Below, in pieces: positions 1 through 42,568 of a stretch of 42,568 bases of DNA. This DNA comes from Cellvibrionaceae bacterium (GTDB taxonomy: Bacteria > Pseudomonadota > Gammaproteobacteria > Pseudomonadales > Cellvibrionaceae). The notes under the pieces are model-generated. The model was not told where the DNA came from, ran no database searches, and saw nothing but the letters and a program-made list of their open reading frames with translations. Location: NCBI GenBank assembly GCA_027012915.1, contig JALUYN010000541.1, positions 1 through 42,568 of the forward strand, in the 5' to 3' direction. The stretch's first letter is position 1, and every line of letters begins with the position of its first letter. Position numbers and translations under genes: made by a program.

Positions 1-122
1 ATTTTTCGGTCAACTTCAGATAGCAGCAGGATGCCGGCGTTACTGGTGATGTCACCGCCGGAAAAATCGGCTTCAACTTTACGGCGTTTAACGGATGAAA
101 ACTGGAAAGACTGTGGTAACAT
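1..122 (-). mobile_element. IS1380-like transposase, N-terminal fragment cut by the window edge
   Basis: The minus strand from the ATG at 122 reads MLPQSFQFSSVKRRKVEADF and continues SGGDITSNAGILLLSEVDRK. The VEADFSGGDITSxAGxLLL block is the usual opening of IS1380-family DDE transposases, which cut and paste their element. Only about 40 residues are visible, so intactness cannot be judged. The element's outer end should lie between the start codon and the nrdB stop at 365. The run CCGAATATTTCATGAAGG (minus strand, about 199-216) is a possible terminal inverted repeat because it starts with CC, but the partner repeat is outside the window. Confidence 0.7.
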
Positions 123-364
123 TTTGTACACGGCTGATGGCTTTAGGATATTGCTTCGACACCAATAACCATAAGGCTTTCAGCCGTTCTTGTTTAGTCC
201 TTCATGAAATATTCGGTTTAGCTTTCACATAGTTATCTTCAACTATGATAAAAGCGAGAGGCAACTATGCTGGATTGAGCCCTCTTACTACAATCTTGAA
301 GTATCCGTTATCCTGGCTAACTGCTCCGCTCTATTTTTTGGTAGTGGATAGTGACAGTTATAAA
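123..364. other. Gap between transposase and nrdB: IS flank, small palindrome, no gene
   Basis: No credible coding region is visible. The left part is probably the untranslated end of the IS1380-like element. A perfect 7-bp palindrome (CATAGTT, six-base loop, AACTATG) sits at 228-247 with no T-tract on either side, so I do not call it a terminator. No clear Rho-independent terminator follows nrdB, whose stop is at 365. Confidence 0.4.
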
Positions 365-1483
365 TTACCAAGAAAGAGTTGTTCCTGTCTGATACTCCGT
401 CACCCGCGTTTCAAAGAAGTTCTTCTCTTTCCGCAAACTGGCCTGTTCATCCAGCCAGGGCAGCGCATTCTCTGCACCGGGGAAGGGTTCTTCCTGGCGC
501 AGTTGCTTGGCACGGCGGTTGGCGATAAAGCGAAATTGCTCCATGTGATCTTCCGCAGAGTAGCCGAGGATGGGTTCTTGCAGCAGATAGTTGGCGTACT
601 TGGTTTCGGCGGCTTCGGCTTCGTCCCACATAGCGCGAATGGCTCTCGGGTCTAGCGTCATCTGTTCTTCTTCGAGAATCTGTTTCACCACTTTGATGCC
701 AAAGCCGCAGTGCATGATTTCGTCGCGCATAATGTACTGCAGTTGTTCGGCGGTGCCTTTCATTAAGCCGCGGCGTTGCAGTGCGAAGATGGGGCTAAAA
801 CCGTTGTAGAACCAGGTACCTTCGAAAATACCGGCGAAGAATGTGTAGGCCATGACAAACTGTTCCAGATCGTCACGATTGTTGAGATCGATCTCGGTTG
901 TGAGTACCGACTCGAGACGCTTGTTGGCGAGTTTGATTTTTCCATAAATGGCGGGGACCACGCGGTAGCGGTTATAAATTTCACTTTGGTCCAGACCAAT
1001 GGTTTCAATGCAGTGTTGGTAAGTCCAGGTATGCATGGCTTCTTCGTACACCTGACGCGCCTGGTAAATTTGCAGTTCTGGCGCGCTCATTTTTTCCATC
1101 ACTGCCAGGCCCACATTGCGCATGGCGAGAATGTCTGACGTGGTGAGGTAGGCCAGCACGTTCTCGTATACGTGCTTTTCTTCCAGAGTCAGTTTGTGAT
1201 GATAGTCGTGGACGTCCTGGGTCATGTTGACGTCCAGGGGTGTCCAGTGATTTTTGTTGGCGTTGAGAAAATACTGCCAGGCCCAGGGGTACTTGAATGG
1301 CGCCAGTTGGTTAACGTCGGTGAGGCCGTTAACGACGCGTTTGTCCTCCGGGTTAATCGGTGGCAGTGCTTCGAGAATTTCATCGTATTCTGCGGTGCTT
1401 TGAATTTGTGGTTCAACAGGCTTTTGTGCGGATTGCGTTGGCAGGGCGGCCTGAAGTGGATTGTCCCAATTTGGCTGTAACAT
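365..1483 (-). CDS. nrdB: Class Ia ribonucleotide reductase, beta (radical-generating) subunit
   Basis: NrdB builds the diiron-tyrosyl radical that NrdA uses to reduce ribonucleotides to deoxyribonucleotides. The 372-residue protein carries the full ligand set of the ferritin-like fold: Asp117, Glu148 and His151 (EAMH), Glu221 (EGTWFYNGF) and Glu255/His258 (RDEIMH). Tyr155, four residues after His151, matches the radical tyrosine of E. coli R2, so this is a tyrosyl-radical enzyme and not the Phe-type class Ic. The ATG at 1483 follows an AAGGA box. An extension to 1552 would overlap nrdA and lacks that signal. nrdB starts 29 bases after the nrdA stop, so the two are almost certainly cotranscribed under the upstream B12 riboswitch. 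Confidence 0.95.
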   Translation of the reverse strand: MLQPNWDNPLQAALPTQSAQKPVEPQIQSTAEYDEILEALPPINPEDKRVVNGLTDVNQLAPFKYPWAWQYFLNANKNHWTPLDVNMTQDVHDYHHKLTLEEKHVYENVLAYLTTSDILAMRNVGLAVMEKMSAPELQIYQARQVYEEAMHTWTYQHCIETIGLDQSEIYNRYRVVPAIYGKIKLANKRLESVLTTEIDLNNRDDLEQFVMAYTFFAGIFEGTWFYNGFSPIFALQRRGLMKGTAEQLQYIMRDEIMHCGFGIKVVKQILEEEQMTLDPRAIRAMWDEAEAAETKYANYLLQEPILGYSAEDHMEQFRFIANRRAKQLRQEEPFPGAENALPWLDEQASLRKEKNFFETRVTEYQTGTTLSW

Positions 1484-1512
1484 TGTTTGTTCCTTTGAAT
1501 TCTTTTTTTGGC

Positions 1513-4425
1513 TTACTGACAGGCTTCGCAGTCCGGGTCCAGGATGGAGCACATGGCTGGAGCTTCTTGCCCCTGACTCAGTTCGAAATCATCGTTGCTC
1601 GATGACGCGGCAGTTGTCGAAGGTGCAGGCGCAACAGGTGGTGTGTGCATAGCTTGTGGGACAGTTTCCGTAGGCGTTTCACCTGCGGCGGTTTGCTCGA
1701 CACTTTTCTCCATATGAGTCGCACCGAGAGAGCGCAGGTAGTAGGTAGTTTTCAAACCGCGAGACCAGGCGGTCTTGTAGAGATTGTCCAGTCGCTTACC
1801 GGAAGGTTCCGACATATAGAGATTTAGACTCTGTGCCTGATCAATCCACTTCTGGCGGCGCGAAGCGGCTTCTACCAGCCAGCGTGGGTCAATTTCAAAG
1901 GCGGTGGCAAAGCGTTGCTTTAAGGCGTCGGGTATGCGCTCGATGGCGGCCAGCGAACCGTCGTAGTATTTCAGGTCGTTGACCATGGCACTGTCCCACA
2001 GGCCAGCGGCTTTCAGATCTTTCACCAGCCATGGGTTGATTACCGTGAACTCGCCGGACAGATTCGATTTCACAAACAGGTTTTGATAGGTGGGTTCGAT
2101 GGACTGCGATACCCCCACGATATTGGAAATGGTGGCGGTGGGTGCAATGGCCATAACGTTGGAGTTACGTATGCCGTACTGCTCAATCAACTTGCGTACT
2201 GGTTCCCAGTCCATGGTTTGGGAGAAATCGAAGACGGCATAGTTCTCCCCTCGCGCTTGCTGCAGTTGCTTTTGGGAATCCAGTGGCAATATACCCTGTG
2301 ACCACAGCGAGCCTTCGTAGCTTTCGTAACAGCCGCGCTCTTTAGCCAGCAATGCAGAAGCCTCAATGGCCAGATAGCTGATGGCTTCCATGGAACTGTC
2401 GGCGAACTGCACGGCGTCGATGCTGCCGTAGGGCAGACCCATTTTATAGAGGGCATCCTGGAAACCCATCACACCCATACCAATGGGGCGATGCTTCAGA
2501 TTCGAGTTCTTCGCCTGGGGTACCGCGTAGTAGTTAATATCGATGACATTGTCGAGAATGCGGATGGCGGTGGTGATGGTGGCTTTCAGTTGCTGTTTGT
2601 CCAACGCGCCGTTGTGAATGTGGTTCTCCAGGTTCACAGAGCCCAGATTGCACACAGCAATTTCGTCAGCGCAGGTGTTCAGAGTGATTTCTGTACACAG
2701 GTTCGAGGAGTGCACCACGCCCACATGTTGTTGCGGCGAGCGGATGTTGCATGGGTCTTTAAAGGTGATCCATGGGTGGCCGGTTTCAAACAGCATGGAC
2801 AACATCTTGCGCCACAGATCCAGCGCCGGAATCTGTTTGAACAGGGTAATTTCGCCGGTCTCGGTCATGCGCTCGTAGGATTCATAGCGGGCTTCAAACT
2901 CTCGCCCGTAAAGGTCATGCAGATCTGGCACATCGTTTGGGGAGAACAGGGTCCACTGGCCCTCTTCGAATACGCGTTTCATAAACAGATCGGGAATCCA
3001 GTTGGCGCTGTTCATGTCGTGGGTGCGACGGCGCTCGTCGCCGGTATTCTTGCGCAGGTCGAGAAAATCCTCGATATCCAAATGCCAACTTTCCAGATAG
3101 GCGCACACCGCCCCTTTGCGTTTGCCGCCCTGATTGACGGCAACAGCGGTGTCGTTGACCACCTTGAGAAAGGGCACCACACCTTGAGATTGGCCGTTGG
3201 TGCCTTTGATATGGGCGCCCAGTGAGCGCACGTTGGTCCAGTCGTTGCCCAGACCTCCGGCCCATTTTGACAGTAGGGCGTTGTCTCGCAGTGCGTCGTA
3301 AATACCATCGAGGCTGTCAGGCACCGTGGTCAGGTAACAGGATGATAATTGTGGGCGTCGCGTGCCGGCGTTAAATAGCGTCGGCGTTGAACACATGTAA
3401 TCGAACGACGACAACAGGTTGTAAAACTCTATCGCGCGTTGAGTCGGGTTATCCTCTTGAACCGCCAGGCCCATGGATACGCGCATAAAAAAGATCTGTG
3501 GCAGTTCGATGCGGGTTTCGCGCCAGTGCAGGAAGTAGCGATCATACAGCGTTTGCAGACCCAGATACTGAAACTGCAGATCGCGCTCGGGTTTCAATAC
3601 CGCAGCCAGCGCGTCTAGGTCAAAGCTGAGAAGTTGTTCGTCTAAAAGCTCCAGCTCCACACCTCGGCTAATGGCGGCTTTCAGTGCTTGCGGATAGAGC
3701 TGCGTCATTTCCTGTTGGGTGGCCTGTTGGGCAACGTCCAGAGTGGTGAGAACCTCCTCGCGCAGAGTGTCCAGCAGTAAGCGCGCACAGACGTAGGAAT
3801 AGTTAGGCTCGGTTTCGATCAACGGGCGGGCGGCCATAACCAGTGCGGTACCAATATCCTGCTGCTTGATGCCGTTGTAGAAGTTTTTACAGGACAGCTC
3901 CAGCAACTGTTCGGTATCGACATCCTTGAGACCTGAGCAGGCTTCATCAATGATCAGTTTTACCCGGCTCATATCCATGGGAGCCTGGGAGCCATCGGCT
4001 AACAGGGTAGTAAATTGAGATTCGACGGAGGCGGCAGCGGCTTCCTGCTGGCGCTGCTGGGCGTGCTTCTCTCGATAGAGCACATAGGCACGGGCTACTT
4101 GTTGCAGACCATTGCGCATCAAACCCAATTCCACTTGATCCTGAATGTCCTCAATATTGATGGAGGCGCCCTGTGGGTAGAGCTTGTGGAAGCGCTCGGT
4201 CACGCCTTCAGCAATTTGATCAACCGTCTCCTTGACCCAGGCGGCGTCGCTGGCGGCATCGCCTTCTGTGGCGAGAACGGCCTTGGTGATGGCTACCGCG
4301 ATTTTATGGGTGGCATAGGGGGCTGTATTGCCATCGCGCTTGATGACTTTGAAATTGGCTTCCGGAAATTGGGAAGCAGTGGAGAGCGATGCGGAGTCTG
4401 CCACTGTGGCATGGGTATCGAGCAT
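1513..4425 (-). CDS. nrdA: Class Ia ribonucleotide reductase, alpha (catalytic) subunit
   Basis: The catalytic subunit reduces NDPs with a thiyl radical. The 970-residue protein has two N-terminal ATP-cone regions (about 24-115 and 150-235), the Pseudomonas-type arrangement that gives dATP feedback control. Catalytic residues are recognisable: Cys363 (LSSCYL) and Cys592 (AVCNLGS) form the active-site redox pair, and Asn575/Cys577/Glu579 (NLCTE) is the radical site. Two adjacent tyrosines in TTYYLR are the radical-relay pair. The C-terminal tail CSILDPDCEACQ supplies the shuttle cysteines (966 and 969). I start at the ATG at 4425 because AGGAAAA precedes it at good spacing; an in-frame GTG at 4461 is the alternative. 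The long leader carries a cobalamin riboswitch. Confidence 0.96.
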   Translation of the reverse strand: MLDTHATVADSASLSTASQFPEANFKVIKRDGNTAPYATHKIAVAITKAVLATEGDAASDAAWVKETVDQIAEGVTERFHKLYPQGASINIEDIQDQVELGLMRNGLQQVARAYVLYREKHAQQRQQEAAAASVESQFTTLLADGSQAPMDMSRVKLIIDEACSGLKDVDTEQLLELSCKNFYNGIKQQDIGTALVMAARPLIETEPNYSYVCARLLLDTLREEVLTTLDVAQQATQQEMTQLYPQALKAAISRGVELELLDEQLLSFDLDALAAVLKPERDLQFQYLGLQTLYDRYFLHWRETRIELPQIFFMRVSMGLAVQEDNPTQRAIEFYNLLSSFDYMCSTPTLFNAGTRRPQLSSCYLTTVPDSLDGIYDALRDNALLSKWAGGLGNDWTNVRSLGAHIKGTNGQSQGVVPFLKVVNDTAVAVNQGGKRKGAVCAYLESWHLDIEDFLDLRKNTGDERRRTHDMNSANWIPDLFMKRVFEEGQWTLFSPNDVPDLHDLYGREFEARYESYERMTETGEITLFKQIPALDLWRKMLSMLFETGHPWITFKDPCNIRSPQQHVGVVHSSNLCTEITLNTCADEIAVCNLGSVNLENHIHNGALDKQQLKATITTAIRILDNVIDINYYAVPQAKNSNLKHRPIGMGVMGFQDALYKMGLPYGSIDAVQFADSSMEAISYLAIEASALLAKERGCYESYEGSLWSQGILPLDSQKQLQQARGENYAVFDFSQTMDWEPVRKLIEQYGIRNSNVMAIAPTATISNIVGVSQSIEPTYQNLFVKSNLSGEFTVINPWLVKDLKAAGLWDSAMVNDLKYYDGSLAAIERIPDALKQRFATAFEIDPRWLVEAASRRQKWIDQAQSLNLYMSEPSGKRLDNLYKTAWSRGLKTTYYLRSLGATHMEKSVEQTAAGETPTETVPQAMHTPPVAPAPSTTAASSSNDDFELSQGQEAPAMCSILDPDCEACQ

Positions 4426-4436
4426 TATTCTGTTTT

Positions 4437-4466
4437 CCTGCGCGTGATTGGATTGCTTCACGCAGG
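4437..4466 (-). promoter_or_regulatory. Candidate ribosome-site-sequestering hairpin of the nrdA leader
   Basis: In the RNA, CCTGCGTG (4466-4459) can pair with CACGCGCAGG (4446-4437) with a two-base bulge. The 3' arm contains the AGG of the nrdA Shine-Dalgarno AGGAAAA. It lies between the B12 aptamer and the ATG, so it is a natural candidate for a translation-blocking expression platform. This is inferred from base pairing only. Confidence 0.4.
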
Positions 4467-4555
4467 GGAAACAGACGACGCTGCCGCCCTGTGTTCAGGG
4501 ACAATAGAAATACGTCGATATGAGTCCATAGCCATTATGCGCGAAGGCCTGAAAC

Positions 4556-4580
4556 ATTCATTCGGCAATACCGAATGAAT
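4556..4580 (-). promoter_or_regulatory. Perfect 10-bp hairpin directly after the B12 aptamer
   Basis: ATTCATTCGG and CCGAATGAAT form an uninterrupted 10-bp stem around a five-base loop, immediately 3' of the riboswitch P1 stem in the nrdA leader. No run of U follows (GTTTCAGG), so it is not a canonical terminator. It may be part of the expression platform or an antiterminator partner. Confidence 0.5.
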
Positions 4581-4581
4581 C

Positions 4582-4820
4582 GCTGTGGCAGGTCTTCGGA
4601 CTTAGGGGCTTGCAGTTGTTTTCTACGTTTGAATACGAGATGACTGCGCCTTCAGCGACGGCTTCCCGATAGCCTCTTTCAAAGTCTACCAGTGCCTGAC
4701 AACGTGAATCCCTTGAGAATTCACGCTCTCTGTCGCTGTTGTTCCCCAATACCGCTGCGCGTCAGTTCCGGAGTTTCACCGGATTCCCTCTTAGCACCCG
4801 TATAGGCAGTGAACCATAGC
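4582..4820 (-). ncRNA. Cobalamin (adenosylcobalamin) riboswitch upstream of nrdAB
   Basis: The minus strand carries the hallmark elements of the cobalamin aptamer. The core GGGAATCCGGTGAAACTCCG is followed by GAACTGACGCGCAGCGGT (about 4751-4787). The 3' B12 box AGTCCGAAGACCTGCCAC is at 4585-4602. P1 closes as GCTATGG (4820-4814) with CCACAGC (4588-4582), with a single A-C mismatch. Cobalamin binding normally switches off the downstream gene, here the B12-independent reductase. The same logic is known from the Streptomyces class Ia nrdABS operon, where a class II B12-dependent enzyme takes over. It implies an nrdJ-type gene elsewhere in this genome. Confidence 0.95.
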
Positions 4821-4827
4821 TGGGCCC

Positions 4828-4856
4828 AATATACAGTGGTTTTTTTATGTCGGCAA
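4828..4856 (-). promoter_or_regulatory. Promoter of the riboswitch-nrdAB transcript
   Basis: On the minus strand, a -35 TTGCCG (4856-4851) and a -10 TATATT (4833-4828) are separated by exactly 17 bases. Transcription would begin near 4821, right at the first base of the riboswitch P1 stem. The promoter sits just beyond the stop codon of the TetR gene at 4886. Confidence 0.7.
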
Positions 4857-4885
4857 CACTATATGGTGTGTGTCGCCTAGGGAGG

Positions 4886-5506
4886 TTATTTGTGGCTGAT
4901 GAAAAACGCCGAGTATACTTGATCGGAAATATCCTCCAGAGAGTACTTACCGTCGGCTTGATACCAGTTCATGGTGTCCACCAGAGCGCCGCGAATAAAA
5001 CTGCGCAGTATCACCACTTCTACGCGGGTCATGCCTTCGCTGATGGCCTGCTTCAAACGCTTATGCCAGAGTTTTTCGTAGGCTTCGCGGTATTGCAGAA
5101 CGATGGCCTGATTATCGGCGTTGATACTTCGCCACTCGCCGAGAATCATAAAATCGTGACCGTGGCGGGAGTGAATGGCATCCAGTTCGCAGCGGATCAG
5201 GGTTTTGATCTCTTCCTCAAGTGAAGTGGCTTGGTCCAGTTCTTTGTAGAGGTGCATCAGGGTGGTACAGATGGTTTCCACCATTACGCAACGCAGAATC
5301 TCTTCTTTGTTGGAAAAGTGATGAAAAATGCTGCCTGAGAGAATCCCTGTGGCGCCGGCAATGTCTCGCACGGTGGTTTTCTCGAAACCTTTTTGACGAA
5401 ACAGCTGGCGGGCTTCTTTAAGCAGACGTCCCTTGGCGGACTCTGGGTTGGTAATCAGCTCGCCGCTGATCAACTGCTCGGGTGTGGGGGCTGTGGGCTG
5501 AGCCAC
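4886..5506 (-). CDS. TetR-family transcriptional repressor of the acyl-CoA operon
   Basis: A 206-residue TetR-type regulator. The N-terminal helix-turn-helix reads AKGRLLKEARQLFRQKGFEK, then TTVRDIAGATGILSGSIFHH with FSNKEEIL; the helical rest is the ligand and dimer domain. I start at the GTG at 5506 because AGGAG lies eight bases before it. This gives a normal TetR length; the longer readings to 5557 or 5575 lack a ribosome site. The gene diverges from the acyl-CoA dehydrogenase operon. Three palindromic operators in the shared region suggest it represses that operon and perhaps itself, released by an acyl-CoA intermediate as in FadR/LiuR-like TetR proteins. The ligand is not readable from the sequence. 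Confidence 0.88.
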   Translation of the reverse strand: MAQPTAPTPEQLISGELITNPESAKGRLLKEARQLFRQKGFEKTTVRDIAGATGILSGSIFHHFSNKEEILRCVMVETICTTLMHLYKELDQATSLEEEIKTLIRCELDAIHSRHGHDFMILGEWRSINADNQAIVLQYREAYEKLWHKRLKQAISEGMTRVEVVILRSFIRGALVDTMNWYQADGKYSLEDISDQVYSAFFISHK

Positions 5507-5660
5507 GCGCTTTCTCCTGTCACTGATGGTTCTGGTACTGCTTGCTCCTGCCTGCATTAGAGGCGGATCGCGCACTATAGAGCGATGGCCGGTAAGGTCA
5601 ATAAAGAGTTTCGCATCCGTTGTATCACTCCGCTCCCTCTCTCCTACAGCAAGCCCTATT

Positions 5661-5682
5661 TCTTATAACAATCTTATAACAA
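5661..5682. repeat. Tandem 11-bp repeat in the TetR upstream region
   Basis: TCTTATAACAA occurs twice in direct succession. On the minus strand this gives two consecutive TTGTTATAAGA units, each with a TATAAG that could serve as a -10 for the TetR gene. I found no convincing -35 at 16-18 bases, so promoter function is only possible. Confidence 0.45.
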
Positions 5683-5704
5683 CGGCTTTGAGCGATTTGG
5701 TTTA

Positions 5705-5733
5705 TTGACAACCAAGCGCCTGCTTGGTTAATT
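5705..5733 (+). promoter_or_regulatory. Promoter of the acyl-CoA catabolic operon
   Basis: A perfect -35 TTGACA (5705-5710) is followed after 17 bases by TTAATT (5728-5733), a weak -10. The first TetR-type palindrome fills almost the entire spacer, so a bound repressor would directly block RNA polymerase. The weak -10 lowers confidence in the exact start point. Confidence 0.55.
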
Positions 5734-5785
5734 TCACAACCAAGCGCCTGCCTGGTTAATTTCACTACCAAGCGCTTGCTTGGTT
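5710..5785. promoter_or_regulatory. Three tandem palindromic TetR operators, 28-bp period
   Basis: Copies start at 5710 (AACCAAGCGCCTGCTTGGTT), 5738 (AACCAAGCGCCTGCCTGGTT) and 5766 (TACCAAGCGCTTGCTTGGTT). Each has 8-bp arms AACCAAGC/GCTTGGTT around four bases; copy 2 has one arm mismatch and copy 3 differs at the first base. The starts are exactly 28 bp apart, joined by TTAATTTCAC-like linkers, so the unit is a 28-bp direct repeat carrying a palindrome. The first lies in the promoter spacer and the other two fall in the leader. The adjacent divergent TetR is the natural binder; this is inferred. Confidence 0.85.
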
Positions 5786-5862
5786 TGGATTATGGGTAAA
5801 CCGACGAGCATTGGCAAGTCAGGCCCCAGGCACTGACTCATAATGACAAGAGAGAGGCGGTC

Positions 5863-7023
5863 ATGCTGTTTAACGAGCAACACGAAGAAATTCGCCGTAC
5901 GGTTCGCAATTTTATCGACAAGGAAATCAATCCCCACGTTGACGAATGGGAGAAAGACGGCATTTTCCCTGCCAAGGAAGTCTTCAAAAAAATGGGTGAC
6001 CTTGGGCTGCTGGGTATCCACAAGCCTGAAGAATTTGGCGGCCTGGCGCTGGATTACAGCTACGAAACCGTATTTGCCGAAGAGATCGGTTTGATCAACT
6101 GCGGCGCGTTGCCAATGGCCATTGGCGTGCAGACCGATATGGCGACACCGGCACTGGCGAAGTTTGGTAGCGATGAGCTGCGCCGCGATTTTCTGGCTCC
6201 CGCCATCGCTGGCGATATGGTGGCCTCCATTGCGGTGAGTGAGCCTCACGCCGGTTCCGATGTGGCGGCTATTAAAACCACCGCCGTTAAAGACGGCGAC
6301 GACTACGTCATCAATGGCACAAAAATGTGGATCACCAATTCCACTCAGGCAGATTTTCTGTGTGTGCTGGCCAACACCAGCGAAGGTAACAAGCACGCCA
6401 ATAAGTCTCTGATTCTGGTGCCTACCAACGTTCCTGGTATCAGTTTTTCTGAGCGTCTCAACAAGTTGGGTATGCGCTCTTCCGACACCGCTCAAGTGTT
6501 TTTTGACGATGTGCGTGTACCGCAGCGCTATCTGATTGGCGAAGAGGGCGCTGGCTTCGTTTACCAGATGATTCAGTTTCAGGAAGAGCGCATCTTTGGT
6601 GCTGCAACCTCCATCAAGGGGCTGGAAAGCTGCGTAAAAAATACCATTGAGTACACCAGTCAGCGTCAGGCATTCAACCAATCCATCCTCGACAATCAGG
6701 TCGTCCACTTTCGCTTGGCTGAGTTGCAAACTGAAATTGAAGCGCTGCGTGCACTGACCTATGACGCGGTGGAAGGCTATATCAACGGTTCTGATGTTTC
6801 CCTGAAAGCGTCAATGGCCAAACTCAAGGCGGGCCGTCTGGCGCGCGAAGTAACAGATTCTTGCCTGCAGTACTGGGGCGGTATGGGCTTTATGTGGGAC
6901 AACCTGGTGTCTCGCGCCTACCGCGACAGCCGTTTGACTTCCATCGGCGGCGGTGCAGATGAAGTTATGCTGGGCATTATCTGCAAGTTGATGGACATTT
7001 CACCGAAAAAGAAAAAGGGCTAA
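5863..7023 (+). CDS. Acyl-CoA dehydrogenase (IVD/citronellyl-CoA dehydrogenase type)
   Basis: FAD enzyme that introduces the alpha,beta double bond into an acyl-CoA. The 386 residues cover the complete fold: N-terminal helices, the mid-domain signatures IAVSEPHAGSD (about 123-133) and WITNS, and the C-terminal YWGGMGFMWDN. The MCAD-type catalytic Glu position is glycine (SIGGGADEV, Gly363). Glu242, just before Arg243 in QFQEERIFGA, sits where isovaleryl-CoA dehydrogenase has its base, which suggests a branched or methyl-substituted substrate. First gene of the TetR-controlled operon; GAGAGAGG precedes the ATG. The C-terminal lysine run KKKKG is unremarkable. Substrate is unknown. Confidence 0.92.
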   Translation: MLFNEQHEEIRRTVRNFIDKEINPHVDEWEKDGIFPAKEVFKKMGDLGLLGIHKPEEFGGLALDYSYETVFAEEIGLINCGALPMAIGVQTDMATPALAKFGSDELRRDFLAPAIAGDMVASIAVSEPHAGSDVAAIKTTAVKDGDDYVINGTKMWITNSTQADFLCVLANTSEGNKHANKSLILVPTNVPGISFSERLNKLGMRSSDTAQVFFDDVRVPQRYLIGEEGAGFVYQMIQFQEERIFGAATSIKGLESCVKNTIEYTSQRQAFNQSILDNQVVHFRLAELQTEIEALRALTYDAVEGYINGSDVSLKASMAKLKAGRLAREVTDSCLQYWGGMGFMWDNLVSRAYRDSRLTSIGGGADEVMLGIICKLMDISPKKKKG

Positions 7024-7026
7024 GTC

Positions 7027-7487
7027 ATGATTGCCGGAAATGAAAAAGACTACTTCGAAGATTGCGAGCTGGGCGAGACAATGCGCTCCAACGGTCGCAC
7101 GGTATCGGAGAGTGACATCTATCAGTTTGCCGGATTGACCGGCGACTGGAATCCATGCACACCGACGCCGAATTTTCTGCCAAAGGCATGTTCGGTGAAC
7201 GCATTGCCCACGGCCCGTTGATCTTTTCCCTGGGTATCGGCATGAGTGTTCAGATTCCCAATGCCTTGCCCAAACATTTTATTGAGGCCTACGGCATCGA
7301 CAAGGTGCGCTTTACCGCACCGACCATGATTGGTGACACCATCCATACCGAACTTGAGGTTATCGATCTGGACGCTAAAGACGACAACCCGGGTGTGGTA
7401 ACGACGCAAGTGAAAGTCGTTAACCAGAAAGGCCAAACCGCGTGCAGCTATCAAACCAAGGCTGCCGTTGCTCGCCGACCCAAGTAA
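7027..7487 (+). pseudogene. MaoC-like hydratase with a -1 frameshift at the active site
   Basis: MaoC/hot-dog hydratases add water to enoyl-CoA. Reading from the ATG at 7027, the protein runs correctly to GLTGDWNP, then leaves frame near 7153-7155 and stops at 7221. The rest (MHTDAEFSAKGMFGERIAHG and on to the stop at 7487) continues in the third frame from an ATG at 7155. Restoring one base gives a 153-residue protein of normal MaoC length with the dyad Asp40-x4-His45 (DWNPMH). The missing base lies between the catalytic Asp and His. It could be a real inactivating deletion, a sequencing error or, less likely, programmed slippage. The start is three bases after the dehydrogenase stop, so it is translationally close. 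Confidence 0.85.
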
Positions 7488-7502
7488 AACCGGAGATGTA
7501 TT

Positions 7503-8675
7503 GTGAATATTAATTTTGACAGCCTGCAGTTTAAAACCCCGTTCTACAACGATTCACATCAACAGTGGCGCGAGCAGGTGCGCCGTTTTGTTGATGAAGA
7601 GATAACGCCGTACGTTGACGACTGGGAAGAGGCCGGAGAAGTGCCGCTGGAACTGTGGGACAAGGCCGCTGAAATTGGCCTGTTGCAGATGGGCTATCCC
7701 GAAGCCTACGGCGGTTTGTCCGAAGGCCTGGATACCTTCCACACCATTGTCGCTTCTGAAGAAATTGCCCGCAGCGGCGCCACTGGAATTTCCTCCTCTC
7801 TGTTGATCCACGGTATTGGATTACCGCCCGTAGTTAACTACGGCAGCGATGCCATGAAAGATGAAGTGGCTACACAGGTATTGGCGGGTAACAAGCGCAT
7901 TTCTCTGGGTATTACTGAGCCCGGTGCGGGTTCGGACGTCGCCAATATCAGTACCACTGCAAAGCGTGATGGCGATTACTACATCGTTAACGGTTCCAAG
8001 ACTTTTATCTCTGGTGGCATGCGAGCTAACTGGCTGACCACCGCCGTGCGAACGGGTGGAGAAGGCATCGGAGGCATCTCACTGTTGCTGATTCCTATGG
8101 ACAGCGAAGGCGTCTCGCGTACTAAGCTGGACAAGAAGCAGGGTTGGTGGTGTTCCGATACCGCCACCATTTACTTCGACAATGTGAAAGTGCCAGCCGA
8201 GAATATCATCGGTGAAGAGAACAACGGCTTTCTGCCCATCGTTCACAACTTCAATAAAGAGCGCCTGGGCATTATTTCCCTGTCCCTGGGTGCCGCCAAA
8301 ACCTGTATGGAAGAGGCTGCACAATGGGCGGTGGATCGTAAAACCTTTGGCAAACCTCTGTCCAAGCATCAGGTGATTCGCCACAAGTTTGCCGAGATGT
8401 TAAAGCGCATCAGTGCCACGCAGGCCTATATGGATCTGTGTGCCTGGCAGATGGAAAACAACTGCCTGAAGATTGAAGACATTTCCATGTGTAAGGTGCA
8501 GGCGACTGAAACCATGGAATACTGTGCTCGCGAAGCGATGCAGATTATGGGTGGAATTTCCTATATGCGTGGTAGCAAAGTGGAACGTTTGTATCGAGAG
8601 GTTCGTGTTATGGCTATTGGTGGAGGTTCAGAAGAAATCATGCGCGATCTCACCAGCCGTCAGCTCGGTTTGTAG
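7503..8675 (+). CDS. Acyl-CoA dehydrogenase, second copy of the operon
   Basis: A 390-residue FAD acyl-CoA dehydrogenase, only moderately similar to the first. Flavin and substrate signatures are LGITEPGAGSD (about 135-145) and FISGG. The likely base is Glu253 in NFNKERLGII, the isovaleryl-CoA dehydrogenase position, while the MCAD position is glycine (AIGGGSEEI). Translation starts at a GTG (7503) behind CGGAGA. Two dehydrogenases in one operon may act on successive rounds of oxidation or on different chain lengths, or form a heteromer; the sequence does not decide between these. The start is 15 bases after the MaoC stop. Confidence 0.92.
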   Translation: MNINFDSLQFKTPFYNDSHQQWREQVRRFVDEEITPYVDDWEEAGEVPLELWDKAAEIGLLQMGYPEAYGGLSEGLDTFHTIVASEEIARSGATGISSSLLIHGIGLPPVVNYGSDAMKDEVATQVLAGNKRISLGITEPGAGSDVANISTTAKRDGDYYIVNGSKTFISGGMRANWLTTAVRTGGEGIGGISLLLIPMDSEGVSRTKLDKKQGWWCSDTATIYFDNVKVPAENIIGEENNGFLPIVHNFNKERLGIISLSLGAAKTCMEEAAQWAVDRKTFGKPLSKHQVIRHKFAEMLKRISATQAYMDLCAWQMENNCLKIEDISMCKVQATETMEYCAREAMQIMGGISYMRGSKVERLYREVRVMAIGGGSEEIMRDLTSRQLGL

Positions 8676-8746
8676 TTCGGTCGTCATCAACTGGGATGCG
8701 CCACCCTACGTAAAGTCAAATAAAGATTAATGAAAGAGAGCGAGTT

Positions 8747-10333
8747 ATGAGTGTCAGTGCACTGGAAAGAAACATCATTGAGCGGGTAAATATGGGTGAT
8801 ATGCTGCGCCGTCGGGCGCGCAGTGAATCTGCTCAGGAAGCTTTGGTGGCCTTCGAAAATGGTGAACGCAAGTCGTTCACTTTTTTCGAGCTGAATGAGC
8901 GAGTGAATAAACTGGCCCGTGGTCTTATAGGGCTGGGATTGGAGCAGTACCAAAAATTGGCGTTTATGAGTGCCAACAATTTGGACTATATCACTGTGTT
9001 ATTCGCCTGCTACAAATTGGGTGTGGTGGCAGTGCCCATCAATTTCCTGCAGAACCCTGATGATATTCGTTACAACATTGAACACTCAGAATCTTCATTA
9101 CTGATCTATGACCCGTTGCTGGAAGACCTGGCGTTGGCGTGTGTCGCTGGCAATGACGCCATCGTAAGCCGCGTCAATATGAGCGCGGCCGCCGGCAAGG
9201 GAGATGTTTCCATGCAACAGCTGATTGCTGATCAGGATGATGGCAGTGAATTGAATGATCGCGTGATTGCTGATCGCGATGTGGCGCATATGATTTATAC
9301 CAGCGGCACCACATCACGCCCTAAAGGTGTAGTGTCCTCGCACCTGGCCTTGTACTTCAGCGCCATGAACGGTGCCATTAGTCTCGGCGGCAAGCGTCAT
9401 GATTCATCCTTGGTAGTATTGCCGCTGTTTCACTGTGCGGCCTTGTCATTGATGTATACAACATTGAATCTGGGTGGCAAAGCGGTAATTATGCCCGCGT
9501 TTGACGCCGCGACAGCCGCTGAGTTGATTCAGAGTGAGCGTATCGCCAATGCGGCATTGTTGCCCATGATGTGGAAGGCGATGCTCACCGTGGAGGGCGT
9601 TGATAAGTCGATGTTTGATTCGTTTACCACAGGTGTGTATGCAATGGCACCTATGGATCAGGCGTCACTGGACGCGGTGCGTGAACTGTTGGGTTGTGAA
9701 ATGCATCTCGGCAGTGGTCAGACGGAGTTCACTCCATCGGCGTGTATCTTCTACGACAATTCGCCTCAGGAACATGAAAACGCCAACTACTGGGGTGTTC
9801 CCTGTAATGCTGTCGATCAGGCTGTTATTGATGATCAGGGCAACGAGGTTGCCCAGGGTGAAGTGGGTGAAATTTGCTGGCGCGGACCGCAGGTTATGAA
9901 TGGATATTTCAAGAACCCGGAAGCCACCGCGGAGGCGTCCGCTTTTGGTTGGCACCATTCCGGCGATCTTGGCATGATCGACAAATACGGCCAATTGGTA
10001 TTTGTTGATCGTAAAAAAGACACCATAAAATCCGGCGGTGAAAACGTATCCTCCATTAAGGTAGAGCAAGTGATTCTCGGAATGGAAGGCGTGGCATTGG
10101 CGGCCGTTTTTGGCGTGCCCCACGAACGCTGGTTTGAAGCCGTGTGCGCAGCCGTTCAATTGCAACCAGGCATTGAATTGACTGAGGAAGAAGTCATCGA
10201 TCTGTGCAAGCAGCACCTCGGTGGCTTTGAGGTACCGAAGAAAGTGGTATTTGTCGATTCCTTCGAATTTACCGGTACCGGCAAAATTCGCAAAGTAGAA
10301 CTGCGGCAACAGTTCGCGGATCTGTTTTCCTAA
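8747..10333 (+). CDS. Acyl-CoA synthetase (AMP-forming ligase)
   Basis: Activates a carboxylic acid to its CoA thioester through an acyl-adenylate. The 528-residue protein has the ANL-family phosphate loop YTSGTTSRPKG (about 184-194), the hinge-region motif GDLGMIDKYGQLVFVDRKKD, and the C-terminal catalytic lysine in GTGKIRK (Lys513). It resembles the medium/long-chain and carnitine-CoA-ligase-like group; the acyl specificity cannot be read. It provides the entry step for the two dehydrogenases, MaoC and crotonase of the same operon. GAGAGCGAG precedes the ATG. Confidence 0.92.
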   Translation: MSVSALERNIIERVNMGDMLRRRARSESAQEALVAFENGERKSFTFFELNERVNKLARGLIGLGLEQYQKLAFMSANNLDYITVLFACYKLGVVAVPINFLQNPDDIRYNIEHSESSLLIYDPLLEDLALACVAGNDAIVSRVNMSAAAGKGDVSMQQLIADQDDGSELNDRVIADRDVAHMIYTSGTTSRPKGVVSSHLALYFSAMNGAISLGGKRHDSSLVVLPLFHCAALSLMYTTLNLGGKAVIMPAFDAATAAELIQSERIANAALLPMMWKAMLTVEGVDKSMFDSFTTGVYAMAPMDQASLDAVRELLGCEMHLGSGQTEFTPSACIFYDNSPQEHENANYWGVPCNAVDQAVIDDQGNEVAQGEVGEICWRGPQVMNGYFKNPEATAEASAFGWHHSGDLGMIDKYGQLVFVDRKKDTIKSGGENVSSIKVEQVILGMEGVALAAVFGVPHERWFEAVCAAVQLQPGIELTEEEVIDLCKQHLGGFEVPKKVVFVDSFEFTGTGKIRKVELRQQFADLFS

Positions 10334-10335
10334 CG

Positions 10336-10384
10336 AAAAAAGCCGTAACTCTAATCAAAAAACAGCGGTTCTAGTCAGAAAAAA
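10336..10384. repeat. Three phased A6 tracts between operon genes
   Basis: A6 runs begin at 10336, 10357 and 10379, spaced 21 and 22 bp, about two helical turns. The two downstream runs are followed by CAGC and end in a TAGTC, so they look like degenerate ~22-bp direct repeats. Phased A-tracts bend DNA; here they sit in the 106-118-bp gap before the thiolase-crotonase gene. Function is unknown. Confidence 0.5.
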
Positions 10385-10451
10385 CAGCCGCCATAGTCTA
10401 AACAGAGCGACTCTGCGCAAAGCTTAAGAAACCATAGAGATGGAAATAGCT

Positions 10452-12818
10452 ATGAGTAGCACAGATAACACTCCGATTATTGTCGGCGTTGGACAAGTAA
10501 CTGAACAAGTGCCTGAAGATATCACGCAGGCATCGTCACATGCTGATCTTGCGGGACAGGCGGCAAAGGTTGCGTTGAACGACGCTTTAAATGAAGGGCT
10601 CGCCGATCATATTGATACCATCGCCTGTGTCCGAACCTTTGCCGATTCCACGCCCACCTGGGCTTGCCCTTTTGGTGGTTCCAATAATTTCCCACGCTCG
10701 GTAGGCAATCGTATCGGCGCTAACCCTAATTACGCGGTGTACGAAATCGTTGGTGGTCAATCGCCGCAAAAGTTGGTAGGTGAATTTTTTACCAAGCTCA
10801 ATGCCGGTGATTGCGAAATGGTGTTGTTGGCCGGTGGTGAAGCTATGGCTAACATCAAAGTGGCGAGCAAGCAGAAGGTCAAACTGAACTGGAACGAAAC
10901 CGTCGAAGGGCAGGTGGAAGATCGCGGTATTACCGACGGCAGTCACTTGATCACTCGACTGGAGTTTGAACACAAGCTGATGCAACCCATGCAGTTCTAC
11001 GGGCTGATGGAGAGCGCTCGCCGCGCGTCCAAGCAGCAGGATCAGGCGAGCTATAACCGCGAGATGGGCGAAGTATTTGCCAAGCTGTCTGACGTGGCTG
11101 CTTCGAATCCTTATTCTATGTATTGCGAAAGCTACGATGCCGAAACCTTGATTACGCCCAGCGATAGCAACCCAATGATGGTCGCGCCTTACACCAAACA
11201 CTTGGTGGCCAAAGATGGCGTTAACCAGGCGGCTGCATTGTTGTTGACTACCGTAGGCAAGGCCAAAGAGTTGGGTATCGACCCATCCAAGTGGGTCTAC
11301 TTGCACGGTTATGCCGATACCAAAGAGCGGGTTATGCTACACCGTGATCATATCGGTCACTCCAAGGCCATGGAGCAGTCCCTGCTGGGAGCTCTACAAG
11401 CCGCGGGTAAATCCAGTGCAGACATTGCCCACTTCGATATCTACAGCTGTTTCCCCATTGTTGTGTCTGAAGCCTGCGACATTATGGGAATAGCCAAGGA
11501 TGATCCTCGACCGCTAACGCAAACTGGTGGTTTGTCATTCTTTGGTGGCCCGGGTAACAACTACACCATGCACGGCATTGCTTCACTGGTGGATACACTG
11601 CGCGCCAATCCGGAAAGCTATGGCATGGCCTATGGCAACGGCGGCTGGATGTCCAAACACTCCACGGGAATCTATTCGACTGCTGCCCCAGCGGGTGACT
11701 GGCAGCCATGCGATAGCTCAGCGTTGCAGGCCCGTGTGGATGCGGACCCACGACCCGACATAGACTACGCTCCGCAGGACGAAGCGGTTATTGAAGCCTA
11801 TACCATCAACTACTTCAAAGGCACGCCTCTTAACAGTGTGATTATTGGTCGCCTGAAAGATAGCCAGAAGCGATTCTACGCCAGTAATCCATTCCTCGAT
11901 GGCGATACTATGGCGGAAACTCTGGCAGGGGAATGTCTGGGCAAAACCATCTACGTTGAGGCAGATCCCAAGGGTAATCGTTACGCCTATTCGCAGCAGC
12001 AACTCAAGAAATTCAGTCCGGAAGTTGTAGACACCTTCCAGGACAGCTATGAGTTCTGCAAAGTGGAGCGCGAAGGTCACCTGTTGAAGGTCACTATTGA
12101 TCGTCCGGATGCTCGCAATGCTTTGCATCCTCCTGCCAACCAGGAATTGGAAAATATTTTCAACGCCTACGAGAAGGATCCCGAGCTGTGGGTGGCAATT
12201 ATTACCGGTGCCGGTGATGCTTCCTTTTCAGCAGGCAACGACATGAAGTACCTGGCTTCCGGTCAGGAAATGTGGATTCCAAAAACCGGCTTTGCGGGTC
12301 TCACCAGCCGCAGCAATCGCACCAAGCCCGTCATCGCAGCGGTGAATGGCTTGGCATCGGGCGGTGGTTTGGAAATTGCCATGGCGTGCGACATGATTGT
12401 TGCCTCGGACCAGGCCCTGTTCGGTCTGCCGGAACCCAAGGTCGGCTTGTTTGCCGGTGCCGGGGGAGTACAGCGTTTGTCCCGGCAGATTGGCCTTAAG
12501 AAAGCTATGGAAATGATGCTGACAGCTGAACCCATTGATTCCACCAAAGCTGTCGAAGTGGGACTGATTAACTACGCAGTGCCGGTCCCGGATGTGATGG
12601 CGAAAGCTGAAGAACTGGCAAATCTGATCATGGCCGTGTCACCAATGTCCGTGCGCAGTACCATGCAACTGCTCAATGAAACTTCTGTGTACGCCAGTGA
12701 AGATCAGGCGGTAACTGAGCCTCACACGGTGTTTGATAATCTGTTGAACAGTGAGGACTTCTTTGAAGGCTCGGCGGCATTTGCGGCGAAGCGCAAGCCT
12801 CGTTGGACTGGTAGGTAA
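10452..12818 (+). CDS. Thiolase-like protein fused to enoyl-CoA hydratase
   Basis: A 788-residue, three-part protein. Residues 1-400 are a thiolase fold of the TLP1/SCP2-like kind (HFDIYSCFP, GGLSFFGGPGNNYTMHG). Residues about 439-516 look like the extra C-terminal domain of thiolase-like protein 1. Residues about 535-788 are a crotonase with both catalytic glutamates (Glu641 in GGGLEIAMACD, Glu661 in FGLPEPKVGL) and the oxyanion segment FSAGND. Both thiolase cysteines appear lost: the nucleophile region reads YEIVGGQSPQ (97-106) and the CxG region reads AYGNGG. So the hydratase half should be active while the thiolase half is probably non-canonical. The ATG at 10452 follows GATGGA; one at 10440 is possible. 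Confidence 0.9.
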   Translation: MSSTDNTPIIVGVGQVTEQVPEDITQASSHADLAGQAAKVALNDALNEGLADHIDTIACVRTFADSTPTWACPFGGSNNFPRSVGNRIGANPNYAVYEIVGGQSPQKLVGEFFTKLNAGDCEMVLLAGGEAMANIKVASKQKVKLNWNETVEGQVEDRGITDGSHLITRLEFEHKLMQPMQFYGLMESARRASKQQDQASYNREMGEVFAKLSDVAASNPYSMYCESYDAETLITPSDSNPMMVAPYTKHLVAKDGVNQAAALLLTTVGKAKELGIDPSKWVYLHGYADTKERVMLHRDHIGHSKAMEQSLLGALQAAGKSSADIAHFDIYSCFPIVVSEACDIMGIAKDDPRPLTQTGGLSFFGGPGNNYTMHGIASLVDTLRANPESYGMAYGNGGWMSKHSTGIYSTAAPAGDWQPCDSSALQARVDADPRPDIDYAPQDEAVIEAYTINYFKGTPLNSVIIGRLKDSQKRFYASNPFLDGDTMAETLAGECLGKTIYVEADPKGNRYAYSQQQLKKFSPEVVDTFQDSYEFCKVEREGHLLKVTIDRPDARNALHPPANQELENIFNAYEKDPELWVAIITGAGDASFSAGNDMKYLASGQEMWIPKTGFAGLTSRSNRTKPVIAAVNGLASGGGLEIAMACDMIVASDQALFGLPEPKVGLFAGAGGVQRLSRQIGLKKAMEMMLTAEPIDSTKAVEVGLINYAVPVPDVMAKAEELANLIMAVSPMSVRSTMQLLNETSVYASEDQAVTEPHTVFDNLLNSEDFFEGSAAFAAKRKPRWTGR

Positions 12819-12863
12819 TACCTTGCTGGCTCTTTGATTGATCTGTGAGTAAAGCTTGATACT

Positions 12864-12885
12864 GGGGGCGCTGGTTAGCGCCCCC
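12864..12885. terminator. GC-rich hairpin between convergent transcription units
   Basis: GGGGGCGC, loop TGGTTA, GCGCCCCC is a perfect 8-bp stem between the stop of the thiolase-crotonase gene (12818) and the convergent HD gene (stop at 12944). No strong T-tract follows on either strand, so it may end transcription only partly or act bidirectionally as a barrier. Confidence 0.6.
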
Positions 12886-12943
12886 TCTGGCTTGATCACG
12901 GATCATTCAATTTCAATAGTTGGGAATTGGAGCGCAGCAAAGA

Positions 12944-13528
12944 TTACTCATCCAATACCCCGGTGTAGAGGGTTTTGCGCGGGCGCTCAAATACTTTGCG
13001 AAGCATGGGTTCAAAAAATTCCAACGGCAGAATTTCTCCGTTCGCATCAAATGCGGGAGCATCGTATTTGGAGACAAACTCGATGGTACGCTGATAGTGA
13101 GGGTGATCTTTGAATTGATCGCGCAAGTGGCGATCCATGCCCAGAAAGTGGAAAAAGTAGTAGCCCTGGAAAATGGCGTGGTGCTTGACCATCCAGTGGT
13201 TTTCTTCAGTGACAAATGGTTCCAGAAGGACAGCGGCGACATCCGCGTGATTGTAGGAGCCTAGCGTGTCACCGATATCGTGTAACAGAGCGCAGACAAC
13301 ATACTCATCATCTTTACCGTCCCGGTGAGCCAGAGTGGCGGTTTGCAGGCAATGGCTTAAACGGTCAATGGGAAATCCGCCACAGTCACCTTTGAGTAGC
13401 ATAAGGTGATCGATGATACGATCAGGCAATGATTTGGCGTAGTCACCGAACTCCTCGGCGATTGAAGACCAGTCGTCGGCGGTGCCATCTTTCATATGTG
13501 TAAAGGTGGCGTGTTTTTGCGTGCCCAT
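12944..13528 (-). CDS. HD-domain protein, PhnZ-like putative diiron enzyme
   Basis: The 194-residue protein has the metal ligand pattern of the PhnZ/MIOX-like HD group: His59 (LSHC), His83-Asp84 (LLHDIGD), His94 (YNHAD), His117 (VKHH) and Asp156 (KYDAP). Such proteins are either metal phosphohydrolases or mixed-valent diiron oxygenases that cleave C-P or C-C bonds. The additional His and Asp fit the diiron group, but no phosphonate genes are nearby, so the substrate is open. It is codirectional with the MoxR-like and GspE-fusion genes (81-bp gap). Its GA-rich leader contains AGACAACAAAAAA, shared with the SDR gene at 19648, suggesting its own regulation. Confidence 0.75.
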   Translation of the reverse strand: MGTQKHATFTHMKDGTADDWSSIAEEFGDYAKSLPDRIIDHLMLLKGDCGGFPIDRLSHCLQTATLAHRDGKDDEYVVCALLHDIGDTLGSYNHADVAAVLLEPFVTEENHWMVKHHAIFQGYYFFHFLGMDRHLRDQFKDHPHYQRTIEFVSKYDAPAFDANGEILPLEFFEPMLRKVFERPRKTLYTGVLDE

Positions 13529-13609
13529 ATTGAACTCTCTCTTTCTATTTTTTGTTGTCTAACAAACATAGCAAAGTTTTCGAGAGAGTCTCAAGAGGGG
13601 CAGGGCGGG

Positions 13610-14698
13610 TTAGAGCAGGTCGATGCTGTTGAGCACTTCCTTCCAGATTGGTCCTTTTTTGTTGGCTACTTCTGTCTCAAAGTAGTGTTTCATGCGACGT
13701 CGGTCGGTTTCGTTGTCTTTAAGAGCTGCGCCGACAAGGAAGTGAACCATATCCGCTGCTTGCATCTCGCTGTCGCGATAATAGTAGGCATAGACACCCA
13801 TGGCATGAGCCACGGCCACAGCTTCGGCGGTGGACATGACGGTAGAGGCCAGGCGGTCGGTACTGCGGCCACTGAGCGAGCAGCCATTGCGCAGCTCATG
13901 GAATATTGTGGCCAGCACTTCGATAATGCGGATATCGGGTTCGAGGGGCACACCGGATTGCACCAGCATTTTTTTTGATTCGCGATAAATGACCCCGATC
14001 TCGTCTTCAACTTTGGCAATGGGGCGTACGGTTTCAAAATTGAGACGGCGCTTTAGCGCTGCGCTCATCACATTGACGCCTTCGTCGAGACTGTTGGAGG
14101 TGGCAACAATATTAAATCCTTCGCGAGCATAGAGAATGCCATCCGCGCCGGAAAGTTCGGGTACCAGAATCATGCGCTCAGACAAGATCGACAGAATCGC
14201 GTCTTGCAAGGCGGGTGTACAACGAGCGATTTCTTCAAAGCGAACCAACTTTCCCTGTTTCATTCCCTGATAGATAGGTCCGGGGCGCAGGGCGGCCAGT
14301 GATGGTCCCTCGGTTTGCAGTAACGCTTCGTTCCAGCTATACAGCAGCTGCGTAACTTGCTCAATCGCGCCACCTTGAATTGTGAGTGTGGATTGATTGG
14401 ATATGGCTGCGCAAAGCAATTCAGAAAGCCAGGATTTAGCGGTTCCAGGCTCTCCCACCAACATGGCGCCACGGTTGGTTGCCAGTCCGATAATAATACG
14501 GCCAATCACTTCTCTGGGGGCGACAATTTTCTTCTCGATAGAGAGCTTGCGATCGCCGAGAATGAATTTCTCCACTGCCAGTGGTGACATTTGCCAGCCG
14601 GGCGGGCAGTGGTGGCTGTCCCATTGTTTCAGGTGGGACAGTTCATCGGCGTAGATATTTTCTGCCGAGGGGCGCTGAAGTTGTGTTGCTGTAGTCAT
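13610..14698 (-). CDS. MoxR-type AAA+ ATPase (orphan)
   Basis: A 362-residue AAA+ protein with Walker A GEPGTAKS (82-89), a Walker B-like segment LVRFEEIARC (151-160; Glu-Glu where Asp-Glu is usual) and sensor 1 in VATSNSLDEG. The pattern GEPGTAKSWLSELLCAAIS is typical of the MoxR-like ATPases that usually work with a VWA-domain partner and DUF5682/SWIM proteins as metal-insertion or protein-remodelling chaperones. No such partner is nearby: the flanking genes are an HD protein and the GspE fusion on the same strand. The ribosome site is weak, but the ATG at 14698 is the only reasonable start. Confidence 0.85.
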   Translation of the reverse strand: MTTATQLQRPSAENIYADELSHLKQWDSHHCPPGWQMSPLAVEKFILGDRKLSIEKKIVAPREVIGRIIIGLATNRGAMLVGEPGTAKSWLSELLCAAISNQSTLTIQGGAIEQVTQLLYSWNEALLQTEGPSLAALRPGPIYQGMKQGKLVRFEEIARCTPALQDAILSILSERMILVPELSGADGILYAREGFNIVATSNSLDEGVNVMSAALKRRLNFETVRPIAKVEDEIGVIYRESKKMLVQSGVPLEPDIRIIEVLATIFHELRNGCSLSGRSTDRLASTVMSTAEAVAVAHAMGVYAYYYRDSEMQAADMVHFLVGAALKDNETDRRRMKHYFETEVANKKGPIWKEVLNSIDLL

Positions 14699-14750
14699 AA
14701 TTTGTTATTCGCTGTTGTGGACGCCGTTACTTTCTTCCAAAGTGGCCGTG

Positions 14751-17036
14751 TTACTGTCTTCCGAAATGACCGCGTTGCTCTGGCGCCATGCGCTCGGCGG
14801 GCAGAATGCGCGGCAGCTCCGAAAGCGGAATAACACCTTGAATAACATGATCCAGAGCGCTGTCGCGCATGGTGATCAAACCTGAATCCAGTGCAGTTTC
14901 TCTAAGCTCAAGAATAGGCTGCTGCTGTGAAATCGCACTGCGAATATCGGTGTTCACCTGCATGTACTCCATGACACCGATGCGACCCTTGGTGCCGCGC
15001 CCATCGCAGTGGGTACAACCAGCACCTTCGAAACAGCGGAAGTTATCAGGTACACCACCGGGGAACAGCTCTTTGAGAATAGCCGGGTCAGGTTCTGCGG
15101 GCTGTCGGCAGGAGGGGCAAATACGCTTGGCCAAACGTTGCGCAATTACCGCCAGCAATTCGCTGGCAATGGAGTTGGGGTGCACATTGAGGTCGTACAG
15201 GCGTTGCAGCGCGTCGGTAGCGTCGTTGCAGTGCAGGGTCGATAGTACTACGTGGCCTGTTTGCGAGGCACGAAGCGCTTCAACGGCAGTTTCGTTGTCT
15301 CGAATTTCCCCGACCAGAATAACGTCCGGATCCTGGCGTACGAACGAGCGCATGGCGTCGGAAAAGTGAAAATCAATCTCAGGGCGTATCTGGGTCTGTT
15401 GAATATTGGGGATCGAGTATTCCACCGGATCTTCCGCGGTGATCACTTTGCGGCGGCCGTCATTGGCCAGCAATTTTAAACCGGCGTAGAGAGTGGTGGA
15501 TTTGCCCGAGCCGGTGGGGCCCACCACCAGAATCAAACCTGCCGGGTTGTCCAGCAACCGCTTGTAACCACTGGCAATCAAAGGCGCGAGCCCAAGGTCA
15601 TCAATGCCCAGGAGGTTCTCGTTTTGAGGCAGTAGCCGGATGACAACACTTTCGCCGTGCAGCGATGGTTGTACCTGTATTCGCAAATCGTAGCTTACCG
15701 CGCCGACCTGCATGCGTGAGCGACCACCTTGAGGCAGACGTTTTTCGGCGATGTTCAGTTCGGAGCGGATCTTGATTACGTTTACCAGTCCGCGAACTTC
15801 CTGAGGTGACAATTGGTAGTGTTCGATGTCCCGCAATTCACCATCAATGCGAAAGCGAATGCGCATGCGTTTGTCGTACTGTTCGATGTGTATGTCACTG
15901 GCCCGCTCACTAACGGCGTCCATTAACAAAGCGTCCAGAAGGGCGATCAGATGCGCTTCCACCTCGGACTTCTTGCTGGTTAACCGTTGCTCTTCGTTTT
16001 CCTGTTCGGCCTTGCTGAAGTTCTTGAGCTGTTTGATTTCCCCTTGCAGGCACAGCTCCAATAATCCCCACAGGCGTCGAAAGTCCAGGGGCGTAATCAG
16101 CACCTTGTCGATTTTCAGATTGGAGTACAGGGGCTGCAGATCTGAGGTGTCCACTTCCGGATCGTAGGTGGCGACCAACATGTTTTTGTCGGTCCGATAT
16201 AGGGGGATCAAATGTAGCAGATCGAGAAAGCTGCGGGAGAAACTGCCGAAGAACTCCGGGTCGGCGATGGGAATCAGCTCGTCCAGAGCGCGAAATTCGA
16301 TCTCGCTTTGCATGGCGAGATTTCGATAGAGATCGATCTCCTCCACATTGACCATCTTGCGCAGCACATCAATCAGTGGCTTGCCTTCTTTGCGAGCACG
16401 CTCCTTGGCTTTTTCCAGAGCGAAATCATCAATCATGCCCAGATCCATCATGATGGAGCCGGTATCGAAGCACTGTTCCAGAGGTCCCAGTTCAACCCTT
16501 TTGAAGCCTTTGTCATCGGCGTGATATTTGACCAACAGAGAGGTGTGAAACTCGTCTTCTTCCACCGCCAGCAGATAGCCTTCGCGCTTGAGCTGGCTTA
16601 GCAGAATCTTGCGCGCAGTAACACCTGGTGATGAGACGATGATCAGATCAAATGGGCTCATCTCCGGGCAACCCAGACTGCCGTCGCGATGCTTCAGCGT
16701 GATATTGTCCAACCCCAGCTTCTTAAAACGCTGTTTTGCCGCCCGGGCCAGGCTGGGGCAGCTCTCGAGAGCCACTACCTTGTCGACCATGCGACTGATC
16801 AGTGCCGTGAAGTAGCCAGACCCCGTGCCAATTTCCAGAACCCGGTAGTTGGGTTTAAGCTCGATGGAGTTGAGAATTTGTTCAACGCGCTTTTGTGGCG
16901 GAATAGAATGACCGTGAACATTGTCGTGGTGACTCAGTTCCACAAATTCCTGGCGGGGAATGGCGTCAATTGCCTGTTGCACGGTCATGGGGCCGTACTT
17001 CCGTACATGCACGGGGTCAGGTGTCTGCAGTGTCAT
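14751..17036 (-). CDS. Fusion: isoaspartate-methyltransferase-like domain + GspE-type secretion ATPase
   Basis: A single 761-residue reading frame. Residues about 35-190 resemble protein-L-isoaspartate O-methyltransferase: SAM motif VLEIGTGSGY (66-75), the acidic VVALES after strand 2, and FDLIIVSSP. About 195-340 look like the N-terminal (MshEN/GspE-N) region. About 355-750 are a complete type II secretion/type IV pilus ATPase: SDIHIE (380-385), Walker A GPTGSGKS (506-513), the Asp-box DPVEY (536-540), Walker B VILVGEIRD (572-580), a His-box with HVVLSTLHCN, and a CPSC...CTHC zinc site (640-677). No other secretion or pilus genes flank it. It may supply the motor to a remote system. No frameshift or stop separates the halves. 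Confidence 0.88.
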   Translation of the reverse strand: MTLQTPDPVHVRKYGPMTVQQAIDAIPRQEFVELSHHDNVHGHSIPPQKRVEQILNSIELKPNYRVLEIGTGSGYFTALISRMVDKVVALESCPSLARAAKQRFKKLGLDNITLKHRDGSLGCPEMSPFDLIIVSSPGVTARKILLSQLKREGYLLAVEEDEFHTSLLVKYHADDKGFKRVELGPLEQCFDTGSIMMDLGMIDDFALEKAKERARKEGKPLIDVLRKMVNVEEIDLYRNLAMQSEIEFRALDELIPIADPEFFGSFSRSFLDLLHLIPLYRTDKNMLVATYDPEVDTSDLQPLYSNLKIDKVLITPLDFRRLWGLLELCLQGEIKQLKNFSKAEQENEEQRLTSKKSEVEAHLIALLDALLMDAVSERASDIHIEQYDKRMRIRFRIDGELRDIEHYQLSPQEVRGLVNVIKIRSELNIAEKRLPQGGRSRMQVGAVSYDLRIQVQPSLHGESVVIRLLPQNENLLGIDDLGLAPLIASGYKRLLDNPAGLILVVGPTGSGKSTTLYAGLKLLANDGRRKVITAEDPVEYSIPNIQQTQIRPEIDFHFSDAMRSFVRQDPDVILVGEIRDNETAVEALRASQTGHVVLSTLHCNDATDALQRLYDLNVHPNSIASELLAVIAQRLAKRICPSCRQPAEPDPAILKELFPGGVPDNFRCFEGAGCTHCDGRGTKGRIGVMEYMQVNTDIRSAISQQQPILELRETALDSGLITMRDSALDHVIQGVIPLSELPRILPAERMAPEQRGHFGRQ

Positions 17037-17172
17037 AGGCTCACAAATTGGCTTCCTGTGTATACTTTAATGTTACTGCTTTTTTCTGAGTATTCGAATC
17101 GCTGTAAGGAACTGGCGGTGTAATTTGGGTCTAAACAGCTGAGCAATTGTTTTAGGTCAAAGAGGCGAGATT

Positions 17173-17976
17173 ATGGGTTTGAAGATCGGCAAATGGGTGA
17201 TTTTGGTGGTGCTCTTTTGCAGCATGCGGGTCGCCGCGGAACCCCTCAATCACCAGGTATGGGACGAGCTATTGCAGAGTCATGTAGTGGTGTTACACAG
17301 CGGGCGCGCTACTCAGGTTGACTATGCGTCACTGGCGCAGGAGCGAGAGCGCTTGTCCGCGTATCTCACACAGCTGGGAGGGGTGTCACAAAATCAATTT
17401 GATAGCTGGCCCAAATCTGAACAGCTTGCTTTTCTGATCAATGCTTATAACGCCTGGACGGTGGAGCTGATACTGCGTCACTACCCCAGTATTGAATCGG
17501 TTCGCGATCTGGGCAGCTGGTTTTCCTCTCCCTGGAAGCAAGAGTTTATTCCCTTGCTGGGGGCGACCCGCAGTCTTGATGATATCGAGCACAATCTGAT
17601 TCGCGGTTCAAACCGCTACAACGAACCGCGCATTCATTTTGCCGTCAACTGCGCCAGTATTGGTTGTCCGGCACTGTTGCCCGAGGCCTACACCGGGACG
17701 GCGCTTGAGATGCAGCTGGATCGCGCAACGCGCTCATTTCTGTCTGACTCGACCCGCAACCGGTTGCGGGGCGATGAGTTACAGGTGTCGAAAATTTTCA
17801 AATGGTACGGTGAGGATTTCGAAAGGCCATGGCAGGGCGCTCATTCTTTGGAAAGCTTCTTAGCTCTCTATCAGCAAGAGCTGAATTTGTCTGAAATCGA
17901 TGTGGCTCGACTGCTTAATGGGGATATCGATATCGAGTTTTTGGATTACGACTGGGGCTTAAATCAAGCGCAATAG
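17173..17976 (+). CDS. Secreted DUF547-domain protein
   Basis: A 267-residue protein with a Sec signal peptide: charged MGLKIGK, a hydrophobic core ILVVLFCS, and a likely cut after RVAA (about residue 22). The rest matches DUF547: FLINAYNAWTVELIL (about 88-102) and the conserved FAVNCASIGCPAL (about 156-168) with two cysteines. Function of DUF547 is not established; the cysteine, histidine and asparagine pattern recalls papain/transglutaminase-like proteins, but I do not claim activity. GAGGCGAG precedes the ATG. It diverges from the GspE fusion with a 136-bp shared upstream region. Confidence 0.85.
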   Translation: MGLKIGKWVILVVLFCSMRVAAEPLNHQVWDELLQSHVVVLHSGRATQVDYASLAQERERLSAYLTQLGGVSQNQFDSWPKSEQLAFLINAYNAWTVELILRHYPSIESVRDLGSWFSSPWKQEFIPLLGATRSLDDIEHNLIRGSNRYNEPRIHFAVNCASIGCPALLPEAYTGTALEMQLDRATRSFLSDSTRNRLRGDELQVSKIFKWYGEDFERPWQGAHSLESFLALYQQELNLSEIDVARLLNGDIDIEFLDYDWGLNQAQ

Positions 17977-17996
17977 ACGCCCGCTGTAAATGGACC

Positions 17997-18019
17997 AAAA
18001 AAGGGGGCGTGGAGCCCCC
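17997..18019 (-). terminator. Rho-independent terminator of the SDR operon
   Basis: On the minus strand, GGGGGC, loop TCCAC, GCCCCC is followed directly by TTTTTT (18002-17997). It lies about 35 bases past the stop of the SDR gene at 18053, and faces the DUF547 gene that ends at 17976. Confidence 0.85.
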
Positions 18020-18052
18020 AAAGTACTTCTGCAAAGAGCTTTTACAAGATCA

Positions 18053-18823
18053 CTATTTGGCAGTATAGCCGCCATCAATCACCAACTCGGAACCGGTCAT
18101 GTAGCGTGATTCGTCGGAGGCCAAAAATACCGCGCCATTGGCAATGTCCACCGGTTGCCCCATTTCACCCAGCGGAATACTCGACAGGATGCGATTGGCA
18201 AACTGCTCGGCTTCAGCCTCGTCCAATTCAGTTAGAGCGTTAGCCACCAATGGGGTCATCACATAGCCCGGGTGGATTGAATTAACGCGAATGTTATAGC
18301 CGTTGTCGGCGCAGTGCAGTGCTGCGGATTTCGTGAATATACGCACACCGCCCTTGCTGGCGTTGTAGGCAGCTGTCATCGGGTCGCCAATAATGCCTTC
18401 AATTGATGAGATATTAATGATAGAACCACCGCTGTCTTTCATGACTTTGATGGCTTCGCGAGTTCCGAGAAATACCGCGTCGAGATTGACGCTCTGAGTC
18501 TTTTGCCAGTCTTCCAGAGAGGTCTCTTCAACTGAGCCAGGTATGGCGATTCCGGCGTTGTTGACCACTATGTTCAGGCCATTAAAGGCGCCTAGGGTTT
18601 CGGTGATAACTGCCTGCCAACGGGCTTCATCAGTGACGTCCTGATGCAGGGCGAGAGCCTTGCCACCTTGGTTGGCAATGGCGGTGGCGACGTCGTTGGC
18701 GGCGGCTTCGTTGATATCGGTTACCACTATAGCGGCGCCTTCCTCGGCGAAACGCTGGCAGATAGCCTCTCCCAGGCCCGAACCACCGCCGGTAACCAGG
18801 GCCACTTTGTCTTTGAGTCTCAT
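18053..18823 (-). CDS. Short-chain dehydrogenase/reductase (SDR), distal gene of the pair
   Basis: NAD(P)-dependent oxidoreductase of 256 residues, classical SDR. The cofactor motif is TGGGSGLG (about 11-18), followed by NNAG. The catalytic Ser is in INISS and the Tyr-Lys pair in YNASKGG. VTDIN places an Asp after strand 2, which favours NAD(H). It resembles 3-hydroxyacyl/hydroxysteroid dehydrogenases, but the substrate is not evident. GAGGA precedes the ATG. It follows a second SDR by 36 bases and ends at a strong terminator, so the two form an operon opposite an AraC-type regulator. Confidence 0.9.
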   Translation of the reverse strand: MRLKDKVALVTGGGSGLGEAICQRFAEEGAAIVVTDINEAAANDVATAIANQGGKALALHQDVTDEARWQAVITETLGAFNGLNIVVNNAGIAIPGSVEETSLEDWQKTQSVNLDAVFLGTREAIKVMKDSGGSIINISSIEGIIGDPMTAAYNASKGGVRIFTKSAALHCADNGYNIRVNSIHPGYVMTPLVANALTELDEAEAEQFANRILSSIPLGEMGQPVDIANGAVFLASDESRYMTGSELVIDGGYTAK

Positions 18824-18859
18824 CTTATTGTCCTCTTTTATTGTCGTTATGGGTTGATC

Positions 18860-19648
18860 TTAGGCGCTGGCACCGCCATCCACCACAAATTCGGAACCGG
18901 TGCAGTAGCTGCTGGCGTCGGATGCCAGGAAGCGCACCAGGCTGGCTACTTCCTCAACTTGTCCTTCACGACCCAGTGGCGTCAATTCAGCGACCTGAGC
19001 CTGGGCCTCTTCAATACTGTTGGCCATGCCGCAGGCGACAAAGTCGTCATAGACTTGAGATCCCATCGCAGTGGCAATAACGCCGGGGTGGACGGAGTTC
19101 ACGCGTATCCCCAGCCCCATCCGGGCAAACTCAATCGCGGAGTGCTTGGAATACAGGCGCACCGCTCCTTTGGAGGCGCCATAGGCTGAGTGCCCGGGCA
19201 GTCCTTTGATACCTGCCACAGACGACAGATTGATGATGGAGCTGCCTGGTTGCATCACTCTGGCGGCTGCTTGGGTGCCCATATAGATGGAGTCGACGTT
19301 CACCTCCTGAACTCGTCGCACCTCTTCCAGGGTGTTGTTGATCACCAGACCGCCTACATAGATCCCTGCGTTATTGACCAGAATATCCAGGGCGCCAAAG
19401 CGCTTCGTACACAGCTCTACAATCTCAGACCATCGCGCTTGATTGGTGACGTTTTGTTCGGCGCAGGCCACTGTATAACCCTTGGCATTGAGCTCCTCGG
19501 TGGTGGCGCTTACCGCGTCCAGATTCATGTCGGTAAGCAGTACTTTGGCACCACCACTGGCCAGAATTTCAGCACAGGCGCGGCCGATGCCAACGGCGGC
19601 TCCTGTGACCAGGGCTACCTTGTTTTCCACACTCGCAAAATTATCCAT
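18860..19648 (-). CDS. Short-chain dehydrogenase/reductase (SDR), first gene of the pair
   Basis: A 262-residue classical SDR with TGAAVGIG (about 16-23), NNAGIYVGG, the catalytic Ser in INLSS, and YGASKGA. LLTDMN carries Asp after strand 2, so NAD(H) is likely. The two SDRs share the fold but are clearly different enzymes, perhaps acting on successive or stereoisomeric alcohols. The leader is GA-rich (CAGAGAGAGACC before the ATG) and carries the same AGACAACAAAAAA as the HD gene at 13528. Control by the divergent AraC-type protein is likely from the context. Confidence 0.9.
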   Translation of the reverse strand: MDNFASVENKVALVTGAAVGIGRACAEILASGGAKVLLTDMNLDAVSATTEELNAKGYTVACAEQNVTNQARWSEIVELCTKRFGALDILVNNAGIYVGGLVINNTLEEVRRVQEVNVDSIYMGTQAAARVMQPGSSIINLSSVAGIKGLPGHSAYGASKGAVRLYSKHSAIEFARMGLGIRVNSVHPGVIATAMGSQVYDDFVACGMANSIEEAQAQVAELTPLGREGQVEEVASLVRFLASDASSYCTGSEFVVDGGASA

Positions 19649-19764
19649 AGGTCTCTCTCTGTTTTTTGTTGTCTGAGTCGCAGTCAGAGCTCTTTAAGTT
19701 TCTGTAGTTGTCTTTGTGTCGCTCGCGAACTGTCGATAGTTTGTGCAATTGAATGGCGGGTTTT

Positions 19765-19801
19765 AAGGTCATATACTGCCTTGCGAAGGTCATATATTGC
19801 C
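19765..19801. promoter_or_regulatory. 21-bp-period direct repeat, likely AraC-type binding site
   Basis: AAGGTCATATACTGCC (19765-19780) recurs as AAGGTCATATATTGCC (19786-19801), 15 of 16 bases identical, starts 21 bp apart. Two same-orientation half-sites two helical turns apart are the usual architecture for AraC-family dimers. The site lies 24 bases before the regulator's start and upstream of the divergent SDR operon. Confidence 0.75.
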
Positions 19802-19824
19802 ATTTCGCTGTAAGGAAAAGACTT

Positions 19825-20838
19825 GTGCAGGAAACAGAACCGTCACTGATCCCGGTGATCTATGCGCGTTTAATCAGTCATGCTGCGGCGCGAACGCCTC
19901 AAGAGGTGCGAAGGGTATTGGAGGGAACCGGCATTGATGAGTCCAGTGGCGGTCATCAGAGCCGGGGCATGAGCATCTTTCAATATCAGAGGTTATTGCA
20001 GAATGCTCGTGCAGTTTCTGGTGACACTGCGATTGCCCTGCGCGCAGGTATGAATGTGCCGCTGACGACTCATGGTGATCTGGGCATCGCGATTAGCACG
20101 GCAGCTACTTATCGCGCAGCTCTGGACGTCTTTGCCGACTACACCAAAGTACGCAATCCCTATGGGGGAACCCGAATTATTCAATGTGGTGATCAGGTAG
20201 AGCTGGTCGTTGAAATGGACACCATTCTCGGGGATGAGCGGGATATGGCGCTGGATCTGGTGTTTGCCGTTTTTTGCTCTGGTCCCATGCTGGAGACAAT
20301 GCCAATGTTGGCCAGCCCTCTGTTAAAAATCTCCCGGCCGCGGCCCGATAACAGCCATGTTTACAGCGAGCTTTTAAGGTGCGAGATACGTTGGGATCAA
20401 GCGGAAGACGCTTTTGTGTTCAGTTCTACGGACCTGGATCAGCCCTTGCGAGGATCCAACCCCGAGGAGTTTCAGAAGGCCCTGCGGCGCTTGCGCAGTT
20501 TCTATTCTCAGATGTCTCGCTCAGAAACCTGTTCCGAGGCGGTGAACCGCGTATTTGCCCAGCAGGCGGGGCGTATTTGCACTATCGCGACGGTGACTGA
20601 CGAATTGCACTTTTCACCGAGAACTCTCAATCGCAAGCTCAAGCAGGAGGGGACTTCGTTTCAGGCGCTATTGGATCAATGGTTGTCGCAGCAGGCGCTG
20701 CAGTATTTGCGCGACGGGCAGCTGTCCATAGAAGCTACCGCCGCGTTAATGGGCTATGGTGACGAGGCGAATTTTCGGCGCGCCTTTAAGCGCTGGTATG
20801 GTTTGCCACCAAGCCACTATTTGGCAGACTATCCCTAA
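19825..20838 (+). CDS. AraC/OruR-type transcriptional regulator
   Basis: A 337-residue regulator. The N-terminal two thirds resemble the arabinose-binding-like domain of OruR/ArgR-type AraC proteins (LGIAISTAATYRAALDVFADY). The C-terminal ~100 residues hold two helix-turn-helices: VTDELHFSPRTLNRKLKQEG, then IEATAALMGYGDEANFRRAF with the typical KRWYGLPPSHY ending. I start at the GTG at 19825, preceded by TAAGGA at good spacing. A longer reading to 19753 would run through the direct-repeat operator and has no ribosome site. Divergent from two SDR genes, which it probably controls; the inducer is unknown. Confidence 0.88.
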   Translation: MQETEPSLIPVIYARLISHAAARTPQEVRRVLEGTGIDESSGGHQSRGMSIFQYQRLLQNARAVSGDTAIALRAGMNVPLTTHGDLGIAISTAATYRAALDVFADYTKVRNPYGGTRIIQCGDQVELVVEMDTILGDERDMALDLVFAVFCSGPMLETMPMLASPLLKISRPRPDNSHVYSELLRCEIRWDQAEDAFVFSSTDLDQPLRGSNPEEFQKALRRLRSFYSQMSRSETCSEAVNRVFAQQAGRICTIATVTDELHFSPRTLNRKLKQEGTSFQALLDQWLSQQALQYLRDGQLSIEATAALMGYGDEANFRRAFKRWYGLPPSHYLADYP

Positions 20839-20847
20839 TAGCTGGGC

Positions 20848-21732
20848 CTAGAATTCCTTTTTGTCACCCACGCGCATCAAGCCTTCTTGGATGGTAGATG
20901 CGACGAGGCGACCGTCTTGGGTGTAGATGCTGCCGCGGTTCAAGCCACGAGCCTGGGATGAGCGGGGGCTGTCCATGTGATACAGCAGCCATTCATCGGC
21001 TCGGAAGTCATCGTGAAACCACATGGCGTGATCGAGACTGGCGCCTTGCAGGTGATGGGAGGTGAAACTCGCGGGATGGGCTCGCAATGCTGTACCCATC
21101 AGGGACATATCGCATATATAAGAAAGCAGCACTCTATGCACTGCGGGATTATCCGGTAACTCGCCATCTACTTTGAACCAAATGTCCTGACGTGGCTCGC
21201 CTGCTTCGGGGTTTAACAGGTCACGGCGATCACAATGACGAATGTCGAACGCCTGAGCGAAGTGCGGTGCATGCCCGTCTGTGGCTTCAGGGTGCAGTTG
21301 ATGCATGCGCAGCCAATAGTCTTTATCGTTCTCCAGTGTTTCCGGGGCGGCAACGTCGGGCATATCGAATTGATGTTCGAGTCCTGATTCTGGTACCTGA
21401 AAGGAAATGGAGGTGTTGAAAATGGCTTTGTCGTTTTGTTTTGCAACCACGCGGCGCGTGGTAAAGCCTTTGCCATCGCGAATGGGATCTACTTCAAACT
21501 GAATCGGCAATGAAGGATTGCCTGGGCGCAGAAAATAGGCGTGTAGAGAATGCACCACTCGGTCTCCTGGAACCGTTTGACTGGCAGCAGAGAGAGATTG
21601 AGCCATTACTTGACCGCCGAAGATTCTTGGGAAACCGCCGGGAGGCGTTGTGCCCTCGAAACGATACTCATCAGTTTGTTTCAGTTTCAAATAGGTGAGC
21701 AGATCGCTCACTTCAAAAAAATGAAGGCTCAT
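20848..21732 (-). CDS. tesB: Acyl-CoA thioesterase II
   Basis: Hydrolyses medium- and long-chain acyl-CoA to free acid and CoA. The 294-residue protein is a double hot-dog TesB: PPGGFPRIFGGQVMAQSL near the N-terminus and SLHAYFLRPG. The catalytic triad is readable as Asp in YICDMSLMG, Ser/Thr near SLDHAMWFHDDF, and Gln in STIQEGLMR. GAGAGATAG lies before the ATG. It ends 10 bases from the convergent AraC-type gene with no terminator between. It may relieve CoA trapping when the acyl-CoA operon of this region is active. Confidence 0.93.
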   Translation of the reverse strand: MSLHFFEVSDLLTYLKLKQTDEYRFEGTTPPGGFPRIFGGQVMAQSLSAASQTVPGDRVVHSLHAYFLRPGNPSLPIQFEVDPIRDGKGFTTRRVVAKQNDKAIFNTSISFQVPESGLEHQFDMPDVAAPETLENDKDYWLRMHQLHPEATDGHAPHFAQAFDIRHCDRRDLLNPEAGEPRQDIWFKVDGELPDNPAVHRVLLSYICDMSLMGTALRAHPASFTSHHLQGASLDHAMWFHDDFRADEWLLYHMDSPRSSQARGLNRGSIYTQDGRLVASTIQEGLMRVGDKKEF

Positions 21733-21853
21733 ACTATCTCTCTGTTTTCTGTCTCTTCTCTGTAGCGCGACATTAAAACAGAGTCTTGCTATGGAATCAT
21801 TGACGAAATGAGTACGATCTTCAGTTAATCATTGGCACCATAGGTACTTGAAA

Positions 21854-22621
21854 TTAGCGTAACTGGTATTTCTTGAGCAGTGGTGAGTCTTTATTCTGCC
21901 GCTCTAGATTCAACTCGCGCCAGAGTTGCTGGGCAAGCTCGGTGTTTTGACGATAAAAATCTTTGGAGAAAGCCAGATGCCATTCGCTGGTATAAAACAC
22001 CGGAGTCAGGGTTCTAAGTTGTTGTTCCAGCCCCATGATGCGCGCAGTGGTCCAGCCTATTTGCTCCTCCACGACATAGCCATTGAGTCGATTGCGAGCG
22101 GTCATTAGCAGGCCTTTCTTTAGAGGAATATGGTACTCGGGAAGGGCATCTAAGGCTTTTAGTTTATCGGTGACAACAAAACCGAGGGGGGCGGATACGC
22201 CGTGAGTCAGACCAGTAAAGTTCTCTCCATTCCAGCGCACGGCGGAATAGCTGCCGGTGAAGATCAAATACTGTGCCGGCCAAAGCATTACTTCTTCCTC
22301 CCGTGGGAATTCAGCCCAGGTTTGGCGCTGTGGTGTTTTTATTATCGCAAACAGGCCGTTATGCTGGTTTATCTTTACCTGCTTCATGCATCGTTTCCAG
22401 GGCAGTCGCGTGTATTCCACTCGCAGGTTCAAACGTGCGGCAGCGGTGTTGATCAACTCGACTAGAAAACCGGGCTTTCCCTGTTCTATGTGTGAACCAT
22501 CGTAGATGTGGGGGGCGTAGGGGTTCTCGTCCTGGCACAGTTTAAGAGAGGAGGTTGCGGTAGCGACTTCGATCCAGCAAAGGCAGTAGAGGGTCAATCC
22601 TCGAAGAAAAATAAGACGCAT
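21854..22621 (-). CDS. Periplasmic solute-binding-like protein (SBP family 3), orphan
   Basis: A 255-residue protein with a signal peptide (hydrophobic LIFLRGLTLYCLCW; probable cut after VATA, about residue 22). The mature part resembles SBP_bac_3 proteins: ENPYAPHIYDG, FLVELINTAAARLNLRVEYT, then a C-terminal lobe ending in LWRELNLERQ. No ABC permease or ATPase genes are adjacent and there is no cyclase or kinase domain. It is an orphan that may feed a distant transporter or act as a sensor. Function is not determined. Confidence 0.75.
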   Translation of the reverse strand: MRLIFLRGLTLYCLCWIEVATATSSLKLCQDENPYAPHIYDGSHIEQGKPGFLVELINTAAARLNLRVEYTRLPWKRCMKQVKINQHNGLFAIIKTPQRQTWAEFPREEEVMLWPAQYLIFTGSYSAVRWNGENFTGLTHGVSAPLGFVVTDKLKALDALPEYHIPLKKGLLMTARNRLNGYVVEEQIGWTTARIMGLEQQLRTLTPVFYTSEWHLAFSKDFYRQNTELAQQLWRELNLERQNKDSPLLKKYQLR

Positions 22622-22690
22622 ACGTGTGCCAGACGACCCCGTGTTTAGTTTATATCTAACAGTGTATGCGTTTTTCGGGGAATTGCAGGT

Positions 22691-23434
22691 TCAGTGTCTG
22701 TCCCACTGCAATTGCAGATCGTTCAGTGCCTGTTTCAGATAGGCCAATGCCGGTTTGGCTTGTTGCTCCGGGCCTTTTACTCCCAGTTCAATTCTCAGCA
22801 CATCGCCAATAATGGGAAGACTGAAGGCTTTTACTTCAGGGTAGTCGCGCATTATCGTTTCCATGGCAGGAATAACCTGGCTTTCATTGGCGCTGTGGAC
22901 CAGCAGTGAATACTCGCGGTACTGGTGCTCTCCCAAATCGGGATAATGGGTGTCCAGCACCCACTCAATCATGGGCCAGGCCATTTGCGGAAAACCGGGT
23001 ACAAAGTAATGCTTTTCAAGGGCGAAGCCGGGAATACCGTTGAAGGGATTGGGTACCAGTTCTGAGCCAGCGGGAAATTCAATCAGACGGTAGCCCTCGG
23101 GTGTCAATGTGCGGCCAGTCTCTTGAGCACGTTGTTCCAGAATCTCTTTTCCCTCGGGGTGGCGCTCCATCTCTATGCCTCGGGCTCTGGCCACGGCTTC
23201 TCGGGTCAGGTCGTCTGGAGTGGCACCGATACCGCCGGTACTGAAGACCAGATCGCCGCGGGCGAAACTGTCGCGGTAGCAATGTTCCAGATCGTCCGGG
23301 TCGTCACCGAGGATTCTCACCCAGTCGAGGCTCAGGGATCGCTGCTTCAGGATCTCGACAATTTTGGGAAGGTGTTTGTCGGTGCGTCTGCCCGACAAAA
23401 TTTCATCGCCGACGATGATTAGGCCAATCTTCAT
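22691..23434 (-). CDS. CinA-type MoCF (molybdopterin-binding-like) domain protein
   Basis: A 247-residue protein that starts MKIGLIIVGDEILSGRRTDK, with FSTGGIGATPDDLT at about 66-79, the signatures of the MoeA/MogA-like domain found at the N-terminus of CinA. CinA itself is about 400 residues with a C-terminal nicotinamide-deamidase domain, which is absent here. The stand-alone MoCF form is common and its reaction is not settled; related proteins are ADP-ribose pyrophosphatases. The ATG at 23434 follows AAAGAGAGAG; a longer reading to 23464 has no ribosome site. Confidence 0.85.
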   Translation of the reverse strand: MKIGLIIVGDEILSGRRTDKHLPKIVEILKQRSLSLDWVRILGDDPDDLEHCYRDSFARGDLVFSTGGIGATPDDLTREAVARARGIEMERHPEGKEILEQRAQETGRTLTPEGYRLIEFPAGSELVPNPFNGIPGFALEKHYFVPGFPQMAWPMIEWVLDTHYPDLGEHQYREYSLLVHSANESQVIPAMETIMRDYPEVKAFSLPIIGDVLRIELGVKGPEQQAKPALAYLKQALNDLQLQWDRH

Positions 23435-23535
23435 AGTCTCTCTCTTTATTCTCATCAGCCGCAACGCACATGAAGCCTTTGGCTATTTCAATAATCGCAG
23501 GGAATTATGATATAGCCCTGAGCGGTGTGGTAGGG

Positions 23536-23551
23536 GGCATGCTATCATGCC
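23536..23551. promoter_or_regulatory. Palindrome over a possible -10 before the aminotransferase
   Basis: GGCATG-CTAT-CATGCC is a perfect 6-bp inverted repeat just before the aminotransferase. It includes TATCAT followed by GCCGCGCTT, which resembles the -10 plus GC-rich stretch seen before guaB. No good -35 lies at 16-18 bases, so an operator, a promoter or both are possible. Confidence 0.35.
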
Positions 23552-23563
23552 GCGCTTGATTAT

Positions 23564-24778
23564 ATGGACAGCCAGAATCTAAAGACTATGAATATCTCCG
23601 CGCCACAGATTAAAACCCTCGATCAGATCCTGCCTGAGGAGCCGCTGTTAATGATGGGAGCCGGTCCTGTACCAATTCCAGAAGCAGTGGCTCAGGCCAA
23701 TGGCATTGTTATCAATCACCTCGGCGATACCATGGCGCAGATTATCGGTCAGGTGAAAACCATGGCGGGTTATATTTTCCAGACTGCGTCTCCCTGGATT
23801 GTGGGCGTTGCAGGTCCGGGTTCAGCGGCGATGGAGATGGCCGTAGCGAACCTGGTGTGGAAGGACACCAAGGTATTGAGCATTTGTAATGGCTTCTTTT
23901 CCGGGCGCCTTTCAGAAATGGCGGAACGCGCAGGCGGCCAGGTTGAAAAACTGATGGTCAGTGAGGGCGACAGCGCCAATGTCGAGATAATACGCGCGGA
24001 ATTGGAGCGGTTGAAGCCTGAAGTAATCACGATTGTTCAGGGCGAAACTTCCAATACCACTCACAATCATGAATTACCTGCCATTGGCGAACTGGCCAAA
24101 GAGTTTGGCTGTTATCTGATTGTAGATGCGGTGTGTACCTTGAGTACCCTGCCGTTGCATATGGATGAGTGGCACATCGATGCGGTGATTACCGGAGGGC
24201 AGAAAGGCCTGAGTTCAATTCCTGGCGTATCGCTGGTGGCCTTCTCGGAAAAAGCCTGGCGGCGCATCGACACCCGGCCCTATCAGTTGCCGCAGTGGAC
24301 TCTGGATGCCAAGTTGGCTACCAATTTCTGGCACAAGGCATCGTATCATTACACAGCACCGGTATCGGGCTTGTTAGCGCTGCATGAAGCCATGCGTTTG
24401 GTGTGTCGGGAGACTTTGGACGAGCGATTCCGGCGCCATCAGGTATGCTCCGAAGCATTGCAGGAGGCTATTGAAACTCTGGGCCTGGATCTCTATGTGC
24501 CCAAGGTGAATCGACTCAATTCGGTGGTAGGTATCAAGTTGCCCGAAGGACTTGAAGCCAAGACTGTATGCGGTCATATCTCGAAGCACTATCGCGTTGA
24601 AATTGCGGGTTCGTTTGGACCGCCGATTGTGCGCATTGGGCAAATGGGAGAGCAGTGTCGCGCCCACAATCTGTTTCGCACATTGCACGCACTGGGCTCG
24701 ACGTTTAATGATCTCGGTGTGGACGTAGATGTGCCTTCCAGTATGGCAGCTCTGGAGAATGCCCTGCAACGCAAGTAA
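23564..24778 (+). CDS. Class V aminotransferase (serine/alanine-glyoxylate type)
   Basis: A 404-residue PLP enzyme of the alanine-glyoxylate/serine-pyruvate aminotransferase group. MGAGPVPIPEAV (about 31-42) is the substrate loop, ETSNT (161-165) the cofactor contact, Asp188 in LIVDAVCT, and the Schiff-base Lys214 in TGGQKGLSS. The C-terminal SFGPPIVRIGQMG carries the carboxylate-binding Arg. Likely donors are alanine or serine and the acceptor glyoxylate or pyruvate, but the substrate cannot be fixed. The start may be 23564 or the in-frame ATG at 23588; both have weak ribosome sites. Confidence 0.88.
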   Translation: MDSQNLKTMNISAPQIKTLDQILPEEPLLMMGAGPVPIPEAVAQANGIVINHLGDTMAQIIGQVKTMAGYIFQTASPWIVGVAGPGSAAMEMAVANLVWKDTKVLSICNGFFSGRLSEMAERAGGQVEKLMVSEGDSANVEIIRAELERLKPEVITIVQGETSNTTHNHELPAIGELAKEFGCYLIVDAVCTLSTLPLHMDEWHIDAVITGGQKGLSSIPGVSLVAFSEKAWRRIDTRPYQLPQWTLDAKLATNFWHKASYHYTAPVSGLLALHEAMRLVCRETLDERFRRHQVCSEALQEAIETLGLDLYVPKVNRLNSVVGIKLPEGLEAKTVCGHISKHYRVEIAGSFGPPIVRIGQMGEQCRAHNLFRTLHALGSTFNDLGVDVDVPSSMAALENALQRK

Positions 24779-24906
24779 CGGCGCACGTCTCAGAGGTTTC
24801 TTAGACTTTAGCCGTGGTTGGTACACTTCCTGCTTTCTTGGTCGACATCTTTACGTAATATGAACCTGTAAGGATGTTAAGAGGCGAGAAAGGATGGAAC
24901 TCTACT

Positions 24907-26367
24907 ATGAGCGGGCTGTGGAACGACTACGAAAATAACAACTTTTACGATGAATTACTGACTCCCTCGGGCAATCCGAGGGTGGCGGCCAGACAACTGG
25001 TGTCCTATCTGGGCGGTCTTTCTCCTGATGAAATAGAGGCCCGAAAACTCGCGGCGGAATCGACCATACGCGAGATGGGAGTGTCTTTTACGGTATATAC
25101 CGACGAGGGCAATATCGACAGAGCCTGGCCATTCGATATTGTGCCAAGGGTTATTACCCGCAAGCAGTGGGATCTTACTTCCGCCGGTCTTCAGCAGCGC
25201 CTTACGGCACTGAATATGTTTATTGATGATCTCTATAATGATCAGAAAATCATCAAAGATGGCATAGTGCCTGAATTTGTTCTCAAACAATCAAAAAACT
25301 ACTTGAAAGAGTGTGAAGGCATTTCGCCCAAATTTGGTGTTTGGGCGCATATCTGTGGGACCGATTTGGTGCGTGACAAGGATGGCCAGTTCTACGTACT
25401 GGAAGATAATCTCCGAGTGCCCTCCGGTGTTTCCTACATGCTCGAAAATCGCTCCATTATGAAGCGCGTGCTGCCCGAGGTATTTGAAAAGGTAGAAGTC
25501 GCGCCGGTAAACGACTACCCCGCTCGATTATTGGATACGCTTATATCACTGTCCCCCAGAAACGTGAGAAAGCCGGTGGTTACGGTGCTGACGCCGGGCA
25601 TTTTCAATTCTGCCTATTTTGAGCACGCCTTTCTGGCGCAACAGATGGGGGCCGAGTTGGTCGAAGGACAGGATCTGGTGGTTCAGGACGACTGCGTCTA
25701 TATGAAAACTATCGCCGGGCTGGAACGGGTCGATGTGATCTATCGCCGCATTGATGATGCCTTTCTCGACCCGGAAGTGTTCAACAAGGACTCCGTACTG
25801 GGTGTTCCAGGGTTGATGCGAGCGTGGAAGGCCGGCAATGTGGCGCTCGCCAATGCTCCGGGAGCGGGCGTTGCCGACGATAAGGTGGTCTATGCCTATG
25901 TGCCCGATATCATCAAGTATTATCTGGACGAAGACCCGTTGATCCCCAACGTGGAAACCTTTTTGTGCTACGACGACAAGCAGCGCCAGCATGTGCTTGA
26001 GAATTTGGACAAGCTGGTGGTGAAACCTGCGAATGAATCCGGTGGCTATGGCATGTTGATCGGGCCTCATTCCACCAAAAAAGAACGGGAAACCTTCGCG
26101 GGCCTTATCAAGGCCAATCCGCGTAATTATATCGCCCAGCCAACACTGTCATTGTCCACAGCCCCGACGCTGGTTCGAACGGGGGTTGCCGAACCCCGGC
26201 ACCTGGACCTGAGGCCTTTTATTTTGCAGGGCAGGGAATCTTATGTAACCACCGGCGGGCTGACCCGGGTGGCGATGAAAAAAGGTTCTCTGGTGGTCAA
26301 TTCTTCCCAGGGAGGAGGCAGTAAAGACACCTGGATTGTGGATACATCGGGTAAGGAGACGAAGTAA
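24907..26367 (+). CDS. Circularly permuted ATP-grasp ligase (DUF404/DUF407 type)
   Basis: First gene of the amidoligase cassette. The 486-residue protein has the hallmarks of the circularly permuted ATP-grasp family: N-terminal WNDYENNNFYDELLTPSG, a metal site VLEDNLRVPSG (Glu166, Asp167, Asn168), and a nucleotide-binding Lys373 with a glycine-rich loop KPANESGGYGM. GGGSKDTWI closes the domain. Such enzymes are predicted to join a carboxylate to an amine using ATP; no reaction has been firmly shown for the family. The active residues look intact. I prefer the ATG at 24907, which yields the usual family N-terminus, over 24874. The stop overlaps the next start (TAATG). Confidence 0.9.
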   Translation: MSGLWNDYENNNFYDELLTPSGNPRVAARQLVSYLGGLSPDEIEARKLAAESTIREMGVSFTVYTDEGNIDRAWPFDIVPRVITRKQWDLTSAGLQQRLTALNMFIDDLYNDQKIIKDGIVPEFVLKQSKNYLKECEGISPKFGVWAHICGTDLVRDKDGQFYVLEDNLRVPSGVSYMLENRSIMKRVLPEVFEKVEVAPVNDYPARLLDTLISLSPRNVRKPVVTVLTPGIFNSAYFEHAFLAQQMGAELVEGQDLVVQDDCVYMKTIAGLERVDVIYRRIDDAFLDPEVFNKDSVLGVPGLMRAWKAGNVALANAPGAGVADDKVVYAYVPDIIKYYLDEDPLIPNVETFLCYDDKQRQHVLENLDKLVVKPANESGGYGMLIGPHSTKKERETFAGLIKANPRNYIAQPTLSLSTAPTLVRTGVAEPRHLDLRPFILQGRESYVTTGGLTRVAMKKGSLVVNSSQGGGSKDTWIVDTSGKETK

Positions 26368-27302
26368 TGCTGTCTACAGTCGCTGAACGAATTTACTGGG
26401 CTGCCCGTTATCTGGAGCGGATCGAGAGCACTGCAAGGATGATCAGCATTTACGATAATTTGCTGTTCGATTTGCCGCGAAGTGAAAAACTGAGCTGGTA
26501 CAGCCTGATCACCATTAACAGTCTGGATCGGGAATTCAACCGCCAATACACCGTGCGCGACGAGCGCAATATCGTCAAGTTTATGCTCGGAGATGAGATC
26601 AACCCGTCGTCGGTGCTGTCATCGTTGCGAGCCATCAGAGAAAATGTCCGCACTACCCGGGATGTGATCCCCGGAGAAAGCTGGGAGCTTATCAACGAGC
26701 TGAGTCTGTATGTGCAGGAGAATATGGATCAGGGGATCGGTCGTCGCAAGCGCCATGAATTTCTCGATACCATCGTCAAGGCCTGTCAGCAGATTCTTGG
26801 CTTTTGGGTCGGTACCATGCCCCGTGACGAAGCCTGGGCTATTGTCATGCTGGGATTGAATATGGAACGCGCCGACATGACCAGTCGTCATCTGGATGTC
26901 GGCTCGGCCATGTTGATAGAGGTTGCCGACGATGATCAGGCGGTGAACAGCGTTCAGATCATTCTCGGTACGGTCCTGCGTTCGGTCCACGCCCATCAAT
27001 CCTATTTGCGCAGTACTCGCAGTTCCGTCAGCACTCGCCAGGTCATTCAATATTTGCTCGATGATCGTTCCTTTCCCCGTTCGTTGGGTTTTTGCCTGAA
27101 TCATATTGAAGCCAGTTGCCGCAGTCTGCCAAACAGCAAGCCGCTGCAGGAAAAAATTGCGCAGCTAAGGCAAAAAGCGGTTGAGGAGATTAACGAAGAG
27201 TTTTCGCCGCAGGAATTTCGCGAGTATCTCAATCGTTTGCAGATTAGACTCGGTGGCCTTCATCAGACCATCGCCAACAGCTGGTTTCCCGCGAATCCTT
27301 AA
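26367..27302 (+). CDS. Alpha-E domain protein (DUF403)
   Basis: A 311-residue all-helical protein. It begins MLSTVAERIYWAARYLERIE, the standard opening of the alpha-E family found beside circularly permuted ATP-grasp ligases. It has no catalytic motif I can recognise; a scaffold or substrate-carrier role with the ligase is predicted for the family. Its start codon overlaps the ligase stop by one base, so the two are translationally coupled. A second alpha-E domain occurs as the C-terminal half of the gene at 30826. Confidence 0.9.
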   Translation: MLSTVAERIYWAARYLERIESTARMISIYDNLLFDLPRSEKLSWYSLITINSLDREFNRQYTVRDERNIVKFMLGDEINPSSVLSSLRAIRENVRTTRDVIPGESWELINELSLYVQENMDQGIGRRKRHEFLDTIVKACQQILGFWVGTMPRDEAWAIVMLGLNMERADMTSRHLDVGSAMLIEVADDDQAVNSVQIILGTVLRSVHAHQSYLRSTRSSVSTRQVIQYLLDDRSFPRSLGFCLNHIEASCRSLPNSKPLQEKIAQLRQKAVEEINEEFSPQEFREYLNRLQIRLGGLHQTIANSWFPANP

Positions 27303-27361
27303 TTAATCTGTCACGGTCATTAAAGTGCCCATGTCATTGTGAATTTACCTCAGGAGCAGGT

Positions 27362-30300
27362 ATGGCTATCCGCATAGCGATTAATCATAAAACCAGCTAC
27401 AGCTTTGATAAACCGGTCAAGCTATCGCCGCATGTCGTCAGGCTGCGCCCGGCGCCGCACAGTCGTACGCCCATTCATGCGTACAGTCTGAAGGTTCTTC
27501 CAGAAGATCACTTTATCAATTGGCAGCAGGACGCTTTTGGCAACTATCTCGCTCGTTTGGTGTTTCCCGAGAAAACAGAAAAGCTGGAATTCGAGGTTGA
27601 AGTGATTGCCGATATGACGGTAATCAATCCCTTCGACTTTTTTGTTGAAGAGTACTCTGAAAAATTTCCGTTCAGCTACCCCGATCAATTAAAAAAAGAG
27701 CTCGATCCCTGCCTTGAATTACTGGAGTGCGGAGAAAAATTTGATGACTTTTTAAGTCAGGTGTCGCTGAAAGAGACTCCGATTATCGACTTTCTGGTCG
27801 CCCTCAATCAGCAAGTGGAGCAGGCCATTGAATACGGTGTGCGCATGGAGCCCGGTGTACAGACACCAGAGGAGACCCTGACCCTGGAAAAAGGCTCCTG
27901 TCGTGACAGCGCCTGGCTGCTGGTGCAACTGCTGAGGCATTTGGGGCTGGCCGCGCGATTTGCCTCCGGTTATCTGGTGCAACTGAAGCCCGATGAAAAA
28001 TCCCTCGATGGTCCATCCGGTGCCGAAGAAGATTTTACCGACCTTCATGCCTGGTGTGAGGTTTACATTCCGGGAGCTGGCTGGGTCGGTCTGGACCCCA
28101 CCTCTGGGCTGTTTGCCGGAGAGGGTCATATTCCTCTGGCCTGCACACCGCACCCGGTTTCTGCCGCTCCCATTGAAGGTGCTACCGACAAATGTGAAGT
28201 GACCTTTGACTACAGCAATGTGGTTACCCGGGTACACGAAGACCCGCGAGTGACCAAACCCTACAGCGATGAGCAGTGGCTGGAGGCAGAGGCTCTGGGG
28301 GCGCTTATTGACCGGCAGCTGGAGGCCGAAGATGTGCGCCTGACCATGGGCGGTGAGCCTACCTTTGTGTCTATTGATGATATGGAGTCGGCCCAGTGGA
28401 ACACCGAGGCGCTGGGTGAGGATAAGCTGCGACTGGCAAAAACCCTGTTGTTGCGTCTGCGTGATCATTTCGCACCCAAGGGGTTGTTGCACTACGGTCA
28501 GGGCAAGTGGTATCCCGGTGAGGAGGTGCCCCGCTGGGCTCTGGGTTTGTTCTGGCGCAAGGATGGCGAATCGCTGTGGAACGATCACACACTACTGGCC
28601 CGGGTGGACAAGGATTACGGACACACCGCCAAAACCGCAAAAGGTTTTATTAAAAAGCTGGCACAGAAGCTGAGCGTTGATCGCAAATACATTAACCCCG
28701 CCTACGAAGACGGCATTTATTATCTGCTACAGGAGCAAAAGCTGCCGCCCAACATTGATGTGCTGGCTAGCAAGGTAAAAGACGACCTGGCCAGACGACG
28801 GCTGGCGCGCCTGCTGGAGCGGGGCATGGATAAGCCCGCGGGTTACGTGCTGCCGCTGGCCAGTGATAAAGGGCAGTGGAACAGTAGTATCTGGGAATTC
28901 AAGCGCGAGCGCCTGATTCTGATACCGGGCGATTCACCACTGGGTTTGCGTTTGCCACTGGCCGATCTGCCCTGGAGTAAAACACCCAGGGAAAATCTGG
29001 CCGCGGACCCGTTTGCTCCGCGACAGGAATTGCCGTCCCGTGAACAACTGATTAAAGGCTTTGGGGTATCACAGAGCGGTGATGTTACTGAGTCAACTCC
29101 GGAATCGGAGGTTGAACGTCAACCTACTGTATCCACCAACGAGCCCGATGAGATTATTCGCACGGCAATAAGTGTGGAGGCGAGAGATGGAAAACTGCAT
29201 ATCTTTATGCCGCCCTGTGAGACCCTGGATCAGTACGTTGCCTTGATAACCGCCATTGAGGAATCGGCCGCAGAGAAGCAAACCCCTGTGATTATCGAAG
29301 GCTATGAACCACCGCGCGATCCCCGCATGCAAAAACTGCTGGTAACGCCAGACCCGGGTGTCATTGAAGTCAATATTCACCCCACCTCAAACTGGCGGGA
29401 TATGGTGGACAATATGAACGAGCTCTACGCCGCGGCCCGTGAGTCGCGCCTGGGTACAGAGAAGTTCATGCTCGATGGCCGACACACCGGCACCGGCGGC
29501 GGCAACCATATCACGCTGGGAGGCCCGACGCCGGCAGACAGCCCGATGCTGCGGCGCCCGGATCTGCTCAGAAGTTTTGTCAGTTTCTGGCAGCATCACC
29601 CGAGTTTGTCCTATCTGTTTTCCGGTGCCTTTATAGGGCCGACCAGTCAGGCTCCCCGTGCCGACGAGGGACGTGATGAAATGCTCTACGAGATGGAAAT
29701 TGCGTTTCAACAAATGCCCGATGGCTTTACGGATCAGCCGTGGCTGATTGATCGCCTGATGCGCAATCTGTTGATCGATATTACCGGCAATACTCATCGC
29801 GCGGAGTTCTGTATTGATAAACTCTACGCGCCAAACAGTTCCACCGGGCGGCTGGGGTTACTGGAATTTCGCGGTTTTGAAATGCCGCCCCACAGTCGCA
29901 TGGCGCTGGTGCAGGCGTTGCTGATTCGCGCGCTGGTGCTGCGCTTCTGGAAACAGCCGTATCGCAAAGATCTGGTGCGCTGGGGTACTTCCCTGCACGA
30001 TAAATTCATGTTGCCACACTTTATCTGGCGCGACGTGGAAGATGTGGTGGCCGATCTCAATGAGCATGGTATTGATTTTAAGGCCGAGTGGCTGCTGCCG
30101 TTTGAAGAATTCCGTTTCCCCCATTACGGGCGCGTCAATCTCGATGACATTGAAATTGAACTGCGCTGGGCTATCGAACCCTGGCATGTGCTGGGTGAAG
30201 AGGTGGGCAGTTTTGGTACGGCCCGCTATGTGGATTCTTCCGTTGAAAGGCTTCAGGTCAAAGTCACCGGCCTGACCGATTCCCGTTATGTACTGTCCTG

Positions 30301-30724
30301 TAACGGTCGTCGTGTGCCGCTTCATAGTACCGGCAGAAAAGGCGAATACGTCGCTGGTGTGCGCTATCGTGCCTGGGCACCGCCATCGGCGTTGCACCCT
30401 ACCATTGGTGTGCACACACCACTGGTGTTCGATTTGATTGACACCTGGAACGGTCGTGCGGTGGGCGGCTGTACCTATCATGTTTCCCATCCGGGCGGGC
30501 GCAGCTACGACACCTTCCCGGTGAATGCGTTTGAGGCGGAATCGCGCCGGGTCAATCGCTACGAAACCATCGGTCATACACCGGGGCCTTTCAGTCCAAG
30601 GCCGGAAGTGGACGCGCTGCGAGAGTTTTTTGCGAGCCATGAGCCGCCAAGGCCGATGGAGCCGCCGGTAGAGGAGCCGATGGACGAATACCCCTATACT
30701 CTGGATCTGCGCAAAAGGCCGTAG
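27362..30724 (+). CDS. Transglutaminase-like domain fused to DUF2126 (permuted GS-like ligase)
   Basis: A 1120-residue fusion. Residues 1-280 are a transglutaminase-like cysteine peptidase: N-terminal beta domain, Cys180 (KGSCRDSAW), His229 (DLHAWCEVY) and Asp245 (GLDPTSG) as the catalytic triad. About 300-1110 are DUF2126, described by Iyer and colleagues as a circularly permuted glutamine-synthetase-like ligase. Conserved stretches include MGGEPTFVSID, RHTGTGGGNHITLGGP and RAEFCIDKLYAP, which provide Glu and His metal ligands. A peptidase-type and an amide-forming domain in one chain fit cleavage and ligation of the same peptide bond. AGGAGCAGG precedes the ATG. Longest gene of the cassette. 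Confidence 0.9.
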   Translation: MAIRIAINHKTSYSFDKPVKLSPHVVRLRPAPHSRTPIHAYSLKVLPEDHFINWQQDAFGNYLARLVFPEKTEKLEFEVEVIADMTVINPFDFFVEEYSEKFPFSYPDQLKKELDPCLELLECGEKFDDFLSQVSLKETPIIDFLVALNQQVEQAIEYGVRMEPGVQTPEETLTLEKGSCRDSAWLLVQLLRHLGLAARFASGYLVQLKPDEKSLDGPSGAEEDFTDLHAWCEVYIPGAGWVGLDPTSGLFAGEGHIPLACTPHPVSAAPIEGATDKCEVTFDYSNVVTRVHEDPRVTKPYSDEQWLEAEALGALIDRQLEAEDVRLTMGGEPTFVSIDDMESAQWNTEALGEDKLRLAKTLLLRLRDHFAPKGLLHYGQGKWYPGEEVPRWALGLFWRKDGESLWNDHTLLARVDKDYGHTAKTAKGFIKKLAQKLSVDRKYINPAYEDGIYYLLQEQKLPPNIDVLASKVKDDLARRRLARLLERGMDKPAGYVLPLASDKGQWNSSIWEFKRERLILIPGDSPLGLRLPLADLPWSKTPRENLAADPFAPRQELPSREQLIKGFGVSQSGDVTESTPESEVERQPTVSTNEPDEIIRTAISVEARDGKLHIFMPPCETLDQYVALITAIEESAAEKQTPVIIEGYEPPRDPRMQKLLVTPDPGVIEVNIHPTSNWRDMVDNMNELYAAARESRLGTEKFMLDGRHTGTGGGNHITLGGPTPADSPMLRRPDLLRSFVSFWQHHPSLSYLFSGAFIGPTSQAPRADEGRDEMLYEMEIAFQQMPDGFTDQPWLIDRLMRNLLIDITGNTHRAEFCIDKLYAPNSSTGRLGLLEFRGFEMPPHSRMALVQALLIRALVLRFWKQPYRKDLVRWGTSLHDKFMLPHFIWRDVEDVVADLNEHGIDFKAEWLLPFEEFRFPHYGRVNLDDIEIELRWAIEPWHVLGEEVGSFGTARYVDSSVERLQVKVTGLTDSRYVLSCNGRRVPLHSTGRKGEYVAGVRYRAWAPPSALHPTIGVHTPLVFDLIDTWNGRAVGGCTYHVSHPGGRSYDTFPVNAFEAESRRVNRYETIGHTPGPFSPRPEVDALREFFASHEPPRPMEPPVEEPMDEYPYTLDLRKRP

Positions 30725-30730
30725 CAGCCC

Positions 30731-30764
30731 TTGAAGCCAAAGAGTATCGTGCCATAATGCGCGC
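30731..30764 (+). promoter_or_regulatory. Possible internal promoter of the amidoligase cassette
   Basis: TTGAAG (30731-30736) and CATAAT (30753-30758) are separated by 16 bases and followed by GCGCGC, a GC-rich stretch like that after the guaB -10. It lies in the 101-bp gap before the ATP-grasp/alpha-E fusion gene, so the last two genes might be transcribed separately. Confidence 0.4.
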
Positions 30765-30825
30765 TTAAATTTCCCGGGTAATCCGGCAGGCGAGAACAGG
30801 CAATATTGTGAATAAGGACCGGCCC

Positions 30826-33357
30826 ATGGAGGCCTCTAGCGGTAGCAGCGTCCCCTACGCTGTGCGCCCCGGGCAGATTGACGAGGCCTTTGAGGTCAAT
30901 GGCGAGATAAAGCCGCACTGGTCCTACCTGCTCGACGCCATGGGCCAGTTGGATCATTCCGCGTTTGTCAGTCGCGAGAGCAAGGCCCGACGTATCCTTC
31001 GCGATGACGGCGCTACCTACAATGTTTACAGTGATCCGGGAGCTTCGCCCGGCAACTGGGAGCTGGACCTGGTTCCCAACCTTATTGACAGTGAAGAGTG
31101 GGGGAACATCGAGGCGGGGCTGTTGGAACGGGCTGAACTGTTCAATCTGATCCTGCGCGATATCTACGGCCCCAGAGAACTGGTTCGGCAGGGGGCTATT
31201 CCCCCGGAAGCCCTGTTCGCCAATCCCGGCTTCCTTCGCGCCTGTCATGGTCTGCAGATTCCCGGCGACCACGAGCTGATTCTTTACGCGGTTGACCTGA
31301 TGCGTGACGCCAGTGGCGAAATGTGCGTGTTGACTGATCGCACCCAGTGTCCCAGCGGGGCAGGCTATGCGCTGGAAAATCGCACGGTCATGTCCCGTGT
31401 CTTTCCCAGCCTGTTCCGCGACAGTCATGCCCACCGCCTGGCGCCTTTTTTTCAGAAGCTGCGTCGAAAGTTAACGGGATTGTCACCCAATCAGGATGAT
31501 CCCCATGTAGTGGTATTGACGCCGGGTGAGCGCAATGAGGCCTATTTTGAACACGCCTATCTGGCCAATTACCTGGGTTTTTATCTGGTCCAGAGCGATG
31601 ATCTGGTGGTTCGCAATGGTCACGTATGGATGAAATCTCTAGATGGTCTGACCCGTGTCGATGTCATCTTGCGGCGGGTCGATGACTGGTATTGTGATCC
31701 TGTGGAATTACGCGGAGATTCGCACCTGGGGGTGGCCGGTTTGTTGAACGTCGCCCGCTCCGGACGCGTGGTTATCGCCAACCCGCTGGGGGCCGGGATT
31801 CTGGAAAATCCGGTCTTCCTCAAGTACCTGCCTGAAATTTCGAGAAACCTGCTCGGGCGCGAGCTGCGTCTGAAATCGGTGGCCACCTATTGGGCCGGAG
31901 ACCCCGACGATCTCGGTTTTATTGAGAGCAATCTGGATTCGTTGGTAATCAAGCCGGTGTATCGTACCGGGGCCACCAACAGCATCTATGCGGGTAATCT
32001 TTCCCCGCAAGAGCGGCAGCAACTGATCGCCCGACTGCGCCAGCAGCCACGCAATTACGTGGCGCAACCGGAACTGGATGCAGGCTATATTCCTACACTG
32101 GTAGACGGAGGGCTGCAGCCACGCCCCAGTATTCTGAGAAGTTTTGTCGCCGCTTCTGAAAATTCCTACACGGTTATGCCCGGTGGGTTGACCCGGGTGG
32201 GGCAGCAGGAAAACAGTTTCCTGATCTCCAATCAATTAGGCTCGCGCAGCAAAGACACTTGGGTAATTGCTTCTGAGCTTGAGCGGCACAGCAGCGATGC
32301 GGCGGCCGAGGAGGCCGGGCAATTTTCCCGCGATCGCGATCTTTCCAGCCTGCCCAGCCGTGTTGTTGAGAACATGTTCTGGATGGGGCGCTATGCCGAG
32401 CGCGCAGAATCTTCTCTGCGGCTGTTGCGCACCGTGTTTATGGTACTGAACGGCGAAGAGCCGTTAACCGATCAAGCCAAGCACACATTATTGAATGCCG
32501 TAACCGCCATTACTGCCACCACGCCCGATATTTCTTTGAGCGATAACAGCGATTTCGAGGCGGAATTGATCGCCATCATCCTTGAGGCCAATCGCCCGGG
32601 CAGCATAAGAGCCAATCTCGATGCCATGCTCTACTGCACCGAGGCAACCAAAGAGTTGCTGTCCTCCGATACCTTAAGGGTGATCAACGATATTCGCGAT
32701 GCGCTGTCGGAGCTTGATCAGAATATCCAGGGCAGCCTGGTGTCGGCACCGGAAGAATCTCTGGACCCGCTGGTGACGGCGCTTATGGCTCTGTCGGGAT
32801 TGATTAACGAGAGCATGTTGCGAGGCATTGGCTGGCGTTTCCTTGATATGGGACGTCGTCTGGAAAGGAGTCTGCAGCTTACAAAAATCCTCAAGCATCT
32901 GCTGGGGCCTGTGGTTTCAGAGTCGGAACAGAATACGCTGATTGAAACGCTGTTGTTATCCGTCGAAGCGTTGATCAGCTACCGACGCCGTTACCGGGCG
33001 CGACTGGGTGTTCAGGCGTGTCTGGATCTGGTGATGATGGATGCCAATAATCCGCGCTCTTTGATGTATCAACTGGAACTCTTGTCCAGTCATATCGATG
33101 CGCTGCCCAAGCCCGCCGATGGCATCAATGAATTACTCCCGGAAGAGCGAAGCATTATGGCGGCGCTCACCCATGTGAAAATGTCAGTGGCCCTGGAATT
33201 GAGCTCGCGTAACGGTGATCGCCGCTCGCAACTGGATGAGACCCTGAACAAGGTATCGGACCTGCTCCAGAGTGCCAGTAATGTCATCAGTGACAAATAT
33301 TTCGATCACCGTGAGGTTTCCCGACAACTGGTGAACACCTGGGAGGCTGATGAGTGA
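30826..33357 (+). CDS. ATP-grasp/alpha-E fusion protein
   Basis: An 843-residue paralogue combining both earlier proteins: ATP-grasp (about 10-480, with LTPGERNEAYFEHAYLANYL and SKDTWV) and alpha-E (about 505-840, starting SRVVENMFWMGRYAERAES). The ligase half differs at sites that are intact in the stand-alone copy. The metal segment reads VLTDRTQCPSG instead of VLEDNLRVPSG, and the glycine-rich loop is KPVYRTGATNSIYAG. I infer an altered reaction or a regulatory role. AAGGA precedes the ATG at 30826; a GTG at 30808 is possible. The stop overlaps the following GTG start. Confidence 0.9.
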   Translation: MEASSGSSVPYAVRPGQIDEAFEVNGEIKPHWSYLLDAMGQLDHSAFVSRESKARRILRDDGATYNVYSDPGASPGNWELDLVPNLIDSEEWGNIEAGLLERAELFNLILRDIYGPRELVRQGAIPPEALFANPGFLRACHGLQIPGDHELILYAVDLMRDASGEMCVLTDRTQCPSGAGYALENRTVMSRVFPSLFRDSHAHRLAPFFQKLRRKLTGLSPNQDDPHVVVLTPGERNEAYFEHAYLANYLGFYLVQSDDLVVRNGHVWMKSLDGLTRVDVILRRVDDWYCDPVELRGDSHLGVAGLLNVARSGRVVIANPLGAGILENPVFLKYLPEISRNLLGRELRLKSVATYWAGDPDDLGFIESNLDSLVIKPVYRTGATNSIYAGNLSPQERQQLIARLRQQPRNYVAQPELDAGYIPTLVDGGLQPRPSILRSFVAASENSYTVMPGGLTRVGQQENSFLISNQLGSRSKDTWVIASELERHSSDAAAEEAGQFSRDRDLSSLPSRVVENMFWMGRYAERAESSLRLLRTVFMVLNGEEPLTDQAKHTLLNAVTAITATTPDISLSDNSDFEAELIAIILEANRPGSIRANLDAMLYCTEATKELLSSDTLRVINDIRDALSELDQNIQGSLVSAPEESLDPLVTALMALSGLINESMLRGIGWRFLDMGRRLERSLQLTKILKHLLGPVVSESEQNTLIETLLLSVEALISYRRRYRARLGVQACLDLVMMDANNPRSLMYQLELLSSHIDALPKPADGINELLPEERSIMAALTHVKMSVALELSSRNGDRRSQLDETLNKVSDLLQSASNVISDKYFDHREVSRQLVNTWEADE

Positions 33358-34232
33358 AATACAGAATCAAGCACATAACCGAATATCTGTACTCGGACAG
33401 AGTCACCCATTGTTACAACCTGGCTCATGTTATTCCGAGGGATACCCTGCGTCAGAAGTGTACAAATAATAGAATATCGGTGAATCCCATTTCAGCGGCG
33501 GTATCGAAACGCGAAGATTACTTTGGCAATATCGCCTATCACTTCGAGATTCAGCGGTCCCACAAAACCATGATCATTACGGCGTCAAGCGAGGTCGTTA
33601 CCAGCCCTCAGCACGCAGCCCTGGACATGGATTTCGGACTTACCTGCCGGGAGGCCAGACAATTACTGGCCTCTGATCATTCCTATGAGACCCTGATGGC
33701 ACGGGAGTTTATGCTCGACTCGCCAATGATCAAGGTGTTTCCTGGAATCATAGAGTATGCCGCGCCCTTATTTGAAGATGATCGGCCACTGTTGTCGGCC
33801 GTCAATGAACTGACTCGGAAAATATTCCGCGATTTTGAATACAGCCCCGAGGCCACCAGCATCGCAACGCCGCTGGTGGACGTATTTCAGCAACGCAAGG
33901 GCGTGTGTCAGGACTTTGCCCATTTGCAGATCGCCTGCCTCAGGGGGTTGGGCTTTCCCGCCAAATACGTATCCGGTTATCTGGAAACCCTGCCACCGCC
34001 GGGACAGGAAAAACTGGTGGGTGCGGATGCGAGCCATGCCTGGTTGTCGGTGTTCTCGCCCACCGAAGGCTGGTTCGAGTTTGATCCAACCAACGACTGT
34101 GTTGCCGGTGAGCAGCATATCATTACGTCATGGGGACGGGATTTTTCCGATGTGACGCCACTGCGAGGAGTGATTTTTGGCGGTGGTGACGACTCCAATC
34201 TCAGTGTCTCGGTGGACGTTGCCAGAATCTGA
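33354..34232 (+). CDS. Transglutaminase-like peptidase, last gene of the cassette
   Basis: A 292-residue transglutaminase-like protein with N-terminal beta domain (MKYRIKHITEYLYSDRVTHC) and triad Cys185 (KGVCQDFAH), His228 (DASHAWLSVF) and Asp244 (FEFDPTND). It starts at a GTG overlapping the previous stop by four bases (GTGA) behind GGGAGG, so it is translationally coupled to the ATP-grasp/alpha-E gene. In this system the peptidases are thought to trim or reverse the amide bonds made by the ligases. It ends 9 bases before the convergent yqcC stop. Confidence 0.92.
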   Translation: MKYRIKHITEYLYSDRVTHCYNLAHVIPRDTLRQKCTNNRISVNPISAAVSKREDYFGNIAYHFEIQRSHKTMIITASSEVVTSPQHAALDMDFGLTCREARQLLASDHSYETLMAREFMLDSPMIKVFPGIIEYAAPLFEDDRPLLSAVNELTRKIFRDFEYSPEATSIATPLVDVFQQRKGVCQDFAHLQIACLRGLGFPAKYVSGYLETLPPPGQEKLVGADASHAWLSVFSPTEGWFEFDPTNDCVAGEQHIITSWGRDFSDVTPLRGVIFGGGDDSNLSVSVDVARI

Positions 34233-34241
34233 AACTCGTCT

Positions 34242-34568
34242 TCAGGCGTGGCTGATAATGCGGTCAATTTCCGCAAGCGCGTTGATCAGTTCTGCTGCGG
34301 CAATGGTCATGGGCTTGAAGTACTCTTCGGCCATGGGGGCAATACCGCATTTTTCGGGCAGTGCCGCTTTGTTTTCTGCCAGTAATAACATTCTTTCCAG
34401 AAACACAAATTGCAACCACTGAGGAAAACTCAGGGTATCAATACAAAACGGTTGCGTACTGGCCAGCGCCTCCGCTGTGGGTGCTTCACCTTGCCACAGA
34501 TTCAGATTTCTCAATTCACATTCAAGATCAATCAGTGCGGCGTGGAGTGCTATATGGCGGTCGCTCAT
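34242..34568 (-). CDS. yqcC: YqcC family protein
   Basis: A 108-residue protein of the YqcC (DUF446) family: LDLECELRNLNLW-like N-terminus, then FPQWLQFVFLERM in the centre and FKPMTIAAAEL near the end. It is all-helical and of unknown function, restricted mostly to Gammaproteobacteria. Its ATG overlaps the dinG stop by one base (TGATG), so it is cotranslated with the helicase; the family's role there is not known. Confidence 0.85.
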   Translation of the reverse strand: MSDRHIALHAALIDLECELRNLNLWQGEAPTAEALASTQPFCIDTLSFPQWLQFVFLERMLLLAENKAALPEKCGIAPMAEEYFKPMTIAAAELINALAEIDRIISHA

Positions 34569-36694
34569 CAGCTTATCTTCTGTGTAAAAGGGGGAAGTGA
34601 GTTGAGAATGGCCTTGCCGTAGCGCCGGGTGACTACGCGCCGGTCGAGCAGGCTGATGGTGCCACTGTCGGTTTCCGTTCTCAGCAGGCGACCACAGGCC
34701 TGCACCAGGCGGATGGCTGCGTCCGGTACGGTAATTTCCATAAACGGATTACCACCACGGTTTTCGATCCACTCCGCCAGAGAGGCTTCAACGGGATCAT
34801 CTGGAACGGCAAACGGGATTTTGGCGATCACAACGTGGCTGCAGTAGTCGCCGGGCAGATCCACGCCTTCGGCAAAGCTTGCCAGTCCGAAAATCACACT
34901 GCCTTGACCATCGTCGATACGGGCCTTGTGCTCGTCGATTAATGCCTGCTTGGAGCGGTCGCCCTGCATTAGTATCAGATCCTGCCACTCGCCGGGTAGG
35001 CTCTCTTGAACGTCCCACATCTGACGTTTTGACGAGAACAGCACCAGGCTGCCCTTGTCTCGATCCAGTAACTCCGGAAGGCTGTCAATGACCATTTGCG
35101 TATGGGCCTGGGCATTGCTGGCATCGGTGGCTTGGGAGGGGACTTGCAGTGTCCCGGCCGCGGTAAAATCGAAAGGGCTGGGAACTACCTGATAGTGACT
35201 GTCGGACGGTGTGCCCGAGCGCATCTGGAAACGTCCGAAGTTACCCAGTGCCGTCAGGGTTGCCGAGGTAACCACAGCACCGCAGCATTGGTTCCAAAGA
35301 CTGTATTGCAGAGTGTGTGACGCCAGAATCGGGCTTGAGCAAATTTCAAAATCGAGATTGCCACTTTGTTCTACCAGGGTAAACCAGCGTGCTTTGGGTA
35401 CGTGTCCTTCTCCGTCGGGCACCGCGTAACAGGCCCATAGGTCACGATTGGCTTCCGCCCGGGATTGCCAGATACCGAACACCGGGAAGGCGTTTTCGAG
35501 ATCCACTTTGGGCACCGAACAATGGGCGTCTTCCATTGCTTCATTGAGCTCGTTGACGATCTTGTTCAGCAGCTCCGACAGGCGATCAAAAGCTCGCTTG
35601 ATGTGCAGGCTTTGTTCCTGAATGTCCTCGGGTATTACACCGTTCTCAAAGCGATAGCGGGGCGTATGGTCGGTGGGGTCGATGGTGTCCGCCAGGTGTT
35701 GGATGGCGGGAATCACCTTGTCGAGCTCCTGTTTAGCGTCGAGGGTGGCGGCGGGTAATTGCTCGGCAAAGCGGTCCACATTGCCAGCGCCGCTGATGAC
35801 ACCCATCAGATTGCTCAGTTGTTTGTGACTCTGGTCCAGCCATTTGGTGGTGCTGATCAGGCGACTGTGATGGGCAAAGTGGTTGAGGGCTTTGTCTGGC
35901 AGATGATGCCCTTCATCGAAGATGTAAATACTGTCTTCCGGAGCGGGGAGGATCGCGCCTCCGCCCAGTGCCAGATCCGCCAGCACTAGATCGTGGTTAG
36001 TGACAATACAGTCGGTATTGCCCAGATTGTCTCTGGCTTTGAGAAAACTGCAGGCCGAAACATTGGCGCAGCGTCGGCCGGTGCATTGACGATGATCGGT
36101 CGTGATGCGCTGCCAGTCTTCGTCTTCTATGCCGTCTTTCCAAGCGTCGCGGTCACCGTCCCAGTCGTTGGATGCCAGCGCTTGCACCATAGATTCATAG
36201 ATTTTCACAGACTGCTCAGTAACTTGAGGCATTTCGTCTTCGTAGAGTGCCTGATTGGGATCGCGGCTGCCTTCCACTTCTGTCAGCAGCTTATCCAGTT
36301 TGGACAGGCACAGATATCGACCTCGTCCCTTTGCCAGCGACACGGTGAAATGAAGCCCACTGTGGCGCAGCAGTTCGGGAATATCTTTGTAGATGACCTG
36401 CTCTTGCAGGGCCACTGTAGCCGTGGAAACCACCAACTTTTTGCCCATGGCTTTGGCGATGGGCAGGGCGGCGAGCAGGTAAGCCACTGTTTTGCCGGTA
36501 CCTGTGCCGGCTTCCACCACGCAGATATGTCCTTCGCTGTCTCGCACCTCTTCATCGTTGAGATTGATATTACCCAGTGTCTTGGCCACTTCTGCGATCA
36601 TCAGCTTCTGACCGTAGCGGGCCTTGAGCCCCTTGGAGTTGAGAAACTCGCTGTAGGCGCCCTGAATGGTTTTCTTTAGATCGTTGGTCAACAT
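34568..36694 (-). CDS. dinG: ATP-dependent DNA helicase DinG
   Basis: XPD-like superfamily 2 helicase that unwinds DNA 5' to 3', including D-loops, R-loops and G-quadruplexes, during repair. The 708 residues match the E. coli protein length. Walker A is EAGTGTGKT (61-69), the DEAH-type box is DEGH (260-263), and cysteines 129, 204, 209 and 215 would bind the 4Fe-4S cluster. The C-terminal motif VVIAKIPFAVP and QACGRLLR (motif VI) complete the helicase. I see no evident LexA box in the 170-bp upstream region. yqcC is coupled downstream. Confidence 0.93.
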   Translation of the reverse strand: MLTNDLKKTIQGAYSEFLNSKGLKARYGQKLMIAEVAKTLGNINLNDEEVRDSEGHICVVEAGTGTGKTVAYLLAALPIAKAMGKKLVVSTATVALQEQVIYKDIPELLRHSGLHFTVSLAKGRGRYLCLSKLDKLLTEVEGSRDPNQALYEDEMPQVTEQSVKIYESMVQALASNDWDGDRDAWKDGIEDEDWQRITTDHRQCTGRRCANVSACSFLKARDNLGNTDCIVTNHDLVLADLALGGGAILPAPEDSIYIFDEGHHLPDKALNHFAHHSRLISTTKWLDQSHKQLSNLMGVISGAGNVDRFAEQLPAATLDAKQELDKVIPAIQHLADTIDPTDHTPRYRFENGVIPEDIQEQSLHIKRAFDRLSELLNKIVNELNEAMEDAHCSVPKVDLENAFPVFGIWQSRAEANRDLWACYAVPDGEGHVPKARWFTLVEQSGNLDFEICSSPILASHTLQYSLWNQCCGAVVTSATLTALGNFGRFQMRSGTPSDSHYQVVPSPFDFTAAGTLQVPSQATDASNAQAHTQMVIDSLPELLDRDKGSLVLFSSKRQMWDVQESLPGEWQDLILMQGDRSKQALIDEHKARIDDGQGSVIFGLASFAEGVDLPGDYCSHVVIAKIPFAVPDDPVEASLAEWIENRGGNPFMEITVPDAAIRLVQACGRLLRTETDSGTISLLDRRVVTRRYGKAILNSLPPFTQKIS

Positions 36695-36801
36695 GGCTTG
36701 CGAATGAGTCTGCGGTAGCTTCTTTAAATGGTGGCGAATCTTACCCTTTTATACCGGGAAACTCATCCGCCGGGCGTTTGAAATGCTACCGAACATTAGA
36801 A

Positions 36802-36830
36802 TTGACTAAATTAGTATTACCTAATATTAT
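36802..36830 (+). promoter_or_regulatory. Promoter and operator of the sulfide-detoxification operon
   Basis: TTGACT (36802-36807), 17-base spacer, TATTAT (36825-36830) is a near-consensus sigma-70 promoter. The inverted repeat ATTAG-TATTAC-CTAAT (36810-36825) fills the spacer. Operons of this content are often repressed by ArsR-type persulfide sensors (BigR/SqrR/YgaV) that bind AT-rich palindromes overlapping the promoter; no such gene is in the window. Repressor identity is inferred. Confidence 0.7.
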
Positions 36831-36864
36831 TTGAGTTATAAGCATAGTTCTGGAGGATCTAAGA

Positions 36865-37401
36865 ATGTCGTACACCACGATAAGCGCCAATGAATTCGCT
36901 GATTTGCACCGCAAAGACGGCGTCAGTCTGTGCATTGATGTGCGCACCAACGGCGAGTTCAAAGGCGGTTTTTGCCTGGGAAGTCACAACTTGCCCCTGC
37001 AGGATCTGTCTCTGGATTCTGTAAATGAATTTCTCAAAGACAGGGATCACGATCAGAACCTGCCGGTGTATCTGATGTGCCTGGCGGGTAAGCGCGCGGT
37101 GATGGCTGCGGAGAAGTTGGCGGGTAGATTAAACAGTCCGGTTGTGGTGGTTGAAGGAGGGGTGAATGCCTTGCCGCTGGACGTGATGCAAGTGACAGAT
37201 CAAGGTGTGCTGCCACTGGATCGTCAGGTGCGTATTGCTATCGGCTCGCTGGTGCTGGTTGGAATACTGCTCGGCACCCTGGTTGATCCTCGGGGTTATG
37301 TACTGTCGGCTTTCGTGGGGTGTGGCTTGATCTATGCGGGAATCACAGACAACTGCATGATGGCTCGCCTGATTGCGCGCATGCCCTGGAATCAGGCTTG
37401 A
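36865..37401 (+). CDS. Rhodanese-like protein with C-terminal membrane segment (YgaP type)
   Basis: A 178-residue protein. The N-terminal rhodanese domain (1-110) carries CIDVRTNGEF and the active-site loop CLAGKRA with Cys72, which accepts a sulfane sulfur. Residues about 122-165 form two hydrophobic membrane segments, VRIAIGSLVLVGILLGTLV and YVLSAFVGCGLIYAGIT, followed by CMMARLIARMPWN as in YgaP/DUF2892. It is thus a membrane-anchored sulfurtransferase with the active site in the cytoplasm. GGAGGAT precedes the ATG. First gene of a three-gene operon with a TauE permease and a persulfide dioxygenase. Confidence 0.9.
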   Translation: MSYTTISANEFADLHRKDGVSLCIDVRTNGEFKGGFCLGSHNLPLQDLSLDSVNEFLKDRDHDQNLPVYLMCLAGKRAVMAAEKLAGRLNSPVVVVEGGVNALPLDVMQVTDQGVLPLDRQVRIAIGSLVLVGILLGTLVDPRGYVLSAFVGCGLIYAGITDNCMMARLIARMPWNQA

Positions 37402-37405
37402 GCCT

Positions 37406-38221
37406 GTGACCATCGCCGTCGGTTTGTTGATTGGCCTGGTGCTAGGGCTGACTGGCGCCGGTGGCTCTTTGTTTGCTGTTCCGCTGCTGGCGCTGCTGTT
37501 GCATATGCCACTTCAGCAGGCGACGGGGGTCGCGTTGGGGGCGGTGGCCGCCAGTGCTTTCTTTGGAGTGTTACAGCGCGATCGCAGCGATATTGCCTGG
37601 ACTCCCGCGCTGGTAATCCTGGTGGGTGGCTCCCTGAGTGCGCCGTTAGGGCGTTGGTTAAGTGCCTATTTTGATGAGTTGTGGTTGCTAGCAGCGTTTT
37701 CGTTGTTGTTGTTGTGGGTAGCTTTTTCTATGTGGCGCCAGGCGTTGGCCTCCCCGGACAAGGCTCAGGTGCTGAGAGCAGGCAGCGGCCATTCTGAATC
37801 AGTTCATCCCCAGGCTTACTGTGAAAAAGTTGATGGCCAGTGGCGCTTGGGCGCCCCCTGCGTTGCCGTGGCTGGACTGGGCGGCATCGGGGCCGGTGTG
37901 TTGTCGGGGTTGTTGGGTGTCGGTGGCGGTTTTGTGATTGTGCCGTTGCTGACACTGGTTGCGGGACTGACTATGCAGCAGGCCGTGGCGTCTTCGTTAT
38001 TGGTAATCTCATTGGTCAGCGGCAGCGGGTTTCTCAGCTACTGCTGGTTCAGCGGGGGACTGGATTATTTGGTGCTGTTGCAGGTTTCTATAGGCGGCGT
38101 CGTGGGAATGTTGTTGGGAGGGCGCTTTGCTGAGCGTCTGGCGGGTCCCCATTTGCAGCAGGGATTCGCTGGAATGTTATTGCTGACTCTGGCCGCTATG
38201 TGGCTGGCAGCGCTGGGTTGA
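37406..38221 (+). CDS. TauE/SafE-family sulfite exporter-like permease
   Basis: A 271-residue multi-pass membrane protein with the typical repeated halves: LVLGLTGAGGSLFAVPLL near the N-terminus and LSGLLGVGGGFVIVPLLT in the second half, separated by a hydrophilic loop. Family members move sulfite, sulfoacetate or thiosulfate-like anions; next to persulfide dioxygenase, whose product is sulfite, sulfite export is the natural inference. The start is uncertain: the GTG at 37406 lies five bases past the rhodanese stop, while an upstream in-frame ATG at 37373 would overlap it. Confidence 0.88.
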   Translation: MTIAVGLLIGLVLGLTGAGGSLFAVPLLALLLHMPLQQATGVALGAVAASAFFGVLQRDRSDIAWTPALVILVGGSLSAPLGRWLSAYFDELWLLAAFSLLLLWVAFSMWRQALASPDKAQVLRAGSGHSESVHPQAYCEKVDGQWRLGAPCVAVAGLGGIGAGVLSGLLGVGGGFVIVPLLTLVAGLTMQQAVASSLLVISLVSGSGFLSYCWFSGGLDYLVLLQVSIGGVVGMLLGGRFAERLAGPHLQQGFAGMLLLTLAAMWLAALG

Positions 38222-38239
38222 ATATATAGGAGAAAGAAC

Positions 38240-38929
38240 ATGATATTTCGTCAATTGTTTGATGCCAAGAGTTCGACATACACTTATCTGCTTGCCGACG
38301 AAACAACACACGAAGCTCTGATGATCGATCCGGTATTGGATCAGTTGGAGCGCTACGTGCAGTTACTGCAAGAATTGGAATTGGGGCTCCGGTACGCATT
38401 GGATACCCACGTTCACGCTGATCATATTACGGCCTTGGGGGCGCTTCGCGAAGCTACGGGTTGCACAACTATGATGGGACAACAGAGTGTCGCTCACTGC
38501 GTTTCCGATAAGTTTTGTGATGGCGATATTCTTCAAGTGGGCAAGTTGTCAGTTAGGGTCATGTACACGCCGGGCCACACCGATGATTCCTACAGCTTCT
38601 ACGTGCCGGATTTCAACGCGGTATTTACCGGAGATACCTTGTTGATTCGCGGTACAGGACGCACCGATTTTCAAAATGGTGATTCTATGCAGCAATACGA
38701 CAGCCTGTTCAATAAGTTGCTAAAGCTGCCATCATCTACCCGAGTGTTTCCGGGACATGATTACAAGGGTTGGACAGAGAGCACCATTGCTGAAGAGCGC
38801 CTTCACAATCCTCGCTTACAAGTTTCTACGCAACAGCAGTACGTGGAGTTGATGGCGGCTCTGAACCTGCCGAATCCGGCACAAATGGATATTGCAGTGC
38901 CTGCTAATCAGCGTTGTGGTATGGCCTAG
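38240..38929 (+). CDS. Persulfide dioxygenase (ETHE1/Blh-like metallo-beta-lactamase fold)
   Basis: Oxidises glutathione persulfide to sulfite with O2. The 229-residue protein has the metal motif THVHADH (His57, His59, Asp61, His62), His113 in PGHT, Asp132 in TGDTLLIRGTGRTDF, and His173 in PGHDYKG. The GTGRTDF segment after the Asp is characteristic of the persulfide dioxygenase branch rather than glyoxalase II. AGGAGAAAG precedes the ATG. It completes the sulfide-detoxification operon, making the sulfite that the TauE-like permease may export. Confidence 0.92.
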   Translation: MIFRQLFDAKSSTYTYLLADETTHEALMIDPVLDQLERYVQLLQELELGLRYALDTHVHADHITALGALREATGCTTMMGQQSVAHCVSDKFCDGDILQVGKLSVRVMYTPGHTDDSYSFYVPDFNAVFTGDTLLIRGTGRTDFQNGDSMQQYDSLFNKLLKLPSSTRVFPGHDYKGWTESTIAEERLHNPRLQVSTQQQYVELMAALNLPNPAQMDIAVPANQRCGMA

Positions 38930-38947
38930 GGCCCGGCCTTTTGGCTA

Positions 38948-40267
38948 TCAGGTTTGACTGACCACCGATGTCACCTGACCCTCGGCCAGAGTGCTGGTGA
39001 TAATGTCGCCCTCGCATAGTTGCTTGGCGGAGTGAACCACTTGACCCTTTGCGTCGCGTGTTACTGAGTAGCCGCGCTGCAGTGTATTCAGAGGGTTGAG
39101 ACTGTTCAGTAGTGCCAGTTGTTGGGCAAAGGCCTGTTGTTTGCCGCCCAGAGCGTAGTGCATGTGTTGTTGCAGTTGCCCGCCCAGGTGCTGCAACTTG
39201 TCTTTAAGGTGGTAGATATAGGGCTCTGGGTTAGTTGTTTCCAGTCGGTGCCAGAATTGCTCCAGTTTGTGCTCTTGCTCCACCAGCTTCTGCTCGATTG
39301 CCTGATGCAGGCGATTCTCCAGAAAATCCAAAGTCTGCGCTTGCGCCTGTAGCTTTTGTCCCGGGTGCTGCAGTCGCGCCTGAAGGTGATCCAAACGGGT
39401 TTGCGCCTTATCTATATGGCGCTGCATGGTTTCTTCCAGCAGAATTTCGTAACTGCAAAACTGTTGCAGCATAGCTTCTCCATCCGGTGTGAGTACTTCT
39501 GCGGCGGCGGAGGGCGTGGGGGCGCGGTAGTCCGCCACAAAATCCGCGATGGTGTAGTCCACTTCGTGTCCCACAGCGCTGACGACCGGGATGCGGCTGG
39601 CAGCGATGGCGCGGGCAACCATTTCTTCGTTAAAACTCCACAGATCTTCCAGTGAACCACCTCCGCGCCCGACAATTAATACGTCGCAATCACTGAGGCG
39701 GTTGGCGGTCTCCAGTGCTCGCACGATTTGTGATGGCGCTTCTGCGCCTTGTACCGCAACGGGAAAAATCGATACCGGAATGCTGGGGAAGCGACGTTCC
39801 AGTACGTGCAAAATGTCGCGCACGGCAGCCCCGGTGGGTGAGGTTATGACGCCAATATGTTCGGGCACCTCTGGCAGTGGCTGCTTGTAAGCGGGGTCGA
39901 ACAATCCCTCGTGGTGTAGTTTGGCTTTAAGCTGATCGAAGGCGCGGTGCAGTGCTCCCTGACCGGCGTCTTCCATATGTTCTACGATAAGCTGATAGTC
40001 GCCGCGGCCCTCGTACAGACTGACTCTAGCGCGCAGCAGCACCTGTTGGCCTTGCTGCGGGGGTTGTCGCACCAGTTGATTGCGATTGCGGAACATGGCG
40101 CAGCGAACCTGGGCTCCGGAATCCTTTAGAGTGAAGTACCAGTGCCCGGAAGAAGGGCGGGCAACATTGGAAAGCTCGCCTTCAATCCACAGCAGTGACA
40201 TATGAGTTTCGAGCAGCTGTCGCGCTTTCCGATTCAATTGGCTGACCGTCAATATGTCCCGTTGCAT
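38948..40267 (-). CDS. xseA: Exodeoxyribonuclease VII large subunit
   Basis: Large subunit of ExoVII, which degrades single-stranded DNA in repair. The 439-residue protein has the N-terminal OB fold (WIEGELSNVARPSSGHWYFT), the catalytic region IGVITSPTGAAVRDILHVL, GRGGGSLEDLWSFNEE and VVSAVGHEVDYTIADFVAD, and a long glutamine- and leucine-rich coiled-coil C-terminal part (about 270-400). No strong ribosome site is seen before the ATG at 40267. It points away from guaB, with a crotonase gene in between, while xseA and guaB are direct neighbours in many Gammaproteobacteria. Confidence 0.95.
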   Translation of the reverse strand: MQRDILTVSQLNRKARQLLETHMSLLWIEGELSNVARPSSGHWYFTLKDSGAQVRCAMFRNRNQLVRQPPQQGQQVLLRARVSLYEGRGDYQLIVEHMEDAGQGALHRAFDQLKAKLHHEGLFDPAYKQPLPEVPEHIGVITSPTGAAVRDILHVLERRFPSIPVSIFPVAVQGAEAPSQIVRALETANRLSDCDVLIVGRGGGSLEDLWSFNEEMVARAIAASRIPVVSAVGHEVDYTIADFVADYRAPTPSAAAEVLTPDGEAMLQQFCSYEILLEETMQRHIDKAQTRLDHLQARLQHPGQKLQAQAQTLDFLENRLHQAIEQKLVEQEHKLEQFWHRLETTNPEPYIYHLKDKLQHLGGQLQQHMHYALGGKQQAFAQQLALLNSLNPLNTLQRGYSVTRDAKGQVVHSAKQLCEGDIITSTLAEGQVTSVVSQT

Positions 40268-40461
40268 GGCAGTTCTGAAATTCCGTCTGATAATTTAGAG
40301 AGGCGATTCTACGTGAGGACGCCGCGAAAAAGAATGAGTCTGGATGATCGGTGCGTTTTGAACGATTTCGCCAACCCCTCTGCGCAGTTTGGTGGATAGT
40401 TTCACTGTATGATGGAAAATTAAAATTGCCGTAATAAGAATAACCATTTGGGAGAGCAGCA

Positions 40462-41241
40462 ATGACTCAGGAACCACAGGCAGTAACTGTAGAAAAAGAC
40501 GGGCCAGTCACCACGATTATTTTGCATCGTCCCCAGGCCAGAAATGCGGTTGATGGACCGACGGCCCTGAAGCTGGAACAGGCATTTCAGGCTTTCGAAG
40601 AGGATGACCAAGCCAAGGTTGCTGTGTTTTATGGTGATGGTGGCGTGTTTTGCGCGGGAGCCGATCTCAAAGCGGTAGCAGATCCTGAGCGTCGCAATCG
40701 CATTGATCCTGAGGGACCAGGTCCTATGGGTCCTTCGCGTATGTTGTTGAGTAAGCCGGTGATTGGCGCCATTGAAGGGCACGCGGTAGCGGGCGGTCTG
40801 GAGCTGTCACTCTGGTGTGATATGCGCGTGGTGACTGAAGAAGCCGTTCTTGGAGTCTTTTGTCGTCGCTGGGGGGTGCCCCTGATCGACGGCGGCACCG
40901 TTCGACTGCCCCGACTGATCGGGCATAGCCGCGCTATGGATTTGATGCTGACGGGGCGCCCGGTAGAGGCTCAGGAAGCTCTGGCGATGGGATTGGTAAA
41001 TCGCGTTGTAGCCGTTGGCAGTGCTCGAGCTGAGGCTGAAAAGTTGGCGCATACCATCGCCGGTTTCCCGCAGGAGTGCATGAAGGCAGATCGTCTCAGC
41101 GCCTATCAGCAATGGGATTTGTCTCTGAACGAAGCGCTGGTAAATGAGGGGCGCTGTGCGCAGCGGGTGCTGGAGCAGGAAGGCATCAGCGGTGCGGCGG
41201 CATTTGCGTCGGGTAAGGGGCGTCACGGGACTTTTGAGTAA
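40462..41241 (+). CDS. Enoyl-CoA hydratase/isomerase-family protein (crotonase)
   Basis: A 259-residue crotonase. The oxyanion segment FCAGADLK (about 63-70) and GGLELSLWCD with Glu114 are intact. The second catalytic Glu of hydratases, normally in FGxPE, is replaced: the segment reads VLGVFCRRWGVPLIDGG (129-145), with no acidic residue at the site. This occurs in a recognised subgroup of crotonases and makes simple hydration doubtful; isomerase or lyase chemistry is possible. GGGAGAG precedes the ATG. It lies between divergent xseA and guaB, and ends at a strong hairpin. Confidence 0.88.
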   Translation: MTQEPQAVTVEKDGPVTTIILHRPQARNAVDGPTALKLEQAFQAFEEDDQAKVAVFYGDGGVFCAGADLKAVADPERRNRIDPEGPGPMGPSRMLLSKPVIGAIEGHAVAGGLELSLWCDMRVVTEEAVLGVFCRRWGVPLIDGGTVRLPRLIGHSRAMDLMLTGRPVEAQEALAMGLVNRVVAVGSARAEAEKLAHTIAGFPQECMKADRLSAYQQWDLSLNEALVNEGRCAQRVLEQEGISGAAAFASGKGRHGTFE

Positions 41242-41248
41242 TTGTTCA

Positions 41249-41290
41249 GCACATAGCCGGCGATGGAACCTGAGACGGCGGGCTATGTGC
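41249..41290 (+). terminator. Terminator-like hairpin after the crotonase gene
   Basis: GCACATAGCC (41249-41258) and GGCTATGTGC (41281-41290) form a perfect 10-bp stem with a 22-base loop eight bases after the crotonase stop. It is followed by AATGATTTTC, a broken T-tract. It probably separates the crotonase transcript from guaB. Confidence 0.65.
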
Positions 41291-41358
41291 AATGATTTTC
41301 TGGCGTAAGTGCAAAAAATAGCGGCGCTTGCAGCTTTCATTCCAACCTGTTTTTGGCC

Positions 41359-41371
41359 TATAATGGCGCGC
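41359..41371 (+). promoter_or_regulatory. guaB promoter -10 with GC-rich discriminator
   Basis: A perfect TATAAT (41359-41364) is followed directly by GGCGCGC. A GC-rich discriminator is the usual mark of promoters inhibited by ppGpp, and guaB is stringently controlled in E. coli. The -35 is poor: TTCATT at 41336-41341, 17 bases upstream, matches only weakly. Confidence 0.6.
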
Positions 41372-41448
41372 TTCTCAGAATCAGCCCCCTGACGTTTGTT
41401 CAGCAGCTGGCTGGTCTACGCATCGATTGTAATAGGTTGGGATTCCTT

Positions 41449-42568
41449 ATGTTACGTATCGCTCAAGAAGCGCTTACCTTTGATGATGTTCTCCTGGTGC
41501 CTGGGTATTCCCAGATCACTGCCAAGGACGTTTCCCTCAAAACCCAGTTGACCCGCGATATCCAGCTGAATATTCCGCTGGTGTCTGCCGCTATGGATAC
41601 CGTAACTGAAGCACGCCTGGCTATTGCCATAGCTCAGGAAGGCGGTATTGGCATCATTCACAAATCCATGACCATTGAGCAGCAAGCTCAGGAAGTGCGA
41701 CTGGTGAAGAAGTTTGAAGCCGGTGTGGTTCGCGATCCCATTACCATTGAATCCGATGCCAGTATTCGCGCTCTGGTCGCTCTGACCCAGCAGCACAATA
41801 TCTCCGGTGTGCCGGTGATGGAAAAGGGTGATCTGGTGGGTATTGTTACTGGTCGAGATGTGCGCTTCCAGAATGATATGAACGCGCCTGTGTCCAGCAT
41901 CATGACTCCCAAAGATAAGCTCGTAACAGCAAAAGAGGACGCGACTCAGGAAGAAGTTCGCGAGCTGCTGCATCACCATCGCATCGAAAAAGTACTGGTT
42001 GTCAATGACGCCTTTGAATTGAAAGGTCTGATCACCGTAAAGGACATGAACAAGGCAGAGCGTTACCCCAGCGCCTGTAAAGATCCGGAAGGTCGCCTGC
42101 GCGTTGGCGCTTCTGTAGGTACTAGCCCCGATACTGACGACCGTGTTAATGCCCTGGTTGAGGCCGGCGTTGATGTATTGGTAGTTGATACGGCTCACGG
42201 CCATTCCAAAAACGTGATTGATCGCGTCGCCAAAATTAAGAGTGATCACCCTGACGTACAGGTTATTGGCGGCAACATTGCCACTGCCGCCGCCGCTCAG
42301 GCTCTGGTTGATGCAGGCGCGGATGCGGTGAAAGTCGGTATTGGCCCAGGCTCTATCTGTACCACCCGTATTGTCAGCGGTGTGGGTGTACCCCAGATTT
42401 CGGCCATCGCCAATGTGGCAGATGCACTTAAAGGTACTGGCGTACCTCTGATTGCCGATGGTGGTATTCGCTACTCTGGCGATATCGCCAAAGCACTGGT
42501 TGCAGGTGCCAGTGCCATTATGATGGGTTCTATGTTTGCCGGTACCGAAGAGGCCCCAGGTGAGGTTG
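41449..42568 (+). CDS. guaB: IMP dehydrogenase, cut by the window end
   Basis: Oxidises IMP to XMP with NAD+, the committed step of GMP synthesis. About 373 of some 490 residues are present, reading [20 protein letters not shown] at the N-terminus. The barrel is interrupted by two CBS domains (about 90-205; [11 protein letters not shown] ... [11 protein letters not shown]). The catalytic loop [11 protein letters not shown] contains Cys304, and [12 protein letters not shown] starts the phosphate-binding region. The reading frame is open to the last base. guaA normally follows in this order but lies beyond the window. Confidence 0.96.

Follow-up and report, generated by a model that had tools for sequence, protein, structure and literature searches.

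Why should a motor ATPase of the GspE/PilB kind carry a methyltransferase-like domain at its N terminus? The question is raised by a 42,568-nucleotide stretch of DNA from a Cellvibrionaceae bacterium, the whole of which we refer to here as the window. A first-pass annotation had described one uninterrupted frame joining a PCMT-like domain to a complete secretion ATPase. To learn what such a protein might do, we examined its parts, its relatives, its neighbours and the genomes that carry it.

The fusion gene and its parts

The single frame is borne out. It occupies 14751..17036 and encodes 761 aa, but it lies on the minus strand; frame 1 of the plus strand over the same interval has many stops. 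The annotation had expected the PCMT signal within residues 35–190, and Pfam places it at residues 18–160 (16557..16985, minus strand; E 1.1e-24, 87.9 bits against a cut-off of 20.3), with strands of the structure model continuing to about residue 185. Within this domain are SAM motif I, VLEIGTGSGY (residues 66–75; 16812..16841), and the sequence GHSIP (residues 42–46; 16899..16913), which the alignment to 3lbf sets at the position of PIMT GQTIS, Pro46 falling on the substrate Ser. Next come a degenerate tandem c-di-GMP motif region (residues 191–243; 16308..16466), defined from motif counts over family members, and an MshEN domain (residues 258–324; 16065..16265), whose Pfam match is marginally short of the cut-off (E 9.4e-5, 22.8 bits against 23.1). 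The GspE/PilB-type ATPase core follows (residues 360–741; 14814..15959; Pfam T2SSE, E 1.3e-112), and a conserved tail with RMAPE (residues 745–757; 14766..14804) closes the protein. All of these features are on the minus strand. Since the structure model has a mean pLDDT of 72.2 and a pTM of 0.39, we interpret neither the domain arrangement nor the substrate loop.

Family and distribution

Is the architecture peculiar to this assembly? With residues 175–420 as query, the best 120 of 1380 hits include 53 rows (P0121–P0173) that stand apart. PF01135 occurs together with PF00437 in 49 of them, whereas P0125, P0136, P0154 and P0171 have a short N terminus. Beyond these 53 rows the E-value falls sharply, from 2.9e-28 to 2.3e-14, where ordinary PilB/GspE proteins begin. 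Sources of the fusion rows in this set include Seongchinamella sediminis, Halioglobus, Halieaceae and Candidatus Pelagadaptatus aseana (Cellvibrionaceae according to NCBI), whose protein is the closest among the matches listed, at 78%. P0173 is named Myxococcota and, used as query in turn, returns eight more rows (P0240–P0247) with the same two domains, listed without a taxon. The PCMT part alone as query gave no other T2SSE fusion among the best 120 of 144 rows; the relatives surfaced with the middle part. PCMT-like domains are themselves paired with many other domains among the matches listed (P0002–P0120), most often with PF05139, which we take to be erythromycin esterase.

A genome scan with residues 1–345 alone found no relatives; when five N-terminal parts were aligned and used as query instead, 14 loci came up, including those of Seongchinamella unica, S. 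sediminis, Pseudohalioglobus lutimaris, P. sediminis and HTCC2148; cultured Halieaceae are among the carriers. In the family of S. sediminis (genome G001), 15 of 140 genomes match almost the entire N-terminal query, at 16 places, three of which stop close to or at the end of a contig, while a fourth contains a TAA; a further genome matches partially. The order of G001 yields 26 matching genomes of 390 (25 intact, one broken) and the class 2 of 369. Leaving the partial match aside, the family, order and class scans come to 37 different genomes. Absences in the order and class scans, and in the order-wide searches for MoxR and PilB described below, are soft, because just the best 3–5 candidates per genome were scored. 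These genomes and the 49 other database rows answer the annotation's proposal that the same architecture be sought elsewhere. It had the architecture right and missed both the conserved family and the same-strand gene discussed below.

For residue counts we aligned 63 members, all non-identical. Loci supplied 28 of these rows and the database 35, namely P0001 plus 34 of the 49; the repeats L070–L073 and identical rows were excluded. They are not independent; some are close relatives, and some may be one gene with an alternative start.

Could the fusion be an assembly chimera, or two neighbouring genes run together by a frameshift? Nothing in the window speaks for this, and elsewhere one can point to L003, with its internal TAA at apparently the same place as in G035, and to L067, which is without parts of both cassette genes. 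Against it, the identical architecture recurs in isolates and many assemblies. A local assembly error in the window is very unlikely, given that 49 of the 53 rows carry both domains and that 26 of the 390 order genomes match. We therefore rejected the chimera, to which we assign a negligible probability, on the ground that a whole family shares the architecture.

Three cases deserve separate mention. The fusion frame of a Halioglobus metagenome-assembled genome is interrupted (L003, 5514..6704). At L067 (7813..9749, genome G500) both genes are broken, the end of the cut motor running into the tail of the neighbouring MoxR gene, by internal deletion or assembly fault. Contigs C24 and C27 of the metagenome-derived genome G050 (L070 and L071, also L005 and L004) hold two copies of the gene pair, either in one genome or in two strains binned together.

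The methyltransferase-like domain

Does the N-terminal domain repair isoaspartate? In PIMT, Thr60 and Ser62 hydrogen-bond the isoaspartate, and S62A killed activity in Drosophila, according to the accessible text of PMC11522691. In the fusion family the residue aligned to Ser62 is Pro in 63/63 members (the pairing being made through the alignment to 3lbf), and the Thr position of GQTIS is occupied by Ser in 61/63. E. coli Pcm has about nine residues more in the loop ahead of the substrate Ser position, and in the fusions a new loop, GxSIP with variation, is conserved at the PIMT loop site. Motif III PxG is gone in the gamma members. In the distant branch (P0240–P0247) Pro stands at the Ser position in seven of eight, and the Pro of motif III is kept in all eight. 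The PIMT equivalog PRK00312 (NCBIfam) scores the fusion at 120.6 bits, below its cut-off of 188. Moreover, a stand-alone PIMT above the curated cut-off is present in all 27 fusion genomes searched (26 intact and the broken G500). That PCMT is the best Pfam match of the domain, and that the modelled fold matches PIMT, would suit a built-in repair enzyme acting on motor or pilin proteins. The substituted Ser, the shortened loop, the missed cut-off and the separate PIMT tell against it, and we consider repair very improbable. Because of the substitution in every member and the stand-alone enzyme in every fusion genome, this is probably not an isoaspartate-repair motor. So repair, one of the roles guessed in the first-pass annotation, is not borne out, while another, a degenerate sensor of SAM, gains support as one possibility; the domain may also tag some other target.

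What, then, has been retained? In the METHYLTRANSFERASE domain the SAM motif GxGxGY is complete in 63/63 members; this PIMT-derived Rossmann domain thus retains SAM motif I but not the PIMT substrate Ser. Residue 91 is Glu in 60/63 and Asp in 3/63. At D118, which together with G119 is the likely counterpart of Asp134–Gly135 in PMC11522691, Asp is found in just 48/63 and Glu in 8/63, and for this reason SAM binding may have been lost in some members. For the methyltransferase part dN/dS has a defined value in 12 of 13 pairs, where it is 0.05–0.17; for the ATPase it is 0–0.08 in 12 of 13 pairs. Several pairs have a dS exceeding 1. The domain is under constraint, yet faster-evolving than the ATPase. 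With regard to a defence role, PADLOC reports matches to genes of the MADS defence system: mad2 on the methyltransferase part (E 4e-20), together with weak mad3 and mad8 matches.

Might the domain instead be an active methyltransferase with a new substrate, such as a pilin, the platform, the motor itself or the MoxR protein? Motif I, the purifying selection and the conserved new loop in place of that of PIMT are all in keeping with catalysis. The variability of D118 and the loss of motif III PxG in gamma members are harder to reconcile with it, and the context points to no substrate. We judge such an activity distinctly unlikely.

The motor

Is the attached ATPase a working motor? Walker A K512, Walker B E577, the Asp box, the His box and five arginines are present in 63/63 members, and the tetracysteine C640, C643, C674 and C677 is kept in 62–63 of 63. 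The complete ATPase with its four cysteines, as the annotation had it, is thus confirmed in the window, and the motor motifs of the GspE/PilB (T2SSE) class are intact. As to its assignment within that class, the fusion scores 438.4 bits with the PilB equivalog TIGR02538 (cut-off 675.65) and 429.4 bits with the GspE equivalog TIGR02533 (cut-off 630.25). With the TfpB model NF053534 (cut-off 850) the window protein reaches 362.5 bits and its relative at L012 355.1, both under the cut-off. It is most fittingly regarded as a novel form of GspE/PilB motor.

In a tree of T2SSE domains, those of 18 fusions group as a single clade (100/100) whose stem measures 1.53 changes per site, and no close sister to it is found among the 26 non-fusion others. 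Four rows (three PilB, one GspE) lacked the motif used for trimming and were dropped from this tree, and the meeting of long branches drew a warning from the program; the family is for these reasons not placed relative to the PilB of its own genomes. With so long a stem and no close non-fusion sister, the fusion family may have departed from pili altogether.

Does the motor still respond to c-di-GMP? The MshEN motif, RLGxx(LVI)(LVI)xxG..., occurs twice in the domain as described in the available text of PMC5013675. Across the 63 members the motif I Arg is found in one and the motif II Arg in ten; the Gly of RLG is found in 42 at the first motif and in none at the second. With these residues mostly missing, binding of c-di-GMP by this region is unlikely. 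At the other end of the protein, RMAP is found at the C terminus in 62/63 members, and even the looser pattern R[ML]A[PE] in 0/66 non-fusion hits. The C termini of P0240–P0247 show RMAP in three, a variant in four and nothing similar in one.

A MoxR partner

What lies beside the fusion gene? On the same strand, 52 bases downstream of it, 13610..14698 encodes a 362-aa MoxR-type AAA+ ATPase with an AAA_5 match (Pfam, E 6.9e-27). A MoxR gene directly follows the fusion in all 11 loci of a first set with room for it, the window included, and in all 35 loci of a larger set in which the fusion is recognized; 32 of these are distinct, as L071–L073 fetch L004, L002 and L009 again. In the 36th locus, L067, parts of both genes are lost. 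By a longest-frame rule the gap between the two genes is −13 to +17 bases in 32 of the 35 loci and +52 in the window; at −113 and −253 in two others, an upstream start was probably taken. We conclude that the fusion and MoxR genes together make up a conserved two-gene cassette. Evolutionary distances are correlated between MoxR and methyltransferase (r 0.91), MoxR and ATPase (r 0.90) and methyltransferase and ATPase (r 0.82; 465 pairs, 31 loci), as is to be expected from shared ancestry.

MoxR aside, every similarity cluster is confined to 11 or fewer of the 36 loci, so we make no functional claim from other neighbours. In one clade (L054 and several of L055–L067) the cassette sits between chemotaxis/flagellar-type genes and ccmA–ccmC-like genes, adjoining FliK-like and FlhB-tail-like genes (two L054 genes named by Pfam, the others by eye). 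The window itself contains, at 23564..33357 on the plus strand, a cluster encoding two circularly permuted ATP-grasp proteins (one with an Alpha-E domain), a transglutaminase/DUF2126 protein and a class-V aminotransferase.

MoxR systems are known to work with a VWA protein. That none is seen beside the cassette MoxR weighs against the mechanism proposed below; none of the nine window proteins scanned matches VWA or SWIM. With what, then, does MoxR associate where the fusion is absent? Among the 390 genomes of the order, 37 have a MoxR match at E 1e-30 or better, all 26 fusion genomes being among them. In each of the 11 others a diverged MoxR lies, by coordinates, directly beside a DUF5682 match, the MoxR gene being visible in the frame list for ten of the 11. 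VWA-type cluster members occur in all 11 of these loci (one representative checked: VWA_CoxE) and SWIM-type members in seven. DUF5682 is found in 0/27 fusion genomes. MoxR in this 390-genome sample is therefore paired with the fusion or with DUF5682, one or the other.

Which apparatus?

If the fusion is a filament motor, which filament does it drive? The annotation had seen no secretion genes near, and we agree: compared at E 1e-4 with 32 non-overlapping window frames of at least 90 aa, 19 T4P/T2SS proteins of G001 find no relative besides the fusion. Against 632 frames from the 36 loci, comprising frames of 90 aa or more without the shorter of overlapping ones, the same proteins find just the fusions and the L067 remnant.

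At the level of whole genomes, T2SSF is present in 26/26 fusion genomes. PilB exceeds its cut-off in 26/26, against 301/390 in the order (hypergeometric 0.0009–0.0017, a value that ignores kinship and genome completeness). Four genomes have 9–11 T2SSE matches each. In G001 we recognized by eye PilB with PilC and PilD, GspE with T2SS genes, a second GspE-type operon and an orphan motor beside a glnE-like gene. This orphan is itself TfpB (911 bits against the cut-off of 850), and the two fusions tested score 362 and 355; the fusion is thus an additional motor. Two genomes, G373 and G428, have a single T2SSF protein each at E 1e-5, adjoining PilB; of the roughly 2.5 Mb of G373, contig C1 covers 2.47 Mb. 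Should the fusion drive a filament in these two genomes, the sole candidate seen is the type IVa pilus, which is modest ground for preferring it. With no T4P/T2SS relative beside the cassette in 36 loci, the link to pili rests on homology and on these two one-platform genomes.

Alternatively, the cassette could be independent of pili, the motor and MoxR forming a stand-alone two-ATPase remodelling machine for stress, quality control or defence, with the fusion in place of the DUF5682 and VWA proteins. Such a machine would account for the division of the 37 MoxR genomes of the order into 26 with the fusion and 11 with DUF5682, never both, for the differing genomic settings of the cassette, for the absence of pilus genes nearby in 36 loci and for the long stem of the ATPase. 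It sits less easily with an ATPase that retains pilus-motor motifs and cysteines, and with the presence of T2SSF and PilB in every fusion genome searched. We regard it as a somewhat unlikely alternative.

A possible mechanism

How might the cassette work? We tentatively favour, at a little short of an even chance, the view that the fusion is an accessory motor of the extension class, that its SAM-binding domain serves for control or docking, and that it works with a dedicated MoxR, perhaps on type IVa pili. The fusion protein would dock on PilC, the platform of the pilus, in the manner of PilB and TfpB. Binding of SAM (or SAH), or docking alone by way of the methyltransferase fold, would replace c-di-GMP as the N-terminal regulatory input. 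The MoxR ATPase would assemble, remodel or unload the motor, as MoxR proteins do with other complexes, perhaps gripping the conserved RMAPE tail. The SAM input, the remodelling by MoxR and the pilus partner are the parts that we infer. A bolder version, which we think fairly unlikely, makes the fusion a type IV-filament motor of a new regulatory class. It would join PilB and TfpB as a third extension-class ATPase; SAM read by a disabled repair enzyme would replace c-di-GMP as its control input, the motor being loaded or dismantled by a MoxR that swapped DUF5682 and VWA for it.

The adjacency of MoxR to methyltransferase-fronted motors may point to a novel means of regulating them. A true SAM reading would mean that a core metabolite gates a filament motor, and a true MoxR reading that such motors possess dedicated remodelling ATPases. 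Both can be tested, since cultured hosts exist (Seongchinamella, Pseudohalioglobus). Among the open-licence papers that our searches listed, we saw none that treats a pilus-type motor, the PIMT fold and MoxR together, and no title or abstract opening in those lists describes the fusion.

Comparison with known systems

How does the cassette compare with what is known? Relative to PilB (TIGR02538) and GspE (TIGR02533), the fusion has an extra, PIMT-derived N-terminal domain and the RMAPE tail, is without the c-di-GMP motifs, falls below both equivalog cut-offs and belongs to a separate, long-stemmed clade. Acinetobacter baylyi has, in TfpB, a second motor for the extension of its type IV pili (PMC8213720; PMC11656802, from the text accessible). 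Like it, the fusion is of the extension class, and the TfpB gene of G001 also lies, by eye, away from pilus genes; unlike it, the fusions are far below the NF053534 cut-off, and theirs is a motor present in addition to TfpB.

With PIMT/Pcm the domain shares SAM motif I; it differs in the Pro at the substrate Ser, the short loop, the altered motif III and the attached motor. A parallel is CI-PIMT, a subunit of Paracoccus complex I, which the accessible text of PMC11522691 describes as a PIMT having lost its substrate residues and its SAM contacts. Both are PIMT paralogues without substrate residues inside a larger machine, but the fusion family retains motif I in 63/63 members.

MoxR proteins are chaperone-like (PMC3893208, in the part available). 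The nearest relatives of the cassette MoxR found outside the cassette are ten MoxR proteins of MoxR–DUF5682–VWA–SWIM clusters, at 36–45% identity; unlike those clusters, the fusion genomes are without DUF5682, and VWA and SWIM have no match in the window proteins scanned. Archaeal T4P loci carry vWA and MoxR/GvpN genes, as the available text of PMC4858521 reports. On the reading favoured here, they resemble the cassette in tying a MoxR-type ATPase to a type IV pilus system, a likeness at the level of the MoxR type; they differ from it in that the archaeal pair includes a vWA protein.
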